Positions 1 to 64,000 of a stretch of 64,000 nt of DNA are shown here, piece by piece. The position numbers were made by a program, and so were the translations under genes. Numbering within the stretch: the stretch's first letter is position 1; each line of letters starts with the position of its first letter. A model generated the notes under the pieces. That model saw only the letters and a list, made by a program, of their open reading frames with translations, had not been told where the DNA came from and made no database searches. Source of the stretch: Flavobacterium sp. AG291 (GTDB lineage Bacteria; Bacteroidota; Bacteroidia; Flavobacteriales; Flavobacteriaceae); the NCBI RefSeq assembly GCF_003350375.1, contig NZ_QQAR01000003.1:124001-188000 (forward strand), given 5' to 3'.

Positions 1-147
1 GACAGTTTCCTGACCGGCGCCAATTTCAGAAAAGGTTCCGTAAATATGTTCGTTAAGATTGATGCGAAGTGCTTTATCCTTTATTGAAGGTACGTGTGCA
101 ATTACCCTGTCGCCTTTCAGGGTTATGTCTTCATCCGTTAATTTCAT
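1..147 (-). CDS. Conserved protein of unknown function, N-terminal part (cut by window start)
   Basis: The first 49 codons of a minus-strand gene that runs off the left edge. It begins MKLTDEDITLKGDRVIAHVP and contains the conserved string YGTFSEIGAGQE. I remember that string from a widespread bacterial family whose members carry conflicting database names (nicotinate-nucleotide adenylyltransferase, TonB-dependent receptor), so I assign no function. The start is supported by a Bacteroidetes -7 element (TAACTTTG) about 20 bases upstream at 168-175. The gene diverges from the hydrolase at 234. Confidence 0.7.
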   Translation of the reverse strand, partial: MKLTDEDITLKGDRVIAHVPSIKDKALRINLNEHIYGTFSEIGAGQETV

Positions 148-167
148 AGCAGAAAAATGATATATGG

Positions 168-175
168 CAAAGTTA
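168..175 (-). promoter_or_regulatory. Promoter -7 element for the left-edge gene
   Basis: Reads TAACTTTG on the minus strand, an exact match to the Bacteroidetes -7 consensus TAnnTTTG. It lies about 20 bases before the ATG at 147. A TTG trinucleotide lies about 23 bases further upstream at 201-199 as a possible -33 element. Confidence 0.45.
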
Positions 176-207
176 GGAAAACACTACGTGTTATAAAACA
201 AATATGC

Positions 208-215
208 TACTTTTG
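208..215 (+). promoter_or_regulatory. Promoter -7 element for the MBL-fold hydrolase
   Basis: Reads TACTTTTG, matching TAnnTTTG, 18 bases ahead of the TTG start at 234. No good -33 TTG is visible at the usual spacing. The element makes an upstream start unlikely and so supports the TTG start. Confidence 0.5.
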
Positions 216-233
216 TGAAAAAATAACCCTATT

Positions 234-998
234 TTGAAAGTTTGGTTTTTAGGTACCGGAACATCGCAGGGCATACCGGTTATAGGAAGTAACCATCCGG
301 TTTGCCTGAGCAGCGACCCCCGCGATAAACGCCTCCGTGTGTCCGTTTGGATGCAGTGGGATGATGCCTCGTATGTGATTGACTGCGGCCCCGACTTTCG
401 CCAGCAGATGCTTACCAGCAAATGTGTTAAGCTGGATGGCATACTCTTTACCCACGAACATTCCGATCACACTGCTGGTATAGATGATATCAGGCCTTTT
501 GTGTTTATGCAGGGTGATATGCCAATTTATGCCGAAGACCGTATAATAGAAAGCCTGAAAAAACGTTTTGAATACATATTTGAGGAAGAAAATCGTTATC
601 CTGGTGCACCTTCGGTTGCTATTCATGAGATTAATCATAATACTTCATTCTCACTGGCAGGAAAAAGGGTTGTGCCTATTAGGGTAATGCACGGCAACCT
701 CCCGATTTTAGGTTACAGAATAGGTGATTTTGCTTATCTGACTGATGTTAAAACGGTTGCTTCTGAAGAAATTGAAAAACTCAAAGGGATAAAAGTACTG
801 GTTGTTAGTGCATTGCGTGAAGCACCCCATGAAACACATTTTAACCTTCAGGAAGCTCTCGATTTTATTGATAAAGTAAAGCCGGAACGTACCTATTTAA
901 CTCATATCAGCAGTCTTATGGGATTTCATGCTGAAGTACAGGAAAAATTGCCGGAAAACGTATTTTTGGCTTACGATAATTTACAAATAGACATTTAA
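234..998 (+). CDS. MBL-fold metallo-hydrolase (PhnP/RNase Z-like)
   Basis: A 254-residue cytoplasmic metallo-beta-lactamase-fold hydrolase. It opens with the family signature MKVWFLGTGTSQGIP, and the zinc-binding HxHxDH motif is HEHSDH at residues 74-79. Later metal ligands are plausible in MHGN and near THISSLM towards the C-terminus. Family members include PhnP-type cyclic phosphodiesterases and RNase Z relatives; the substrate here cannot be told from sequence. Translation starts at TTG, as no ATG occurs before the conserved glycine-rich strand. The next gene follows after 9 bases and is probably cotranscribed. Confidence 0.85.
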   Translation: MKVWFLGTGTSQGIPVIGSNHPVCLSSDPRDKRLRVSVWMQWDDASYVIDCGPDFRQQMLTSKCVKLDGILFTHEHSDHTAGIDDIRPFVFMQGDMPIYAEDRIIESLKKRFEYIFEEENRYPGAPSVAIHEINHNTSFSLAGKRVVPIRVMHGNLPILGYRIGDFAYLTDVKTVASEEIEKLKGIKVLVVSALREAPHETHFNLQEALDFIDKVKPERTYLTHISSLMGFHAEVQEKLPENVFLAYDNLQIDI

Positions 999-1007
999 AC
1001 CAATACC

Positions 1008-1511
1008 ATGAAAAAGAACCTTTTCTTATACCTGTTCATCTTCGCATTGCTTATCAATGTATTTACCTACATGTATTTTACAAGCCAGCAGAAATTTGAA
1101 AACGAACGTATAGAAAAAATGAAGGCCGATGTTAAGGCTTCGCAAAAACAAGTTGATGCTGAAAAAGAAAAATTAGCTGCGGAAAACTACTTCTCTCTTG
1201 AAAATAATACTAATGCTCAGGAATATTTTAAAGGTCAGGATCCTAAAGCTATTGTTATGGCTATAACAGATGCTATTTTCAAACAAAATACCAATCCTAA
1301 TGGTAACCCTTTAATTGGTTATCCTCCAATGGATGGAGGTAAGCCATTTACTATTGCAAAAATTAAAGTGCTTAACCACAGATGGATTATTGCTGATTTC
1401 TATAACGGACTCCGTTGGGGAGAAGTGCTTATAAAGTATTTTGTTGAAGAAGATGGTACTGTGACTTTTGAAAGGATAGACAATACGCTTTACGAATTCA
1501 AGCCGTATTAA
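1008..1511 (+). CDS. Membrane-anchored hypothetical protein with coiled coil
   Basis: A 167-residue protein not assigned to a named family. Residues 4-23 form one hydrophobic segment, a signal anchor. A charged helical stretch (about 28-62, rich in K, E, Q and A) looks like a coiled coil. The globular C-terminal part contains NHRWIIADFYNGLRWGEVLI, which suggests a periplasm-facing domain anchored in the inner membrane. It starts 9 bases after the MBL hydrolase stop and precedes another envelope protein, so the three genes may form one operon. Similar proteins are, to my knowledge, common in flavobacteria but uncharacterised. Confidence 0.7.
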   Translation: MKKNLFLYLFIFALLINVFTYMYFTSQQKFENERIEKMKADVKASQKQVDAEKEKLAAENYFSLENNTNAQEYFKGQDPKAIVMAITDAIFKQNTNPNGNPLIGYPPMDGGKPFTIAKIKVLNHRWIIADFYNGLRWGEVLIKYFVEEDGTVTFERIDNTLYEFKPY

Positions 1512-1550
1512 TATTTTTTTGTACATTAGTTACCCTTTAAAAAATCGATT

Positions 1551-2042
1551 ATGAAAAAACTGATAATGCTTCCGGCATTGGCTTTTCTTATTTTTTCGTG
1601 TGACGGCATACTAAAAGACCGTAGCAAGGACGACACAGGGACTATTACTGATAAAAATGTTGTTTTAGGCACCGATAAGGACAAACACGGTTGTGTACAT
1701 TCGGCAGGCTACAGTTGGTCTAAGTTAAGAGAAGAATGCATCAGGGTTTTTGAAGAAGGGTATCGCCTGAATCGTATTGATGAACTAAAAGGCGAAAGCA
1801 TGAACAAAAGTGCTTTTGTAGTTTTTGAAGATGATGGTGACAGGGCAGAATTATTCCTTCCGGACGTTACTGATTCAGTAATGCTTGAAAGAGAGAAAGA
1901 GGGTACGCCTTATAAAGGGGGTGAATGGTCTCTGGAACTTCAAAAGAAGTATAGTCTCAAGAAAAATGGGCAATTGCAGTATGCAGGAGCAGAAATACTC
2001 GAAGGGCAAATAACCGGTGACGATAAAGCAGAAACATACTAG
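1551..2042 (+). CDS. Hypothetical lipoprotein
   Basis: A 163-residue predicted lipoprotein. The signal peptide MKKLIMLPALAFLIFSC ends in a lipobox with Cys17 as the lipid-modified residue. The mature part contains HGCVHSAGYSWSKLREECIR, a cysteine-containing segment resembling small flavobacterial lipoproteins of unknown role. The rest is polar and probably sits in the periplasm. It is the last of three plus-strand genes and is followed by a decayed repeat and a clear intrinsic terminator. Confidence 0.7.
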   Translation: MKKLIMLPALAFLIFSCDGILKDRSKDDTGTITDKNVVLGTDKDKHGCVHSAGYSWSKLREECIRVFEEGYRLNRIDELKGESMNKSAFVVFEDDGDRAELFLPDVTDSVMLEREKEGTPYKGGEWSLELQKKYSLKKNGQLQYAGAEILEGQITGDDKAETY

Positions 2043-2083
2043 TTTTTAAGTTTAAAGTCGCAAGTATCAGTTTTCAGTATGTT

Positions 2084-2120
2084 TGTCATTGTGAGCGTAG
2101 AGTAACGAAGCTTGGCAGTC
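2084..2120. repeat. Decayed half of a dispersed palindromic repeat (copy 1)
   Basis: GTCATTGTGAGCGTAGAG followed by an ACGAAGC-like core and GGCAGTCT matches the left half of the complete palindromic repeat at 53940-54012. Only one arm is kept here, so it looks like an eroded copy of an intergenic element. Confidence 0.5.
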
Positions 2121-2136
2121 TAATAAAGATTACATA

Positions 2137-2172
2137 AAAAAATCCCATTCGCCTTTCCGGATGGGATTTTTT
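2137..2172 (+). terminator. Intrinsic terminator after the 1551 lipoprotein gene
   Basis: Stem AATCCCAT / ATGGGATT (2141-2148 with 2161-2168) with a 12-base loop, flanked by A and T runs. It could work in both directions. Confidence 0.75.
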
Positions 2173-2283
2173 ATGTTCTGTATGGGATGATGCTTAAATA
2201 AGTTGGGTATGGTAAGCAAAATCTGTGGAGATCTGCCAAAAATCCGCGTCATCCGTGTTCAAATTATTTAGGATTATTATATA

Positions 2284-2315
2284 AAAAAGAGGGTCCTTGC
2301 AAAACCCTCTTTTAT
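2284..2315 (-). terminator. Intrinsic terminator of the beta-glucan operon
   Basis: AAAAGAGGGT / ACCCTCTTTT hairpin with an 8-base loop directly after the last gene of the minus-strand polysaccharide operon. The symmetrical A/T tails would allow bidirectional use. Confidence 0.75.
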
Positions 2316-2339
2316 GAACTAACCCAACAACGAGAATGA

Positions 2340-3104
2340 TCAATTCGCGTATACTCTTACATAATCTATAATGTATTCCTGGGGGAATATGCTGTCATCT
2401 ACATCCGGACCGCCAAAGTTGCCTCCAACGGCTGTATTTAGTATAAAATAGAAGGGCTGGTCATAAGGCCATACCTCCTCGCTTTTATTCTCCGGTACAT
2501 AAGTATAAACTGATTTGTCATCAATAAAAAACTCCATTTGTTCCGGTGTCCATTTCACACCATAGGTATGGAATCCCTTCTCGATATCAGCTATAGCTGT
2601 TTTTTTAGAGCTTGCCTTATCACCATGATGTGCCTGTGTATGCAGGGTAGTGTATGCAGTATGAGGCTCACGGCCTATATATTCTAAAATGTCAATTTCT
2701 CCGGCTAATGGCCATCCTACTTTAGAAATATTAGAGCCAAGCATCCAGAATGCCGGCCAGATGCCGTGTCCAACAGGAAGTTTAGCTCTTGCCTCCATAT
2801 AGCCGTATTTAAACTCTTTTTTGCCTGCAGTGGTAATGCGGGTTGAGGTATATTTATCACCCTCTTTTTTTGTTGTGATGACAAGTTTACCGTCTTCCAG
2901 CCTGTGATTGGTTTTGGTATATATCTGGCGCTCGTTGTTACCCCATCCGCATACGTTGGGGCATCCGTCGCCAAGCTCAAAGTTCCATACTTTTTCGTTC
3001 AGGGTTTTGCCGTTAAAGGTTTCTTCCCATACCAATTTTCCTTTTTTTACCTGAGCTGAAGCTACTGTACCGGCCAAAAGCAGTATAAGTGATATTTTTT
3101 TCAT
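2340..3104 (-). CDS. GH16 family endo-beta-glucanase (laminarinase/lichenase type)
   Basis: A 254-residue secreted glycoside hydrolase of family 16, cutting beta-1,3- or mixed-linkage beta-1,3-1,4-glucans. The signal peptide is MKKISLILLLAGTVASAQ. The catalytic ExDxxE motif is EIDILE at residues 136-141, with Glu136 the nucleophile and Glu141 the acid/base. Upstream, WGNNERQIYT and FKYGYMEARAKLP are typical GH16 strands, and the domain ends in DYVRVYAN. There is no lipobox, so it is probably periplasmic or released, complementing the lipoprotein GH16 encoded at 5504. It is the last gene of the operon, 8 bases after the GH3 gene. Confidence 0.9.
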   Translation of the reverse strand: MKKISLILLLAGTVASAQVKKGKLVWEETFNGKTLNEKVWNFELGDGCPNVCGWGNNERQIYTKTNHRLEDGKLVITTKKEGDKYTSTRITTAGKKEFKYGYMEARAKLPVGHGIWPAFWMLGSNISKVGWPLAGEIDILEYIGREPHTAYTTLHTQAHHGDKASSKKTAIADIEKGFHTYGVKWTPEQMEFFIDDKSVYTYVPENKSEEVWPYDQPFYFILNTAVGGNFGGPDVDDSIFPQEYIIDYVRVYAN

Positions 3105-3112
3105 AGTCTGTC

Positions 3113-5410
3113 TTATTTTGAATAGCTAAACGGAGCCTGAAGCTTTGTTACAGAACTTCCGCCTACAAATACTTTAAAATCGCCAGCTTCCGCTTCCCAT
3201 TTTCCATTTGCAGTATAGAATTCAATAGTCTTTTCGTCAATGGTAAATGTTACGGTTTTGGTCTGACCGGCTTTAATTTCAGTCATTTCAAAACCTTTCA
3301 ATTCTTTTACAGGTCGTGTTACTGAACCTACCATGTCCCTAATGTACAACTGTACTACTTCTTTACCGTCTATATTGCTTGAGTTCTTAACGTCTACGCT
3401 CACTGTGATATGTCCATTTTGTCCAAATGAATTAGCACTTAATTTCAGGTTCGAATATTCAAATGTCGAGTAGCTCAAACCATGTCCAAAAGGATAAACC
3501 GGAGCGTTTTGCATATCGCCATAATGCGACCAGAATACGCTTTCTGTAGGTTCATCACCACCAGGTCTTCCGGTAGACTTATGATTGTAGTAAAGCGGTA
3601 ATTGCCCTACTGCTTTAGGGAAACTCATAGGTAGTTTACCACTTGGGTTATAATCACCATACAGAACCTGAGCAATTGCGTGGCCGTTTTCAGTACCCAG
3701 ATGCCATGCTTCCACAATGGCAGGGATGTTTTGAGCTGCCCAGGGGATGGTTAACGGTCTCCCATTGGTAAGTACTAAAACAATGTTAGGGTTTGCTTTG
3801 TAAATAGTTTCTAATAGTTCCTGCTGAACTCCGGGAAGTCCAAGCTCGGCGCGGCTACGGCCTTCACCTGTCTGTAGTCCGTGCTCACCCAATACCATAA
3901 TAACTACATCGGCACCTTTGGCAGTAGCTACAGCCTCATCAAAACCGCTTTTGTTGGTCATGTTTATTTTGGTTTCAACCACAAACTGTGGATTGCCTAA
4001 AGCCACATCGGCACCTTTGGCATACTTAACAGTGTTGCCGGTATATTTAGCAAGTCCTTCAAGTACTGATACCGCAGTACCGTCATCAGCACCAATTCTC
4101 CAGCTGCCAAGAGGGCTGGTTTTATCATTTGCTAAAGCCCCAATAACTGCAATCTTCTGTCCCTGTTTCTTTAATGGAAGCAGGTTCTTTTCGTTCTTAA
4201 GTAATACAATCGATTTTTTGGCTACATCAAGCACTCCGTCATGGAACTCTTTTTTGCCAACTGTAGCTGCCTCACGGGCTTCGTCGCAGTATTTGTAAGG
4301 GTTGTCAAATAACCCTAATTGAAATTTTACTCTAAGGATACGTCTTACCGCATCGTTTATTTTGTCTTCAGATACTTTGCCTTCGCGAACCAAAGCAGCA
4401 AGATGCTCAACATAGCCGGATGATTCCATGTCCATGTCGCTTCCTGCGTTTGCAGCCTGTTCGGCAGCCTGCTTAAGGTCTTTAGCGTAGCCATGGGCAA
4501 CCATTTCGCCCATAGAGCCCCAATCGCTCACTACAAAGCCCTGAAAGTTCCAGTCTTTTTTAAGAATTTCTCTCTGTAGGTAGGCGTTTCCTGTAGCAGG
4601 TATGCCATCTATATCATTAAATGAGTTCATAAAAGTAAGCGCACCGGCATCGGCGGCTGCCTTAAAAGGAGGGAGAATAACATTGTGAAGCGTATTACGG
4701 TTCACATCTACTGTGTTATAATCTTTACCTGCTTCTGCAAATGAATAGCCTGCAAAGTGTTTTACGCAGGCAGCAAGATTAAATTCGCCCAGGTTACCCT
4801 GAAAGCCTTTTACGCGTGCCACGGCAATAACACTGTTAAGGTACGGATCTTCTCCTGCACCTTCCATTACGCGGCCCCAGCGGGCATCGCGCGAAACATC
4901 TACCATTGGGGCAAATGTCCAGTTCAGACCTGATGCTGCCGATTCTGCAGCGGCAATCTCAGCCGATTTTTGAATAGCATCCATATCCCAGCTTGCAGCT
5001 TCAGCAAGAGGAATCGGGCTGATGGTTTTGTATCCGTGGATAACGTCGTAACCAAAGATAACGGGTATGCCAAGACGTGTTTCTTCAACGGCAATTTTTT
5101 GCAGTGCCTTAACGTCTTTTACACCTTTTACATTTAGCATGGAACCTACCCAGCCTTTTTTAAGGTGTTCATATTTTTTTGCGGCCGAGCCATCTTTTGG
5201 AGCCGGACCGGTTACATTCCAGAAACCGTTGTACTGATTCATCTGACCCACTTTCTCTTCGAGGGTCATAAGGTTCATTAACGAATCGACTTTTCGGTCA
5301 ATGGATGATTTGTTTTTTGGAGATTGTGCAACATCCTGTTTTGCAGAACTGCAGCCAAGTGCCAGTGCCAGCAAAGCAGGCAAGATGAATTTTGGTAAAT
5401 TATATTTCAT
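3113..5410 (-). CDS. bglX: GH3 family beta-glucosidase (lipoprotein)
   Basis: A 765-residue family 3 beta-glucosidase that removes glucose from the non-reducing end of glucan oligosaccharides. The signal peptide ends in the lipobox ALGC, so Cys20 is lipidated. The N-terminal TIM barrel contains the conserved KHF at 217-219 and the nucleophile Asp296 in GFVVSDWGSMGE. The alpha/beta sandwich and a C-terminal fibronectin-III-like domain (from roughly residue 660) follow, giving the usual BglX layout and length. It should finish the breakdown begun by the GH16 enzymes and sits between them in the operon. A 93-base spacer with a long hairpin separates it from the upstream GH16 gene. Confidence 0.92.
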   Translation of the reverse strand: MKYNLPKFILPALLALALGCSSAKQDVAQSPKNKSSIDRKVDSLMNLMTLEEKVGQMNQYNGFWNVTGPAPKDGSAAKKYEHLKKGWVGSMLNVKGVKDVKALQKIAVEETRLGIPVIFGYDVIHGYKTISPIPLAEAASWDMDAIQKSAEIAAAESAASGLNWTFAPMVDVSRDARWGRVMEGAGEDPYLNSVIAVARVKGFQGNLGEFNLAACVKHFAGYSFAEAGKDYNTVDVNRNTLHNVILPPFKAAADAGALTFMNSFNDIDGIPATGNAYLQREILKKDWNFQGFVVSDWGSMGEMVAHGYAKDLKQAAEQAANAGSDMDMESSGYVEHLAALVREGKVSEDKINDAVRRILRVKFQLGLFDNPYKYCDEAREAATVGKKEFHDGVLDVAKKSIVLLKNEKNLLPLKKQGQKIAVIGALANDKTSPLGSWRIGADDGTAVSVLEGLAKYTGNTVKYAKGADVALGNPQFVVETKINMTNKSGFDEAVATAKGADVVIMVLGEHGLQTGEGRSRAELGLPGVQQELLETIYKANPNIVLVLTNGRPLTIPWAAQNIPAIVEAWHLGTENGHAIAQVLYGDYNPSGKLPMSFPKAVGQLPLYYNHKSTGRPGGDEPTESVFWSHYGDMQNAPVYPFGHGLSYSTFEYSNLKLSANSFGQNGHITVSVDVKNSSNIDGKEVVQLYIRDMVGSVTRPVKELKGFEMTEIKAGQTKTVTFTIDEKTIEFYTANGKWEAEAGDFKVFVGGSSVTKLQAPFSYSK

Positions 5411-5426
5411 TATAATTTTTTAAAAG

Positions 5427-5470
5427 CCAATAGAAGAGAACCCTGCCTTTGCAGGGCTCTTTACTATTGG
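5427..5470 (-). other. Intercistronic nested hairpin within the beta-glucan operon
   Basis: Outer arms CCAATAG (5427-5433) and CTATTGG (5464-5470) enclose an inner stem AGAG-CCCTGC / GCAGGG-CTCT with an AA bulge and a four-base loop. No U-tract follows on the minus strand. A role as attenuator or mRNA processing/stability element is therefore more likely than full termination. Confidence 0.5.
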
Positions 5471-5503
5471 GTAACTGTGAATATAGAATAGATAGAATAT
5501 TTT

Positions 5504-7159
5504 TTATTGGAAGACTTTTATATAGTCAACCTCCATTGTTGACGATACAAAACCCGGTGCGATCGGTCCGCCAAGGTTACCACCCATTGCAACGTTCATG
5601 ATCATGAAGAAATCTGCATTGAACGGAGTAGAAGCGGTGTTGTTGTATGAATGGAACTCTACGCCATCAACTTTCCATGTGATTTTTGTAGCACTCCATG
5701 TAAGTTCGTATACGTGGAATTCTGTTGAAGCACCGGTTACTGTTGTTCCTGCACTAATCCCATCACCACCTGAATTTCCAGGTAGGTGTAATGTACCCAG
5801 TACATGATCCTGATTGTTTCCTACATGCTCCATTATGTCGATTTCACCGCACGCAGGCCATGCATTGGTCTGATAATTTGCACCAAGCATCCATAGCGCA
5901 GGCCATGTTCCGCTTCCGCTAGGCAGTTTGGCTCGTATCTCAACTCTTCCGTATTTAAAATCGTATAAACCTTCGGTTTTAAGACGGGCAGATGTATAAT
6001 CTTTACCACCAAAACTTTCAGCTTTTGCAGTAATTTTAAGCGAACCGCCTTCTACTACAGCATTTTCAGCTTTGTAATATTGCTGTTCGTTGTTACCCCA
6101 TCCATTATCACCTGTTCCTAGGTCATATGTCCATTTGCTGGCATCTGGAGCACCATCGGTATCAAATTCGTCTGACCAAACAAGATCGGTAAAATCGTCA
6201 TCTCCACCGCCTGTGTTTTGCTGTTCGGCAATAGTTTTAGTTGTAAAGATGTGATACCATGCCAAGGCAGGATTACCTTCCATAACGGCTCTCACATAAA
6301 GCTCGGTATCAGTGATTTTCATAATTTCATATACCATTGTTGTTCCTATGTAATATCCCATGGTTCCACCGTTAAGACTCATCGATGTACCTGTAGTCTG
6401 GTCAGCCGGTACATTAGAGTTTGTAGGCATAAGGTTTACATTGTATTCCTGTGACGTATCATATGCAAGACACTGATCATCCGGAGCCGTGCTACCACCT
6501 ACACCATTGAAAGTAGCATTGAAAAATATACTACCATTAGTGTTAAGCTTGTATTTCAGCTCATTTTCACCTGTTTTAGTAAATACAAGTGATTCCTGAT
6601 AGAAACAAGCAGCTGCACCCGAAGATTTATCAAATGGAGGGGCGGCGTAATATTGAGGTATAAAGCCATTAGGTGTTGTATCATTAGGACCTACACCAAG
6701 ATGTCCTTGCTTAGCTGCAAACCAATACCATGTTTTGCTTGCTCCATCCGTTAGTTTTTGTAGTGTTTCAGGATCAGAGAAGCTACTGTATACCGTAACA
6801 TCAATAGATTTAGTTGTAGGTGATCCACCACTACCATAAGCTATTGCTGTTATCACGTAAGTGTGAACACCAGGAGATGTAAATTGTTTTTTAAGCTTAC
6901 CTGACGGAGTAGCTTCGCTTTGCGTACCATCGCTAAATTTAAACTGATATGTCATAGCTCCTTTTGCGGTGGCAGTAATATTTACAATTCCTGTACCATC
7001 GCCATTAGGAGTTTCAGGAGTTACCCCCACAATTTCGGCAGTTACCTCAAGCTCGGTTGGTGCTGCAATGTCACCAAAGCTTAAATCGTCTTCCTGACAG
7101 CTGCTTACCAGTATAAGTACAAACAGGAATTTTATAAAGTTATTTAAAGTCTTTTTCAT
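5504..7159 (-). CDS. Surface GH16 endo-beta-glucanase with PKD domain (lipoprotein)
   Basis: A 551-residue lipoprotein (lipobox VSSC, Cys21). A PKD-like domain (about residues 35-125, with TYQFKFSDGTQS) is followed by a middle region of about 150 residues with conserved aromatics (TWYWFAAKQGHLGVG) seen in flavobacterial laminarinases. The C-terminal GH16 domain spans roughly 310-551. The catalytic motif EIDIME lies at 439-444, with Glu439 the nucleophile and Glu444 the acid/base. It probably sits on the cell surface, cutting polymeric beta-glucan before import by the SusCD pair. It follows the glycan-binding protein gene after 4 bases. Confidence 0.9.
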   Translation of the reverse strand: MKKTLNNFIKFLFVLILVSSCQEDDLSFGDIAAPTELEVTAEIVGVTPETPNGDGTGIVNITATAKGAMTYQFKFSDGTQSEATPSGKLKKQFTSPGVHTYVITAIAYGSGGSPTTKSIDVTVYSSFSDPETLQKLTDGASKTWYWFAAKQGHLGVGPNDTTPNGFIPQYYAAPPFDKSSGAAACFYQESLVFTKTGENELKYKLNTNGSIFFNATFNGVGGSTAPDDQCLAYDTSQEYNVNLMPTNSNVPADQTTGTSMSLNGGTMGYYIGTTMVYEIMKITDTELYVRAVMEGNPALAWYHIFTTKTIAEQQNTGGGDDDFTDLVWSDEFDTDGAPDASKWTYDLGTGDNGWGNNEQQYYKAENAVVEGGSLKITAKAESFGGKDYTSARLKTEGLYDFKYGRVEIRAKLPSGSGTWPALWMLGANYQTNAWPACGEIDIMEHVGNNQDHVLGTLHLPGNSGGDGISAGTTVTGASTEFHVYELTWSATKITWKVDGVEFHSYNNTASTPFNADFFMIMNVAMGGNLGGPIAPGFVSSTMEVDYIKVFQ

Positions 7160-7163
7160 AATC

Positions 7164-8693
7164 TTAGTTCGATTGTTTTATATCATCAAAATAATAGATG
7201 CTACCATCGCCGGTTGCACCGAAGTTGAAAAATACCACTGGCGTCTGATAAGGAACAGAACTATCAATAACATCTGAATAGTCATATGTAAGTTCTTCCC
7301 AGGCATTGGCTACGGTAGTATTTTGTGTTTTCTCTATGAAAACCTGATTGTCGTCTCCTTTTTCAAATTTTAGAAGTACAGGTATTCCTGCCTGAGGTGA
7401 CCATACTTTTATTTTAACTTTCTTCATAACGCTAAAATCAAGTGGAAGGTTTTGAGGGAAAGCAACACCTGCCCATGTTTCAGCGCCGTTAGGTTTTTCA
7501 AACTTACCTACGCCTGCGCTGGTATTAATACCTGTCTGATCAGGATTAACTTCTACGGTTGTAATCGCGTTACCAAAGCTAGACATATTTACAGCGCTTT
7601 CAAAAGTTATAGAAAGCGGACTTACAGTTTGCTCTATATCATCAAAGTAATATGATTCGCCAGAACCACTAGTACCAAGGTTAAAGAAAATAACCAGTTT
7701 TGAGAATTCTTGTGATGCATCTATTGCGCTATAATCAAAAACTAGCGTTTCCCAGGCATTAGCTACAGTTGTAAATTGCTGGTTTTCGAAGTTGATTCCA
7801 GAATCAGCAGCATTTTCAACTTTTAGCGTTACAGGAATACCAGCAGTTGGCGACCAAACTTTCATTTTTACGGCTTTGTAAGTAGTAAAGTCGATAACTT
7901 CTTCAAGTTGAATTGCAGTTCCTGCCCATACTTCGCCAGCATTTTTAACCATGTGGGCTACTTTAGTACTTGTATTAACACCTGTAGCATCCGGATTGTC
8001 AGCAAGGCTTGTAGCGCAACCTCCAAAATCGATAAACGAATAGGTTAGGGTAGCACTCTCAAAGTCAAGAGGCAGTTTAAGCGGGTCAAGAATAGTAACT
8101 TCTTTAGTAGCTGTACTCGTAGCCACACCACCACTATATGCCACCACCGTTATGGTATAAGTACCAATTGCACTATAAACATGGTTTACAGTCTGGCCTT
8201 CATTAAATGGAATTGGAGTTTCTCCTGCCTCACCAAAAGTAACCTCAAAGAAAGTTTCATAATCGGCTTTTGCAGTAACATCGATACCAAAAGAGTTTCC
8301 GGCTACGGGTGTAGCTATAATCTCAATATTTTCAGGAGCTCTAAAGGTTACAGTAAGTTCCTGAGTAGCTTCACTGCTTTTGCCTGTAATGTCGTAAGCT
8401 ACGATTTTTACAGGATAAACACCTTCAGCATAAATGTGTTGCATGTTTTGTCCCGGAAGCAGTTCTACAGGTTCTGTAGCGCCATCACCGTCATACACTT
8501 CAAAGCGAACAGCTCCTTCAGCGTTAGGTGTAATGGTTACCAATCCAGTATTGTCCTGTGTAATAGTAAAAAGTGCAGAAATATTACCTGCCGGATTAGC
8601 GTTTGTTACGCTGCCCAGGCTGGTTTCGTCGTCTGAACAGCTAATTGCAAAAGCCGTCAGCATAAACAACATAAGTATCTTTATATTTTTCAT
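7164..8693 (-). CDS. Surface glycan-binding lipoprotein, SusE/F-position, two PKD-like and two repeated C-terminal modules
   Basis: A 509-residue lipoprotein (lipobox AISC, Cys19). Two PKD/Ig-like domains (about 35-115 and 118-200) act as spacers. They are followed by two tandem modules of about 150 residues (about 207-356 and 357-509). The modules share the strings KVWSP-AGIPV, TTVANAWE and YYFDDI, so they arose by duplication. The position right after susD and the module layout suggest a surface protein that captures beta-glucan for the SusCD importer. No catalytic motif is visible. The modules may be carbohydrate-binding, but I cannot name a family. Confidence 0.8.
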   Translation of the reverse strand: MKNIKILMLFMLTAFAISCSDDETSLGSVTNANPAGNISALFTITQDNTGLVTITPNAEGAVRFEVYDGDGATEPVELLPGQNMQHIYAEGVYPVKIVAYDITGKSSEATQELTVTFRAPENIEIIATPVAGNSFGIDVTAKADYETFFEVTFGEAGETPIPFNEGQTVNHVYSAIGTYTITVVAYSGGVATSTATKEVTILDPLKLPLDFESATLTYSFIDFGGCATSLADNPDATGVNTSTKVAHMVKNAGEVWAGTAIQLEEVIDFTTYKAVKMKVWSPTAGIPVTLKVENAADSGINFENQQFTTVANAWETLVFDYSAIDASQEFSKLVIFFNLGTSGSGESYYFDDIEQTVSPLSITFESAVNMSSFGNAITTVEVNPDQTGINTSAGVGKFEKPNGAETWAGVAFPQNLPLDFSVMKKVKIKVWSPQAGIPVLLKFEKGDDNQVFIEKTQNTTVANAWEELTYDYSDVIDSSVPYQTPVVFFNFGATGDGSIYYFDDIKQSN

Positions 8694-8699
8694 GATATA

Positions 8700-10196
8700 T
8701 TAGTTTGTATATCCCGGATTTTGCGTCCAGAGGTTATTAGAAAAACGGATTTCTTCATTTGGAATAGGGAATAGCTCATTCTTACCAGTGCTAAAGCCAG
8801 GTATAAGGCTACCTTGTCCTGTTCTTACAAGGTCGAAGAAACGGTGTCCTTCTCCAAATAGTTCTTTTCTCCTTTCTTTCAGGATATCCTGAGTAAGAGC
8901 AGTACCGCTTGATGTAATATCGTGATCCTGATTACCATAAGCTCTTCTTACCACTTCATTTACATACTGCTGTGCTTTAGCTGTATTTCCGGTATGGCTA
9001 TAAGCCTCAGCGGCCATTAACAGTACATCGGCATAGCGTATAGCGCGGTAGTTGTTAGGGTTAGTAAGGTTTTTATCCCCGGCAGCTTCAGTTCTTCTAG
9101 TTCTCGGTATGTATTTTCTATTAAAGAAACCTGTATCCTCATGAGCAGGTGCATAGCTACAACCACAGTCAGACATGTCAAGGATAGTTACTGCAAGGCG
9201 ATTATCACCTTCTTCAAATAATCCTGCTGCTTCGGGAACAGGAATGTTAAAGCTGAATCCGGAAGTAAATAATGGGCCTTCATAGCTTCTAGGGCCACTG
9301 AAACCAACTGCTACATTTCCTTCACTACATTGAAGACAACCAAAACCTGCTCCTTCAACATCGGTATATTGTACTTCAAATACTGATTCAGAACTGTTTT
9401 CCTGAGCTTCTTCAAACAGGTTTAAATAATCAGCGCCCTGCTTTAAGGAGAATTTACCACTGCCTATTACTTGCTCGAACATTGAGGCAGCTTCAGCATA
9501 TTTTTCTGAATGTCCCTGGCCAACGGTTGCATGATATAAATAAACCTTACCAAGCAATGCCTGCGCTGCACCCTTTGTTACTCTTCCTACCTGTGGTGCG
9601 TTTACATTAAGATCAGGAATAGCTAACAATAAGTCATTTTCAATTGCTTCATATACTTCTTCGGCTGTTGAACGCGGAATTACAAGTTCATCACCAAGCG
9701 TAAATCGAGCATCGCCTTTCATTGGAATACCACCAAACCATTTTACAAGTTCAAACTGGTAATAAGCACGTAAAAAGCGTGCTTCAGCAATTATTTGTGC
9801 TTTACCTTCAAATTCGGTTTTATCCTTGAACTCAAGAATGTAGCTTGCACGGTTAACTCCTGAAAACATCCAGTTCCAAACATCTCTGATATTTGAATTT
9901 ACAGAGTTATGTGTCATATCATCAACCTGTTGCCAACCCACAACGTCATTAGCATCAGCTCCTCCTGCAAAAGTATTGTCAGAAGCTATCTCGCCAAGAA
10001 TAACGTTTACATAGGTAGATTGCAGTATATCATAAGCTGCAATTAAAGCCTTATTGTATTCCTCTTCAGAGTTAAAGTAATTATCAGAACCTATTGAATA
10101 AGGAATCTCTCTATCAACAAAGTCGTCAGTACACGATACAGATACTATAGTTATAAGGCTAAAAGCCAGTATGGCTGTTATTATTTTTCTTTTCAT
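8700..10196 (-). CDS. susD: SusD-family glycan-binding outer-membrane lipoprotein
   Basis: A 498-residue SusD homologue (RagB/SusD fold). The lipobox SVSC places the lipidated residue at Cys22. The TPR-like regions contain typical phrases such as EARFLRAYYQFELVKWFGG and AIRYADVLLMAAEAY. The C-terminus has the usual GEGHRFFDLVR and LFPIPNEEI. It forms the lid of the SusC channel and binds glycan at the cell surface. It lies 3 bases after susC, the canonical pairing. The internal SDCGC segment has extra cysteines that are unusual but do not disrupt the fold signature. Confidence 0.95.
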   Translation of the reverse strand: MKRKIITAILAFSLITIVSVSCTDDFVDREIPYSIGSDNYFNSEEEYNKALIAAYDILQSTYVNVILGEIASDNTFAGGADANDVVGWQQVDDMTHNSVNSNIRDVWNWMFSGVNRASYILEFKDKTEFEGKAQIIAEARFLRAYYQFELVKWFGGIPMKGDARFTLGDELVIPRSTAEEVYEAIENDLLLAIPDLNVNAPQVGRVTKGAAQALLGKVYLYHATVGQGHSEKYAEAASMFEQVIGSGKFSLKQGADYLNLFEEAQENSSESVFEVQYTDVEGAGFGCLQCSEGNVAVGFSGPRSYEGPLFTSGFSFNIPVPEAAGLFEEGDNRLAVTILDMSDCGCSYAPAHEDTGFFNRKYIPRTRRTEAAGDKNLTNPNNYRAIRYADVLLMAAEAYSHTGNTAKAQQYVNEVVRRAYGNQDHDITSSGTALTQDILKERRKELFGEGHRFFDLVRTGQGSLIPGFSTGKNELFPIPNEEIRFSNNLWTQNPGYTN

Positions 10197-10199
10197 TTT

Positions 10200-13100
10200 T
10201 TAGAAGTTTAGATTTAAACCTAAAAGGTAAGTTCTCGGTACAGGGTAGAAACCAAAATCGATTCCTGATGATAGTGGAGCACCACTACTTGCTCCCGGGT
10301 CATAACCTCTATATTTAGTGAAAGTATACAGGTTGTTAGCTCCCACGTACAATCTAAGTTTAGTAATACCTGATTTTTGAGTGAAATTGTTATTTATAGT
10401 ATAGCCAAGCTGAATATTCTGAATTCTGCAATATGATGCATCTTCAACGAAATAGTCTGAGAATACATTATTAGCAGTGTTACCTGTAGTAACTCTAGGA
10501 ACAGAATTACTTGTTCCTTCGCCATGCCATCTTCCTAATAAGTAGTTTGAACGGTTAACATCAGCCGCATCTCTTTCGTAATTTCTTACCATATCATTAC
10601 CCAAAGAAGCAAATGCATAGGCGGCAAAGTCAAAGCCTTTGTAGTTAAGCTGAATATTAAAGCCCATTGTAGCATCAGGAATAGGATCGCCTACTTTAGT
10701 TTTGTCCCTAACATCTACAATACCGTCACCATTCATATCTACAAATCTGATATCACCAGGTGCAGGTGCTGAACCGTTAACTCCGGTCTGGTCTGCATGT
10801 GCATCAACTTCAGCCTGGTTTTGGAAGATACCAGCTGTTTTGTAACCGTAGAAGTAACCTAACGGCATACCTACTTCCATTCTTGTCATTGCCGGCTGGC
10901 CTACACCAAAACCACCACCTTCAAGATAACCGGTACCGTTATTTACCTCTAGTACCTCGTTTTTAAGGAAAGTTACATTATAGCTGGTACGGAAACTAAA
11001 GTCATCGCCAATTTTGTCGCTATAAGTTAATGCAAGTTCCAGACCTTTGTTCTCTACCTTACCTGCATTGATAGCAGGATTCTGTCCTCCAGGACCATAA
11101 GTGCCTATAATACCTGAAACAGGGATTCCGGGAATAATAAGGTCTTTTCGGGTATCTATAAAGTAATCAGCAGTAAACTCTAATTTATCATTGATAAATC
11201 GTAAATCGGCACCTACGTCAAATTTACGAGCTTCTTCCCATTTAATGTTAGGGTTTGCAAGACCTCCGATAGCAGTACCCTGTACCAGTTGTCCATCAAA
11301 TATATAGCTAGCCTCTCCATCTAATAAACCAATATATTTGTTATCACCAAATCCAACATCATTACCAAGAGAACCATAGCTGGCTCTTAATTTTGCAAAG
11401 CTCACGGCTTTAGATTGTTTATAAAATGATTCGTTAGAAAGTATCCACCCACCTGTTACTGACGGAAAATAGGCTACTTGATTTCCGGGGCCAAATCGGG
11501 TTGATAAATCCCTTCTTATCATACCGGAAAGCAGGTATCGTCCTTTATAATCATACTGTAAACGTGCAAAATGTGACAACCTTCTGTTGTCATACTTGTA
11601 AGAACTTGCAGTTTTAGATTCTGAAAATCCTGTTGTAAGACTGATGTCAGCGTTACGTATATCATTGTTAGGTACGTCGAACCCAGTTGCATATAAACCT
11701 TCTCCCCATTCTTTATACGCTGTCATACCAAGGGTAAAGGTAAAGTTATGAGCCTCAGCAAACGATTTTTTATAGTTAGCATAAAGGTCAAAGCTATAGT
11801 TGTTATCCTGGAATGCATTTTGGTTTACACTGCTTCTCGGGTTATCGAACACTTTACCACCGTAGCTGACCATTTTATTGAATACTTTTTGTCTTGCATT
11901 TTGTGTATTGAAACCTACACGGCCGGTAACAACAAGATCTTTGATAAGTTCATAATCAAGACCAATAGTACCGTTCAGTTTTTTAAGATTGTAATAATTG
12001 TAGGTGTTTTCAATCTGTGCAAGCGGATTGATGATCTCAATTCCCAGATTGCTACCCGGTGCAGCTCCTCCGGAAGGCAGTACGGTTAAATCGCCGTTCG
12101 AATCGTAAGGAGTGTAGATTGATGGTGTATTAATCGCGTTGAACAATACAGAGCCAAGTACATTTTCGTTAAGGTTTTTCCTGTCAAATGAAGTATATGT
12201 AGCATTTGTATTTAGCTTTAACTTATCGGTAAGATCAGCCGTTAACGAAAGACGCCCAGTATTTCTTTCAAAGCTTGATTTATTACCACCAATAATACCT
12301 TCCTGGTCAAGGTGTGAACCGCTAACGCTATAGGTTATTTTTTCACCACCACCTGAAATAGTAAGATCATGATTAACTAAAGGCACCCCTTTGTTAAATA
12401 CTTCATCCTGCCAATCTGTACCTACGCCAATGCCCGAAACATCAGGGAAAGGCAATGCTTTACCTCCGTTAGCATATCTTTCGTTTTGCAACAAAGCATA
12501 CTCAGTAGCATTAAGAAGGTTCATTTTTTTAGAGGTCTCCTGGAAACCTGTGTAAGTATTAAAAGAGAATGTGGTTTTACTGTTTTTTCTACCTTTTTTG
12601 GTAGTTACCAGTATTATACCGTTTGCCGCAATAGTACCATATATGGCAGCCTGCGCATCTTTTAATACAGTGATACTCTCAATATCATTAGGGTTTAGCA
12701 GGTTGATGTCACCCAGGTATCCATCAATGATTACAGCAGGGTCATTATTGCCGTTTGTACCGATACCCCTGATACGGATTGAAAGATTTGCACCCGGTGC
12801 TCCTGACGTTGTGGTAACGTTTACACCCGAAACCGTTCCCTGTAAAGCCTGCTCAACTTTTACCGGCTTTAATTGATCAATTGTCTTGCTGTCTACAAAA
12901 CCCACGGCTCCGGTAACCTCTTTCTTCTTTTGGGTACCATAACCAATAACAACTACCTCTTCAAGAGTTTTGGCATCTTCCTGAAGGCTTACTGTTACAT
13001 TTGGGCCTGTAACAGTTGCTTCGAGACTTTTAAAGCCCACAAAGCTGAAGACAAGGACAGCTCCCTTAGGGGCTGAAATGGTATAATTACCATCCATGTC

Positions 13101-13259
13101 AGTAACCGTTCCTACTGTTGAATTTTTTACAGTGACATTAACACCGGGCATAGGCAATCCGGTTGCCACTTCGTTTACTTTTCCGCTAACTTCCATGTTT
13201 TGGGCAAAGCCAAATGTTGAAATCAGCAAAAAAGCAATCAAGAATAGTTTTGACTTCAT
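10200..13259 (-). CDS. susC: SusC-family TonB-dependent glycan importer
   Basis: A 1019-residue SusC/RagA-type TonB-dependent transporter. The signal peptide is MKSKLFLIAFLLISTFGFAQ. A carboxypeptidase-regulatory-like domain (about 25-105) is followed by a plug domain beginning near LEEVVVIGYGTQKKKEVTGA, which contains the family box GVNVTTTSGAPGANLSIRIR. The barrel ends in a terminal aromatic (LNLNF), needed for Bam assembly. It imports oligosaccharides made by the surface GH16, powered by TonB-ExbBD. As the first gene of the operon it lies about 240 bases from the regulator gene, leaving room for the promoter. Confidence 0.95.
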   Translation of the reverse strand: MKSKLFLIAFLLISTFGFAQNMEVSGKVNEVATGLPMPGVNVTVKNSTVGTVTDMDGNYTISAPKGAVLVFSFVGFKSLEATVTGPNVTVSLQEDAKTLEEVVVIGYGTQKKKEVTGAVGFVDSKTIDQLKPVKVEQALQGTVSGVNVTTTSGAPGANLSIRIRGIGTNGNNDPAVIIDGYLGDINLLNPNDIESITVLKDAQAAIYGTIAANGIILVTTKKGRKNSKTTFSFNTYTGFQETSKKMNLLNATEYALLQNERYANGGKALPFPDVSGIGVGTDWQDEVFNKGVPLVNHDLTISGGGEKITYSVSGSHLDQEGIIGGNKSSFERNTGRLSLTADLTDKLKLNTNATYTSFDRKNLNENVLGSVLFNAINTPSIYTPYDSNGDLTVLPSGGAAPGSNLGIEIINPLAQIENTYNYYNLKKLNGTIGLDYELIKDLVVTGRVGFNTQNARQKVFNKMVSYGGKVFDNPRSSVNQNAFQDNNYSFDLYANYKKSFAEAHNFTFTLGMTAYKEWGEGLYATGFDVPNNDIRNADISLTTGFSESKTASSYKYDNRRLSHFARLQYDYKGRYLLSGMIRRDLSTRFGPGNQVAYFPSVTGGWILSNESFYKQSKAVSFAKLRASYGSLGNDVGFGDNKYIGLLDGEASYIFDGQLVQGTAIGGLANPNIKWEEARKFDVGADLRFINDKLEFTADYFIDTRKDLIIPGIPVSGIIGTYGPGGQNPAINAGKVENKGLELALTYSDKIGDDFSFRTSYNVTFLKNEVLEVNNGTGYLEGGGFGVGQPAMTRMEVGMPLGYFYGYKTAGIFQNQAEVDAHADQTGVNGSAPAPGDIRFVDMNGDGIVDVRDKTKVGDPIPDATMGFNIQLNYKGFDFAAYAFASLGNDMVRNYERDAADVNRSNYLLGRWHGEGTSNSVPRVTTGNTANNVFSDYFVEDASYCRIQNIQLGYTINNNFTQKSGITKLRLYVGANNLYTFTKYRGYDPGASSGAPLSSGIDFGFYPVPRTYLLGLNLNF

Positions 13260-13457
13260 ATAAAATTGTTTTTTGTGATTATCTAAAATTATATCACAAT
13301 TAATTAGAAAGAATAAAATTAACCCCTACAAAAAATATACATTTCGAAATTAATTTAGTTTTCTAACACAATTATGCCTTAAAGTCACTATTAACAGCGT
13401 TTTAACTAATTGTAAAATGAATTTGGATTTCTACGAAAACCTTGTAAATACCCACTT

Positions 13458-13477
13458 TGTATAGGTGATGTATAGGT
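13458..13477. promoter_or_regulatory. Direct repeat upstream of susC, candidate regulator site
   Basis: TGTATAGGT occurs at 13458-13466 and again at 13469-13477, an exact repeat with an 11-base period, about one helical turn. It sits in the 242-base gap between the regulator gene and susC, about 200 bases before the susC start. Spacing suits a dimeric HTH protein binding one face. Assignment to the neighbouring regulator is inference. Confidence 0.35.
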
Positions 13478-13501
13478 AATTTTGCTTTATGTTGTGGTTA
13501 A

Positions 13502-16306
13502 CTATATTGAAAGAATATACTCAACAAGCCCTAATTCATGAGATAATTCCATTTTTTTTCGCAAACGATATCGTTTAATCTCAACACTCCTTACTGAAAT
13601 GTTAAGCAATGGAGCGATTTCTTTCGAAGAAAGATTTAGTCTCAGATAAGCACATAATCTAAGATCGTTAGGGGTAAGCGAAGGATGAGTATTTTTCACT
13701 TTTTTAAGGAAGTCTTTGTCGGCATTATTAAAAGCCTCTTTAAACATATCCCAGGTATCATCTTCATTTATGTTCTTGTTGATTGTGCTTATTACCGATT
13801 TGACATTTCTTTCGCCACCCTCGGCATTTTTTTTAAGGTCGTCTTTAATCATGGATAACAGCTCATTCTTTTTGATGAGGTTCATGGTCGATACGGCAAG
13901 TTCCCTGTTTTTGCTTTCAAAGTCCTGTTCAAGCTGTTGGTTCTTTATTTTCATAAGTTCCTGCTCATTTTCAAGTTCTTTTATCTCAAGAAGCCTGTTA
14001 TTTTCTTCAATAAGCTTTTCTCTTTGCCTCTGGTAATAATTCTTGTAGGTGCGGTTTATCATATAGGCTGCGATAATTATGAATATGAGGTAGATAAACA
14101 AAGCAAAATTTGTTGCATACCACGGTTTAAATATGGTAAATTCATATTCTGCAATGTTACCCGATATGGAGTTGCCGGTTTTTGCCCTTATCCTGAATAC
14201 ATAATGCCCTGAAGGTAGGTTTTTGAAGTTTGCGGAGGGTTTGCCACTCCATTCGCTCCATTCGTCCTGCATGCCCTCAAGCATATACTGGAACTGTGCA
14301 TTTACATATTTACCATATTCAGGAACTGTATAGGAAAAAGTAAGGTTGTTTTCTTTGTATTTAAAACTTCCTTCATTGTTAATACTATGAAGTATTCCGC
14401 TTTGGTTAAGCCTGTTTGAAGTAACATTGGTAATACTTACATTATAAGTATTAAAATTAAGGTCGTTTATGTTTATAGTGTAATAGCCATCAGTGGTACC
14501 AATAAGATACGTACTTGGACTTATTTGTGTAATGTTTTCAAATCCCAACATCGAGTTGGTAAGCGAAGAGGGGATAGGTATTATATTGTGTTTTAGTTCA
14601 GCATTGAGCTTACCTGCCGAAAAATAATTAATATAGTCTCTGGTAAAGAACCATAGCTTAGCTGAATTGTCAGGGGTTAGTTTTCCTGAGGTGTATTCAT
14701 CTTTCGTAAATACCTTAGAAAGCTGTTGTTGTTTTACAAAAGTTTTTGTTTTAGGCTCTACTTTAAAAAAACCATCCTTAGAAGCATAATAAACATCATT
14801 ATTAAATTTGCTAAGGCTGGCATTTTTACCTTTTGCTGGAGATTTATAGGCGACTGACTGTACTACTTTTGTATAATCTTTGTCTGTTACTATTCTGAAT
14901 ACTCCCTTATATTCGTGGCTGATATAAATATCATTTTTACCCAGTGTTTCAAAATAGCGACTCGAATAGTCGAAGCCTTTTATCCAGTTCCTGAATTTCC
15001 ATCCGCCACTGATTTTTTCTAACACTGATATACCGTGATAATTCCCCTGAAGCAGCATATTAGGATTCGAGGGGTGTTTTTCGAACTTCCATGTTCCGGA
15101 TTTATCAAATATTCTTGTGGCTTTACTTGAATTAATTATATATGTTCCTGAATCATGTCCGCAAAAAAGAGTATTATCGTAAGTGTGTAAAGACCATACC
15201 TGGCCTTTAGTGCCGGGAATAAATTTAAAATCTTCGTTGGCTGTGTAGTTCCTGTAAAATAATCCCTGATTCGTTCCTATATACAACAGCCCATTGTGAA
15301 GGATTGAGGTATATACCGTTCCTAAAAAACCGGTATCATCAACAAAACTTCGCACCGCCGACTGTAAATTGATACAGTTTATACCATTATCAAGGCCAAT
15401 CCATAAATTCCGGTCGCGATCTTCATATAGAGACAGCGCGGTGTTATTGCTAAGTCCCTTATTTTGGGTAATGTGGTATTTTATCTTACCTGCAGGATTC
15501 AGAATATATATACCGTTAGATACCGACCCCAGAGCTAAGCTGCCGTTGCTAAGCATCTGGCCACTGTATATACTGCTGTTTTGCAATTCTCCATCGGCCT
15601 CTGTAGTCCACTTAGTTACGCTATTGTTCTTTAGTTCGTAAAATCCGTTAAGCTGCGTTTGGATCAGAAGTGCTTCATTACGGTCATAAATACTGACAAT
15701 CTTATTGCCGGTTATGACCGGATTAGCCGAGACAAGTTTGCTTTTTCCGTTTTCAATTTCATATAATCCGGTGCCAAAGGTTTGATAAAGTATTTTGTTG
15801 TTAACACTAAAAATCTTGTTTACTCCGGTTTCGGGCTTTATGATATTAAAAGATTTGTTTTTTGAGTCATAAATAAATATCTGGCTTAACGATTGAAAAA
15901 TAACCCAATGATCGTACTGGGTAATGTTCCAGAATTGTTCATCGTCAAGTATTTTATTTTTTATCGATTGGCTTAATGAGAAGTATTTTAATTTTCCGTC
16001 CTGTTGTCTTTCCCAATAACCAAATTCCATATAACAGCCCGTGTATATCCTTTTTTCAATTACCTTCACCGAACGCACTATAGTTTCATTGGGTGATGGA
16101 TACAAGGTCCATTCAGTACCGTTATATTCCAAAAGGCCTTCGTTATTGGCAAAATACATAAAGCGGCTTTTATCCTGGGATATCATCCAGTTTTGATTTC
16201 CTGCATTATAATTCGATGCACTGAATTTTACGATAGGTGGCAGCTCCTGAGCATTTGTAAACAATGCAAGAAGGATAATATATAGCGAAAGTAATTTTTT
16301 GATCAA
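13502..16306 (-). CDS. Membrane-anchored propeller/Y_Y_Y sensor with LuxR-type HTH, PUL regulator
   Basis: A 934-residue one-protein sensor-regulator. After a signal peptide (MIKKLLSLYIILLALFTNAQ) come regulator-propeller repeats, for example ALSLYEDRDRNLWIGLDNGI. A Y_Y_Y domain (about 640-725, NNLTFSYTVPEY), one transmembrane segment near 731-750, a coiled coil (about 751-830) and a C-terminal LuxR-like HTH (877-934, SSKEIAPLLNISVRSVEIKR) follow. It resembles hybrid two-component regulators of polysaccharide loci, but the histidine kinase and receiver parts are absent. It probably senses a beta-glucan oligosaccharide in the periplasm and activates the adjacent operon. Its own start is followed upstream by 359 non-coding bases. 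Confidence 0.88.
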   Translation of the reverse strand: MIKKLLSLYIILLALFTNAQELPPIVKFSASNYNAGNQNWMISQDKSRFMYFANNEGLLEYNGTEWTLYPSPNETIVRSVKVIEKRIYTGCYMEFGYWERQQDGKLKYFSLSQSIKNKILDDEQFWNITQYDHWVIFQSLSQIFIYDSKNKSFNIIKPETGVNKIFSVNNKILYQTFGTGLYEIENGKSKLVSANPVITGNKIVSIYDRNEALLIQTQLNGFYELKNNSVTKWTTEADGELQNSSIYSGQMLSNGSLALGSVSNGIYILNPAGKIKYHITQNKGLSNNTALSLYEDRDRNLWIGLDNGINCINLQSAVRSFVDDTGFLGTVYTSILHNGLLYIGTNQGLFYRNYTANEDFKFIPGTKGQVWSLHTYDNTLFCGHDSGTYIINSSKATRIFDKSGTWKFEKHPSNPNMLLQGNYHGISVLEKISGGWKFRNWIKGFDYSSRYFETLGKNDIYISHEYKGVFRIVTDKDYTKVVQSVAYKSPAKGKNASLSKFNNDVYYASKDGFFKVEPKTKTFVKQQQLSKVFTKDEYTSGKLTPDNSAKLWFFTRDYINYFSAGKLNAELKHNIIPIPSSLTNSMLGFENITQISPSTYLIGTTDGYYTININDLNFNTYNVSITNVTSNRLNQSGILHSINNEGSFKYKENNLTFSYTVPEYGKYVNAQFQYMLEGMQDEWSEWSGKPSANFKNLPSGHYVFRIRAKTGNSISGNIAEYEFTIFKPWYATNFALFIYLIFIIIAAYMINRTYKNYYQRQREKLIEENNRLLEIKELENEQELMKIKNQQLEQDFESKNRELAVSTMNLIKKNELLSMIKDDLKKNAEGGERNVKSVISTINKNINEDDTWDMFKEAFNNADKDFLKKVKNTHPSLTPNDLRLCAYLRLNLSSKEIAPLLNISVRSVEIKRYRLRKKMELSHELGLVEYILSI

Positions 16307-16665
16307 GGCTGAAGGTTTTTATAATACTTATACGAATATACAATTACTACTAAAGAATTGGAAGTGGTAAGAAATAAACTGATGTAGATTCATTGTTTTT
16401 TCGATGGAATCATACGCTAATTATTGTTTTTGGTGGCTTATTGTGTGGGATGTTGTTAAAAATCTAGTTAAATTTTAATGTTAAAGTCTGTTTAAGGCTT
16501 TTTTTTGAAAAAACAGCAAAACACTTGTAGGGTAAAGAATTACGCTTGTTTTTGGAGTAATGAGTAAGTTAAAGTAAGTTTAAATAATGGTTTTTAAAAT
16601 ATTATTAAGAATGTTCAGGGATAGATTTGTCTCACTAACATTCACTTAATTTAATTTTAAAAGAC
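16307..16665. other. Intergenic region between the PUL regulator and the 16666 lipoprotein
   Basis: 359 bases, very AT-rich, between divergently transcribed genes. The only clear element is a plus-strand -7 box at 16622-16629. I see no open reading frame with coding character and no strong hairpin. Confidence 0.5.
16622..16629 (+). promoter_or_regulatory. Promoter -7 element for the 16666 lipoprotein
   Basis: TAGATTTG matches TAnnTTTG, 37 bases ahead of the ATG. No convincing -33 TTG is seen at the usual distance. Confidence 0.4.
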
Positions 16666-17196
16666 ATGAAAAAGATCAATTTATTTGTGAGCATGCTTGC
16701 AGTTGCGGGCTTAGGATTTACATCGTGTAGTGATGATGATAACAACAGCACTAGCGAAAATGTAAAGATTGAAGGAACGTATAACCTAAAAGAGGTAAAT
16801 ACAGCTGCTGAAACTGATTTCGACCAGGATAACGATTCTCATATCAATCAGATGGAAGAATCAGATTGCTACAACAACGGAAGAATCGTTTTAAATTCAG
16901 ACAATACATTTGAATATAAAATTACCGGTATTCTGGTAAGTGGTGGTGAAGCAGGTTGTGCAGAAACAAAAACAGTAACCGGTGTATATACTTCGCAACC
17001 GGCAGCTGATCCAAACAATGCACTAATTACGTTAACTTATGACGATAACGGACAGACAGCAACACGCCAGTTTACTAAAATTGGTACAGAGCTTAGTTGG
17101 TCTGATAATACTATATTGTCTACATACCCAGACAGGAATGACGAAGGTGCGGCCGTACTTGTACCGGGAGCAACCGAGTATGTTTACAAAAAATAA
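16666..17196 (+). CDS. Lipocalin-like lipoprotein
   Basis: A 176-residue lipoprotein with lipobox FTSC (Cys21), followed by an SDDDNN export-type linker common in flavobacterial surface lipoproteins. The mature part starts KIEGTYNLKEVN and continues through alternating strands (GRIVLNSDNTFEYKITG) to a final YVYKK. This pattern fits the lipocalin-like domains common in Bacteroidetes. A DQDNDSHINQMEES segment resembles an acidic calcium-binding loop. The ligand is unknown. It is a single gene ending at a strong terminator shared with clpS. Confidence 0.7.
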   Translation: MKKINLFVSMLAVAGLGFTSCSDDDNNSTSENVKIEGTYNLKEVNTAAETDFDQDNDSHINQMEESDCYNNGRIVLNSDNTFEYKITGILVSGGEAGCAETKTVTGVYTSQPAADPNNALITLTYDDNGQTATRQFTKIGTELSWSDNTILSTYPDRNDEGAAVLVPGATEYVYKK

Positions 17197-17215
17197 TTGC
17201 TAAACAATTGCTATG

Positions 17216-17249
17216 AAAAAAAACGGATGCTTTAGCATCCGTTTTTTAT
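17216..17249. terminator. Bidirectional intrinsic terminator
   Basis: AAAAAACGGATGC / GCATCCGTTTTTT with a four-base TTTA loop. It separates the convergent lipoprotein and clpS genes and has A and T tails on both sides. Confidence 0.85.
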
Positions 17250-17527
17250 ATGATCTCAGCACTAAGGCCAGCTTCCAGCAACAAAGTACACTGAGGCTTT
17301 AAATCCTTTAATTCGCCGGTCTTAACAGTGCATTTTCCATTGTAATGCACTATAAGAGAGCATTGTTCGGCCTGTTCTGCCGTATGCTTGCATACTCTCA
17401 TTAAGGTGTCGATAACATGGTCAAAAGTATTTACATCATCATTATACAACACTATCTCGTTATTATTGCCAACTGCTTCTTCAACGAGTACCTCTTCTAA
17501 TACTTTTTCTCTTGTGCTCATCTTCAA
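17246..17527 (-). CDS. clpS: ATP-dependent Clp protease adaptor ClpS
   Basis: A 93-residue ClpS adaptor, which delivers N-degron substrates to ClpAP-type proteases. The core NEIVLYNDDVNTFDHVIDTL contains the invariant NDD substrate-binding residues, and the AEQCSLIVHYNGKCTVKTG segment completes the fold. The length is usual. It lies 17 bases downstream of prmA on the same strand and is very likely cotranscribed, an arrangement I remember from other flavobacteria. Confidence 0.93.
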   Translation of the reverse strand: MKMSTREKVLEEVLVEEAVGNNNEIVLYNDDVNTFDHVIDTLMRVCKHTAEQAEQCSLIVHYNGKCTVKTGELKDLKPQCTLLLEAGLSAEII

Positions 17528-17544
17528 ATACTTAATCTAAAATG

Positions 17545-18378
17545 CTAATTTACATATTTTAGCGAAACCCAATTGTTCCTGCTGAATTTTTTTGCAAAGG
17601 TAAGCCCTTTTTCTGTACACGAAGCATCAATTGCCGGAATGTCTTCTTCATAAAAGCCGCTTAACAGTAAAATACCACCTTTGTTCAGGCAGTCAACATA
17701 CTGCTGCATATCGTTTAATAATATGTTACGGTTGATGTTAGCAATAATAACGTCATACTGTTTGCCTTCTAACAAGGCGGCATCACCTTCATATACACTA
17801 ATATGGTGACAATTATTGCGCTCGGCATTTTCTATAGAGTTCAGGTAACACCAGTTATCAATATCTATAGCATCAATAGGCTGGGCGCCACGCATTTCGG
17901 CAAGAATAGCAAGAATAGCAGTGCCACAACCCATATCCAGGGTCTTTTTGCCTTCAAGTTCTGTTTCAAGCAGGTGCTGAATCATCATGAAGGTAGTTTC
18001 GTGATGCCCGGTACCGAAGCTCATTTTAGGCTCGATCACGATATCATACTTAGCGTTTGTCTTTTCGTGAAAAGGCGCACGCACGCGGCAGGTGTCATCT
18101 ACATCAATCGGTTCAAAATTCTTTTCCCATTCTTCATTCCAGTTAACCTGTTCGATTTCTTCAAAAGTATATTCGATTTTAAAATCGGGAGAGCTTAAAA
18201 TGAAAATATCTTCCAGAATATTTTCGTTCCAGAACTGTTTTTGTATGTAAGCCGAAAGCCCATTTTCAGTCTCAATGAAACTTTCAAAAGGTGTTTCGCC
18301 TAACTCGGCAATCAATATTTCAGAGCCTAACTCTTTGGGTTCTACCGTAAAATGGTATCCAATATATATGTTTGACAT
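17545..18378 (-). CDS. prmA: Ribosomal protein L11 methyltransferase
   Basis: A 277-residue SAM-dependent methyltransferase that trimethylates ribosomal protein L11. The glycine-rich SAM motif is TLDMGCGTAILAILA, preceded by the PrmA-specific VIEPKMSFGTGHHETT, with the catalytic-domain IIANINRNILL further on. I start at the ATG of MSNIYIGYHF (18378) rather than the upstream ATG at 18405. A consensus -7 element at 18394-18401 lies inside that longer reading, and the conserved family start is near here. The leader MLPLRKIKV encoded upstream is therefore judged non-coding. Confidence 0.92.
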   Translation of the reverse strand: MSNIYIGYHFTVEPKELGSEILIAELGETPFESFIETENGLSAYIQKQFWNENILEDIFILSSPDFKIEYTFEEIEQVNWNEEWEKNFEPIDVDDTCRVRAPFHEKTNAKYDIVIEPKMSFGTGHHETTFMMIQHLLETELEGKKTLDMGCGTAILAILAEMRGAQPIDAIDIDNWCYLNSIENAERNNCHHISVYEGDAALLEGKQYDVIIANINRNILLNDMQQYVDCLNKGGILLLSGFYEEDIPAIDASCTEKGLTFAKKFSRNNWVSLKYVN

Positions 18379-18393
18379 AACTTTAATTTTCCG

Positions 18394-18401
18394 CAAAGGT
18401 A
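18394..18401 (-). promoter_or_regulatory. Promoter -7 element for prmA-clpS
   Basis: TACCTTTG on the minus strand, an exact TAnnTTTG match 16 bases ahead of the chosen prmA ATG. It decides the start codon choice. Confidence 0.5.
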
Positions 18402-18415
18402 ACATTTAGGTAACA

Positions 18416-18444
18416 TTGCGTAGTAATAATTAATATTAAGTTTG
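18416..18444 (+). promoter_or_regulatory. Promoter for the OprP-like porin
   Basis: TTG at 18416-18418 and TAAGTTTG at 18437-18444 with an 18-base spacer match the Bacteroidetes TTG / TAnnTTTG consensus. This predicts a 5' leader of about 100 bases before the porin start. Confidence 0.5.
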
Positions 18445-18552
18445 CGCAAACTTTACAGTGCCTCCGTATGAGAAGAAAGTCTTACTAAAATCGACTCGGG
18501 AACAATGAAAAGTAAACACGAAATAACATATAATTTTTTGAAACACTCTTAA

Positions 18553-19776
18553 ATGAAAAACATTTTTACGTTATTAATTATCCTTATTGGTTTTAGTGCA
18601 ATGGCACAGGATCCTATCATTAAGAAGACCACTACCGATAATGACCTTAAACTATCTGCGCTTCCATATTATAATTATGGAAAAGGAGTGGGGCTTACCT
18701 CACCGGATAGTATCTTTCAGTTCAACATCCGTTTCAGGATGCAGAACCGTGCTACGTATATACAAAATGAAGATGAAGATGGAGCAATTTCAGCAGAGAT
18801 ACGTCGTTTAAGGCTACGTTTTGATGGTTACGTAGGTAACCCTAAATTCATTTATGCGATCCAGTTATCTTTTGCTCCGGGCGATGTAGGGCCGGCACAG
18901 GATGGAGAAAATATTAATATAATTCGTGATGCGATTGTGTTTTATAGGCCTAACAAACACTGGAGTTTTGGTTTCGGACAGACGAAACTTCCGGGTAACC
19001 GCCAGCGTGTAAACTCATCGGGTGGTCTTGAGCTTACTGACAGAAGTATTAATAATGCAAGATTTACCATAGACAGGGACTTTGGTTTCCAAGTGCACAA
19101 TCAGCGTGAGGAAATGGATAAATTTTCTTATGCAGCAAGGGGGGCAATAACCACCGGTGAAGGAAGAAACTCAACAGACAAACCGGATAACGGACTTGCC
19201 TATACAGGTAAATTAGAATTATATCCGTTAGGAGCTTTTACTAAAGATGGTGCTTTCTTTGAAGGGGATATCAAGAGAGAACCTAAGCCTAAATTCATGG
19301 TTTCGGGCGCGTATCAGTACAATGACCTTGCAAGAAGAACAGGCGGACAGCTTGGCTTGGATCTTTTTGAAAAAAGAGATATGCAGACATTACTTTTAGA
19401 CGGTATGTTTAAATACAACGGATGGGCTTTTATGACAGCTTATATGCAACGTATGGCCAATGACCCAATTACGGTGAATCCTGATGATGCAACTGATACT
19501 CGTTTCATTTATACAGGTCATGGTTATGACTATGAGCTAAGTTACGTTTTCCCTTCCCACTACCAGATTATTGGTCGTTTTTCAACACAAAAGGCACATA
19601 AAGATATCGCTGCCATAGCTCCGGACGCTAATCAGTATACAATAGGTCTTACCAAATATGTATGGGAGCACGCTTTTAAAGCGCAGCTGGAGTTTACCTA
19701 TGATGAACTAAACTATTTTGATAATTCTTCAAAACATAATTTCTACGTACGTTTCCAGGTAGAAATAGGTATATAG
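18553..19776 (+). CDS. Phosphate-selective porin O/P family outer-membrane protein
   Basis: A 407-residue outer-membrane beta-barrel of the OprO/OprP family. The signal peptide is MKNIFTLLIILIGFSAMAQ. The mature part contains family phrases such as IRRLRLRFDGYVGNPKFIYAIQ, the WSFGFGQTKLPGNRQR loop and a C-terminal strand ending VRFQVEIGI. It probably admits phosphate or other small anions through the outer membrane. Flavobacterial members are often anion-unspecific, so the substrate is inferred from the family only. It is a single gene with its own promoter and terminator. A Pit phosphate transporter occurs in this window but is 40 kb away. Confidence 0.85.
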   Translation: MKNIFTLLIILIGFSAMAQDPIIKKTTTDNDLKLSALPYYNYGKGVGLTSPDSIFQFNIRFRMQNRATYIQNEDEDGAISAEIRRLRLRFDGYVGNPKFIYAIQLSFAPGDVGPAQDGENINIIRDAIVFYRPNKHWSFGFGQTKLPGNRQRVNSSGGLELTDRSINNARFTIDRDFGFQVHNQREEMDKFSYAARGAITTGEGRNSTDKPDNGLAYTGKLELYPLGAFTKDGAFFEGDIKREPKPKFMVSGAYQYNDLARRTGGQLGLDLFEKRDMQTLLLDGMFKYNGWAFMTAYMQRMANDPITVNPDDATDTRFIYTGHGYDYELSYVFPSHYQIIGRFSTQKAHKDIAAIAPDANQYTIGLTKYVWEHAFKAQLEFTYDELNYFDNSSKHNFYVRFQVEIGI

Positions 19777-19795
19777 TATTTGATATATAGTATAA

Positions 19796-19827
19796 TAAAA
19801 CCGTCCCGCATTGCGGGACGGTTTTGT
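19796..19827 (+). terminator. Intrinsic terminator of the porin gene
   Basis: CCGTCCCGC / GCGGGACGG with a three-base ATT loop (19801-19821), followed by TTTTGTT. Confidence 0.85.
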
Positions 19828-19833
19828 TATGTA

Positions 19834-19855
19834 AAATACCCATTGACGGGTATTT
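19834..19855. other. Small hairpin upstream of the 19892 gene
   Basis: Perfect 8-base inverted repeat AAATACCC / GGGTATTT with a six-base loop, about 37 bases before the next start codon. It may be a 5'-leader structure or an operator. Nothing in the sequence decides between them. Confidence 0.35.
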
Positions 19856-19891
19856 AGACATTGAGTTAACTTGTCTATTTTAGCATTTTAA

Positions 19892-20365
19892 ATGCGGATT
19901 ATGATAAGATATGTTTTTATAGTATTCTTTTTGCTATTAACCGGATTAGGGTACTCTCAAGCCAACTCCTTAATTGGTAATTGGAAAGCTGTTGCTATTA
20001 ATAATGGAGAAGTCTATTATGATTTCAAAAAAGATTCTATTTCAATTTTATCTGATGATTTAAAGGAAATGTATGATGATGAATCAAAAGTTGATGTTTT
20101 AAAACAACTTATGAAAAGATTGTATGGTAATGCAAATTTTGAATTTAAGAAGGACGTTTTAAAGATGGAATTTCAATCAGGAATGATAATAGAGTCAAAA
20201 TATAACAATGACGTAAAACGTGATGTCATTGTTATACAAGATAAAAATAGCCTGAATGAAATTGTTGATGAGGAAATGCAATACAAATTATTTGATAACA
20301 GACTCCATCTAAGTTTTAATTTTGAAGAAACTCCGTGTTTATTTATTCTTGAAAAAGTAAAGTGA
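19892..20365 (+). CDS. Secreted hypothetical protein, lipocalin-like
   Basis: A 157-residue protein with a signal peptide (MRIMIRYVFIVFFLLLTGLGYSQ), probably cleaved before ANSLIGNW. The LIGNWK start of the mature chain and alternating beta strands resemble bacterial lipocalin-like domains, but I cannot assign a family firmly. There is no lipobox, so it is probably periplasmic. It stands alone between two terminators. Confidence 0.6.
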   Translation: MRIMIRYVFIVFFLLLTGLGYSQANSLIGNWKAVAINNGEVYYDFKKDSISILSDDLKEMYDDESKVDVLKQLMKRLYGNANFEFKKDVLKMEFQSGMIIESKYNNDVKRDVIVIQDKNSLNEIVDEEMQYKLFDNRLHLSFNFEETPCLFILEKVK

Positions 20366-20382
20366 GTTAATATTCAAGTTAC

Positions 20383-20410
20383 AAAATCCTGCTTCGGCAG
20401 GATTTTTTGT
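20383..20410 (+). terminator. Intrinsic terminator after the 19892 gene
   Basis: AAAATCCTGC / GCAGGATTTTTT with a TTCG tetraloop. Confidence 0.85.
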
Positions 20411-20471
20411 TAATAAGGCGGTATAGAGTAGTTGCGATGAAAAATATCCACTTATATCGTTTTAATTTTAA

Positions 20472-20479
20472 TAAATTTG
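20472..20479 (+). promoter_or_regulatory. Promoter -7 element for the class V aminotransferase
   Basis: TAAATTTG matches TAnnTTTG, 23 bases ahead of the ATG at 20503. Confidence 0.45.
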
Positions 20480-20502
20480 CAATGTTTAATAGTTAATTCA
20501 AT

Positions 20503-21999
20503 ATGTTACAGACAGCCGAAAATACCCTTACGGGAACATTAGAGCAATATTTCCAGAAATTCAGGAATAATATTGTAGGTATAGGGCAGGAATTCGTTTC
20601 GCCATTTGGCAAAAAAGAAATCGTTTATACCGACTGGACTGCCAGCGGAAGGCTGTATCGCCCTATTGAAGAAAAACTATTGAACGACTTTGGTCCGTTC
20701 GTGGCTAATACCCATACTGAAACTACTGTTTCAGGTACGGCTATGACCAATGCGTACCACGAGGCACGCCACATCATTAAGCACCACGTTAACGCGAGTG
20801 AAGACGATGTGCTTATTACCGATGGTAGTGGTATGACAGGTGTGGTAAATAAATTCCAGAGAATATTAGGGCTTAAAGTACCTGAGAATCTGAAAGCATT
20901 TACTAATGTTCCTGAAGAGAAAAAGCCCGTGGTTTTCGTTTCTCACATGGAGCACCACTCTAACCAGACTTCATGGCTGGAGACTATTGCTAAAGTTGTG
21001 CTTATCCCTGCTTGTCCTGAAGGGCTTATTTGTCTTGACAGTTTTAAACAATTGCTTGAAGAGCACAAAGATCATACATTAAAGATAGCGTCGGTAACGG
21101 CTTGTTCTAACGTAACAGGGATTAAAACACCTTATCACGAAATTGCTAAACTGGTACACCAGTACAATGGTGTGTGTTTTGTAGACTTTGCCTGTTCAGC
21201 ACCTTACGTTAAAATTGATATGCACCCTGCTGACAGCGAAGCTTACCTTGATGCTATATTCTTTTCTCCGCACAAATTCCTTGGCGGCCCTGGTACATCA
21301 GGGGTGCTGATATTCAACAAAAAGCTATACAAAAACATGGTGCCTGATCATCCGGGTGGAGGGACAGTAAGCTGGACTAACCCTTGGGGTGAGCACAAAT
21401 ACCTTGATAATATTGAGGAGCGTGAAGATGGTGGTACGCCGGGCTTCCTTCAGGTTATAAAAACAGCTTTGGCTGTTAAGCTTAAAGAGCAGATGGGAGT
21501 TGATAATATCCTTAAGAGAGAAGAGGAGATCGTTGATTACGTTTTCGATTATCTTGGTAACATTCCTAATCTTAATATTCTTGCGCCTCAGCATAAAAAC
21601 AGGCTGGGTGTAATTTCGTTCTATATCGACGGACTACACTTTAATCTGGGTGTAAAATTGCTTAACGATCGTTTTGGTATACAAACACGTGGCGGATGCA
21701 GTTGCGCAGGTACTTACGGACATTACCTGCTTCACGTAGACCAGGAGCAGTCAAATTATCTTACGGAGAAAATCACTTCGGGTGATCTGATACAAAAACC
21801 GGGATGGATAAGGATGTCTATCCACCCAACAACTACCAATGCCGAGATACAATACGTTTGTGAAAGCATTAAGGCTGTTGCCGAGAATTTTGGTGAGTGG
21901 TCTAAGGATTACAATTACAACAGGTCAAGCAATGAATTTAGCCATATTAACGCTTCTAATTCTGAAAACGACAGGATAAAAGAGTGGTTTACGCTTTAG
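20503..21999 (+). CDS. Class V aminotransferase-fold PLP enzyme (cysteine desulfurase-like)
   Basis: A 498-residue cytoplasmic PLP-dependent enzyme. The PLP lysine is Lys258 in FFSPHKFLGGPGTSG. Asp228 in VCFVDFACSAPY contacts the PLP ring, and an SH-ME-HH motif precedes it. A GGCSCAGTYGHYLLH segment near residue 400 carries cysteines in the region where cysteine desulfurases have their catalytic loop. At 498 residues it is longer than IscS or SufS (about 400). Substrate unknown: a desulfurase, selenocysteine lyase or kynureninase-like activity are all possible. It is a single gene with its own promoter. Confidence 0.8.
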   Translation: MLQTAENTLTGTLEQYFQKFRNNIVGIGQEFVSPFGKKEIVYTDWTASGRLYRPIEEKLLNDFGPFVANTHTETTVSGTAMTNAYHEARHIIKHHVNASEDDVLITDGSGMTGVVNKFQRILGLKVPENLKAFTNVPEEKKPVVFVSHMEHHSNQTSWLETIAKVVLIPACPEGLICLDSFKQLLEEHKDHTLKIASVTACSNVTGIKTPYHEIAKLVHQYNGVCFVDFACSAPYVKIDMHPADSEAYLDAIFFSPHKFLGGPGTSGVLIFNKKLYKNMVPDHPGGGTVSWTNPWGEHKYLDNIEEREDGGTPGFLQVIKTALAVKLKEQMGVDNILKREEEIVDYVFDYLGNIPNLNILAPQHKNRLGVISFYIDGLHFNLGVKLLNDRFGIQTRGGCSCAGTYGHYLLHVDQEQSNYLTEKITSGDLIQKPGWIRMSIHPTTTNAEIQYVCESIKAVAENFGEWSKDYNYNRSSNEFSHINASNSENDRIKEWFTL

Positions 22000-22023
22000 T
22001 AGTTTTAAAGGATATTCTGAATT

Positions 22024-22170
22024 TAGTCCCGGAGGGACGTCATATTTATAGAAAAATTTTATTCCGATGATAAAGAGCTCCGGAGGAGCGGTATAAAAAT
22101 ATGCCGCTCCTCCGGAGCTCTTTTGTTAGGTTTTTTACTTTCTATAAATATATCGCTCCTCCGGAGCTAA
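22024..22170. repeat. Cluster of palindromic CTCCGGAG repeats
   Basis: A 20-base arm starting AAAGAGCTCCGGAGGAGC (from 22073) is repeated in inverted form from about 22103 to 22124 with a short AT loop, giving a very stable hairpin. A third partial copy (CGCTCCTCCGGAGCT, 22154-22168) and a flanking TTTATAGAAA / TTTCTATAAA pair make the whole stretch an imperfect palindrome of about 150 bases. It fills the gap between convergent genes. Confidence 0.75.
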
Positions 22171-22183
22171 TAAATTAAAGTGA

Positions 22184-23065
22184 TTAAGCCGGATCGTTTT
22201 TTCGGTGTTTAAAACGTTTGTGTGTCCACAGGTAATATTCAGGAGCTTCGAGTATCTGCTGCTCAAGCATCCTTAGAAATCCATCGGTAACTTTATAATC
22301 GGGAATTTCCTTTATGTTTTCAACAGCCACAAAAGCAGCGGAATAATGTCCTCTTGAAACCTTGCTCACTTTGGCGTAAGCCATATTCATATCCTGTTTT
22401 TTGGCAAGCATTTCACCTCCTGTAAAAACAGGAACTTCCATGCCAAAAAACATAGCCCAGTGCAGTGCTTTGCCAAGTTTAGGAGATTGATCGGCTACAA
22501 AGCCATAGATACCCTTTACTCCCTTGCGTTCGTTTTGGCGTATTACAGGAATTGTTTCTCTTGTTCCTATAAGCTCAGTATTGAATTTGCCACGAATTTT
22601 ACGGACAAGACTATCAAAATACTTGTTCTTTATTACTTTATATACACCATAGCCTTTGTAAGTGGTAAGGCGTCTGTTCATGATAATAAGCCATTCGTAG
22701 CTTGCATAATGTCCTAATAAAAGAATTATGCTTTTACCCTTAGCTTCAAGATCTTCGATTACCTCATAATTCTCAAAAACATAGCGTTTTTGCAACTCTT
22801 TATCGCTAATGGTAAGGGTTTTTGCCATCTCAAAGAAACTGTCGGTAAAATGGCTGTAAAACCTTTTCTCAATTGCTTTGAGCTCTTTGGGGCTTAAATG
22901 ACCCAGTGTAAGGCGAAGGTTTTCACGGACGGTTTTTTTACGATAGCCTATGATACGGTATATGATGAAACAAACGATATCCGAAAAAAAGTATAAAATC
23001 CTGAATGGTAATATAGAAATAAACCAGATGAATGGATATAGCAGTAAGTAGGCGAGAAGCTGCAT
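22184..23065 (-). CDS. Lipid A biosynthesis-type acyltransferase (LpxL/HtrB family)
   Basis: A 293-residue inner-membrane acyltransferase. An N-terminal hydrophobic segment (about 5-40) anchors it, and the catalytic HX4E motif is His119-Glu124 in LLLGHYASYEW. KKTVRENL and VADQSPK are further family landmarks. It probably adds a secondary acyl chain to lipid A precursors. In Bacteroidetes, related proteins may acylate other lipids, so substrate is inferred. It is a single gene with a consensus -7 element at 23079-23086. Confidence 0.88.
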   Translation of the reverse strand: MQLLAYLLLYPFIWFISILPFRILYFFSDIVCFIIYRIIGYRKKTVRENLRLTLGHLSPKELKAIEKRFYSHFTDSFFEMAKTLTISDKELQKRYVFENYEVIEDLEAKGKSIILLLGHYASYEWLIIMNRRLTTYKGYGVYKVIKNKYFDSLVRKIRGKFNTELIGTRETIPVIRQNERKGVKGIYGFVADQSPKLGKALHWAMFFGMEVPVFTGGEMLAKKQDMNMAYAKVSKVSRGHYSAAFVAVENIKEIPDYKVTDGFLRMLEQQILEAPEYYLWTHKRFKHRKNDPA

Positions 23066-23078
23066 TCTTATTTTTTTA

Positions 23079-23086
23079 CAAATATA
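23079..23086 (-). promoter_or_regulatory. Promoter -7 element for the acyltransferase gene
   Basis: TATATTTG on the minus strand, exact TAnnTTTG, 13 bases ahead of the ATG at 23065. The RNA leader would be very short. Confidence 0.5.
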
Positions 23087-23156
23087 CGATATAAGTTTGT
23101 TAAGGTGTTTCCTATAGAATCAGGATTGACTAAATTTACACATAAAACTTATACTT

Positions 23157-23786
23157 ATGAATTTGCCCCTTGTTCTTATCGCAATGATTGTGATAAACGC
23201 TATTGTGAGCTATAAAGGCTTTAATGATATCTCTTTTTTCAGAAAATATGAATTTCATATAGGAAGCATCAGGGCTGGAGAGCAGTACCGTATGTTTACA
23301 TCGGCTTTTCTGCATGCCGACTGGATGCACCTTGGTTTTAATATGCTTACGCTTTACTTTTTTGCTCCGGTGGTAATATACAATATTGGAACCCTGGGTT
23401 TTCTGCTGGTTTATTTTGCGAGCCTTATTTGTGGCAGTCTGCTTACACTGAGTTTTCATAAAAACGAACCTTCGTACCGAGCGATAGGTGCTTCAGGTGC
23501 TGTTATGGGAGTGTTATTTTCTTCAATACTAATCTATCCTGATATGCAGGTTAATTTTATGCCGGGTTATATTTTTGGTATAGTTTACCTGTTATTTACT
23601 ATTTATGGTATGAAAACAAGAGCGGGTAACATAGGCCACACTGCCCACTTTGGCGGTGCTATTGGCGGATTTATAATTACGCTTATTCGTATACCGGATA
23701 TTCTTTTTCATAACACCATGGTAGTGATTTTGTTAGCTGTTCCGGTAGTGATTATGTTGATCATGGCGAAAGCAGGAAAACTGTGA
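23157..23786 (+). CDS. Rhomboid family intramembrane serine protease
   Basis: A 209-residue polytopic membrane protein. The catalytic serine is Ser113 in the GASGAVMG motif, and the partner histidine is most likely His164 in HTAHFGGAIGG. The conserved loop HADWMHLGFNML (53-64) and the six-helix hydrophobic pattern fit the core rhomboid fold without extra domains. It cleaves transmembrane substrates within the inner membrane; the substrate is unknown. It starts 91 bases from the divergent acyltransferase gene. Confidence 0.9.
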   Translation: MNLPLVLIAMIVINAIVSYKGFNDISFFRKYEFHIGSIRAGEQYRMFTSAFLHADWMHLGFNMLTLYFFAPVVIYNIGTLGFLLVYFASLICGSLLTLSFHKNEPSYRAIGASGAVMGVLFSSILIYPDMQVNFMPGYIFGIVYLLFTIYGMKTRAGNIGHTAHFGGAIGGFIITLIRIPDILFHNTMVVILLAVPVVIMLIMAKAGKL

Positions 23787-23798
23787 TGTCACCAAAAC

Positions 23799-23813
23799 TG
23801 GCACGTAATTTGA
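23799..23813 (+). promoter_or_regulatory. Candidate sigma-54-type promoter for the SIMPL gene
   Basis: TGGCAC-N5-TTGA keeps the invariant -24 GG and the -12 G of sigma-54 promoters, although the -12 C is A. The predicted transcript start (about 23824) suits the ATG at 23843. No TAnnTTTG is seen here. Confidence 0.35.
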
Positions 23814-23842
23814 AAATCTAAAAGAAAAATAAATCAATCATT

Positions 23843-24532
23843 ATGAAAAGAATTGCATTAGTACTATTATTTGTTACGTCATTAGCGGGGGCTCAGGTAA
23901 CACAACAGAATCAACAACCGCTTATTAATGTTTCAGGAGAAGGAAAGATCATGGTAACGCCGGACAGAGCTGATATTACCGTAGGTGTGGAAAATGTTGG
24001 TGCAGATGCCAACGATGTCAAGAAAAAGAATGATGCCACTATTGATGCTGTGATTAAATACCTGAAAAGCATTAAGCTTCCTGCTGAAGATTATCAGACA
24101 CAAAGGGTAAACCTTTACAGGAATTACGATTACAACAAAAAGAAATACAGCTATACAGCTTCTCAAACCATTACCATACACCTAAAAGACCTTTCTAAAT
24201 ACGACAGTATGATGATGGGGCTTGTAGATGCCGGAGTAAACAATATTCAGGGGGTGGAGTTTAAAACTTCCAAACAGGCACAATATGAGTCGGAAGCCCG
24301 CGTTAAAGCTGTAGCGGCAGCCAAACAAAAAGCAGCTGATTATGCCGGAGCGCTGAATCAGAAAATAGGGAAGGCGGTTACTGTAACCGATAATACGCAA
24401 ACCTATTATCCAAGAATGATGGCAGCAATGAAATTTAACGATGCTGAAAGTGCAGATATGCCAAAAGAAACACTGGCTATAGGAGAGATAACCGTTACGG
24501 CTAACGTAAACATAAGTTTTGAGTTGAATTAA
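23843..24532 (+). CDS. SIMPL domain protein (DUF541, YggE-like)
   Basis: A 229-residue periplasmic protein with signal peptide MKRIALVLLFVTSLAGAQ. The SIMPL domain begins INVSGEGKIMVTPDRADITVGVE and continues with the characteristic repeated alpha-beta pattern (YKKKYSYTASQTITIHLKD) and a C-terminal GEITVTANVNISFEL. Family members form oligomeric shells and have been linked to stress tolerance, but the exact role is unknown. It lies about 56 bases downstream of the rhomboid gene but has its own possible sigma-54-type promoter. Confidence 0.85.
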   Translation: MKRIALVLLFVTSLAGAQVTQQNQQPLINVSGEGKIMVTPDRADITVGVENVGADANDVKKKNDATIDAVIKYLKSIKLPAEDYQTQRVNLYRNYDYNKKKYSYTASQTITIHLKDLSKYDSMMMGLVDAGVNNIQGVEFKTSKQAQYESEARVKAVAAAKQKAADYAGALNQKIGKAVTVTDNTQTYYPRMMAAMKFNDAESADMPKETLAIGEITVTANVNISFELN

Positions 24533-24551
24533 TCTTAGTATATTTAAATTG

Positions 24552-24584
24552 AAAAAGCCCGGTGCATTGCGCCGGGCTTTTGTT
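24552..24584. terminator. Intrinsic terminator between SIMPL and the phosphotransferase
   Basis: AAGCCCGG / CCGGGCTT hairpin with GC-rich stem, flanked by A and T runs. It serves two convergent genes. Confidence 0.85.
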
Positions 24585-24586
24585 GT

Positions 24587-25594
24587 TTAATCTGTTAAGG
24601 CTGTAAAGGGTTTATATTCAATCCATTTCCTGAGTATGTTTACACGTTCTTTTACAAAACGGTCAGTGTAGAAAGTATTGGACCAATCGTCAAAATTCTC
24701 ATGCTGAAAGCCAAAATAAAACATCCAGAATCCAAAACCAAACCATTTCATGTTGTTTATTTCAAGATCGCTTACGGGTCTGATTGTTTTGTAGGCATTA
24801 AGAAATATGCTAAAGCATCTGTCGGCATCTTCACGGGTTCTTTTTCCCAGCGAAACATCAAAAAAGTAATGGATATAAAAGGTGGTTATATCATAGATGA
24901 GATAGCCTTTTCCTGCAAAATCAAAATCAAAAAAAGTTAGTTTATCTCCAAAAAAATGAAAATTTTTAGGTAAAAAATCAAACTGGCAATAGCCTGTTGG
25001 TAATTTATCTAATGGTAGTTTTTCAAGTTCGGTTATTGCCTTATTTGCCAGTTCTGTTAACACGATATATTCTTCCGGCATATTTTTGAAAGCCGGTTTT
25101 ACTACAGCCAGAGGGTGTCTTAGTGTCGTGTCTATATTAAATTCAGCCCGGCTATAATCTAATTGTATTGTTGCTGATACATTATGAAACTTTGCCATTT
25201 CTGTCCCAAGAGTTTCCAGTTGGCTGTCGGTAAGATTATATTCCGGTTCGCCTTCGGCATAGGTAAAAAGCATACCAAAACGTTCTCCTTCTGCTGCGGT
25301 AAAAGGGGTAAGCATATTTCCTTTTGAGTCAGGGATGGTATGAGATACGCTTACATCACTTTCTTTTAGAAGGTTCAGCAGTTGAGCTTCGCCTTTTATT
25401 TCTTCTTCAGAGCGATGGCTGCTGCGATATATTTTGAAAATATACTTACTGTTTTCCGTTTCAACTACATAGGTGTCGCTTACATTATGTATGAGTAATT
25501 TGCAGGAAATAACCTTTAAATTATATTGAACGGCAATATGATCGCCAACGGCAGATGCTTTTAATACAGAGTATTGAGTAGGGAAGATATTCAT
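24587..25594 (-). CDS. Phosphotransferase enzyme family protein (APH/homoserine kinase-like)
   Basis: A 335-residue protein with the aminoglycoside-phosphotransferase fold. The catalytic loop region reads YCQFDFLPKNFHF and the metal-binding motif reads FFDFDFAGKGYLIYD. In the usual HGDxxxxN catalytic loop, the histidine position is Gln here and the glycine is Phe, while the Asp and Asn are kept. An N-terminal lobe with NSKYIFKIYR carries the ATP-binding lysine. Likely substrates are small alcohols or amino alcohols such as homoserine, choline or a sugar; resistance to antibiotics is not indicated. Single gene, convergent with SIMPL. Confidence 0.75.
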   Translation of the reverse strand: MNIFPTQYSVLKASAVGDHIAVQYNLKVISCKLLIHNVSDTYVVETENSKYIFKIYRSSHRSEEEIKGEAQLLNLLKESDVSVSHTIPDSKGNMLTPFTAAEGERFGMLFTYAEGEPEYNLTDSQLETLGTEMAKFHNVSATIQLDYSRAEFNIDTTLRHPLAVVKPAFKNMPEEYIVLTELANKAITELEKLPLDKLPTGYCQFDFLPKNFHFFGDKLTFFDFDFAGKGYLIYDITTFYIHYFFDVSLGKRTREDADRCFSIFLNAYKTIRPVSDLEINNMKWFGFGFWMFYFGFQHENFDDWSNTFYTDRFVKERVNILRKWIEYKPFTALTD

Positions 25595-25622
25595 AAATAG
25601 GCAGGTAAGATAAAAGGGGAAG

Positions 25623-25630
25623 CAAATATA
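25623..25630 (-). promoter_or_regulatory. Promoter -7 element for the phosphotransferase gene
   Basis: TATATTTG on the minus strand, exact TAnnTTTG match, 28 bases ahead of the ATG at 25594. Confidence 0.45.
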
Positions 25631-25641
25631 AAAACAAAAAA

Positions 25642-25672
25642 TTGTCTGTTATTTCATTTCAAAGTATATTTG
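25642..25672 (+). promoter_or_regulatory. Promoter for the riboswitch-CLC transcript
   Basis: TTG at 25642-25644 and TATATTTG at 25665-25672 with a 20-base spacer. The predicted transcription start, about 25679, falls directly before the riboswitch aptamer. Confidence 0.6.
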
Positions 25673-25680
25673 CAGCATAT

Positions 25681-25742
25681 ATGGCAATGATGTCTGCCTT
25701 GAACTGCTTACAAATCAATTTGAAGCTGATGACGTCTGTTAA
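25681..25742 (+). ncRNA. Fluoride riboswitch (crcB motif)
   Basis: The sequence follows the fluoride aptamer layout. P1 is GGCA (25683-25686) with TGCC (25695-25698), and the conserved AACTGC follows. A P3-type hairpin GCTT..AAGC is extended by CAAA/TTTG, then comes the signature GCTGATGACGTCT. The loop bases GATGTC (25689-25694) pair with GACGTC (25731-25736) to form the pseudoknot seen in the Thermotoga aptamer, with one wobble pair. It lies in the leader of a CLC gene with fluoride-type signatures, where fluoride would switch expression on. The expression platform is not clear; a small TGGC/GCCA hairpin follows at 25743-25754. Confidence 0.85.
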
Positions 25743-25782
25743 TGGCTAATGCCAGTATAGATGTATTTAATTAATTCAAGGT

Positions 25783-27066
25783 ATGAAAATTTACAACTTC
25801 AAAAATTACATTGCCCGTATCTCTCAAAGTTTTTATTTATTATATATCATCAAATGGCTGCTGCTGTCGATTGTTATTGGACTGTCAATTGGTTCGGCCT
25901 CTGCTTTTTTTCTTGTCTCCTTGAACTGGGTAACCAACTGGCGTGAAAGCCATGTATGGATCATTGCGCTTCTGCCATTGGGAGGGCTGGCAATTGGTTT
26001 AATGTATCATTATTGGGGTAACAGTGTAGTAAAGGGAAATAACTTGCTTTTAGAGGAATTTCATTCTCCTAAGCAGATAATTCCTTTCAGGATGGCACCG
26101 TTGGTGCTACTTGGAACATTGTTAACGCACCTTTTTGGAGGATCGGCAGGCAGAGAAGGGACGGCAGTTCAGATGGGAGGTGCTATTGCAGACCAGTTTA
26201 CCCATTTTTTTAAGCTTAGACAGGAGGATAGGGGTATAATTCTTATAATGGGTATCAGTGCAGGGTTTGCGTCCGTTTTTGGAACACCGCTCGCAGGGGC
26301 TGTTTTTGCATTAGAAGTTATGGTGCTAAACCGTATAAAGTATGATGCTTTGCTACCAAGCCTAATAGTCGCTCTTATCGCAGATTATACCTGTACAGCG
26401 TGGCATGTAAAACATACACATTATGCTATTGATGTCGTGCCTGGATTAGCTCCCGATACTCTATTATGGACGATTATAGCAGGAATTTTGTTTGGGCTTG
26501 CTGCTATGCTTTTTTCAAAGGCAGTATATTTTTTTACTAAAGTTTTCAGGCATAAAATTAGTTATCCTCCATTAAGGCCTTTAATTGGCGGTGTTTTTAT
26601 AGCATTATCAGTTTACTTGATGAGTACTACCGAATATATAGGGTTGGGTGTTCCCGTAATAGTAAGATCGTTTGGAGAGAATTTGCCGGTTTATGCTTTT
26701 ATGATAAAATTGCTCTTAACCACTTTTACTATCGGAGCCGGTTTTAAAGGGGGGGAAGTAACACCTCTGTTTTTTATTGGGGCCACTTTAGGAAATGCCT
26801 TGTTCCTGATTTTACCTTTACCAATGGCGTTTTTGGCAGGAATAGGATTTGTAGCTGTTTTTTCAGGTGCAACTAATACTCCTATCGCCTGTACAATAAT
26901 GGGTATCGAACTTTTTGGCATAGAGGCAGGTGTTTATATAGCGTTGGCCTGTTTTGTGGCTTATCTTTTTTCAGGATATACAGGAATATATAGTTCTCAG
27001 AATCGAGTAGGTGTTAAGTATTTGTTGTATGAAAAGATAAAAGGTAAAAGTTTGAAGGATTTGTGA
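25783..27066 (+). CDS. CLC-family channel/antiporter, probably CLC-F fluoride/proton antiporter
   Basis: A 427-residue CLC membrane protein with about ten hydrophobic segments. The gating glutamate is Glu125 in GGSAGREGTAVQMG. The usual GSGIP selectivity motif is replaced by VVKGNNLLLEE (from residue 82), and the later motif reads GAGFKGGEVTP. This departs from chloride-type CLCs and fits what I remember of the CLC-F clade, which expels fluoride in exchange for protons. The fluoride riboswitch 40 bases upstream is strong independent support. There is no CBS domain, as is usual for this clade. Confidence 0.88.
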   Translation: MKIYNFKNYIARISQSFYLLYIIKWLLLSIVIGLSIGSASAFFLVSLNWVTNWRESHVWIIALLPLGGLAIGLMYHYWGNSVVKGNNLLLEEFHSPKQIIPFRMAPLVLLGTLLTHLFGGSAGREGTAVQMGGAIADQFTHFFKLRQEDRGIILIMGISAGFASVFGTPLAGAVFALEVMVLNRIKYDALLPSLIVALIADYTCTAWHVKHTHYAIDVVPGLAPDTLLWTIIAGILFGLAAMLFSKAVYFFTKVFRHKISYPPLRPLIGGVFIALSVYLMSTTEYIGLGVPVIVRSFGENLPVYAFMIKLLLTTFTIGAGFKGGEVTPLFFIGATLGNALFLILPLPMAFLAGIGFVAVFSGATNTPIACTIMGIELFGIEAGVYIALACFVAYLFSGYTGIYSSQNRVGVKYLLYEKIKGKSLKDL

Positions 27067-27406
27067 GGAGTAAAGATTTATCGGGAATTGGGGGGATGAA
27101 CATGAAGAACGTTTACGATCGCTCATTTTAAAACGTCTTGATTAAATTATAGAACTCTAATCATTACTGAGAGTTTCTTGTTTTATATAATAAAGTAGCC
27201 ATTTTAGAATTACGCATGTAATGCGCTTTAAATTTTCAAAATCAGATATCCTATTTCATTTTGACATATTTGAGGTGATATATATGTAAAGTAAAATCAG
27301 TTAATTTGTCCACGTTTACCACGTTCAAATCATTCTGCAAACTGGCAGCATAATTTTTTAAAGTGCTTGAATTTCTTGGATTTTAACAAACAGATGCGAC
27401 AGAACC
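27067..27406. other. Intergenic region after the CLC gene
   Basis: 340 AT-rich bases between a plus-strand and a minus-strand gene. It contains a weak inverted repeat AACTCT / AGAGTT (27153-27175) followed by TTCTTGTTTT, a possible terminator. I see no gene, tRNA fragment or repeat shared with the rest of the window. It is the left edge of the accessory block, so it was checked for a copy of the tRNA-Tyr end; none is visible. Confidence 0.45.
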
Positions 27407-28822
27407 TTATTTAGCGATTTTACTGATCATACCATTAAATATAAAATAGTGAAATGGAAGCACTAAATACCAATACATCCTTCCTGCCAGGCCAAGTGGG
27501 CGAAATGTAGCTGTTTGGTATACAGTGTTTCCTTTAATTCTAAATTCCAGCCATGCTTCTCCCGGCAGTTTCATCTCGGCATACAGCAAAAGCCTTTTCT
27601 CTTTGGGATCTGTATAAATAACCCGCCAAAAATCCAAAGTATCGCCTGCATTTACAGATGATATATTCCTCCGCCCCCTTTTGAGGCCTACACCACCAAA
27701 CAGCTTATCAAGAAATCCCCTAAAACTCCAGAGCCAGTCGGCATAATACCATCCTGAATATCCCCCAATGGCAAAAATGCGCTCGGCTGCCTGCTCAGGA
27801 TCTTTAGTAGTTGCTGTCTTGCGGTCTGTGAATACACCGAATTCAGGTACCTGTATCAGCTTTGAGAGTTTTTTACCTGCCTGCAGATTTCCCATAGCAT
27901 CTTTCCAGCTGGATAACACCATGTTCTGTTCTATCTTATCAAAAGCAATACGAATAGCCTGACGGTACGGAATCAGTGTAATGCAAAGCTGTTCAGCTAA
28001 TTTATTGCGATTGGCTACAACGTCTACCTTCATGCTCTCCACGAGATTAGCTGCGAGAGAATAAGACGTGGAGGTGACAAAATAAAGCCAGTAGGAGGAG
28101 AGGCGTGGTGTCATGACGGGCAGGGTAAAAATATGCCTTTTGAGGCCCCTTTCCTTTGCAAACTGTAAAAGCATTTCCTTATAGGTAAGTATATCCGGCC
28201 CATAGATATCAAAATGTTTACCGAAAGTGGATTCCTTTAGCAGGACACCGGAAAGGAACTGTATGACATTACGAACTGCGATAGGCTGGCATTTTGTATG
28301 CAGCCATTTTGGTGCAATCATGACAGGAAGCTTTTCGATAAGGTCACGGATGATCTCGAAGGAGGCGCTGCCGGATCCCACAATAATACCTGCTCTTAGC
28401 GCGGTCAGGGGAATAGCTGAAGAGGCCAGTATCGTTTCCACATTTTTGCGTGAGGCGAGGTGCATTGATAATTCCTGCTCGTTCACTATGCCTGTAAGGT
28501 AAATTACCTGCTTTGTTGCTGTCTTATTTATAGCATCGACAAAATTCCTGGCAGAGCGTTCTTCCATCTCACTGAATTCTCCGCCTGAACTCATGGAATG
28601 GACCAGATAGTAGGCTGCGTCAATGTCATCAGCAAAATTAAGGCTGGATGAATCCAAAAGGTCCGCTTCCATAACGCTTAACCGTTTCTTATAGCCGTAT
28701 TTTGACGTGTCTAAACGTGAGGCATCCCTGACCAGGCATATCACTTCATGCCCATTTTCCAGAAGAGCGGGAAGAAGGCGCTGTGCTATATAACCGGTTG
28801 CACCTGTCAACAGTATTTTCAT
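27407..28822 (-). CDS. SDR-family NAD(P)-binding oxidoreductase with DUF2867 domain
   Basis: A 471-residue protein. The N-terminal extended-SDR Rossmann domain starts MKILLTGATGYIAQ (glycine motif at residues 7-12) and includes AAYYLVHSMSSGG. The C-terminal DUF2867 domain (about 320-471) contains IGGYSGWYYADWLWSFRGFLD and TLDFWRVIY. I remember the family as a frequent partner of photolyases and CarH/LitR-type MerR regulators in light-induced gene sets. The reaction is unknown. It is divergently transcribed from the MerR gene and shares a 107-base regulatory region with it. Confidence 0.85.
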   Translation of the reverse strand: MKILLTGATGYIAQRLLPALLENGHEVICLVRDASRLDTSKYGYKKRLSVMEADLLDSSSLNFADDIDAAYYLVHSMSSGGEFSEMEERSARNFVDAINKTATKQVIYLTGIVNEQELSMHLASRKNVETILASSAIPLTALRAGIIVGSGSASFEIIRDLIEKLPVMIAPKWLHTKCQPIAVRNVIQFLSGVLLKESTFGKHFDIYGPDILTYKEMLLQFAKERGLKRHIFTLPVMTPRLSSYWLYFVTSTSYSLAANLVESMKVDVVANRNKLAEQLCITLIPYRQAIRIAFDKIEQNMVLSSWKDAMGNLQAGKKLSKLIQVPEFGVFTDRKTATTKDPEQAAERIFAIGGYSGWYYADWLWSFRGFLDKLFGGVGLKRGRRNISSVNAGDTLDFWRVIYTDPKEKRLLLYAEMKLPGEAWLEFRIKGNTVYQTATFRPLGLAGRMYWYLVLPFHYFIFNGMISKIAK

Positions 28823-28865
28823 GCATTAGAGAGTTAGGCGTTCTTTTACCTATAAAATTATTAAA

Positions 28866-28900
28866 TTTTGTTTAATTTTATTACTTGTTATGGTTAACAA
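28866..28900. promoter_or_regulatory. Candidate operator region between the SDR and MerR genes
   Basis: TTTTGTTTAA at 28866-28875, the same 10-mer found three times before the DUF4397 gene. It is followed by the inverted repeat TTGTTA-N4-TAACAA (28885-28900). The site lies between divergent genes, just upstream of a weak -7 box (TATGTTTT, 28906-28913), fitting autoregulation by the MerR protein. Confidence 0.5.
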
Positions 28901-28929
28901 TTTCATATGTTTTTAATTTACCCCAGAAC

Positions 28930-29826
28930 ATGAATAACATTAAAACGATATTTTCAATAGGTGATCTGGAAAAGCTTTCGGGAGTAAAGGCACATACGAT
29001 CAGGATATGGGAAAAACGATATGGGTTGTTGTCACCAGAGCGAGGCAGTAACAATCTTCGTTGGTACGGCCTTGAGGAACTTCGCAAGCTCCTTAATGTC
29101 GTTTTGCTGACGGATTACGGGGTAAAGATATCTAAAGTCGCGAAGATGGGTACATCGGAGATTGAGATGATGGTCGGTGAGATCCGCGTTGGAAGACAGG
29201 ATGTTAATCATGCTATACATCTTTTTAAGCTGGCTATGATGACCTTTGATCAGCCACTTTTTCTTGATGCTACGGATCACCTGCTGGCAAAGATGCCATT
29301 TGAAAAGATATTTTTGAACTACTACATGCCTTTTCTCGAAGAAATCGGAATAATGTGGCAGGCGGGGACTATTGAGCCTGCACATGAGCATTTTATCAGC
29401 TGCCTGATTCGTATGGTAATCATGCAACAGATTGCTTTAAGCAGCAAAAAGGTCAGAAAAGGTATTGCTGCAAAATATGTTCTGTTCCTGCCCTTTGGTG
29501 AAATCCATGAACTCGGCCTTATTTTTTTGCAATACTTGATTACTGCCCGTGGTGAGGGTTGTGTATATCTGGGTAGCAATATCCCGCTCGACAGCCTTTC
29601 AGAACTGATGCGGCTATTTAGGAATATAACATTCATTACCTATATGACCGTAATACCGGAAGAAAAACCGTTAGATATGTATGTCGAGACCCTTCTGTCA
29701 ATGGTGAGGGGAAACGAGTCGGAACTTTGGATTGTGGGGCGCAGGGCTTCTGAATTACTAATCGGCGAGCAGGAAAATTTGAAAAGGTTTAACGCTCTGC
29801 ACGATATAGTATCAAAATTATCATAG
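28930..29826 (+). CDS. MerR-family regulator with B12-binding domain (CarH/LitR-type photoreceptor)
   Basis: A 298-residue regulator. The MerR HTH (about 5-75) includes FSIGDLEKLSGVKAHTIRIW and EKRYGLLSPERGSNNLRWY. A four-helix region follows, then a cobalamin-binding domain. Two photoreceptor signatures are visible: W-x9-EH (Trp143, Glu153, His154) and ExHxxG (EIHELG, 191-196), where His193 would be the lower axial cobalt ligand. In CarH proteins the adenosylcobalamin-bound form represses in the dark and light disassembles it. I start at MNNIKTIFS (28930), since the longer reading from 28885 passes through the promoter region. It probably controls this block. Confidence 0.88.
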   Translation: MNNIKTIFSIGDLEKLSGVKAHTIRIWEKRYGLLSPERGSNNLRWYGLEELRKLLNVVLLTDYGVKISKVAKMGTSEIEMMVGEIRVGRQDVNHAIHLFKLAMMTFDQPLFLDATDHLLAKMPFEKIFLNYYMPFLEEIGIMWQAGTIEPAHEHFISCLIRMVIMQQIALSSKKVRKGIAAKYVLFLPFGEIHELGLIFLQYLITARGEGCVYLGSNIPLDSLSELMRLFRNITFITYMTVIPEEKPLDMYVETLLSMVRGNESELWIVGRRASELLIGEQENLKRFNALHDIVSKLS

Positions 29827-29982
29827 ATTCTTACCGGTCGATAATGGTTTATTCGTTGTGGAATGAATTGTTTAATTATATTTTGTTGAGCCTAATTCCC
29901 GGATATTAGAATCGGAAAGATCATCTGACCGCATAAAATCTAGATTCCTGATATATATGTACCGGCTTTTCCGAAGTACTAC

Positions 29983-30054
29983 TTAAACAAATTCTAATTT
30001 TTTGTTTAATTATTTACGTCAATTATGTAAACAAAATTTTTCATTTTAATTTTG
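29983..30054 (+). promoter_or_regulatory. Operator-promoter region of the fasciclin gene
   Basis: Three copies of the motif occur: TTAAACAAA at 29983-29991, TTTTGTTTAA at 30000-30009 and GTAAACAAAA at 30027-30036 (one mismatch). They are followed by the -7 element TAATTTTG at 30047-30054. The third copy falls where the -33 element would be, so a bound protein would block the promoter. Confidence 0.55.
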
Positions 30055-30079
30055 GGATACAAACCTAAAAATAAAATAT

Positions 30080-31060
30080 ATGAAAAGAGATTTTTTTAGG
30101 AAGGGAGTGGCAATATTGGCACTATCCTTCATTCCCTTGGTATCGTGTAGTGATGATGACAGCGACACGATGCAGCAGAACAATACGATAGCGGATGTAG
30201 CTTCGTCAAATGCAAATCTTTCAGTGCTTGTGGATGCACTTGACAGGGCAGGCCTGACTGCTACCCTGGACGGGAATGGCAGCTATACTGTATTTGCACC
30301 GACTAACCAAGCATTTACTGCTTTTTTACAGCAGAAAGGGTTTGCTAATCTTGAAGCTGTTCCGGTACCCATACTTAAAGAGATACTTCTCAATCACGTC
30401 GTTTCAGGTAAGGTAACCTCCTCATCGCTTACTACCGGATATGTAAAGACCATGGCAAAGGGAAGCGCATCAAGCTCCAATACGCTAAGCATGTATATCA
30501 ATACAGCTAACGGTGTCGTAATTAATGGAGGTGCTTCTAACGGAGGTGCGGCCGTGACCACTGCTGATGTAATGGCAAGCAATGGTGTGGTGCATATTGT
30601 TGGCAATGTAATCGATTTACCAACGGTAGCCAGCCATGCAATTGCCAATCCTGACTTCTCTATACTGGTTCAGGCATTGACAAGGGATGACCAGCCTGAT
30701 TTCGCGGGGATACTTTCCGGAACCCAAAACTCACCTTTTACGGTATTTGCACCAACCAATACTGCATTTGCAAGTTTACTGACAGAACTTAACCTTTCAG
30801 GATTAGCGCAGATTCCCCAGGCTACTTTGGAAAATACACTTAAATATCATGTGGTAGCGGGACAGAACGTATTGGCTGCCTCATTAATGGACAACATGAC
30901 GGTAAACACGTTCCAGGGTGGTAGCTTTACAGTTAACCTAGAAGGCGGGGCTTCCATAACGGATGCAAATGGCAGGGTATCAACCATAACCGCAACGGAT
31001 GTACAGGCTTCAAACGGCGTTGTGCATGTTATAAACAAAGTACTCCTTCCGCCGATGTAA
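30080..31060 (+). CDS. Fasciclin (FAS1) domain lipoprotein, two repeats
   Basis: A 326-residue lipoprotein (lipobox LVSC, Cys23, followed by the SDDDSD surface-export linker). It carries two FAS1 domains, about 38-178 and 185-325. Each has the FAS1 hallmarks, YTVFAPTNQAF / FTVFAPTNTAF early and GVVHIVG.. / GVVHVIN.. at the end. FAS1 proteins mediate adhesion or surface contacts. The promoter carries the candidate light-response operator, so it may be induced by light or oxidative stress. Confidence 0.9.
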   Translation: MKRDFFRKGVAILALSFIPLVSCSDDDSDTMQQNNTIADVASSNANLSVLVDALDRAGLTATLDGNGSYTVFAPTNQAFTAFLQQKGFANLEAVPVPILKEILLNHVVSGKVTSSSLTTGYVKTMAKGSASSSNTLSMYINTANGVVINGGASNGGAAVTTADVMASNGVVHIVGNVIDLPTVASHAIANPDFSILVQALTRDDQPDFAGILSGTQNSPFTVFAPTNTAFASLLTELNLSGLAQIPQATLENTLKYHVVAGQNVLAASLMDNMTVNTFQGGSFTVNLEGGASITDANGRVSTITATDVQASNGVVHVINKVLLPPM

Positions 31061-31089
31061 GCTGACAAATTTAAATTAAAAAACTAGTC

Positions 31090-31134
31090 TTAAACAAATC
31101 AATGTGTATCATTACAATGGTACTCATTGATTTG
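31090..31134 (+). other. Inverted repeat after the fasciclin gene, with one operator-like motif
   Basis: CAAATCAATG (31095-31104) and CATTGATTTG (31125-31134) form a perfect 10-base stem around a 20-base loop. This is terminator-like but lacks a T-run. The left arm overlaps TTAAACAAA (31090-31098), the operator-like motif, which also lies about 155 bases before the response regulator gene. Confidence 0.4.
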
Positions 31135-31252
31135 CTGGTTATTGCAATGGGGTGAATTAATTATTGACTATAACTATTTATGTAAAATGCTATAAAATAA
31201 CTTGATCACTAGTAATTATTTTCGCAGTAATTACCCTAATGATATATTTAAT

Positions 31253-31663
31253 ATGTACTCGAAATCTATTATCCTTGTAGAAGATGATAGTGATGACAGG
31301 GAGCTATTTTGTCTTATTGTCCACGAAATGCCTTCTGCTATTGAATGTATAGAATTTTCAAATGGCAAGGATGCATTTGACTATCTCAAAACTACAGACA
31401 AACTACCAGACATCATCTTTACGGATCTCGATATGCATCTGATGTCAGGTGAAGAATTTATTATTGAGCTTAAAAAGGAAGGCAGGACCAAAGATATTCC
31501 TGTTTATATTTACACGACGCCTTTTATGTTCGGGCATACCTCAGACATTATTAAATCAAGTGTGACAGGCTGCGTTTTCAAAAACAGTGATTTTAATGAT
31601 TTTGAAAACGGTTTAAAAACGGTATTACAGGAACATTATGGCAGTTCAAAGGAGCCAAGCTGA
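31253..31663 (+). CDS. Single-domain response regulator (receiver only)
   Basis: A 136-residue receiver domain without output domain. The acidic pocket is EDDSDD (from residue 10), the phosphoacceptor is Asp58 in IIFTDLDMHLMSG, and the conserved Thr and Lys are in YIYTTPF and CVFKNSD. Such proteins act by protein-protein contact, like CheY or stress phosphorelay partners. I start at MYSKSIILVEDD (31253), as the in-frame TTG at 31202 adds a tail not typical of receivers. No histidine kinase lies nearby. Confidence 0.8.
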   Translation: MYSKSIILVEDDSDDRELFCLIVHEMPSAIECIEFSNGKDAFDYLKTTDKLPDIIFTDLDMHLMSGEEFIIELKKEGRTKDIPVYIYTTPFMFGHTSDIIKSSVTGCVFKNSDFNDFENGLKTVLQEHYGSSKEPS

Positions 31664-31902
31664 TTTTAAGTATTGCATCAGGCGTCGAAAGCTCCGCAAG
31701 CAATGTATTACACAATTGATTAAAATCCTCGTGTCTTTCGAGTTTGGGAAGGATACCTGGCTAATGCTATTCTATGATATTCGATTTCACAGCTGCGCAT
31801 CACACACTGTTGGCTATTGCGACTTCCAACTAACGATGCTTGGTTTTTCAACTTCCAATAAAAGCCACTTTAACTATTCACTTGTTTGTTTGTCAGCCAA
31901 AA

Positions 31903-32193
31903 TCAATCCGTTTCAAAGTTAAGGTCTTTAAATATTTCCCGGGTGATGATCTTCGTATTGTGAATAACATCCTGAAAGGTGCACTCAAGCATTGCAAGTG
32001 GAAAAGAAATCCCGTCGCTCATTTCAGTGAGATCCATCGTGAGCACAGTACTGTCCGACAGATTGGGAGAGCCCGTAAGCTGGCCAAATAGTGCTGTCAC
32101 TTTTTCCTTGTTTTTCCCAAGACTATATGTGGCATACGAATCAAAGCCAGTAAGCGTTTTGATATTGAGTGATATATAATATAAATTATCCAT
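31903..32193 (-). CDS. Small conserved hypothetical protein
   Basis: A 96-residue protein of unknown function (MDNLYYISLNIKTLTGFDSY...). It looks genuinely coding, with a mixed alpha/beta pattern, conserved-looking LFGQLTGSPNLSDSTVL and no low complexity. It starts 23 bases after the cation/proton antiporter stop on the same strand and is probably cotranscribed. No signal peptide or membrane segment is seen, so it is probably cytoplasmic. Confidence 0.6.
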   Translation of the reverse strand: MDNLYYISLNIKTLTGFDSYATYSLGKNKEKVTALFGQLTGSPNLSDSTVLTMDLTEMSDGISFPLAMLECTFQDVIHNTKIITREIFKDLNFETD

Positions 32194-32216
32194 AATTTCA
32201 ATTTTTATATTATTAC

Positions 32217-33392
32217 TTAAATAGAATTATTTTCAATAGGTGACAATCGATAAATTAACTTTTGTATAATGTTGAGCCATATAGAAGTGAAAAGCATTGT
32301 GCAGGTAATTACCGATAACGTTATCTGGTAGGTAGATTTCCCGACCAAGCCTAATGACAAGGCCATTGTAACAAGCACAAAGCTAAACTCGCCAATCTGC
32401 GATAACAGTGCGCCACCGTAGAGGCTGTCCCGCCAATTGTTGCCTGTAGCCCTAAAGAGCACCGTATTTATTAGGCTATTGATTAGAAGCACAGAAACTG
32501 TCACCAAAAAAATCGTCCCGGCGTTGTTTGCGAAAAAAACAATATCAAGCTGTAGCCCAATCGCCAGAAAGAAAAAAGCCATAAAGAAAACCCGAAATGG
32601 TAGTATCGATTTTTCGAGCCATCGGGTAGCCTTATCCTGACTTATTACTATACCTGCCGCGAAAGCACCTAAAGCTGGTGAAAGCCCAAACCAGGCGCTG
32701 AACCAAGCCATTCCGAAGCAGATACAAAAGCCGACAAATACCTGAAAGTCGTGATCCGCCAGGATTTCCCTGCCCATGGGAATACTGAACAGTTTGTGTT
32801 TAATGGCCGCATTCAAAAAAAGCAAAATAAGTATCCCGCCTATACAAACCTTAACGATCTCAAAAGGCGAGGCATTACTGCCGGACATCATATTCAATGT
32901 CAGGATCATTGGCACCACTAAAATATCCTGTATCAGCAGAACTCCGCAGGTAATTATACCCAATTGACTGTTGATTTCCCCAGTTCTTTTCAGATATTGA
33001 AATACAATGGCCGAACTGCTTAAGCTAATGATAAAGGATGTAAGAATAATTATTTCGGTACTCCACCCGGCCTTATCTCCAACAAGGAACATACAGGCAA
33101 AGCTGAGTGCTAGCTGCACCAAGGCTATCAGCAATGGTTTGTAAAGGTTTTGACCAAGAGCGCGCAAGTCGATATCGGTGCCAATTGTAAACATGAGCAT
33201 GACTATTCCTAGTTCACCGAGTTCCGAAACTACTTTCGGTTCATGAATAATATTCAGGAAAGCCGGCCCCAGGAGCAGCCCCGATAAAATGTATGCAATA
33301 AAGTAAGGTTGCTTTAATTTGCGCAAAAGAAGGATTAATAATAAAACGACGAAGGACAGCACTGCCATCCCTGAAAACAATTGCGATGACAT
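32217..33392 (-). CDS. Cation:proton antiporter (CPA2/Kef type, membrane domain only)
   Basis: A 391-residue integral membrane protein with about 11-12 hydrophobic segments. Family signatures include AYILSGLLLGPAF, ELGEIGIVMLMFTIGTD-type sequence (here ELGELGIVMLMF), LSSSAIVFQYLK and GAFAAGIVIS. It lacks the C-terminal RCK/TrkA nucleotide-binding domain of KefB/C. It is therefore a stand-alone Na+ or K+/H+ antiporter module, likely for pH or salt stress. It sits upstream of the 96-residue protein and downstream of hsp20 on the same strand. Confidence 0.85.
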   Translation of the reverse strand: MSSQLFSGMAVLSFVVLLLILLLRKLKQPYFIAYILSGLLLGPAFLNIIHEPKVVSELGELGIVMLMFTIGTDIDLRALGQNLYKPLLIALVQLALSFACMFLVGDKAGWSTEIIILTSFIISLSSSAIVFQYLKRTGEINSQLGIITCGVLLIQDILVVPMILTLNMMSGSNASPFEIVKVCIGGILILLFLNAAIKHKLFSIPMGREILADHDFQVFVGFCICFGMAWFSAWFGLSPALGAFAAGIVISQDKATRWLEKSILPFRVFFMAFFFLAIGLQLDIVFFANNAGTIFLVTVSVLLINSLINTVLFRATGNNWRDSLYGGALLSQIGEFSFVLVTMALSLGLVGKSTYQITLSVITCTMLFTSIWLNIIQKLIYRLSPIENNSI

Positions 33393-33414
33393 GGGTATAC
33401 GTTTTTAATAAGTG

Positions 33415-33440
33415 AATAGCTGCCCGTGTGGACAGCTATT
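33415..33440 (-). terminator. Hairpin between hsp20 and the antiporter gene
   Basis: AATAGCTG / CAGCTATT stem with a 10-base loop just after the hsp20 stop. It has only a weak T-run on the minus strand, so it is a partial terminator at most. Confidence 0.4.
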
Positions 33441-33463
33441 TCATTGAGATAAAATAAATCGGA

Positions 33464-33916
33464 TTATGAAATTTCAATCATCCTCGGAGGCTTCTGTTTT
33501 GCTTCTTCTTTCTTAGGAACGGTGAGAAGTAGCAGCCCGTTTTCATAACTGGCAGTGATGTGTTCTTCGTCTACCACATCCTTAGGTAATTCAAAGCTTC
33601 GCTGGAACGATTGGTAGCTGAATTCCCTGCGGGTGAAGTTTTCCTGCTGTGTAGTCTGCTTATGCTCCCTGACAGATGAAATTGTTAATAGGTTACCATC
33701 TAAAGTGATATTAAAATCACTTTTCTCCATTCCTGGCGCGGCTACTTCCACTTCGTAGCTGTCTGCAGTCTCTTTGATGTTTACCGATGGCAGTGTTGTG
33801 CTTGTGGATGAGAAGTTATTGTTTTCCCAATTGAAAAGCTCACGGCCAAAGATGTCATCAAAAAACAAACGCTGAAAGCCCGGTAATTGGCTTCCGTTTC
33901 TTTTAATTAGATTCAT
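33464..33916 (-). CDS. Hsp20/alpha-crystallin small heat shock protein
   Basis: A 150-residue small heat shock protein that holds unfolding proteins without ATP. The alpha-crystallin domain (about 45-140) contains VNIKETADSYEVEVAAPGMEKSDFNI and the closing ASYENGLLLLTVPKKEE. An N-terminal arm with PGFQRLFFDDIFG and a short C-terminal tail (PRMIEIS) are typical. The upstream region has a sigma-54-like TGGCAC element instead of a clear TAnnTTTG box. Confidence 0.92.
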   Translation of the reverse strand: MNLIKRNGSQLPGFQRLFFDDIFGRELFNWENNNFSSTSTTLPSVNIKETADSYEVEVAAPGMEKSDFNITLDGNLLTISSVREHKQTTQQENFTRREFSYQSFQRSFELPKDVVDEEHITASYENGLLLLTVPKKEEAKQKPPRMIEIS

Positions 33917-33987
33917 AACGGTTAACTTTAAAATTGTTAGACATTAAATTTTGAACGTCCACCATCTCGGTGATAATTGCAAAAAAA

Positions 33988-34001
33988 CCAAAATTGTGCC
34001 A
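33988..34001 (-). promoter_or_regulatory. Candidate sigma-54-type promoter for hsp20
   Basis: On the minus strand TGGCAC (34001-33996) is followed after six bases (AATTTT) by GG, keeping the -24 GG and a G at the -12 position. The predicted transcript start is about 60 bases before the ATG. The -12 GC doublet is not exact. Confidence 0.3.
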
Positions 34002-34070
34002 TTCTAAGAAAATGACATTTTTTCAGATTTCATACTGAAAAAATGTCAAGCGGCGCATTAGCAATGTATA

Positions 34071-35585
34071 CTAATCAACATTCAGCCGATGCATTAGTTT
34101 TTGGATCATTTTTTTCAGCCTGGACCTATAATCCTCCTCTAGCCAGCTCACGTAGTTCCTGGTGGCGTTTTCCATACACTTGCAATATTGCTTTACCCTC
34201 CATTTGATCTCCGCATCCAATTCATCGGCTAAATGTAACGCCGCTGTTATTGTTTCAGCATTTTCGATGCACATGATCGCATGCTGCCGTATTGAATCGC
34301 GCAGGACTATCTTAGTTTTCTCATTGCGCTCTAAAGCTAAAAGGTAAGCCGATTCGATGTCAAACGACAATTCCCGGGTCTTCGGAAACATGGCACGAAG
34401 GCCAGTGCTGATACTGTGAGATTCATAGTCAGAACTTTTAGCCCTTTTGCTGCTATAATTTTCAGGATTCTCAAAAATATACTTCCAGTCCATTGGCGCA
34501 TCCCATTCACCAAAGCGTTCGGTATTATTGCCAAGATCAACAATTGAAAATGTCCTCTTATTACTCATCCTCCTGGCCCCTCGTCCAATCATCTGGTGGT
34601 ATAGCGTGAGCGAATTGGTTGCCCTATAAAGTACAACAGCCTGGACAGAAGGTTCGTCAAAACCTGTGGTAAGCAGCGAAACAGAAGTTAATATTGCACC
34701 TTTGGTTTCCTTAAACCACTTAAGAACGGCAATACGCTCGTCTTTTGGAGTTTTGTTGTCCAGGTGTCGGATGGCATAACCCGCTTCGGCAAAGAGCTGA
34801 TGTACCCTTTTTGAAGTAAATATCCCATTATTGAAAATCAAGGTTTTCTTTCCGGTACAATGTTCTTTATAGGCATCCATCAGCATCATTAGCATAGCGT
34901 CTGACCCGTACAATACATCGGAGCTGGCGACTGTGTAATCGCCATGCGGTGCAGTTACCAATGAGTGGAGTTCGACATTGTATTTGAACGTTCGGGGTTT
35001 GGCTAAATGGCCCTTCCCGATAAGTGACTGGATGTCCTGTCCCACTATAAGCTCACTGTAGCTCTTGTTTAATGGCATGGTACTATCGGAGCTGAGTGGA
35101 GTGGCGGTTACACCGATTACAATTGCATTTTTAAATCTTCCTAAAAGCTTGTGGAAAGAGTTATGGTGTGCCTCATCAATAACTACCAGTCCCACGGCAT
35201 CTGTGTCAAATTCCTTCGATCTTATCCTGTTCTTAAGAGTCTCGATCATAGCAACGACACAATGTGGCTTTACTCTGGGCCTTTTCTTTACGTTGCTTGT
35301 GTAAGCAAGCGCATTTATTCCATTCCTTTTTAAAACGGCTGAGGTTTGGCGGCACAACTCAACCCGGTGGGTGAGGACCACAACCTGCTTATCATTCTTT
35401 TGGATATATTTTTTAGCAATTTCCGAAAATATAACAGTTTTGCCACCACCGGTTGGCAGCTGGTACAATAGCTTTACTCCGGGTTGCGAAAATTCAATTT
35501 TTGAAAAAAGCAACTCTATATCGTTGTGCTGGTAGCCATATAATTTGCGATGCACCTGTGGCGTTTCACCGGTTAGATTTTCCAT
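34071..35585 (-). CDS. DEAD/DEAH-box superfamily 2 helicase
   Basis: A 504-residue SF2 helicase of the COG1061 (RadD/SSL2-like) type. Walker A is PTGGGKT (44-50), the Walker B/motif II is DEAH (137-140), and motif III-like GVTATP follows. Helicase C-terminal motifs include VSLLTTGFDEPSV and QMIGRGARR. The last 120 residues are helical and family-unspecific. It may act in DNA repair, which would fit the neighbouring photolyase-like gene. It is a single gene followed upstream by a long non-coding stretch. Confidence 0.85.
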   Translation of the reverse strand: MENLTGETPQVHRKLYGYQHNDIELLFSKIEFSQPGVKLLYQLPTGGGKTVIFSEIAKKYIQKNDKQVVVLTHRVELCRQTSAVLKRNGINALAYTSNVKKRPRVKPHCVVAMIETLKNRIRSKEFDTDAVGLVVIDEAHHNSFHKLLGRFKNAIVIGVTATPLSSDSTMPLNKSYSELIVGQDIQSLIGKGHLAKPRTFKYNVELHSLVTAPHGDYTVASSDVLYGSDAMLMMLMDAYKEHCTGKKTLIFNNGIFTSKRVHQLFAEAGYAIRHLDNKTPKDERIAVLKWFKETKGAILTSVSLLTTGFDEPSVQAVVLYRATNSLTLYHQMIGRGARRMSNKRTFSIVDLGNNTERFGEWDAPMDWKYIFENPENYSSKRAKSSDYESHSISTGLRAMFPKTRELSFDIESAYLLALERNEKTKIVLRDSIRQHAIMCIENAETITAALHLADELDAEIKWRVKQYCKCMENATRNYVSWLEEDYRSRLKKMIQKLMHRLNVD

Positions 35586-36315
35586 GGTCTGGTACTTTTT
35601 TTAAAGATATATTTTGTCGTACAGCTTCTCGATGGTACCGTATGTCTGCCCTTAACAGGGCGACGAGGTACTTTGTATAAGTACAATTCAAATTACAAAG
35701 AATACCGTTATTGGCATGAAGGTTTAAGAAAACTTTAGTCCATTAGAAAAGCGGGTTTTCATAACATGGAAAACTTCGGCGATCGGTCCGGCTAAATGTT
35801 GCAGCTAACGATAGTTAAAAAATTGTGGATACATCACCTCGTAAATTGTAAATTATTTATTGTCAGATCGTTAATGATTTAGGTGCCCATCTGCTTTTTT
35901 GGGTGCTTAAACTTAGGAGGCTTGTTCGTTCCCTATGGAATATACTGACTAACAGCAGCATTGACTTTCTCGTTGCCATATTTGAAATCGGCAGGCTCTG
36001 CTATGGATAATACAAATGAGATTTTGCACCCACGAAAAATTTTTCTGTGACACTTAAAATTCATAGTACGGGCATTCGTGCAAGCAAATTCTCAATACTA
36101 ACATTCGAAGTCTAAATGGATTTTGCAATTTGCAATATTATTAGTAAATCCCTTGTAATGCATTTTATATTGTGTCGATTAAAGTTATCCGATGGGGTAA
36201 TTAGCGACTTTTGAAGGGTTTTACGCCTGTTATACACGAATGTATTGTTTATTTTTAAAAGCCTGAAAATCGTATGGCGAGATAATCGCCATATTTTTAC
36301 CGGAGACCCTTTCGA
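35586..36315. other. 730-base region without a recognisable gene
   Basis: Between the helicase start and the DUF2256 gene end. AT-rich with short open frames lacking coding character. The helicase promoter must lie at its left end, though no exact TAnnTTTG was found there. A hairpin TATGGCGA / TCGCCATA followed by TTTTT lies at 36273-36298. The region may hold decayed sequence. Confidence 0.45.
36273..36298 (+). terminator. Hairpin with T-run downstream of DUF2256
   Basis: 8-base stem TATGGCGA / TCGCCATA with a five-base loop. The T-run is on the plus strand. On the minus strand, where it would end the DUF2256 operon, the tail is only ACGATTTT. Confidence 0.4.
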
Positions 36316-36516
36316 TTATCGAAGCGAGCAGCACATCATTTGTTTTTTGCTGCACCTCTTACTGCAATACTTCACCTCGTCCCAGTTCTTTTTCCATTTT
36401 TTTCTCCAGGTAAAAGGACGGTTGCAAACCGTACATATTTTAACGGGCAGATTCTGTTTTTTTACTTTTTTCAACGCTTTGAAATTTTGTTGCCGGTCAA
36501 CCTTTGTCGGGTACAT
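36316..36516 (-). CDS. DUF2256 zinc-finger-like small protein
   Basis: A basic protein of up to 66 residues. The core [33 protein letters not shown] carries two Cys pairs (CxxC and CxxxC) that probably bind zinc. The family is a known companion of photolyase genes. The reading from the ATG at 36516 overlaps the TIGR03643 gene by 46 bases. A TTG at 36474 overlaps that gene's stop as TTGA, would begin the chain just before KKVKKQNLP, and gives the usual family length; this start is equally or more likely. Function unknown, possibly nucleic-acid binding. Confidence 0.8.
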
Positions 36517-36746
36517 TTAAAACGGTTAATACCGCTGCTGCGTTTTACCGCATGCTTGGTTTTGCAGTTTTCAACCCTCTTTCGCCATAGCCTGTAGCTG
36601 GAGAACTTCAGCTGGGTTTTCATAAAGTTTTTCACGTCATCTTCCCTAAGGCCGAACTGATGGTAAATCGCCTCAAAAGGCGTTCGGTCTTCCCAGGCCA
36701 TCTCTATTATTCTGTCGGTATCCTCTTCTGAAAATTTGTTTTTCAT
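36471..36746 (-). CDS. TIGR03643 family protein
   Basis: A 91-residue basic, helical protein. It opens [23 protein letters not shown], continues with [13 protein letters not shown] and ends [17 protein letters not shown], matching what I remember of the TIGR03643 family over its whole length. The [12 protein letters not shown] region looks like a helix-turn-helix. Family members occur next to DUF2256 and photolyase genes. The role is unknown. It sits 23 bases downstream of the SDR gene in the same operon. Confidence 0.82.
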
Positions 36747-36769
36747 TCTTATTAATCCCTTTACTTGTT

Positions 36770-37471
36770 TTATTTTATAATGGTTCCCATTCCTCCGTTA
36801 ATCCCGAAAACCTGCCCTGTTATCCAGGTAGACTGTGTAAGGAGATGATTTGCAAAGAGGGCGATCTCCTGTGGTGAGCCTATATTTTTTAGCGGATGCC
36901 TTTGTTTATTAGCTTCGACTTTTGATTCGTTGTTCAGTAATGCCTGCGCCATTGGAGTATCGGTAAGGGAAGGAGCTATGGCATTTACCCTGACATTTGG
37001 AGACAACTCAGCTGCCAGAGCGCGTGTCAGCCCTTCTATAGCACCTTTAGACATAGCTATACTGGCATGATAGGGTAGTCCAGTTTGTACTGCGACACTA
37101 CTAAGTAGCAATATTCCTGCGTTTGGAGTGTTTTTTATGTTGTTTATATAACTCTTTATAAAACCAAATGCGCTTTTGGCATTTATAGCAAAATCCCTCT
37201 CAATATCAGAGGCTGAGAGTCTTTCAATAGGTTTGAGGGTAATACTTCCGGGGCAATATATAAGGGCATTGGCTTTTCCGGAGATTTCCGGTAATTTTTC
37301 GTCCGATAAAAAGTCAAAAGGCAAATGCCTGTAATTTGTATTGCCATTAAGCGCTCCTGCTGTACGGCTTAATCCGTATACTATACTGTCTTTTACCAGT
37401 ATCTTAGCAAGCTCTAAACCAATACCACTGCTGGCGCCCGCGACTATATAGGTGTTAACTGAAGTATTCAT
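36770..37471 (-). CDS. Short-chain dehydrogenase/reductase
   Basis: A 233-residue classical SDR enzyme. The cofactor motif is VAGASSGIG (residues 11-19), the NAG-type motif is represented by LIYCPGS, and the active-site Ser and YxxxK are in LLLSSVAVQ and YHASIAMSKGAIEG. In the last of these the tyrosine is followed at the expected distance by lysine after MS. The C-terminus GQVFGINGGMGT is typical. The substrate is unknown. It overlaps the photolyase-like gene by 17 bases, so the two are translated together. Confidence 0.88.
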   Translation of the reverse strand: MNTSVNTYIVAGASSGIGLELAKILVKDSIVYGLSRTAGALNGNTNYRHLPFDFLSDEKLPEISGKANALIYCPGSITLKPIERLSASDIERDFAINAKSAFGFIKSYINNIKNTPNAGILLLSSVAVQTGLPYHASIAMSKGAIEGLTRALAAELSPNVRVNAIAPSLTDTPMAQALLNNESKVEANKQRHPLKNIGSPQEIALFANHLLTQSTWITGQVFGINGGMGTIIK

Positions 37472-38540
37472 TATAATTGTTTTTTACTGTTTTGAGGTAT
37501 TTTGAGTAGGAACTAAAGCTTTCTGTCACCTCATCAGCCAACCATTCCCTTTGTTCTGTAACGGCATCTTTGTAATTAAATAAGGGATGCTCTTTTGTGA
37601 TAAATGTGTTGTTGTACTTTTCTTTCAGCTGGCTATATTCGCCAACATAGACCTGTATGTTTTTTATGTTGCCGGAGAGCTGTAAGATAAAGTCCAGTAC
37701 TTTTTCACTTACCGGGTATTTTTTAAAATGCGAAGGTTCCAGCAGTAGAATGCGGTTTACCTCTTTATCGGAATGCCAAGTCAGATCCAGGTTATAAGAG
37801 TTGTACAGGAGTATAGGGGTACTGTTAATTTTTAAATCCTGATTTTCAGGGAGTAGGGTAGTAAAGCTTACATTGCTGCTTTCAGAGAGTGCTATTATCC
37901 TGTTTACCTTTTCAAGCTCCTGATACGAGTAATCTAAAAAAGTATCTTTTTGCGATGTTCCGCAAAACCGGTTAATATTTTCCTGGTTAGCGATGTATTT
38001 TTTTCCGTTGCGCAAACCGTAAACCCATTGCCAGCTGTAATAATTACTTGCCACATCCCCGTCCAGCAGGTAATAGTACATCCACTGTGCCGGTGCGTCG
38101 TAATAATAACCCGCCATGTTGCAAATAGCAGCCGTATACATCCGTACATGATTGTGCATATAACCTGTTTTGTAAAGTTCTGCAATACTAAAATCTATTG
38201 CAATTATTCCGGTTGATGCCTGCAGTAATGCGTTAGGCAGTACCTGCGCTGAGTTTGACGGGAGGTATAAAGGGTTGAAAATGTCTTTATTATTTTGTAA
38301 TAATCTTTGAAAGTATTCCCTCCACAAGAGTTCTTTTAAAAATGTTTCGGATTCCTTAGCACTATATTTATTCCGAATGACTGAATAAATAAATTTTGTG
38401 CTTACCACACCGCGCGAAATATAGGGCGAGAGTAGTGAAACAGCGCCGGTAGTATAATTTCTTGTTTGTGAATATACTACAGGATTTATTGCAGCTATTC
38501 GATTTACTATTTCGTTATATTTTTGGGAGAATACCATCAT
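37455..38540 (-). CDS. Photolyase/cryptochrome-related FAD-binding protein with unusual domain order
   Basis: A 361-residue protein. Residues 1-215 match the FAD-binding helical domain of photolyases: LSPYISRGVVS, ELLWREYFQRLL, HNHVRMYTAAICNM and the DGDVASNYYSWQWVYG FAD box. Canonical photolyases carry this domain at the C-terminus after an alpha/beta antenna domain. Here it comes first, and a smaller alpha/beta-like domain (about 240-361, NRILLLEPSHFKKY...NIQVYVGEY) follows. It may be a light-sensing or repair protein. It is the first gene of a coupled operon with SDR, TIGR03643 and DUF2256. Confidence 0.8.
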   Translation of the reverse strand: MMVFSQKYNEIVNRIAAINPVVYSQTRNYTTGAVSLLSPYISRGVVSTKFIYSVIRNKYSAKESETFLKELLWREYFQRLLQNNKDIFNPLYLPSNSAQVLPNALLQASTGIIAIDFSIAELYKTGYMHNHVRMYTAAICNMAGYYYDAPAQWMYYYLLDGDVASNYYSWQWVYGLRNGKKYIANQENINRFCGTSQKDTFLDYSYQELEKVNRIIALSESSNVSFTTLLPENQDLKINSTPILLYNSYNLDLTWHSDKEVNRILLLEPSHFKKYPVSEKVLDFILQLSGNIKNIQVYVGEYSQLKEKYNNTFITKEHPLFNYKDAVTEQREWLADEVTESFSSYSKYLKTVKNNYNEYFS

Positions 38541-38551
38541 AGCTGTAAAAA

Positions 38552-38581
38552 GAGTACCGTACTTTTAGAAGTACGGTACTC
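38552..38581 (-). terminator. Strong intrinsic terminator between DUF4397 and the photolyase-like gene
   Basis: Perfect 13-base stem GAGTACCGTACTT / AAGTACGGTACTC with a four-base loop. A TTTTT tail follows in the minus direction, 11 bases before the photolyase-like start. The downstream operon would depend on read-through or a promoter hidden in this short gap. Confidence 0.85.
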
Positions 38582-38602
38582 AAGGTTCAGAATTAAAGCG
38601 TA

Positions 38603-40282
38603 CTACCTTTTAACTATTATTTTTTGTTCACTTGTTGTGCTTCCGTTTGTTGACTTAACTATATAAATACCTTCAGAAAGCCCTGATACGTCTATAGTGT
38701 TACCTGTTGTGTTTACTACCTGTCTTCCAAAAGCGTCGTATAGGTGGTGAGTAAGGTTTGCAGTCAAGTCATATCCTGTTATGGTAATTTTGTCTGCAGC
38801 AGGGTTAGGATATACACTGAATCTTTTTGCCTCAAACTCATTAGTATTTAAAGTTGTCAGTGGTAACTCAAGCATAGCTCCTCCTGCACTGGTGACTGCC
38901 CATAAGCCAAAAGCCGGACCATCACTGTTGGCCGATGGGTCTAAAAAACCACTTGCCAATACCGTCAGGGATTGTCCTTGCAGGGTCAAGGTGCTTAATG
39001 GCGCCTGATAGGAGGCCACAACTGTTTCCCCGTCTGCTGTTGCTATGCTAATTATGTAATCGGCTGTAGGCAGCTCTAAATAATCATTAAAGTTGCTATA
39101 CTCCAAATCATCCACAATGGTACCTGCACCAACAGCCTGCACATCAACAGTAGGGGCATCGGTTGCTCCGTGGAATACCAATACATCGGTATTTGTTTCG
39201 ATTGATGCCATCTCCCTTGCCATAGGGTAGACAAAAAGGCCGAAAGGTTGAGAAGGGCTGTATCCTGAATCGCTTATAATCCCGTTGGCTACTACGATAT
39301 ATTTTCCGCCGGGTTCAAGGGTTACGTTAACCGAGTAAATATTGTCTTCAACCGAACTACTAGTTGAGGGAGCAATACTTAAAGTTATTGCTTCACCTGC
39401 CGGTGCATCAACAAAAGGAGATGCTGTCCTGAATGCAAAATCATCCAGCAGGAGTGTTTCGTTAAGATAAACATCTACGATTTGAGCGGCAAGGTCGCCA
39501 GCATTGTGAAGTACCTGTACCCGAGCTGTCTGATTGGCAAGAGGAAGTTCAATCAGGTCCCCGCCTTCAGCAGTAGCTACCCATAGTCCAAATGAAGGAC
39601 CGTCACTGTTTGTGGAAGGATCAAGAAAACCACTGGCCAAAACAGTGAGTGCTGTACCCTCAAGATTTAGGCTTGCTAAAGGCACCTGATAAGACGCTAC
39701 AACAGTCATACCTGTCTGGTCTGTTATATCCAGTATGTAGTCCTGGGTTGTCAGTTCCAGATAATCGGAGGTAAATGAAGGATAGGAGAGATCATTAACG
39801 ACAGTACCGGCCGGAATGCTGGTTTCTACTGCATCAACAGCAGGAGCATCCGTAGCCCCGTGATTTATCAGTATATCGGTTCCTGCAGAGAGCGCCGTTT
39901 CACGGGCACCGCTGAAAACAGAAAGTTCAAAAGGCTGGTTTGGACTGTAGCCGGTACTACTGACTATACCATTAGCCACCAGGATGTACGTTTCGTTTTC
40001 TGTCAGTGTAGTGTTTAGTGTATAAATACCATCAGCAGCAGAAGAGCTGTCGCCAGGCGCCACCACGATGGATATTGCTTCACCTGCCGGTGCATCAACA
40101 AAAGGTGTTGCGGTCCTGAAAGCAAAGTCATCAAGAAGTATCATACCATTCAGGTATACATCAACGGTTTGTGCGGCAAGATCTGCACAATTATGAATTA
40201 CCTGTACACGGGCGGTCTGTGCTGTGGCACAGTGAAATGCTAAGAGAAAAATAACTGTAATAAATGTCGTAATTTTTTTCAT
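38603..40282 (-). CDS. T9SS-exported DUF4397 domain protein, tandem duplication
   Basis: A 559-residue secreted protein. The signal peptide is MKKITTFITVIFLLAFHCATA. Two near-identical halves of about 230 residues each follow. Each half starts TARVQVIHN / TARVQVLHN and includes LLDDFAFRTA-PFVDAPAGEAI, the DUF4397 pattern. The end is a type IX sorting domain (FSVYPNPAADKITITGY ... GIYIVKS ... QKIIVKR), so it is exported through the outer membrane and attached or released. Its promoter region carries three exact copies of TTTTGTTTAA, the candidate operator. Function unknown, perhaps surface adhesion. Confidence 0.88.
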   Translation of the reverse strand: MKKITTFITVIFLLAFHCATAQTARVQVIHNCADLAAQTVDVYLNGMILLDDFAFRTATPFVDAPAGEAISIVVAPGDSSSAADGIYTLNTTLTENETYILVANGIVSSTGYSPNQPFELSVFSGARETALSAGTDILINHGATDAPAVDAVETSIPAGTVVNDLSYPSFTSDYLELTTQDYILDITDQTGMTVVASYQVPLASLNLEGTALTVLASGFLDPSTNSDGPSFGLWVATAEGGDLIELPLANQTARVQVLHNAGDLAAQIVDVYLNETLLLDDFAFRTASPFVDAPAGEAITLSIAPSTSSSVEDNIYSVNVTLEPGGKYIVVANGIISDSGYSPSQPFGLFVYPMAREMASIETNTDVLVFHGATDAPTVDVQAVGAGTIVDDLEYSNFNDYLELPTADYIISIATADGETVVASYQAPLSTLTLQGQSLTVLASGFLDPSANSDGPAFGLWAVTSAGGAMLELPLTTLNTNEFEAKRFSVYPNPAADKITITGYDLTANLTHHLYDAFGRQVVNTTGNTIDVSGLSEGIYIVKSTNGSTTSEQKIIVKR

Positions 40283-40618
40283 GGCTATCTATTTTTTTTG
40301 TTTAAACATTTTTTAAAATTAGTTAAACAAAATATTTTTTTTAGATATGTTAACATTTAAAAGGTAAATAATTAACTTTTGTTTAACCGGATACTTGTCT
40401 TTTCAGTTTATTGACATGCGATACACGGTTTAGAGTTTAACAATTTCCCAGGCAGCCCTGCACATCAAGGGCGGCTATCTGGCTGAAAAAAATGGTTATT
40501 GCATAACAATAGGTTTTACGTTACTAATAGGGGGTATGCGTCCCGAAAGCTACCCCTCTCAGGACAGGGCGGTATAATGGTCAAACAGTAAACGTACACA
40601 CAGCCCGTAACGGTATTC
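40283..40618. other. Region upstream of the DUF4397 gene
   Basis: The left third holds the operator cluster. From about 40440 the composition turns GC-rich (GGCAGCCCTGCACATC) and no gene is visible until the HTH remnant. The composition change marks the start of mobile-element DNA. Confidence 0.45.
40296..40386 (-). promoter_or_regulatory. Operator cluster upstream of the DUF4397 gene
   Basis: Three exact copies of the 10-mer TTTTGTTTAA: plus strand at 40296-40305 and 40377-40386, minus strand at 40323-40332. A weak -7 box (TAATTTTA, minus strand) lies between the first and second copies. Such a density is very unlikely by chance. Confidence 0.6.
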
Positions 40619-40942
40619 TTGAGCAGGGGCTGCAGGGCAGCCACCTGCCTTGTGATGCAGTCGATGGTAAACAGGGCAGGCAGCCGCTCAGCAGCTGCTC
40701 TGCAAAGAGCGTATTGCTTTTGGATAAGGCTTTTTTTTGCCTGCGAAACGTATCGGCAGGGCAGAGCAGAGGCAGTTAAGGTCAGTCGCAGCCAGATTAT
40801 GCGCCTGGCCCATATCACTACCCTTCCGAGCTATCATAAGTATTTTAAAAGCCTCCAGCAGCTAGGCTATATCGTGTATCGGCCCTCCTATCATCCGGGC
40901 GAACGCAGTGAACTGGATATAAAAAAACAACCTTGTAGATAA
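40619..40942 (+). CDS. Mobile-element HTH protein, probably partial
   Basis: A 107-residue reading frame whose C-terminal half (VSRSQIMRLAHITTLPSYHKYFKSLQQLGYI) matches a helix-turn-helix family. I remember that family next to tyrosine integrases in Bacteroidetes conjugative or integrative elements. The N-terminal half is GC-rich and less convincing. The start (TTG at 40619) is uncertain and the usual N-terminal segment is missing. It may be a pseudogene. It is followed by a strong terminator and then the decayed integrase. Confidence 0.45.
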   Translation: MSRGCRAATCLVMQSMVNRAGSRSAAALQRAYCFWIRLFFACETYRQGRAEAVKVSRSQIMRLAHITTLPSYHKYFKSLQQLGYIVYRPSYHPGERSELDIKKQPCR

Positions 40943-40956
40943 GGTTGTTTTTTTGT
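40920..40956. terminator. Intrinsic terminator between the HTH remnant and the integrase remnant
   Basis: AAAAAACAACCTT / AAGGTTGTTTTTT with a short GTAGAT loop. It is A/T-flanked on both sides and suits both convergent genes. Confidence 0.8.
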
Positions 40957-40972
40957 TTTTGCTATAGTGGTA

Positions 40973-41607
40973 CTATGCTGTCCGTATATTATACTTCTCT
41001 TTTATTAGCTGTATCTCTTTCTCGAGTTTGCCCAGTATAGCAATATCGGCTTTAGACATCTTATTCGCCTTTTTATTATTGCGCCCTGTCCGTAGATAAA
41101 ATTCAAAATCTTTAATGAAGGCAAGGTCAAGATCAGCGAATTCCATATCAACACGGTTGAACTTTATTTTGATGAACTCCCTTAAGTGGTTTATCGTAAT
41201 TGTAAATCGGTCCAGGGTGCCTTCTGCATACCCTGTGCCTATCAGGGCAGCCATTTCCCGGTTATGAGATTCGAACTCTTCGAGGACCTTAACACGGGGT
41301 GTAAGCCTACCAAGTATATAATCCATTCTCCGAAGTTACAGGCTTTCCGCTATACAGCAGTTCGGTCTTGCACTCATTCACTTTCATCATCAACGAGTCC
41401 AGGAAAAAGTTTAGGGCCTTAGCATTTTCTTTATTTCCTATAGCCCGCTAGGTTTTTTTTGGTCCCAGCGGCTTGCTTCCCATTTGCTTTTTGTTGATGT
41501 CTCTTTAGGAATTCCGTTAACGGTTATCCTAAGATACACTGTTCTTGTTTTGCTGTCCTTGTGGGGGCTTTTCAGGAAAAAGCCATCCCAAAACTGTTCT
41601 CTGACAT
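40973..41607 (-). pseudogene. Degenerate tyrosine recombinase/integrase
   Basis: Translating the minus strand from the ATG at 41607 gives MSENSFGMAF and then a frameshift near a T-run at 41577-41581. The frame then continues LKSPHKDSKTRTVYLRITVN (arm-type DNA-binding domain). A second shift or stop lies near the A8 run at 41453-41460, followed by RAIGNKENAKALNFFLDSL. A third shift near 41335 leads into an intact part (40973-41326) with the core SAM-like domain (LDLAFIKDFEFYLRT). The catalytic C-terminal domain with the R..HxxR..Y residues is gone. It lies beside the 3' end of tRNA-Tyr, the classic integration place. Confidence 0.8.
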
Positions 41608-41707
41608 AATTCTACTTTTTAGATTAATAAATGTAAAAATACAGCGTCTTAAAATCAAGTCGTTAGCCTGTTTTAACTATTGATATACAGGTGTTTATAT
41701 GTAATCT

Positions 41708-41751
41708 GTGGCAAAATTTTTCAGCACTGAATTTTGCCACGATTTTGCCAC
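41708..41751. repeat. Triple TTTTGCCAC repeat by the integrase remnant
   Basis: GTGGCAAAATT (41708-41718) is the inverse of AATTTTGCCAC (41730-41740), and ATTTTGCCAC recurs at 41742-41751. Three copies in 44 bases between the integrase remnant and tRNA-Tyr suggest arm-type integrase sites or an operator of the lost element. Confidence 0.45.
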
Positions 41752-41796
41752 AAAACTTTTGTGCCGTTTTATAAATTCTGACGAAGTGCAAGGAAA

Positions 41797-41834
41797 TAAA
41801 AAAAACCTGCAAATCATTGATTTTGCAGGTTTTA
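41797..41834 (-). terminator. Terminator downstream of tRNA-Tyr
   Basis: AAACCTGCAAATCA pairs with TGATTTTGCAGGTTT with one unpaired T. A run of T on the minus strand follows. It lies about 66 bases after the tRNA 3' end. Confidence 0.7.
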
Positions 41835-41899
41835 CACGTTTTTTTCGGGTTTTTGAAAAATTTGGAAAAGCTTCATTTTCCTTATTTTAACCCATTTCG

Positions 41900-41980
41900 T
41901 GGGGAGAGCAGGATTCGAACCTGCGAAGGTTTCCCAACGGATTTACAGTCCGTCCTCGTTGGCCGCTTGAGTATCTCCCC
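41900..41980 (-). tRNA. tRNA-Tyr (anticodon GTA)
   Basis: Reading the minus strand from 41980: acceptor GGGGAGA pairs with TCTCCCC at the 3' end. The anticodon loop is ACTGTAAAT within the stem GGACT...ATCC, giving GTA for tyrosine. A class II long variable arm follows, and the T-loop is GTTCGAATC. The discriminator is A and CCA is not encoded. The length of 81 bases is usual for tRNA-Tyr. A decayed integrase adjoins its 3' end. Confidence 0.95.
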
Positions 41981-42118
41981 ATGCGTTCAGATCACATTTA
42001 AGTTCTCTGCCATTGCGGTGCAAATATAGTACTGTTTTTGTAGTAAACAAACATATTTGCTGGTATTTTAATAACTATTTTTTAAAGCACTGGAAGTTAA
42101 TTATATAAAATGTGATTT

Positions 42119-42883
42119 TTATAATGAATTTATAAAATTAGCTGCTGCATTCAATGTTTCTTCGGGTTTTTCCTTGTGTGGAGTGTGTCCGCAATCGTCA
42201 ATTAATACTTTTTTTGATCTGGAAACACCATATAAAATTCCTTCCACCTGCTTAAAGCTGCCAAATTCATCATTAAGTCCCTGTATTGTCAGGAGAGGAC
42301 AGGTGATTTGAGGCAGATAATCTTCAATGTTCCAGTTTCTGAAGTCAGGTCTGGTCCAGGTTTCTGTCCATGCCCTGAAAAGAATATCAGTATTATCTCC
42401 GTGGTATTTTTCCAGTCTTTCTTTTAGGTTCGTGGTTTTGTAGGCCTCCATGGCTTCGTTGATGCCATTTAGTGTAATTTCTTCTACAAATATATGTGCA
42501 GCTTCGGCAATTACGGCTTTTATCTTTTCAGGATATTTAGCGGCTGTAAGGAGCGCAATAGAGGCTCCGTCACTATGTCCAAACAGAATGGGATTTACAA
42601 TAAAAAGACCGTCTAGCATATTTATTAGTGTATCTGCTTCTGCTTCCATGTAATTAATAGGACGGGGCTCATCGGGCATGGCATCAGACTTGCCATAACC
42701 CAATCTGTCATATATCAGTATATTGCATTGGGTAAGCTGCCCAAGCTTTTCCGGAAAATCGCGCCATAGCGCAACGCATCCCAGCGAATCGTGAAGAAAG
42801 ACAATTGTTGTGTCGTGGTAATTATCGTAATGATATATGTATATTTCCTTTTCGTCAGGAGAGTAGGTATATTCTCTGGTCAT
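42119..42883 (-). CDS. Alpha/beta hydrolase
   Basis: A 254-residue alpha/beta hydrolase-fold enzyme. The nucleophile elbow is GHSDGAS with Ser104, the oxyanion-hole segment is VFLHDSLG, and the catalytic histidine is probably in DDCGHTPHKEKPEE near the C-terminus. There is no signal peptide, so it acts in the cytoplasm. The substrate is unknown; esters or small lactones are likely. The start is set by a TAGCTTTG -7 element only 5 bases upstream, which would give a leaderless or nearly leaderless transcript. Confidence 0.85.
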   Translation of the reverse strand: MTREYTYSPDEKEIYIYHYDNYHDTTIVFLHDSLGCVALWRDFPEKLGQLTQCNILIYDRLGYGKSDAMPDEPRPINYMEAEADTLINMLDGLFIVNPILFGHSDGASIALLTAAKYPEKIKAVIAEAAHIFVEEITLNGINEAMEAYKTTNLKERLEKYHGDNTDILFRAWTETWTRPDFRNWNIEDYLPQITCPLLTIQGLNDEFGSFKQVEGILYGVSRSKKVLIDDCGHTPHKEKPEETLNAAANFINSL

Positions 42884-42887
42884 AAAA

Positions 42888-42895
42888 CAAAGCTA
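42888..42895 (-). promoter_or_regulatory. Promoter -7 element for the alpha/beta hydrolase
   Basis: TAGCTTTG on the minus strand, exact TAnnTTTG match. Its distance to the ATG at 42883 predicts transcription starting at or next to the start codon. Confidence 0.35.
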
Positions 42896-42916
42896 AGGAT
42901 ATGTGATGCTATAAAT

Positions 42917-42943
42917 AAAAAAATCTCCCGAAGGAGATTTTTT
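42917..42943 (-). terminator. Intrinsic terminator of the TlpA-like gene
   Basis: AAAAATCTCC / GGAGATTTTT hairpin with a CGAA tetraloop directly after the TlpA-like stop, upstream of the hydrolase promoter. Confidence 0.85.
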
Positions 42944-42958
42944 GTATGATTTGAAACC

Positions 42959-44152
42959 TTATTTAAGAAGTTCGGCAACTTTGGCTTTTAGTTCAGCACC
43001 TCTAAGGTCTTTAGCAACGATTTTTCCATTAGCATCAAGAATAAAAGTAGCAGGAATAGACTCTACACCATACTGTTTTGCGATAGGCTCATCCCAAAAT
43101 TTAAGGTTAGAAACATGATTCCATGTAAGCTTGTCGTCAGCTATGGCTTTTTTCCAGCTTGTAGCTTCTTTATCTAAAGATACACCTATTATGTTAAGTC
43201 CTTTAGAGTGGTATTCATTGTATAAAGCAACTACGTTAGGGTTTTCCATACGACATGGTTTACACCACGATGCCCAAAAATCAATAATTGTAACTTTACC
43301 CATAGCTTCTTTTAATGAAAGCGATTTTCCGGCAGGAGTGTTAGCGCTGAATGCAGGGGCCGTGCTACCTACTTCAGCATTACTCTTTCCCGGCGCAGCG
43401 GCTTGCTCTGTAGGCATTACAGGGGCAGCTGGAGTGTCAGAAAAGGCTTTTATAAGCTCTTTACCTTTTTCTGTCTTTTTAAGATCAGGATGAAGTCCGT
43501 TTACTATTGCTTTTGCTTCCTCTCGGGCTGTAGGAATTGGTTCCTGAGCTTTAGCGCTGGCCTTTTGTCCAATTAAGAAGATGTTGATATATGCTTTAGG
43601 ATTTTCTTTTATAAAGTCATTATCGATCTTCTCTCTTTTTTCTTTTATTTTTTTGTACTCATCATTAAGCTTATCCATTGCCGCCTGATCCTGTTTTTGG
43701 TAAGCAGCCATGTATACATCTCTGTTTTTTTCTCTGAAATTTTTATCTTCTTTATCTATTTTCTTGGTGCTTTCAAGATATTTAGAGAACATATCATTGT
43801 TATAAGTACCCGATCTTTTTGATTTTACGGCACTGTCTTTATCCATTTCCAGTTCTATTGAACCTTCTTCAAGGATAAATTGTAATTTTTTTGCAGGACT
43901 TGGGTCATCCTTTATTCCAATAAAATATACTTCAGGTTCTTTGGCAGTTCCTTTAAATTCAAATTTGCCATTCTCTACTTTAGCAGTATCAACTGCTTTA
44001 AATCCTATTGTAGGGTCTGGTTTTTCAAGGAAAAGCATTTTACCGTTCATTGAAGGGTCTACAGTACCTGTAATTTCAAATTCGTTCTCTGCCAGGTTTT
44101 TGCAAGACATCACGAAAGCTGAAGCTGCAAGCACTAAAAGAATTTTTTTCAT
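42959..44152 (-). CDS. TlpA-like thioredoxin lipoprotein with DUF4369 domain
   Basis: A 397-residue lipoprotein (lipobox VMSC, Cys17). The N-terminal DUF4369 domain (about 25-120) starts FEITGTVDPSMNGKMLFLE. A long charged helical linker (about 125-245, many K and E) follows. The C-terminal TlpA/AhpC-like thioredoxin domain (about 262-397) has the redox motif WCKPC, Cys297 and Cys300. It is a periplasmic disulfide oxidoreductase, probably reducing c-type cytochrome or other periplasmic cysteines. It is a single gene. Confidence 0.88.
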   Translation of the reverse strand: MKKILLVLAASAFVMSCKNLAENEFEITGTVDPSMNGKMLFLEKPDPTIGFKAVDTAKVENGKFEFKGTAKEPEVYFIGIKDDPSPAKKLQFILEEGSIELEMDKDSAVKSKRSGTYNNDMFSKYLESTKKIDKEDKNFREKNRDVYMAAYQKQDQAAMDKLNDEYKKIKEKREKIDNDFIKENPKAYINIFLIGQKASAKAQEPIPTAREEAKAIVNGLHPDLKKTEKGKELIKAFSDTPAAPVMPTEQAAAPGKSNAEVGSTAPAFSANTPAGKSLSLKEAMGKVTIIDFWASWCKPCRMENPNVVALYNEYHSKGLNIIGVSLDKEATSWKKAIADDKLTWNHVSNLKFWDEPIAKQYGVESIPATFILDANGKIVAKDLRGAELKAKVAELLK

Positions 44153-44233
44153 ATTTGTATCCGGGTTTTATAAAGTGTAAAAGTATTTAAAAAAAGGGTG
44201 CATCAATGAGCACCCTAATAATTTATTTTAATG

Positions 44234-45652
44234 TTAGCTTTTTGAGCAGGCTGTCGGTTCGCCAATGGTAGTGCATACTGATGTATTCTTAATACCGCCA
44301 AAACCTTTTTCTACATTTATCATGTTATGGTAGCCTCTGGCTTTTAGTATGGATGCCATGATTACCGATCGGTAACCTCCGGCGCAATGAAGATAAAAAT
44401 CCTCGTCTTTTGGTACTTCTGTAAGCTGTTCATTTACAAAGTCAAGAGGGATGTTTATAGCATCTGTAACATGTCCACCGGCAAATTCTCCCGGTTTTCT
44501 TGAATCCACTACAATCTTTGGTGTGGCTGCAAGGCCTTCTGCAAAAGCTTCAGGAGATATTGAAACAACACTATCTGTTTCAAACCCGGCCGCTTTCCAT
44601 GCATCCATACCACCTTTAAGGTAGCCAAGTGTTGCGTCAAAACCTACACGGGCAAGCCTTGTAATGGTTTCGGTTTCTTTGCCTTCAGGGGTTACAAGTA
44701 GCAGTGGCTGGTTTACATCTCTTATAAGTGCGCCTACCCAAGGGGCAAAACCGCCATGAAGCCCAATAAATATAGAACCGGGAATATGCTCTTTTACAAA
44801 ATCATTCTCGTGTCTTACGTCAAGTATGATGGCTTCTGTTTCGTTAGCTTTTGTTTTGAATTCTTCAGGAGAAAGAGCAGTTTGCCCTTTTGAAAGAACC
44901 GCATCTAAACTTTCATATCCCTGAATGTTAAGCATAACATTTTGTGGGAAATATGCAGGAGGTGCTCCAAGACCGTCAAGAAGTTCTTTGATGAATTCTT
45001 CTTTTGTCATGTCGGCTCTCAAAGCATAATTTACTTTCTTTTGGTTACCCAGTGTATCAGTGGTTTCTTTACTCATGTTCTTTCCGCAGGCACTTCCGGC
45101 ACCGTGGCTAGGATATACCGTGATATTGTCCGGTAAAGGCATGATTTTGTTACGTAAAGAATCATATAAATGCGAAGCAAGAACATTCTGGGTTAATTCT
45201 TCTGTAAGCGCCTGAGCAAGATCAGGTCGTCCCACGTCGCCAATGAATAATGTATCTCCGGTAATAATTCCGTGTATGCTTCCGTCTTCTTCAATAAGAA
45301 GGTAGCAGGTGCTCTCCAGTGTGTGTCCAGGAGTGTGAATGGCTTTAATAGTATAACTGCCAACTTTAAACTCCTGTCCGTCGGTTGCTATAAGAGCATC
45401 AAACTTAGGGGCGGCTGTTGGTCCATACACAATTTGTGCTCCCGTTTTCTTAGCAAGGTCTAGATGCCCTGAAACGAAATCGGCATGGAAATGGGTTTCA
45501 AAAATGTATTTAATAGAAGCGTTATCTTTTGTAGCCTTGTCTATATAAGGCTGAACTTCTCTTAGCGGATCAAAGATAGCGGCTTCGCCATTGCTTTCTA
45601 AATAGTAAGCTGCCTGTGCAATACAGCCTGTATATATCTGTTCTATTTTCAT
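44234..45652 (-). CDS. MBL-fold persulfide dioxygenase-rhodanese fusion
   Basis: A 472-residue cytoplasmic protein. The N-terminal ETHE1-like metallo-beta-lactamase domain has the metal motif THFHADFVSGH (His54, His56, Asp58, His63), and the TGDTLFIGDVGRPDLA strand follows. Two rhodanese domains come next. The first (about 255-355) has TPEGKE where the active cysteine should be and is inactive. The second has Cys423 in LHCAGGYRS. A cysteine-containing tail ends PTACSKS. It should oxidise glutathione or protein persulfide to sulfite and handle sulfane sulfur. It lies 45 bases after the TauE gene. Confidence 0.9.
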   Translation of the reverse strand: MKIEQIYTGCIAQAAYYLESNGEAAIFDPLREVQPYIDKATKDNASIKYIFETHFHADFVSGHLDLAKKTGAQIVYGPTAAPKFDALIATDGQEFKVGSYTIKAIHTPGHTLESTCYLLIEEDGSIHGIITGDTLFIGDVGRPDLAQALTEELTQNVLASHLYDSLRNKIMPLPDNITVYPSHGAGSACGKNMSKETTDTLGNQKKVNYALRADMTKEEFIKELLDGLGAPPAYFPQNVMLNIQGYESLDAVLSKGQTALSPEEFKTKANETEAIILDVRHENDFVKEHIPGSIFIGLHGGFAPWVGALIRDVNQPLLLVTPEGKETETITRLARVGFDATLGYLKGGMDAWKAAGFETDSVVSISPEAFAEGLAATPKIVVDSRKPGEFAGGHVTDAINIPLDFVNEQLTEVPKDEDFYLHCAGGYRSVIMASILKARGYHNMINVEKGFGGIKNTSVCTTIGEPTACSKS

Positions 45653-45697
45653 AATTAAGTTGTTAAAGCTTACTGCAGTGAATTAAACAGCGAAAAG

Positions 45698-46492
45698 TTA
45701 CCAGCCAATGATTTCTTTTGAAAGGATAAAAGCCGCCATAACCAATATAAACCAGCCAAATCCATGTCTTAGCTGTTTTTCGTTTACAAACTTTTGCAGA
45801 TAAGTTCCTGCAAATATACCAAAAACAGATACGATGGTAAAGGATAATAAAAATTGCCAGTTAATATCTGTAGTTTGTACGTCACCAAGGAACCCAATAA
45901 GTGAATTTATGGCAATGATTAGCAAAGAAGTACCAACCGCTTTTTTCATCGGTAGCCCGCCAAAGAATACAAGCATTGGGATGATAAGGAAACCGCCTCC
46001 GGCACCTACGAGTCCCATTAAAAGGCCTATCAGTCCTACAACAGGAAGTAAAACGGCGTAATTTAATGTTTTTACTTTGTTTTCATCGTTGCTTACTTTT
46101 CTTGTAAGCATAGAAAGTGATGCTAAAAGCATTATTATGCCAAATACTGTCATGATAAAGCCTTCTTTTGTAACATAAAAGTTACCTATGCTATATATAA
46201 CGTCGGGTAGGTCAGGTAGTATGAAGCTTCTGGTTGTGTATACTCCGATAAATGATGGAATTGCAATTATAAGTCCTGTTTTTACAGCGATGCTTTTTTT
46301 GACATAATGCTGAGCGCTGCCAAAGACAGCAGTAGTACCTACTATAAACAGTGAATAGGCTGTTGCGATAAGGGGATTAATACCAAAAATATATACCAAA
46401 AACGGAACAGTGAGGATAGAGCCGCCTCCGCCCATAATGCCCAATATTAAACCGATTATGAAAGCACCTGTAAATTCTGTAACTGACTCCAT
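45698..46492 (-). CDS. TauE/SafE family sulfite exporter
   Basis: A 264-residue inner-membrane protein with about eight hydrophobic segments in two repeated halves. Each half has the family glycine-rich motif, IGLILGIMGGGGSILTVPFLV and IGLLMGLVGAGGGFLIIPML. It precedes the persulfide dioxygenase on the same strand, which makes sulfite or another small sulfonate the probable exported anion. The pair forms a sulfide or persulfide detoxification operon. Confidence 0.9.
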   Translation of the reverse strand: MESVTEFTGAFIIGLILGIMGGGGSILTVPFLVYIFGINPLIATAYSLFIVGTTAVFGSAQHYVKKSIAVKTGLIIAIPSFIGVYTTRSFILPDLPDVIYSIGNFYVTKEGFIMTVFGIIMLLASLSMLTRKVSNDENKVKTLNYAVLLPVVGLIGLLMGLVGAGGGFLIIPMLVFFGGLPMKKAVGTSLLIIAINSLIGFLGDVQTTDINWQFLLSFTIVSVFGIFAGTYLQKFVNEKQLRHGFGWFILVMAAFILSKEIIGW

Positions 46493-46717
46493 TTTAATTT
46501 TTTAGCCTGCAACAGATGTTTAAATTACCTGTCCGGATGGCAGAGTTTTTGTATTTGTTTGGTTTTTAGTGGTTTGAAGCTTTATTTTCAAATTAATATT
46601 TATGATATGTTCAGTTTGGTAGGCTTTTTGATAGCTTAATTCTAAACAAATGCAATTTTACGATTTAATTTTTGTAAAATTATTAATTCAAACGTTTAAG
46701 TTATCACAAACTTCATA

Positions 46718-46725
46718 TATATTTG
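46718..46725 (+). promoter_or_regulatory. Promoter -7 element for the glutamate dehydrogenase
   Basis: TATATTTG, exact TAnnTTTG match, predicting a leader of about 45 bases before the ATG at 46778. Confidence 0.45.
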
Positions 46726-46777
46726 TGATGCTTTTTGAAAAGCTTAGTTATAATATAATAGTTGTAAGTTAAAATTT

Positions 46778-48052
46778 ATGGCAACAGCAATAAAGCCCCG
46801 AGTGGGCATGTATGAAAACGTAAAGAATCAGTTCGAGAAGGCGGCTGCCGTTATGGGACTGGATGAAAGCGTTAAAAAGATCTTATCTATTACTAATAAT
46901 GAGATCGTAGTGCATTTTCCTGTGAAAATGGACAATGGTTCTGTAGAAGTGTTTACAGGATACAGGGTGCAGCATAACAATGCATTGGGCCCATACAAAG
47001 GAGGTCTAAGATATCACCCAACAGTTGATATTGATGCTGCAAGAGCTCTTGCTACCTGGATGACCTGGAAAACATCACTTGCCGGACTTCCATATGGAGG
47101 TGGTAAAGGTGGTATTCAAATCGATCCTAAAAAGTATTCTCAGGGCGAACTTGAAAGAATTACGCGTCGTTTTACATTTGCATTAGGTGATAACATTGGT
47201 CCTGAACACGATATTCCTGCACCGGATGTTAACACAAATGCTCAGATGATGGCTTGGATTGCAGATACATACATGTCTACAAAATCTCCGGCTGAGCGTT
47301 CTAAAAACCAACACGTTGTTACCGGTAAGCCGGTAGGTTCTGGTGGTCTTGAAGGACGTGACCGTGCTACAGGTTTTGGTGTTGTTGTAACGCTTGAATC
47401 TTGGGCTAAAATAAAAGGCACTTCACTTGAAGGAAAGAAATATATTGTTCAGGGCTTTGGTAACGTAGGTTACTGGGCTGCTCATTTTATGAACAAAAAT
47501 GGTGCAATACTTGTTGGTGTTCAGGATGCCACAGGCACTATTTACAATCCGGAAGGGATTGATCCGGAGGCATTGTTAAGATACCAGTCTGATAATGCAA
47601 CTATAACAGGATACAAAGGAACTCAGAACTATAAGTCTGACGAGTTCTTTGGTATCGAATGTGATATTATTATCCCTGCCGCTCTTGGTAATCAGATTAC
47701 CGATGAAAATGCAGCTTCAATCAAAGCTAAAGTTATTGCTGAAGGCGCTAATGGACCAACAGATACAGATGCTGAGGCTATACTTCTTGCTAATGGTGTA
47801 GATATTATCCCGGATATTCTTTGTAATTCAGGTGGTGTTATCGGTAGCTACTTCGAGTGGCTTCAAAACCGTAATGGTGAGATATGGACAATGGATGATG
47901 TTATCATTAAATTGAGAAAGAAACTTGAAGAGGCTTTCGGTAAAGTAATCACTTCTTCTGTTCAGTATAAAACTGACTGGAGAACAGCTGCTTATATCGT
48001 TGCGCTTACAAGAATCGAAATGGCATACAAACAAAGAGGTATTTTCCCTTAA
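46778..48052 (+). CDS. gdhA: Glu/Leu/Phe/Val dehydrogenase, glutamate dehydrogenase
   Basis: A 424-residue NAD(P)-dependent glutamate dehydrogenase joining 2-oxoglutarate and ammonium. The catalytic region is KTSLAGLPYGGGKGGIQ, with the essential lysine in GGGKGG. The dinucleotide-binding motif is VQGFGNVGYWAA, and NSGGVIGSYFEW completes the active site. At 424 residues it belongs to the shorter hexameric bacterial type. It is a single gene with its own promoter and terminator. Confidence 0.93.
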   Translation: MATAIKPRVGMYENVKNQFEKAAAVMGLDESVKKILSITNNEIVVHFPVKMDNGSVEVFTGYRVQHNNALGPYKGGLRYHPTVDIDAARALATWMTWKTSLAGLPYGGGKGGIQIDPKKYSQGELERITRRFTFALGDNIGPEHDIPAPDVNTNAQMMAWIADTYMSTKSPAERSKNQHVVTGKPVGSGGLEGRDRATGFGVVVTLESWAKIKGTSLEGKKYIVQGFGNVGYWAAHFMNKNGAILVGVQDATGTIYNPEGIDPEALLRYQSDNATITGYKGTQNYKSDEFFGIECDIIIPAALGNQITDENAASIKAKVIAEGANGPTDTDAEAILLANGVDIIPDILCNSGGVIGSYFEWLQNRNGEIWTMDDVIIKLRKKLEEAFGKVITSSVQYKTDWRTAAYIVALTRIEMAYKQRGIFP

Positions 48053-48073
48053 TAGGGTAGAACCAATTATTAT

Positions 48074-48101
48074 AAAAAGGCACCTTAGGGTGCCTTTTGT
48101 C
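48074..48101 (+). terminator. Intrinsic terminator of the glutamate dehydrogenase gene
   Basis: AAAAGGCACC / GGTGCCTTTT stem with a short loop and T-run, 22 bases after the stop codon. Confidence 0.85.
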
Positions 48102-48143
48102 GTTTATTATCATTATATTTGATTGAAATGTAGCTTAATACCT

Positions 48144-48515
48144 ATGAAACAAATATGTTTTTGCCTAGCAATACTGTCTTCCCTGACAGGATATAGTCAG
48201 GAAAAAGATAATAAAATATCTACTGTGTTTACACTTGCTGTTAAAGAAGCGCAGGGATGGGATATCTATAGGCCAACTACGCCGGATTTTACTTTTTATA
48301 ACAGAAATTTTAGTAGTTTGTTCAGGCAAAGTAATCTAACATCGGATATTCTGGACAGGCGTATGAATATGCTGTATGTTGATAACGACAGGCTGTATTC
48401 TAATACTTATGTGCCTATTACATTGCAACAGCACCATAGCAATCTTGCAGTAGATAATTTTTACCGTAACGAAAAAATGTATGCACTACCTGATAAGGTG
48501 CCGGGTTCGAAATAA
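48144..48515 (+). CDS. Small secreted hypothetical protein
   Basis: A 123-residue protein with a cleavable signal peptide (MKQICFCLAILSSLTGYSQ). The mature part is polar, with VKEAQGWDIYRPTTPDFTFYNRNFSSLF and no recognised domain. I start at the ATG at 48144; the frame is open from a TTG at 48123, but the added residues would disturb the signal peptide. It lies 12 bases before another small secreted protein gene and the two probably form an operon. Confidence 0.6.
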   Translation: MKQICFCLAILSSLTGYSQEKDNKISTVFTLAVKEAQGWDIYRPTTPDFTFYNRNFSSLFRQSNLTSDILDRRMNMLYVDNDRLYSNTYVPITLQQHHSNLAVDNFYRNEKMYALPDKVPGSK

Positions 48516-48527
48516 AACTCCATTAGT

Positions 48528-48911
48528 ATGAAAAGCATATTTATAACTTCAGCATTTATTATTTGTTCAGTAGCCTATGGGCAGTCTGTTCAGCCGCTGA
48601 ATTATAGGGCTCAGTTTGCGACACCCGATAGTCAGTTGCCGTTAAAAGTTGATTTTTCTTATTATGCTAAAAACTACGATAAGGTTTTTGGGGAATTCAA
48701 TTTTACAAATAATGCTAATAATGTTTCACCAAGGAATGTTTATGTAGGTTATGGAGGTAATTTCTATTATCAGCGTAATTCCACTTATATAATGGAAATG
48801 CCAACTAATATACATACGTATAACTTTTCCGGGAATCAGGATGTTATCGGAGGATTGAAAAACCTCATGTCGTTGTTTACCTCAGAAAAAGATTATTCAG
48901 TTAAGAAATAA
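48528..48911 (+). CDS. Small secreted hypothetical protein
   Basis: A 127-residue protein with signal peptide MKSIFITSAFIICSVAYGQ. The mature part is rich in Asn and Tyr (NYRAQFATPDSQ, NFTNNANNVSPRNVYVGYGGNFYYQ), suggesting a beta-rich periplasmic or surface protein. No family is recognised. It shares strand, size class and close spacing with the gene before it and ends at a bidirectional terminator. Confidence 0.6.
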   Translation: MKSIFITSAFIICSVAYGQSVQPLNYRAQFATPDSQLPLKVDFSYYAKNYDKVFGEFNFTNNANNVSPRNVYVGYGGNFYYQRNSTYIMEMPTNIHTYNFSGNQDVIGGLKNLMSLFTSEKDYSVKK

Positions 48912-48942
48912 AAAAGCGGGCTTTAAGCCCGCTTTGTGTTTT
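48911..48942. terminator. Bidirectional terminator
   Basis: AAAGCGGGC / GCCCGCTTT hairpin between convergent genes, flanked by A and T runs. Confidence 0.85.
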
Positions 48943-51458
48943 TATCCTCCCATGTATTCTTCTCCACCACCGTCTTGCTGCTGTCTTTGCTGCTGTTGCT
49001 TATCATTTTTGTTCATGTTGAAACGATAAGTGAACGATAATGTTACCTGGCGTTGTCTCCATTGCATTTCGCTATAAGAGCTTGATTCGCCATTTATAAA
49101 CGTTTCAAATTTCATTTTTCTTGAGTTGAAGATATCCTGAATGCTAAGGCCTATTGTTCCTTTGTCTTTCAGTACGTCTTTGCTGAATGATGTATTTGCG
49201 CTTGCCACACCAACTCTGCGTCCCTGTGATGTGTTTTGCGGAGCTTCATAGTTACCATTAAGCTGCCAGTCTATTTTGTATGGAAGCGAAATCTTAGAGT
49301 TTATTCTCGTTGTCCATGATGCACCTGAGCTGTTCAGGTCAAGGTAAGCATTTACCGTTTGCTGTGTTTTCTGATCAAAATAGCTATAGCTGTAATCGCC
49401 ATCAGTCTGGTTTCTGTAGAAATTAAAGTTACTGTTTATTCTCCACCATTTGAAAGGATTGTAGTTTACGTTGAATTCAAACCCGAAACGGAACTCTTTT
49501 CCTATGTTGGTAGGAGAAGTGATTATTACCGGAGTGTCTTCTACATAAAGGCCATTTAATCTTCTGATAAACTGGAATGGAGCATCCGTAAGGTTAACAT
49601 AAGCAGAAGAGCTTAGTGTAAGTTGCGACCATTTTTTTAGGAAGCCCAGGTCAATCGCGTTAGTGTATGATGGATTTAGATCCGGATTACCTTTAAAGAT
49701 GTTAATGTTACTTTCTAATCCTGAAAAAGGATTAAGGAAACGTCCTCTCGGACGATTAATTCTTCGGCTATAGTTAATACTTGCATTAGTGTTTTGGTTA
49801 AACTCATAAGTCAGGAAAGCACTAGGGAAGAAGTTGTTGTAATTCTTATTGTTATACTCACCCGTACTAAGAAGGTTTACATCAATGTTTGAGTCTTCCC
49901 AACGAAGTCCTAATAAATAAGAGAATTTACCTGCTTTAGATCCAAACTGGGTATAAAGCGCGTTTACCTTTTCTTTGTACTCAAGGTAGTTAGAGTAGTT
50001 AGGGTCGTTTGCCCAGTTTCCGTCAACCAGGTTTTCAGCTCTTGCATCATTATCAAGAGTAGAGAAACTACCTCTATATCCTGCTTCAAACTTACTGTTT
50101 TGTCCTATTGGTAAAACATAGTCAGCTTGTAGCAGCGATCTGTTTTCTTCCTGATTATTAAGGGTTCTTTGGTATGTTGTTGTATCGCTTCCTAAGGTTG
50201 TATTGCTTATTCCTGAAAGATTGTCGTCCTTACTCATCGATATCGAACCATCAATTTTTAGTTCATGTCCCTTATCATTGAATTTATGGATAAGGTTAGT
50301 AGAGTAATTAACGTTTGTTTCGTTTGTATCTTCGTTGTTATTACGGTAACGTGTGCTTGTAAATACATGATCGGCATCATAGTTTTGATAGTAGGTATCA
50401 GTATCGTTGCCTCCTGTATTTCTTCTGATGTTAACCGAGTTTGTCCAGGTTGTTTTTTTAGTCAGGAAATATTCAAGTCCAAAGCTGGCATTATATCCTT
50501 CGCGCTCACGAACATTTTCCCTTTTCTCATCCGTATAGCTTTTAGCGCTATTGTCTTCGTTCAGGTATTTTGTATTGTTCATTGAATTACCCGGATTTTT
50601 CCTGTAATTGTAACCAATATTTGAAAAAATATTAAAGTTCTCGCTTCTGAAGTTCAGGTTGGTTGATACACCATGATTGGCAGGGTCACCCGTTGTAGCT
50701 ACTACAGAGCCATTAAAGCCATCAGCTTTACCTTTTTTAAGAACGATATTAATGATACCGCCTCCACCTTCAGCATCATAACGCGCCGATGGGTTAGTGA
50801 TAACCTCAACTTTATCAACAGAATCGGCAGGCAATAGTCTTAATACTTCTGCTACATTGCTTCCAGCCATCGTAGATGGTCTTCCGTCTATTAATATGGT
50901 CACGCTCTGGTTTCCTCTCAGGGCCACATTTCCTTCGGCGTCAACTGATACAGAAGGTACGTTGTCTAAAACGTCGCTTACTGTACCTCCCTTAACCATC
51001 ATATCGTTACCTACAGTATAAACCCTTTTATCAAGTTTAATTTCTACTGTAGAGCGTTCTGCAGTTATGGCTATCTCGCTTAGCTGAGTAGCATCAGAAG
51101 CCATTGCGGTAGTACCAAGATTTGTATCTTCAGTTATGATTTTGTTTGAAATGACAACAGTTTTAAAAGAGATGAAGTCGTATTTGATATTATAAGTTCC
51201 TGCCGGAACTTCAAGGCTAAATTCACCTTTGGCATCTGTCAGTCCTCCGTTTACGGTTACGTTCGATGTTGTCTGGATAATTATGTTGGCAAATTCAAGA
51301 GGTTGTTTAGTATCCTGTTCAATAAGTTTCCCTGTTACTTTTACTTTTGGGCCTCCCTGACCTCCGGGTTTTCCACCCTGGCCTTCGGGTCTTTGGGCAA
51401 ATGCCGTGACTGCAAAAAATAAGAATAACAGTAACAGCGATGATTGAAGTTTTTTCAT
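48942..51458 (-). CDS. TonB-dependent receptor with CarboxypepD_reg-like domain
   Basis: An 838-residue outer-membrane protein. The signal peptide is MKKLQSSLLLLFLFFAVTAFAQ. A low-complexity RPEGQGGKPGGQGG linker and a carboxypeptidase-regulatory-like beta domain (about 38-115) follow. The plug contains VTILIDGRPSTMAGSNVAEVL and ARYDAEGGGGIINIVLKK. The barrel includes NASINYSRRINRPRGRFLNPF and is of the outer-membrane beta-barrel family 14 type, and the chain ends in a Gln-rich tail. The transported substrate is unknown; nothing nearby points to one. It is a single gene. Confidence 0.88.
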   Translation of the reverse strand: MKKLQSSLLLLFLFFAVTAFAQRPEGQGGKPGGQGGPKVKVTGKLIEQDTKQPLEFANIIIQTTSNVTVNGGLTDAKGEFSLEVPAGTYNIKYDFISFKTVVISNKIITEDTNLGTTAMASDATQLSEIAITAERSTVEIKLDKRVYTVGNDMMVKGGTVSDVLDNVPSVSVDAEGNVALRGNQSVTILIDGRPSTMAGSNVAEVLRLLPADSVDKVEVITNPSARYDAEGGGGIINIVLKKGKADGFNGSVVATTGDPANHGVSTNLNFRSENFNIFSNIGYNYRKNPGNSMNNTKYLNEDNSAKSYTDEKRENVREREGYNASFGLEYFLTKKTTWTNSVNIRRNTGGNDTDTYYQNYDADHVFTSTRYRNNNEDTNETNVNYSTNLIHKFNDKGHELKIDGSISMSKDDNLSGISNTTLGSDTTTYQRTLNNQEENRSLLQADYVLPIGQNSKFEAGYRGSFSTLDNDARAENLVDGNWANDPNYSNYLEYKEKVNALYTQFGSKAGKFSYLLGLRWEDSNIDVNLLSTGEYNNKNYNNFFPSAFLTYEFNQNTNASINYSRRINRPRGRFLNPFSGLESNINIFKGNPDLNPSYTNAIDLGFLKKWSQLTLSSSAYVNLTDAPFQFIRRLNGLYVEDTPVIITSPTNIGKEFRFGFEFNVNYNPFKWWRINSNFNFYRNQTDGDYSYSYFDQKTQQTVNAYLDLNSSGASWTTRINSKISLPYKIDWQLNGNYEAPQNTSQGRRVGVASANTSFSKDVLKDKGTIGLSIQDIFNSRKMKFETFINGESSSYSEMQWRQRQVTLSFTYRFNMNKNDKQQQQRQQQDGGGEEYMGG

Positions 51459-51511
51459 AGCAAAAATTAGAAATGCCGCCCTAAAGCAGCTTAATAGTGA
51501 TGTTTTTTTGG

Positions 51512-51853
51512 TTAAAGTATTTCTTTTATCCTCTCTGCAGGGCGCGCTATAACAGCTTTATTCCCATTTACAACTATCGGACGCTCAATTAGGTTCGGAT
51601 GTTCCACCATTATATCAATAACCTTGCCATCACTAAGATCTTTGTCTTTATAATTTTTAATCCAAATGTCTTCCTTTTGCCTTACAAGATCTATTGGCTT
51701 TATATTCAACTTGTTGATTATCTCAGTAAGTTCCTCTTTGGTCAGAGGCTCATTAAGGTATTTTACAGTGGTAAAAGGTTTTCCTTCAAGCTCTAACAGC
51801 TGAAGGCCTTCGCGAGACTTGCTGCATCGCGGATTATGGTATATGGTTATCAT
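51512..51853 (-). CDS. arsC: ArsC/Spx-family glutaredoxin-fold protein, arsenate reductase-like
   Basis: A 113-residue ArsC-family protein. It begins MITIYHNPRCSKSREGLQLLE with a single active cysteine in NPRCSKS. It continues with IKPIDLVRQKE and ends IVVNGNKAVIARPAERI, the arsenate reductase C-terminal pattern. The ATG at 51853 starts directly at the family's first strand; an ATG at 51889 would add 12 residues not seen in the family. It may reduce arsenate with glutathione or act as a general thiol protein. No ArsR or arsenite pump lies nearby, so arsenic resistance is not established. Confidence 0.85.
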   Translation of the reverse strand: MITIYHNPRCSKSREGLQLLELEGKPFTTVKYLNEPLTKEELTEIINKLNIKPIDLVRQKEDIWIKNYKDKDLSDGKVIDIMVEHPNLIERPIVVNGNKAVIARPAERIKEIL

Positions 51854-51929
51854 TTTATTCTTTTTGCAAAGGTCGTTATTATAAACCAAATTTTGAAGTA
51901 CCTTAGTGCAAACAAAACCTTAATTTATT

Positions 51930-52871
51930 ATGTTTATTGAACAGGCCTACACTAAAAAGTTTGATATTATAAAATACCTTCCTATTCCTATTGTGTTTCT
52001 GTTTCTTATGTTATTAAACTATGTTGCCATAGTAGTAATGGATATTGATGTAGATACGCTCATGCAGCAACAAATTGCGCTTAAAGGAGCTAACGAAGTG
52101 TTGTTCGAGAGCCTGTTGCCTTTAGCGATATTCCTTGTAATACTTTTGTTATGGGTGAAATTCGTCAATAAACAAAGTATACGAAGTCTTACAACGGCAA
52201 GGGCAAAAGTAGATTGGAAACGTATTTTTACGGCTTTTGGCATCTGGGGAGTTTTTAGTGTTGCAACTACGACAATGGCTTATTTTTCTACTCCTGAGAG
52301 TTATGAGATTAATTTCAGGCCGGTACCGTTTGCTATTCTGGCTTGTATTTCCATAATAATGATACCGATGCAAACCAGTTTTGAGGAATACCTGTTCAGG
52401 GGATACCTTATGCAGGGCATAGGCATTGCAACACGCAGTAAGCTAACGGCATTAATAGTCACTTCGCTTATGTTTGGACTTATGCATATTGCCAATCCGG
52501 AAATTGAGAAGATGGGGTATATATTGTTACTGTATTATATAGGCACGGGATTGCTTTTAGGAATAATAACTTTAATGGACGAAGGTATGGAGCTTGCTCT
52601 TGGTTTTCATGCAGCTAATAATCTGATAGCGGCCCTATTAGTAACTTCAGACTGGACGGCATTACAAACCGATTCGATTTTGAAAGATAAATCTGAACCA
52701 AGTGCCGGTTTCGACATTTTGTTGCCACTTATCATCATTTATCCAATTCTTTTGCTTATTTTTAGTAGAATATACAAATGGACGAACTGGAAAGAAAAAC
52801 TGACCGGGGAAGTACATTTGCAGCCCCTAAACGAAATAACAATCAACCAAATAGGAGAGGGCCATGAATAA
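51930..52871 (+). CDS. CPBP family intramembrane glutamic endopeptidase
   Basis: A 313-residue membrane protein with about seven to eight hydrophobic segments. CPBP motifs are FEEYLFRG (Glu152, Glu153, Arg157), the FGLMHIAN stretch (His186) and a later GFHAANN motif. It belongs to the Rce1/Abi family of intramembrane proteases; the natural substrate is unknown. It overlaps menE by 8 bases, so translation of the two is coupled. Confidence 0.9.
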   Translation: MFIEQAYTKKFDIIKYLPIPIVFLFLMLLNYVAIVVMDIDVDTLMQQQIALKGANEVLFESLLPLAIFLVILLLWVKFVNKQSIRSLTTARAKVDWKRIFTAFGIWGVFSVATTTMAYFSTPESYEINFRPVPFAILACISIIMIPMQTSFEEYLFRGYLMQGIGIATRSKLTALIVTSLMFGLMHIANPEIEKMGYILLLYYIGTGLLLGIITLMDEGMELALGFHAANNLIAALLVTSDWTALQTDSILKDKSEPSAGFDILLPLIIIYPILLLIFSRIYKWTNWKEKLTGEVHLQPLNEITINQIGEGHE

Positions 52872-53910
52872 TATCGACTACCACTTTGTACACCCTGCAT
52901 TTAAACTGAATGGATTTCATCTTAATGAAGATGATCTTAACCGTATTGCTTACAGCTTTATTAAAGAGGGCGATCTTCCTTTTGAAAAAGCTGTGGGCGA
53001 TTTCCTGCTGGACTGGTTTGATCAGAAGGATTATATCGAGATGCAGACTTCAGGAACAACCGGTGTGCCAAAACTTATAAGGGTTGATAAACAGGCAATG
53101 ATACACTCTGCGATGGCTACAGGCGAATTTTTTGACCTGCCTGCAGGGATCAGGGTATTGCATTGCCTTCCTACACAGTTTGTAGCCGGTAAAATGATGT
53201 TGGTACGCGCCTTAATCCTTGGATGGGATATGGATTTAGTAGCACCAACATCTACACCTATACCCTCTGACCAAAACTATGATTTTGCGGCTATGGTTCC
53301 GCTTCAGGCGCAGCATTCGCTGGAAAGACTGCATCAGGTTAAAAAAGTGATTTTAGGAGGTGCAAAGGTAAGCCAGGCGTTGTCTGAACAATTGCAGGCA
53401 TTGCCTACCAAAATATATGAAACCTACGGCATGACCGAAACCATAACGCATATCGCTGCCAAACGTGTAGGTGAGGAGGCTTTTACTGTTTTGCCAAACG
53501 TAAGGATAAGCGAAGATGACAGGCATTGTCTTGTAATCGATCCTTATGTGATATGTGATGAACCTGTAGTGACTAACGACGTAGTAAAGGTACTTGATGA
53601 AACTCATTTCATCTGGTTAGGGCGTTATGATAATGTAATAAACAGCGGAGGAGTAAAGCTCTTCCCCGAACAGATAGAGGAGAAATTGTCTTCTAAGATC
53701 AGTCAGCGTTTCTTTGTAAAGGGTGTTCCCGATGAAGAATTGGGCGAAAAACTCGTACTTGTTATAGAGGGTGAACCTATTACAATTGATGAAGAGGTGT
53801 TCAAAAAACTAAACAAGTTCGAAAAACCTAAAGAAATACTGTTCGTGCCTAAATTCGCAGAAACAGTATCAGGTAAAATTATAAGGGATAAAACACTCGA
53901 AGAGGCATAA
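52864..53910 (+). CDS. menE: o-Succinylbenzoate-CoA ligase-type AMP-binding enzyme
   Basis: A 348-residue ANL-superfamily ligase that activates o-succinylbenzoate with CoA in menaquinone synthesis. It has the P-loop-like MQTSGTTGVPKLIRV, the adenylate-binding YETYGMTETITHIA and the C-terminal catalytic lysine region ETVSGKIIRDKTL. The chain is shorter than typical MenE (about 450-490), as in other Bacteroidetes versions. Menaquinone is the respiratory quinone of flavobacteria. Other men genes are outside the window. Confidence 0.88.
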   Translation: MNNIDYHFVHPAFKLNGFHLNEDDLNRIAYSFIKEGDLPFEKAVGDFLLDWFDQKDYIEMQTSGTTGVPKLIRVDKQAMIHSAMATGEFFDLPAGIRVLHCLPTQFVAGKMMLVRALILGWDMDLVAPTSTPIPSDQNYDFAAMVPLQAQHSLERLHQVKKVILGGAKVSQALSEQLQALPTKIYETYGMTETITHIAAKRVGEEAFTVLPNVRISEDDRHCLVIDPYVICDEPVVTNDVVKVLDETHFIWLGRYDNVINSGGVKLFPEQIEEKLSSKISQRFFVKGVPDEELGEKLVLVIEGEPITIDEEVFKKLNKFEKPKEILFVPKFAETVSGKIIRDKTLEEA

Positions 53911-53939
53911 GTATTTTATGTAATCTACGCATACGCTTT

Positions 53940-54012
53940 GTCATTGCGAGCGTAATGCAATGGAGCGTGGCAATCTCAATTAGATTGCTTCGTCGTGCCT
54001 CCTCACAATGAC
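53940..54012. repeat. Palindromic intergenic repeat (complete copy)
   Basis: Outer arms GTCATTGCGAG (53940-53950) and CTCACAATGAC (54002-54012) pair with one wobble, and inner arms GCAATCT / AGATTGC pair around CAATT. A decayed half copy occurs at 2084-2120. Similar GTCATTGCGAGCG repeats are, to my memory, common between genes in Bacteroidetes. Confidence 0.7.
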
Positions 54013-54024
54013 GGGATATAAATC

Positions 54025-54055
54025 AAAAAAGACAGCTTTTAAGCTGTCTTTTTTA
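54025..54055. terminator. Intrinsic terminator between menE and the minus-strand small membrane protein gene
   Basis: AAAAAAGACAGCTT / AAGCTGTCTTTTTT hairpin, A/T-flanked, used by convergent genes. Confidence 0.8.
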
Positions 54056-54253
54056 TAACATTTCTCCCTGATCATTACTGTTTTTCTTGACTTCTTCAAT
54101 TTTAACATTCAACATATAAAAGATGCCAAACGAAATGAAAAAGATTAGAAATTCTGTTAGACTATTATAATTGCTGTTGTAGAAAATACCAGTTGTAATA
54201 ACTGCGATGATAGTAAGGATAAACTTTAAGGAAATTAGTTGTTTCAAATTCAT
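54053..54253 (-). CDS. Small membrane protein of unknown function
   Basis: A 66-residue protein with two hydrophobic segments (roughly 8-24 and 31-47 from MNLKQLISLKFIL) and a charged tail (KIEEVKKNSNDQGEML). I start at the ATG at 54253, 1 base after the M1 peptidase stop; an upstream ATG at 54268 would overlap that gene by 14 bases. Translational coupling to the peptidase is likely. No family is recognised. Confidence 0.55.
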   Translation of the reverse strand: MNLKQLISLKFILTIIAVITTGIFYNSNYNSLTEFLIFFISFGIFYMLNVKIEEVKKNSNDQGEML

Positions 54254-54254
54254 T

Positions 54255-55874
54255 TTATATTTTCTCAAGTTTTACATAGTACTTATTCTTCTCTAGCTCT
54301 ATGGCATTTATATCTGTGGCTTCAACCTTTACAGTTTGCCATTCATTGGTCGCATTTAGTCGGGCAGGTATACCGTTAATCGTAATTCCTACAGGCATAG
54401 CAAAGTGTTGCACATCCGTTACCCAACGAAACTGCAATGACTTCTTATCGAGTTTTATTTCCAGTTTGGGAATATTTTTATAGCGCAGGTACTGGTCAAA
54501 AACAGGAGTGAGGTTCATGCCGGTTTGCTTGTTAAAGTAATTTACCACCGTTTCAGTATCGATAATACCTTTTTTATGCGTTTCAGAATAATTATAAATG
54601 ATCTCCCACCATTTTTTGTCATCGTTTACAACATGACGTAAGGTGTTTAGCATAGCGGCACCTTTATAATACATATCGCCTGAACCTTCTTTGTTTACGC
54701 CAAAAACACCTATTACAGGTTTTTTGTTCTCAGAATTCTTTTGCTGCCCGCCTATGTATTGCATGGCTTTGTCATATCCATACAGGCATTCTACATATAC
54801 GGTTTCACTATAGGTGGTAAAACCTTCATGAATCCACATATCGGCAATATCTTTAGAAGTGATGCTGTTGCCAAACCATTCATGCCCTGTTTCGTGGATG
54901 ATTATGTAATCAAACAGCATACCTACACCAGTGCCGGTCATGTCGTAGCCCATGTAACCTCTGGTATATTTGTTGCCGTAAGCCACTGCACTCTGGTGTT
55001 CCATCCCCAGGTAAGGTGTTTCCACCAGTTTATAACCATCTTCTTCAAACGGATATTTGCCAAACTTCGATTGGAAGCATTCCAGCATTGGTTTTACCTG
55101 TTCAAACTGTTTACGGGCTTTCTGTTCGTTATCTCTCAATACATAATAGTCAAGATCCAGGGTATTGAGTTTATCATGAATATGCACGTAATCGGCGACG
55201 TTAACTGTAATATCGTAATTGTTAATAGGGTTTTTTACTTCCCAGTCCCAACGCGTGTATCCGTTCTTTAGATCCTGGCTTCCCATAAAGCGTCCGTTAG
55301 AAACGTTCATCAGTCCGTTTGGTACTGCTACTTTTATGGTAGCTCCTTTGTCCGGTTCGTCCGTTTGGTGATCTTTTACCGGATACCAAAGGCTTGAACC
55401 TGTCCCCTGAACTGCAACACCTATCCACGGTTTGCCCGCGGCATCTTTTTTAAATACAAAGCCGCCATCCCATGGGGCATTTTTTGCTACAGTTGGATTT
55501 CCTGAATAATAAAAACGAAGTTTTTCTTCATAGCCTTTCTTTAATGGTTTCCCAAAACTTATGAATACTGCATCATTATCCCTTTTGTAAGTTGTTTTGT
55601 TTCCTTTTACCACAATACTGTCAATCTTCATGTTTTCGAAAAGATCCAATTGAATTTTGGATGTATTCTCAACAACCTTAAAGGTGATATCGTTGTATCC
55701 GGAGATGAATTTTTTATCGGGGTCAATCGTAATATTCAGGTCATAACGCTGCACATCAAAATTAGTACGCTCCGGGCGAAGTCCGCCCTGCAGGCTGTCA
55801 CGCCTGGTGTAGGTTTGTGCAGTGGCAGTATAGATGCCTGATAGTAGTATTGCAGTAATAAAGGCTTTTTTCAT
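54255..55874 (-). CDS. M1 family zinc metallopeptidase (aminopeptidase)
   Basis: A 539-residue secreted M1 peptidase. The signal peptide is MKKAFITAILLSGIYTATAQ. The zinc site HETGHEW-x-Glu is His327, His331 and Glu350 (in WIHEGFTTYSE), and the substrate-recognition motif GMEHQ sits at 290-294 where aminopeptidases have GxMEN. It is shorter than full M1 enzymes (about 600-900 residues) because the C-terminal helical domain is missing, as in several Bacteroidetes members. It removes N-terminal residues of peptides in the periplasm or outside. Confidence 0.9.
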   Translation of the reverse strand: MKKAFITAILLSGIYTATAQTYTRRDSLQGGLRPERTNFDVQRYDLNITIDPDKKFISGYNDITFKVVENTSKIQLDLFENMKIDSIVVKGNKTTYKRDNDAVFISFGKPLKKGYEEKLRFYYSGNPTVAKNAPWDGGFVFKKDAAGKPWIGVAVQGTGSSLWYPVKDHQTDEPDKGATIKVAVPNGLMNVSNGRFMGSQDLKNGYTRWDWEVKNPINNYDITVNVADYVHIHDKLNTLDLDYYVLRDNEQKARKQFEQVKPMLECFQSKFGKYPFEEDGYKLVETPYLGMEHQSAVAYGNKYTRGYMGYDMTGTGVGMLFDYIIIHETGHEWFGNSITSKDIADMWIHEGFTTYSETVYVECLYGYDKAMQYIGGQQKNSENKKPVIGVFGVNKEGSGDMYYKGAAMLNTLRHVVNDDKKWWEIIYNYSETHKKGIIDTETVVNYFNKQTGMNLTPVFDQYLRYKNIPKLEIKLDKKSLQFRWVTDVQHFAMPVGITINGIPARLNATNEWQTVKVEATDINAIELEKNKYYVKLEKI

Positions 55875-55928
55875 AGTAATAGTGGTTGGTTGAACTATTA
55901 GTGTCGGAATGTAAGAAATGTTACAGCT

Positions 55929-56585
55929 CTAAACAGACTTTTTAGCTGTCAGTATCACATATTCTCTTTCAATCTGTTCTCCGCTGTTGCTCATAACCAT
56001 TTCGGTATCAGTATTAGCATAAATAACATTTAGACCGGCAGATTCCATAATGTCAGTAACGGTTTCAATAGTGTAAAGGGTAAAGCCATATTTAGCAAAC
56101 GGAATCTTTCGCATGGTGCTTTCGGGGATAAATCCAATTGTAACTAATCCATTTGGTTTAAGCACTCTTGCTATCTCGTTGGCGTATTGCTGAGGGTTTT
56201 TCCAGAAATAGATAGTATTGCAGGTAAATATTTTATCAAACTGGCTTTCGCTAAAAGGAATATGATCGCCATCAGTCAGGCTGAAGGATACATTTTCAAA
56301 ATCTGCATTAAGCTTAGAAGCTTCGGTAATCATGGTTTCAGAGATGTCTATCCCATAGTAGTCTAAATTCGAAGCAACATTAAGTATGTCTTTCACATGA
56401 ATACCATTCCCGGGGCCAATTTCTAAAATTGTATCATTGTTATTAAGAGAAAGGCTGTCAATCGCCTTATGGATAATGTTACTGTTGGTAAAGTTCATCA
56501 TTTCGGCTACTTTCAGTCCGTTGTTGCCATCGGGGCAACGTAGCTGGCGGGCGAGTTCCTGTAATTCAGTTTCAGATAATTTCAT
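55929..56585 (-). CDS. Class I SAM-dependent methyltransferase
   Basis: A 218-residue methyltransferase of the UbiE/COQ5-like type. The SAM-binding motif is ILEIGPGNGIHVKDIL, the acidic ribose-binding residue follows in YYGIDISETMI, and post-motif ARVLKPNGLVTIGF is typical. I start at the ATG at 56585 (MKLSETEL), as the leader YFSA from 56600 is not family-like. The methyl acceptor is unknown. It is a single gene. Confidence 0.85.
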   Translation of the reverse strand: MKLSETELQELARQLRCPDGNNGLKVAEMMNFTNSNIIHKAIDSLSLNNNDTILEIGPGNGIHVKDILNVASNLDYYGIDISETMITEASKLNADFENVSFSLTDGDHIPFSESQFDKIFTCNTIYFWKNPQQYANEIARVLKPNGLVTIGFIPESTMRKIPFAKYGFTLYTIETVTDIMESAGLNVIYANTDTEMVMSNSGEQIEREYVILTAKKSV

Positions 56586-56619
56586 AGCACTAAAATACAA
56601 ATTATAACCTCATGTAAAT

Positions 56620-56647
56620 AAAGAGCCGGACAATTGTCCGGCTCTTT
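56620..56647 (-). terminator. Intrinsic terminator of the esterase gene
   Basis: AAAGAGCCGGACAATTGTCCGGCTCTTT, a nearly perfect palindrome directly after the esterase stop. Confidence 0.8.
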
Positions 56648-56650
56648 GTA

Positions 56651-57607
56651 TTAACTCTTTTTAGATGTCTTTTCCTTGGTAACTGTTTTTGCCTTTTTGT
56701 TATCTGATTTGAATAAGAAAAACAATACCTGGTCAAAACGTTTCTGCCATGCCTTTTCGACATGGGCTTCACCTTCAAATTTTTTGGTCGTCCAGTTGTC
56801 AGTAGTATAACCTTTGTTTTTCATCATGTTGTCTACACCTCGCTGATGCACACCATAGTACTGGTCAAGCGTTTTTGTACCATAGTCAAAATAAATTCGA
56901 TGGTTTTCAGGTGAGGGCAGGTGCTCGTATAAGTATTTTTTGAATGCTTCAGACATTTGTGAACGCGGAGCATCGGGTAACAGTGTCCAATGGGTGGAAA
57001 GGCAGGCTGCCTGGCCAAAAATTTCAGGGTATTCGCAAATGGCATATAATGAGATAAGAGCACCCATAGAACTTCCGCAAATTGCTGTGCTTTCGGCTTC
57101 AGTTTTTGTTCTGTATTGCTTGTCTATGTAAGGTTTTAACTCCTGAGTAATGAATTTCAGGTATTCGTCGCCTAAAAAATCAACACCATTAGGGTTTACG
57201 TCTTTTGTTGCCTTAGGAAATACAGCCTGGTCATTCTGAACAAAATTAAGAGAAGCCTTTTCGGGGAAATACTCCATATAGCGGTTGTCTGTATTCCAGA
57301 TGGCTACAATAATTACGGGTTGAATCTGATGGATGGCAGTAAGTCTTTCGGCAATAGCATCGGCTTCCCATGCGGTCCTATGAATAGATGTCTCGGGATT
57401 AAATACATTTTGTCCGTCCTGCATGTAAAGCACAGGATAACTTGTTTTGGTATTGGTGTCATAGCCATTAGGAAGCCAGATCTCTATGTTTCTGGACTGC
57501 ACAAATTTTGACTTAAAGCCGTCAATCTTAACTATTTTTCCTTTGGGTTGGGACCAACAGCTAATGACCGCAAGCATAAGCAGCAGTTTAGTTAGTAAAG
57601 CTTTCAT
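56651..57607 (-). CDS. Secreted esterase (Fes/esterase D-like alpha/beta hydrolase)
   Basis: A 318-residue exported hydrolase with signal peptide MKALLTKLLLMLAVISCWSQ. The nucleophile is the serine in ICGSSMGALISLYAICEYPEIFG, and the early strand has RNIEIWLPNGYDTNTKTSYPVLYMQDG. It belongs to the putative esterase family that also includes enterobactin esterase and feruloyl esterase-like enzymes. The substrate is unknown. The Lys/Thr-rich C-terminus (KAKTVTKEKTSKKS) is probably disordered. Confidence 0.85.
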   Translation of the reverse strand: MKALLTKLLLMLAVISCWSQPKGKIVKIDGFKSKFVQSRNIEIWLPNGYDTNTKTSYPVLYMQDGQNVFNPETSIHRTAWEADAIAERLTAIHQIQPVIIVAIWNTDNRYMEYFPEKASLNFVQNDQAVFPKATKDVNPNGVDFLGDEYLKFITQELKPYIDKQYRTKTEAESTAICGSSMGALISLYAICEYPEIFGQAACLSTHWTLLPDAPRSQMSEAFKKYLYEHLPSPENHRIYFDYGTKTLDQYYGVHQRGVDNMMKNKGYTTDNWTTKKFEGEAHVEKAWQKRFDQVLFFLFKSDNKKAKTVTKEKTSKKS

Positions 57608-57641
57608 TTAGTAGTTTAGTTTAAGACCCTAAATATAAAAT

Positions 57642-57678
57642 AAATCCCGGTCATAAAGATTAATTTATAACCGGGATT
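57642..57678 (-). terminator. Weak hairpin downstream of the carboxylase gene
   Basis: AATCCCGGT / ACCGGGATT stem with an AT-rich 18-base loop, about 45 bases after the carboxylase stop. It is terminator-like but weaker than the others in the window. Confidence 0.45.
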
Positions 57679-57724
57679 ATGTATTTATAACAGACTAATG
57701 CCTGAAAACTAAAATTATAACAGA

Positions 57725-59353
57725 TTAAACCTGTATCACACCAAGGTTAAATGGTTTTTCGATAGGCGCGTGGTTAGCAGCTTCAATACCCATTGAGATC
57801 CATTTTCGGGTATCAAGCGGGTCGATTATGGCGTCAGTCCAAAGTCTTGATGCAGCATAGTATGGTGATACCTGAGCATCATATTTTGCTTTGATTTTGT
57901 CAAAAAGTTCAGATTCTTTTTCAGGAGTTATTTCTTCACCTCTTGCTTTAAGTGATGAAGCCTCTATCTGAAGTAATACTTTTGCTGCCTGAGTTCCACC
58001 CATTACGGCAAGTTCAGCACTTGGCCATGCAAAAATAAGTCTTGGGTCATAAGCTTTACCGCACATGGCGTAGTTTCCGGCACCGTAAGAGTTACCTACA
58101 ACTACGGTAAACTTAGGTACTACCGAATTACTTACTGCATTTACCATTTTGGCACCATCTTTAATGATACCGCCATGCTCTGATTTAGAGCCTACCATAA
58201 ATCCGGTAACATCCTGAAGGAATACTAGCGGAATTTTCTTCTGGTTACAATTGGCAATAAAACGGGTAGCCTTATCAGCACTGTCGGAATAGATAACGCC
58301 GCCAAATTGCATTTCGCCTTTTTTCGATTTAACTACCTTACGCTGGTTGGCAACAATACCTACGGCCCAGCCATCTATGCGAGCATAACCGGTAATGATG
58401 GTTTGACCGTATCCGGCCTTATATTCTTCGAACTCACTGTTGTCAACAAGGCGTTTAATAATTTCCATCATATCGTACTGCTCCGAACGTAGTTTAGGTA
58501 GTACTCCATAGATTTCTTTTTCTTCTAATGCAGGTTTTTCCGCTTTTATACGGTTATAGCCAGCTTTGTCATAATCACCAATTTTGTCAACAATGTTCTT
58601 GATAGTATCAAGAGCGTCTTTATCATCTTTGGCTTTATAGTCGGTAACACCTGATATTTCGCAATGTGTAGTAGCTCCTCCAAGGGTTTCATTGTCTATG
58701 CTTTCGCCAATGGCGGCCTTAACAAGGTAGCTTCCTGCAAGGAAAATGCTTCCTGTCTTGTCAACAATAAGGGCTTCATCACTCATTATCGGAAGGTAGG
58801 CACCGCCCGCAACACAGCTTCCCATAACGGCAGCTATCTGTGTAATTCCCATACTGCTCATTATAGCATTGTTACGGAAAATTCGGCCGAAATGTTCTTT
58901 GTCAGGAAAGATCTCATCCTGCATTGGCAAGTATACCCCGGCACTGTCTACAAGGTAGATGATTGGCAGGCGGTTCTCCATGGCAATTTCCTGGGCACGA
59001 AGGTTTTTCTTTCCTGTAATAGGAAACCACGCCCCCGCTTTAACGGTAGCGTCATTGGCTACTACGATACATTGTTTTCCACGGATGTAGCCAATCTTTA
59101 TTACGACACCGCCGGATGGACATCCGCCATGTTCTTCATACATGCCGTCGCCTACAAATGCACCTATCTCTATGCTTTTACTATCTTTGTCTAAAAGGTA
59201 TTCAATTCGCTCGCGGGCAGTCATTTTGCCTTCACTGTGTAGTTTTGCGATTCGTTTCTCACCGCCTCCAAGTTTTACTTTGGCAAGCTTCTGTTTGAAT
59301 TCTGATAAAAGAAGTTTATTGTGGTCTTCGTTCTTATTGAAGTTAATATCCAT
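57725..59353 (-). CDS. Acyl-CoA carboxylase carboxyltransferase (beta) subunit
   Basis: A 542-residue carboxyltransferase subunit, as in propionyl-CoA or methylcrotonoyl-CoA carboxylase. Landmarks include EHGGCPSGGVVIKIG, ACIAGGAYLPIMSDEALIVD-type sequence (here CVAGGAYLPIMSDEA) and LVFLQDVTGFMVGSKSEHGG. MVNAVSNSVVPKFTVVVGNSYGAGNYAM, with its conserved oxyanion-hole glycines, follows. The chain length fits. The biotin carboxylase subunit gene is not in the window. Leucine degradation or odd-chain fatty-acid metabolism are both possible. Confidence 0.88.
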   Translation of the reverse strand: MDINFNKNEDHNKLLLSEFKQKLAKVKLGGGEKRIAKLHSEGKMTARERIEYLLDKDSKSIEIGAFVGDGMYEEHGGCPSGGVVIKIGYIRGKQCIVVANDATVKAGAWFPITGKKNLRAQEIAMENRLPIIYLVDSAGVYLPMQDEIFPDKEHFGRIFRNNAIMSSMGITQIAAVMGSCVAGGAYLPIMSDEALIVDKTGSIFLAGSYLVKAAIGESIDNETLGGATTHCEISGVTDYKAKDDKDALDTIKNIVDKIGDYDKAGYNRIKAEKPALEEKEIYGVLPKLRSEQYDMMEIIKRLVDNSEFEEYKAGYGQTIITGYARIDGWAVGIVANQRKVVKSKKGEMQFGGVIYSDSADKATRFIANCNQKKIPLVFLQDVTGFMVGSKSEHGGIIKDGAKMVNAVSNSVVPKFTVVVGNSYGAGNYAMCGKAYDPRLIFAWPSAELAVMGGTQAAKVLLQIEASSLKARGEEITPEKESELFDKIKAKYDAQVSPYYAASRLWTDAIIDPLDTRKWISMGIEAANHAPIEKPFNLGVIQV

Positions 59354-59524
59354 AGTAATATGTATATTTGTGCGTTGTTTGTTATTTTTGAGGTGCTAAA
59401 ATACGAAAACGTTTGATATTACAAGGAATTATTGAGAATCTGTTTAATTCTATATGTTAATAGATTCTTAAGATTAATAATCTCATGTTCATAATGGCTT
59501 AACGATTTCTTAACATTGGAAAAG

Positions 59525-59532
59525 TACATTTG
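59525..59532 (+). promoter_or_regulatory. Promoter -7 element for the DUF47-Pit operon
   Basis: TACATTTG, exact TAnnTTTG match, 20 bases before the ATG at 59553. Confidence 0.45.
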
Positions 59533-59552
59533 CACCAGAAAAAAAACACGAT

Positions 59553-60200
59553 ATGGCATCTTTAAACAGTATCTTTCAATTTCTTGTACCAAAAGATAAG
59601 AAATTTTTCCCGCTTTTTGAGCAGGCAACATCAAACCTAGTAATTCTTGCTGAGACGCTTCATGAAGCTGTTAACGCTCCAAAAGAGCAAAGAGAAACTT
59701 ATTTCAGGAAAATTGAAGAACTTGAAGCAATTATTGAAGAAATCGCTCACCAGACTAACCTTGAACTTAGCCGTAACTTTATCACTCCTTTTGACAGGGA
59801 AGATATCCATGCGCTAATCAGTGCAATTGACAATGTGGCTGACTACCTTTATGGTGCTGCTAACAGAATGAGATTGTATCAGGTTGATAAGATTACCAAG
59901 TCTATCCGTAAAATGACCGAGATTACCCTTGAGGGTTCTCAGCTAATACATGCTGCTGTTGCTGATCTTAAGGATATGAAAAACCTTAAAGGTATTTCTG
60001 ATGCTTGTAAAAGAATAAATAAGCTTGAGAATAAGTCGGATAACGTATTTGATAAAGCCGTTGCCGATATTTTTGAGAACGAAACTGATGCTAAAAACAT
60101 CATTAAATATAAAGAAGTGCTTTCTGCCCTTGAGTCTGCTTCAGACAAATGTAAAGGAGTAGCGAATGTGTTGGAGTCTATCGTTGTTAAGCATTCATAA
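59553..60200 (+). CDS. DUF47 family phosphate transport regulator (PhoU-like)
   Basis: A 215-residue cytoplasmic helical protein of the DUF47/PhoU-like family. It opens FLVPKDKKFFPLFEQATSNL, continues TPFDREDIHALISAIDNVADYLYGA, which contains the conserved E/D-rich metal-binding turn, and ends in a helical CKGVANVLESIVVKH. It probably binds metal and controls the Pit transporter. It lies 27 bases before the Pit gene in the same operon. Confidence 0.92.
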   Translation: MASLNSIFQFLVPKDKKFFPLFEQATSNLVILAETLHEAVNAPKEQRETYFRKIEELEAIIEEIAHQTNLELSRNFITPFDREDIHALISAIDNVADYLYGAANRMRLYQVDKITKSIRKMTEITLEGSQLIHAAVADLKDMKNLKGISDACKRINKLENKSDNVFDKAVADIFENETDAKNIIKYKEVLSALESASDKCKGVANVLESIVVKHS

Positions 60201-60227
60201 GCTAACCACTTAAAAGCATTTCTAAAA

Positions 60228-61289
60228 ATGGTATTACTTATAGTAATTATAATACTGGCATTGGTCTTTGATTATATCAACGGATTTCACGATGCCGCAA
60301 ACTCAATAGCTACCATCGTTGCTACTAAGGTGCTTACACCTTTTCAGGCCGTACTTTGGGCAGCTTTCTTTAACTTCCTGGCTTACTTTATTTCAAGGTA
60401 TTGGGTAGGAGAGTTTAAAATTGGTAATACGATCGCTAAAACCGTTAGTGTTGATTTTATCACACTTGAGGTTATCCTTGCAGGACTTATAGCGGCTATT
60501 ACCTGGAACCTTCTAACATGGAAACTTGGTATTCCATCGTCTTCTTCGCATACGCTTATCGGAGGATTTATGGGTGCTGCACTAGCGCACGCTTTTACTG
60601 TACCGGGAGCTGATATGAATACTGTAGTAAACTACGCTAAAGTTATTCCTATTATCCTTTTCATATTTGCTGCACCACTTATTGGTATGCTGGTAGCTTA
60701 TCTTCTGACTATCATTATCCTCAATATATGCCGTAAAGCTGTACCATCTAAAGCAGAGAAATGGTTCAAGAGGTTACAATTGGTATCATCAGCATTATTC
60801 AGCCTTGGACATGGTGCAAACGATGCACAAAAGGTTATGGGTATCATTGGTGCTGCGGTAATTTATTATCATACTAAAATTGATATAGAAACGGCATATC
60901 TTACGGCTGAAGATCCTTTCAAATATTTTGTTTCTCACTATGAGTGGGTACCGCTAACGAGTTTCTTAATGATAGGTCTTGGTACTATGAGTGGTGGTTG
61001 GAAAATTGTTAAGACCATGGGGTCTAAAATTACTAAAGTAAATTCACTGGAAGGTGTTGCTGCCGAAACTGCCGGAGCTATTACACTATATACTGCCGAG
61101 CATTTAGGGATTCCTGTATCAACGACACACACTATTACAGGATCTATCATCGGGGTAGGTGTAACTAAAAGGGTGTCTGCAGTACGTTGGGGTGTAACCA
61201 TCAGTCTTCTTTGGGCATGGATACTAACCATACCTGTATCGGCTGTACTTGCTGCAATTGTATATTATATCGTTTCGCTTTTTACATAA
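60228..61289 (+). CDS. Inorganic phosphate transporter, Pit family
   Basis: A 353-residue inner-membrane Pit symporter importing metal-phosphate with protons. The two family signatures are DYINGFHDAANSIATIVATKV early and FSLGHGANDAQKVMGIIG later, each carrying the conserved ND or HDAAN type motif. About nine to ten hydrophobic segments are visible, and the second half has GIPVSTTHTITGSIIGVG. It is paired with DUF47, a common arrangement. It ends at a strong terminator. Confidence 0.92.
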   Translation: MVLLIVIIILALVFDYINGFHDAANSIATIVATKVLTPFQAVLWAAFFNFLAYFISRYWVGEFKIGNTIAKTVSVDFITLEVILAGLIAAITWNLLTWKLGIPSSSSHTLIGGFMGAALAHAFTVPGADMNTVVNYAKVIPIILFIFAAPLIGMLVAYLLTIIILNICRKAVPSKAEKWFKRLQLVSSALFSLGHGANDAQKVMGIIGAAVIYYHTKIDIETAYLTAEDPFKYFVSHYEWVPLTSFLMIGLGTMSGGWKIVKTMGSKITKVNSLEGVAAETAGAITLYTAEHLGIPVSTTHTITGSIIGVGVTKRVSAVRWGVTISLLWAWILTIPVSAVLAAIVYYIVSLFT

Positions 61290-61307
61290 TAGCAACGATT
61301 TACAGAT

Positions 61308-61349
61308 AAAAAAAGGGCGGGCATAGAGTAATCTATGCCCGCCCTTTTT
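61308..61349 (+). terminator. Intrinsic terminator of the DUF47-Pit operon
   Basis: AAAAGGGCGGGCATAG / CTATGCCCGCCCTTTT hairpin (61311-61348) with a six-base AGTAAT loop and T-run. Confidence 0.9.
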
Positions 61350-61486
61350 GTGTATAATTATGATATTCATATAATTACAAATCTGTTTTTGATGACTCTT
61401 TAATTTTTGGTTTTTAAAAATAGCAATCTGTCATTTTTGTGCTATCGATTGGTTGATTTATGCTATACTCTAACGTTTTAGTGAGT

Positions 61487-61494
61487 TAATTTTG
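61487..61494 (+). promoter_or_regulatory. Promoter -7 element for the aldehyde dehydrogenase
   Basis: TAATTTTG, exact TAnnTTTG match, 25 bases before the ATG at 61520. Confidence 0.45.
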
Positions 61495-61519
61495 AAATAC
61501 AACAAATAAACGAAACACT

Positions 61520-63022
61520 ATGAGTATAGCAAAACGTCCTGAATTTAAGGACAAATATGACAATTTTATCGGGGGTAAATTTGTGCCTCCTGTTAAAGGT
61601 GAGTATTTTGACAACGTATCACCAATTGATGGTAAAGTGTTCGCTAAAGCGGCACGTTCTACCAAAGAAGATGTCGAACTGGCTCTTGATGCTGCCCACG
61701 AAGCATTTGAAACCTGGGGTAAAACATCTCCAGCGTACAGAAGCAATGTTTTAAATAAGATTGCTGATGTTATGGAGGCTAATCTGGAATATCTTGCTAC
61801 AGTTGAGGCTATTGATAACGGTAAGGCGATACGGGAAACGCTTGCAGCTGATTTACCGCTATGTATAGATCACTTCCGCTACTTTGCAGGTGTTATCCGT
61901 GCGGAAGAAGGTACGATCGCTGAACACGATGAAAACACAGTGAGTATAGTGCTTCATGAGCCTATAGGCGTGGTAGGGCAAATTATTCCGTGGAATTTTC
62001 CATTATTAATGGCTACCTGGAAAATTGCGCCGGCTATAGCTGCAGGTAACTGTACTGTTGTTAAAGCTGCCGAACAAACTCCGGTGTCTATTATTGTACT
62101 AATGGAATTGCTTAAAGATGTAGTACCTGCAGGAGTAATAAACATTGTAAATGGTTTTGGGGTAGAAGCAGGTAAACCGCTTGCGACTTCACCAAGAATT
62201 TCTAAAGTATCATTTACAGGCGAAACCACAACTGGCCGATTAATTATGCAGTATGCTGCCGAAAATATTATTCCCTCAACAATGGAGCTTGGTGGTAAGT
62301 CTCCAAACATTTTCTTTAAGTCGGTTGGCGATGCCGACGATGCCTTTTTTGATAAAGCAGTAGAAGGGGCGGTTATGTTTGCCCTGAATCAGGGTGAAGT
62401 GTGTACCTGCCCTTCTCGTATGCTTGTGCATGAAGATATTTACGATAAGTTCATTGCCCGTGTGATAGAGCGTACAAAAGCTATTAAAACAGGTAATCCG
62501 CTTGATAAGACTGTAGCTATGGGAGCACAGGCTTCTAATGACCAGTATGAAAAAATTAGATCATACCTGAAGATTGGTAAAGAAGAAGGTGCCGAAGTAC
62601 TAACCGGAGGAGATGTAAACAATCTTGCAGGTGAGCTTGAAGGTGGTTTCTATATTCAGCCAACGATCTTTAAAGGTCATAACAAAATGAGGATTTTTCA
62701 GGAAGAAATATTTGGTCCTGTGGTATGTGTTACAACCTTTAAAACGACCGAAGAAGCTCTTGAAATCGCTAACGATACTCTTTACGGACTTGGTGCAGGG
62801 GTATGGACACGTGATGCACACGAATTATATCAGGTGCCAAGAGCGATTAAAGCAGGTAGGGTATGGGTAAATAATTATCATGCTTATCCGGCACATGCTC
62901 CATTTGGAGGTTATAAAAAATCGGGCTTTGGCCGTGAGAACCACAAAATGATGCTGGAGCATTACAGACAAACCAAAAACATGCTTATCTCTTATGATAA
63001 AAATAAGTTAGGCTTCTTTTAG
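61520..63022 (+). CDS. NAD-dependent aldehyde dehydrogenase
   Basis: A 500-residue aldehyde dehydrogenase oxidising an aldehyde to acid with NAD+. The catalytic residues are Glu256 in [12 protein letters not shown] and Cys295 in [23 protein letters not shown] and the C-terminal [26 protein letters not shown] are family signatures. The sequence resembles AldB/ExaC-type acetaldehyde dehydrogenases. The following gene is an alcohol dehydrogenase, so the pair may oxidise alcohols (for example ethanol) to acids. Confidence 0.92.
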
Positions 63023-63040
63023 AATTTAAATTGTTTGGTG

Positions 63041-63064
63041 CAGGGCTGCCACATAGCAGCCCTG
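63041..63064 (+). other. Hairpin between the aldehyde and alcohol dehydrogenase genes
   Basis: Perfect 9-base stem CAGGGCTGC / GCAGCCCTG with a six-base loop. No T-run, so partial termination or mRNA stability are both possible. Confidence 0.5.
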
Positions 63065-63108
63065 ATTATTGTAAGCTAATTCATTATTAACTAATCAAAA
63101 CATATATT

Positions 63109-64000
63109 ATGATACCCAATACCATGAAAGCTGCTGTTGTCCGTGAGTTTGGAAAGCCTCTGCAAATAGAGGAGGTTGAGGTTAAAAGACCAGGAAGAAA
63201 TCAAATTCTGGTAAAAGTTATTGCTAGTGGTGTTTGCCATACGGATTTACACGCTGTGGATGGCGATTGGCCGGTAAAACCAAAGATGCCATTGATACCC
63301 GGGCATGAAGGTGTGGGCTATGTAGTGGCTGTAGGACAGGATGTAAATAATGTTAAAGAAGGTGACCCTGTTGGTGTGCCTTGGTTATATAGTGCCTGTG
63401 GAGGTTGTGAACATTGTATTACCGGGTGGGAAACCCTTTGTGAAACCCAACAAAATGGTGGCTACAGTGTAGATGGCGGTTTTGCAGAGTATGTTATTGC
63501 AGACGCAAGATATATTGGCAAACTGCCTAACAATCCTAATTTTATGGAAATGGCTCCGATATTATGTGCTGGTGTTACTGTGTATAAAGGATTAAAGGAA
63601 ACTGAAACAAAACCGGGAGAATGGGTTGCTATATCAGGTATTGGAGGGTTGGGACACGTAGCGGTTCAGTATGCTAAGGCTATGGGAATGCATGTGGCTG
63701 CTATTGATGTGGCAGATGATAAATTAGATCTTGCAAAACGATTAGGTGCCGACCTTGTAGTAAATGCAAAGAATACCAATCCGGGTGAATACCTAAAAAA
63801 AGAAACGGGCGGAATGCATGGAGCTTTAATAACAGCAGTTTCGCCAACTGCTTTTAAACAGGGACTGGAAACGTTACGCCGTAAAGGAACTATGGCATTA
63901 AATGGACTGCCGCCAGGTAATTTTGATCTTTCTATTTTTGATACAGTACTGAACCGAATTACTATTAGAGGCTCTATAGTCGGAACAAGAAAAGACCTTC
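63109..64000 (+). CDS. adhP: Zinc-dependent alcohol dehydrogenase (AdhP-like), cut by the window end
   Basis: The first 297 residues of a medium-chain alcohol dehydrogenase. The catalytic zinc ligands are in GVCHTDLH and PGHEG, and the structural zinc cysteines in [17 protein letters not shown]. The NAD-binding motif [17 protein letters not shown] and the acidic VAAIDVAD, favouring NAD over NADP, follow. It lies 86 bases behind the aldehyde dehydrogenase. The start may be at 63109 ([11 protein letters not shown]) or at the second ATG at 63124, where E. coli AdhP begins. Confidence 0.92.

Follow-up and report, generated by a model that had tools for sequence, protein, structure and literature searches.

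The CLC gene at positions 25783-27066 of the window (the whole stretch of 64,000 nucleotides analyzed here, from contig NZ_QQAR01000003.1 of Flavobacterium sp. AG291) raises two questions: which anion its product moves, and how the RNA ahead of it sets its expression. An earlier note on this DNA had described a complete fluoride-resistance unit consisting of a promoter, a fluoride riboswitch, and a CLC-F-like antiporter. The aptamer and the CLC-F gene were borne out by our analysis; the description was not complete, as it missed a switching segment at 25732-25783. With this segment included, we consider it likely that the locus is a one-gene fluoride-resistance unit in which fluoride would turn translation on through the folding of two helices, P4 and P5, at the start codon. 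The features on which this reading is built are as follows.

25642-25672, forward strand: predicted Bacteroidota-type promoter, with a partial -33 element (TTG, 25642-25644) and a -7 element (TATATTTG, 25665-25672)
25674-25745, forward strand: fluoride riboswitch aptamer (RF01734), covariance-model match of 46.5 bits
25683-25686 with 25695-25698, forward strand: aptamer P1, GGCA paired with UGCC
25689-25694 with 25731-25736, forward strand: aptamer pseudoknot, GAUGUC paired with GACGUC
25706-25709 with 25723-25726, and 25711-25714 with 25719-25722, forward strand: aptamer P3, GCUU paired with AAGC and CAAA paired with UUUG
25732-25764, forward strand: predicted apo hairpin P4, ACGUCUGU (25732-25739, the pseudoknot 3' strand) paired with AUAGAUGU (25757-25764)
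25743-25746 with 25751-25754, forward strand: inner stem of P4, UGGC paired with GCCA
25695-25783, forward strand: predicted apo helix P5, UGCCUUGAA (25695-25703) paired with UUCAAGGUA (25775-25783)
25783-27066, forward strand: gene for a CLC-F-type fluoride/proton antiporter of 427 amino acids, assigned by PF00654, the match to 6d0j, motifs, and a tree
Within that protein: Asn86 (GNN, residues 85-87), external gate Glu125 (GREGT, 123-127), and inner Glu325 and Thr327 (GGEVTP, 323-328)

The roughly 100 bases ahead of the CLC gene had been proposed to form a fluoride aptamer, and the covariance model agreed. In a cmscan of the 64-kb window, RF01734 matched 25674-25745 on the forward strand well above its gathering cut-off of 34 bits (E = 9.6e-10). 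The match was full length (1-64 of 64 positions), all consensus pairs were intact in the model alignment, and both pseudoknot strands lay exactly where the earlier note had placed them. This is the single RF01734 match in the genome (3,829,887 bases in 30 contigs), and it ends 37 bases before the CLC-F start codon. The sole other gathering-level RNA family match within the window was a tRNA gene at 41900-41980 on the reverse strand. From its model match, the window aptamer is predicted to bind fluoride.

The protein points to the same anion. Pfam recognized a single family on it, PF00654 (Voltage_CLC; 3.6e-76), and NCBIfam returned chloride-channel names, all far below their cut-offs, so that no name was assigned. 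An automated pipeline would therefore probably label it a chloride channel, and, as had been anticipated, a protein-only annotation would miss the predicted inducibility by fluoride. Among solved structures, the best relatives were the CLC-F entries 6d0j, 6d0k, and 6d0n (5.3e-63 to 5e-62), with the first chloride-type ClcA entries following at about 2e-12. In a tree of 146 rows, made by a quick method and with chloride-type and 6d0j branches so long that their exact placement is unsure, the window protein grouped with CLC-F proteins and was separated from three chloride-type CLCs (E. coli ClcA and ClcB and the second CLC of this genome, L002) by a branch with a support of 99 (SH-aLRT). The earlier claim that two signals agree thus holds: the RNA is a fluoride aptamer, and the protein is of the CLC-F type by its 6d0j match and its place in the tree.

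The motifs of the protein refine this assignment. Where chloride-type proteins have GSGIP, the window protein reads VKGNN, a string found in 110 of 150 CLC-F rows; its gating motif is GREGT (144 of 150), and it shares the inner motif GGEVTP (149 of 150) with 6d0j. Rows in these counts and in the tree include some copies of one gene, and L121 is the window's own gene. The note was therefore correct that the protein lacks GSGIP and has GREGT. However, GREGT is not a sign of fluoride transport by itself: at the same columns, E. coli ClcA has GREGP and ClcB has GREGA. The replacement of GSGIP by GNN, and GGEVTP with its inner glutamate, appear to be better CLC-F markers. Passages of PMC12035849 treat E118 and E318 of 6d0j as the outer and inner glutamates, and these aligned with Glu125 and Glu325 of the window protein (numbering offset by hand). 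The two proteins share both glutamates, GREGx, and GGEVTP, but differ in the anion-pathway loop, which has Asn86 in the window protein and Met79 in 6d0j. Chloride-type CLCs have PF00654 in common with the window protein but differ in their motifs, which are GSGIP and GGIFAP in ClcA and GLESP and GGNFAP in L002. The window protein is predicted to exchange fluoride for protons, with selectivity over chloride.

The genome offers few other candidates for this role. The second CLC (L002; 605 amino acids) has a CBS domain, lacks the CLC-F motifs, and had no match among solved structures (PDB) at E = 1e-20. No Fluc/CrcB gene (PF02537) was found in the genome at E ≤ 0.001, in a search that was positive in 10 of 14 control genomes. 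Because of these two results, the window CLC-F would be the genome's only fluoride exporter of the two families sought. The neighboring gene at 27407-28822 had a match in 35 of 60 relatives in a synteny look-up. An origin of the locus from a plasmid was considered and rejected, as 25400-27300 had no near match in a plasmid collection.

Relatives of the leader were gathered from three sources. Above-cut-off aptamers occurred in 15 of 299 genomes in a sample of the window's family (24 at E ≤ 0.001) and in 49 of 398 genomes in a sample of its genus (57 at E ≤ 0.001). Nine RF01734 matches in the family sample were weak (L018-L026, 22-26 bits). Named genome contigs were scanned from the protein side, keeping the best 80 of 234 CLC-F relatives, all from Bacteroidota, judged by their titles, except L107 (Propionigenium); an above-cut-off aptamer lay upstream at 20 of these 80 loci and was missing at 60, one of which (L056) has just 61 upstream bases. 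Together with the window aptamer, 16 from the family search, 20 from the named CLC-F contigs, and 49 from the genus search, a second copy of one locus among these 49, gave 86 aptamers. A CLC-F match lay behind 82 of the 86, or behind 62 of 66, window included, once the 20 found via CLC-F genes were set aside. The four with no CLC-F match behind them (L005, L027, L028, and L153, which sits at a contig end) were dropped, as were exact duplicates (L044, L049, L064, L054, and L181), leaving 77 distinct leaders; the start codon assigned by rule is doubtful in some of these (L147, L155, and L167 among them), which makes distances longer there. At L005, L027, and L028, from the family search, the aptamer precedes a gene that is not CLC-F and whose short frame looks CrcB/Fluc-like by eye.

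The promoter that had been proposed ahead of the aptamer was upheld in its -7 element and only in part beyond it. Passages of PMC6847099 give the Bacteroidetes promoter consensus as TTTG (-33) and TANNTTTG (-7). The TATATTTG at 25665-25672 agrees with the latter, whereas the TTG at 25642 agrees only partially with the former. TANNTTTG occurred in 67 of the 77 leaders, anywhere from 45 bases before the aptamer to its eighth base, where base shuffles expect 4.3. A sigma-70 scan included 25642-25670, but it listed 19 sites against 9.8 in shuffles. The transcript would begin at or just before the aptamer.

We then asked what the aptamer strands pair with in the rest of the leader. The 3' strand of the P4 hairpin, AUAGAUGU, resembles a copy of the pseudoknot 5' strand, for which it would be a decoy; its duplex with the pseudoknot 3' strand has an energy of -11.0 kcal/mol in the window (mean of shuffles -5.1; 0 of 200 as low). 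Across the 77 leaders, the complementarity of the P4 strands averaged -8.5 kcal/mol against -5.2 in dinucleotide shuffles, and -8.4 against -5.5 when leaders were swapped between species; taken singly, 37 leaders reached p ≤ 0.05 and 40 did not. In a profile of pairing energy along the aptamer, the mean minimum (-8.3) fell at the pseudoknot 3' strand, with a weaker second minimum (-6.6) at the P1 3' strand. The 3' end of P4 lay within 20 bases before the start codon, or across it, in 68 of the 77 leaders.

Covariation was assessed in 25 aligned leaders, picked for a shared hairpin architecture from 42 that precede a CLC-F with an identity of 60% or more to that of the window, with the GAAAUGG type left out. 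This choice inflates the percentage of paired cells in P4 and affects double changes less, and the shuffle counts are not probabilities because the rows are related. For P4, 84.5% of cells were paired (80.4% in shuffles), 7 of 12 pairs had changes on both sides (3.6 in shuffles), and the covariation was 0.225, a value matched by 1 of 500 shuffles (mean 0.160) and well beyond that of slid partners (at most 0.131). Further pair types in P4 were no more numerous than in shuffles, of which 233 of 500 had at least as many; its two outermost pairs were broken in 12 and 16 of the 25 leaders. The inner stem was 97.9% paired, and each of its four pairs had a both-side change in some leader, as in L164, where UGGC/GCCA becomes CGGU/ACCG. 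P1 and the pseudoknot together were paired in 97.2% of cells (at most 62.8% for slid versions), with a covariation of 0.104 that 8 of 500 shuffles equaled or exceeded. Two pseudoknot pairs had changes on both sides, a number reached by 80 of 500 shuffles, and one pseudoknot position was unpaired in 7 of the 25 leaders.

The second helix, P5, would be formed by the P1 3' strand and its joining bases (UGCCUUGAA) with a strand, UUCAAGGUA, that runs up to and includes the A of the AUG. It comprises nine base pairs with an energy of -11.3 kcal/mol, calculated for the last 22 bases of the leader and the first four of the gene (p = 0.015 against shuffles). P5 changes on both strands together in some relatives, reading UGCCUUAAA/UUUAAGGCA in L011, L014, L045, L075, and L133 and UGCCCGG/CCGGGC(A) in L033 and L069. 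Most relatives lack it, among them L149, L176, and L178, which belong to the same clade as the window. We therefore rejected P5 as a general feature: it reached p ≤ 0.05 in a subset, namely, 16 of 60 leaders with the common aptamer and 0 of 16 in the GAAAUGG group.

Both helices are present in the minimum-energy fold of the window leader (-32.3 kcal/mol; z = -4.19, a value reached by none of 200 shuffles), as computed by programs that ignore the pseudoknot, magnesium, and fluoride. P3 is common to this fold and to the aptamer, while P1 competes with P5, and the pseudoknot with P4, for a shared strand, so that the members of each pair are mutually exclusive. During elongation of the RNA, P4 enters the lowest-energy fold near position 25764 and P5 near 25784, so fluoride would have to bind before P4 and P5 are made. 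When the aptamer was removed from pairing, to imitate the expected effect of fluoride binding, bases -12 to +3 opened by a mean of 0.194 in the 77 leaders, compared to 0.042 in shuffled leaders; for the window, the opening was 0.273, a value matched by 4 of 100 shuffles (mean 0.055).

These properties suggest how the leader might work. In a transcript that begins at or just before the aptamer, and in the absence of fluoride, P4 would capture the pseudoknot 3' strand in the finished leader and P5 would capture the P1 3' strand, closing on the bases before and at the AUG so that the ribosome could not load. If fluoride were bound during transcription, P1 and the pseudoknot would be locked, P4 and P5 would not form, and the start region would remain open. 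The CLC-F antiporter would then be made and would export fluoride in exchange for protons. Passages of PMC6847099 describe initiation in Flavobacterium johnsoniae as tuned partly by structure around the start codon, in a phylum without Shine-Dalgarno sequences, and a switch that acts by folding alone would therefore fit.

The alternative that survives best keeps the same aptamer and transporter but has P4 terminate transcription, as in Bacillus cereus crcB, instead of hiding the start. P4 does use the pseudoknot strand, as does the terminator stem of transcriptional fluoride riboswitches in the sections of PMC13273304 that describe strand exchange from the pseudoknot into the terminator (323 of 1901 variants were functional in the termination assay there), and the window tail behind P4, UUUAAUUA, has five U in eight bases. 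However, P4 was not listed by a terminator scan, and just 12 of the 77 leaders have at least five U in the eight bases behind P4; two of these 12 are the window and L107 (UUUUUGUU), a control from a fusobacterium. In the GAAAUGG group, the P4 strand (UUUAAUCAGG and similar) ends 4-7 bases before the AUG in 12 of 16 leaders, which leaves no space for a U-run. Long T-run hairpins were seen by eye ahead of the aptamers in L140, L152, and L169; these bacteria therefore seem to have ordinary terminators. We consider termination in the window unlikely, although weak termination may occur there. A fusobacterial CLC-F locus (L107:1845-2000, Propionigenium maris) has a fluoride aptamer followed by an apparent classical terminator, a 14-pair stem and then UUUUUGUUUU, unlike its Bacteroidota relatives.

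Far less probable is constitutive expression of the gene, with a window aptamer that has decayed or serves as ornament only. Related genera do have missing or decayed aptamers (32.6 bits at L040, and no above-cut-off match at 60 of the best 80 CLC-F loci), but the window aptamer is a full-length match with unbroken consensus pairs, and the decoy strands fit its own sequence, including a variant of the P1 strand (UUGAA versus UUCAA). About as improbable is conservation of the switching segment as a short leader peptide (25742-25774, MANASIDVFN; MAYATVESFI in relatives) coupled to CLC-F by initiation or stop, which we rejected as the main cause: of the 25 aligned leaders, 19 have an ATG that overlaps the inner stem of P4 on its 5' side, and by eye several such frames end with TAA right before the gene, but the other 6 (L029, L063, L134, L135, L136, and L164) keep the stem without the ATG, the stem has its high pairing and four both-side changes, and, by eye, no stop closes the frame ahead of the gene in L007 and L073.

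Returning to translational control by P4 and P5, the relatives suggest a broader pattern, which we put forward tentatively and would rate slightly short of an even chance. Fluoride riboswitches of Bacteroidota may share a start-occluding platform free of Shine-Dalgarno sequences, in which P4 mimics the pseudoknot 5' strand and P5, in the window and some relatives, mimics the 5' strand of P1; a three-way junction closing on the AUG would then compete with both aptamer halves. This platform would have at least three layouts in CLC-F genes behind much the same aptamer; in the third (L151, L154, L160, L163, and L170), the P4 strand abuts the AUG. In the genus search, a second aptamer type, with a GGAAATGGTGTTCTTCC-like P1, was seen in L138, L139, L142-L147, L150, L155, L165-L168, L175, L179, and L180. 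Its switch strand (TTTAATCAGG and similar) ends 4-7 bases before the start in 13 of 17 loci, counting L168, which our sorting pattern placed in the common group. Except for L143, the loci of this type form one tree group beside L107.

The aptamer is not a constant companion of the gene. A CLC-F-like match at E < 1e-100 was present in 39 of 61 genomes of the genus (counted by eye). In the tree, the window was placed together with members of its genus that carry the aptamer (11 rows, including one copy of the window gene; support of 97), and aptamer-less Flavobacterium, Polaribacter, and Lutibacter rows fell in other groups, alongside 19 aptamer-bearing rows. Same-genus rows lay among the named Flavobacterium rows, L113 next to L089 being one case. 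This tree, which is rooted by midpoint only, is most simply read as repeated loss of the aptamer. We rejected constant fluoride in the sea as the cause of loss: Leeuwenhoekiella and Zunongwangia, presumably marine from the sound of their names, keep the aptamer, and many Flavobacterium lack it.

Several loci illustrate the surroundings of CLC-F genes that lack an above-cut-off aptamer. In Algibacter lectus (L040:1898-1962), a decaying aptamer ahead of CLC-F scores just under the cut-off. Remnants seen by eye ahead of CLC-F at L034, L058, L050, and L053, where RF01734 had no match up to E = 0.5, are perhaps decayed aptamers, and several loci keep TAGAATCATTTATTTAAGG-like bases right before the start. 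In Flavobacterium and near relatives (L081, L083, L086, L091-L095, and L098-L100), aptamer-less CLC-F lies close behind the end of another gene, which we take to be RidA-like from its last residues by eye; because of this closeness, these CLC-F genes may be read from the preceding gene's promoter. Aptamer-less CLC-F genes of Polaribacter (L052, L057, L062, L072, L097, and L105) have a Flavo-1 RNA (RF01705) roughly 0.1-1.1 kb upstream, on the other strand. Two CLC-F matches (G304:C11:412089-413339 and G339:C1:2880525-2881778) have one in-frame TAG in the aligned stretch; they start at query residue 4, where most of the genus start at about 18, and the TAG may fall in upstream sequence only.

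The pairing of a fluoride aptamer with CLC-F is textbook and ordinary in kind; passages of PMC7266159, citing Baker 2012 and Stockbridge 2012, cover both the pairing with eriC/CLC-F and the misannotation of such genes as chloride transporters. The expression platform is less ordinary. Like the known RF01734 (crcB) riboswitch, the window has P1, P3, and the pseudoknot in a full-length match before a fluoride exporter gene, and an apo helix, P4, for which the pseudoknot 3' strand is reused. It differs in having no clear intrinsic terminator and a predicted occlusion of the start without a Shine-Dalgarno sequence. The window and some relatives differ further in a second decoy helix, P5, that captures the P1 strand and extends to the AUG. 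In sections of PMC13273304, Pseudomonas syringae and Burkholderia pseudomallei supply fluoride riboswitches that serve as translational controls; they resemble our reading of the window in having a fluoride aptamer without intrinsic termination and in being taken as translational, but they belong to a different phylum. The main text of PMC13273304 has no words beginning with bacteroid or flavobact, and a search by title and start of abstract, with most subscription journals outside it, found no paper on the expression platform of Bacteroidota fluoride riboswitches.

Collectively, these data replace a likely label of chloride channel with that of a predicted fluoride exporter, which would be fluoride inducible. 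In addition, the switching segment provides a testable model for how a riboswitch may control translation in bacteria that lack Shine-Dalgarno sequences.
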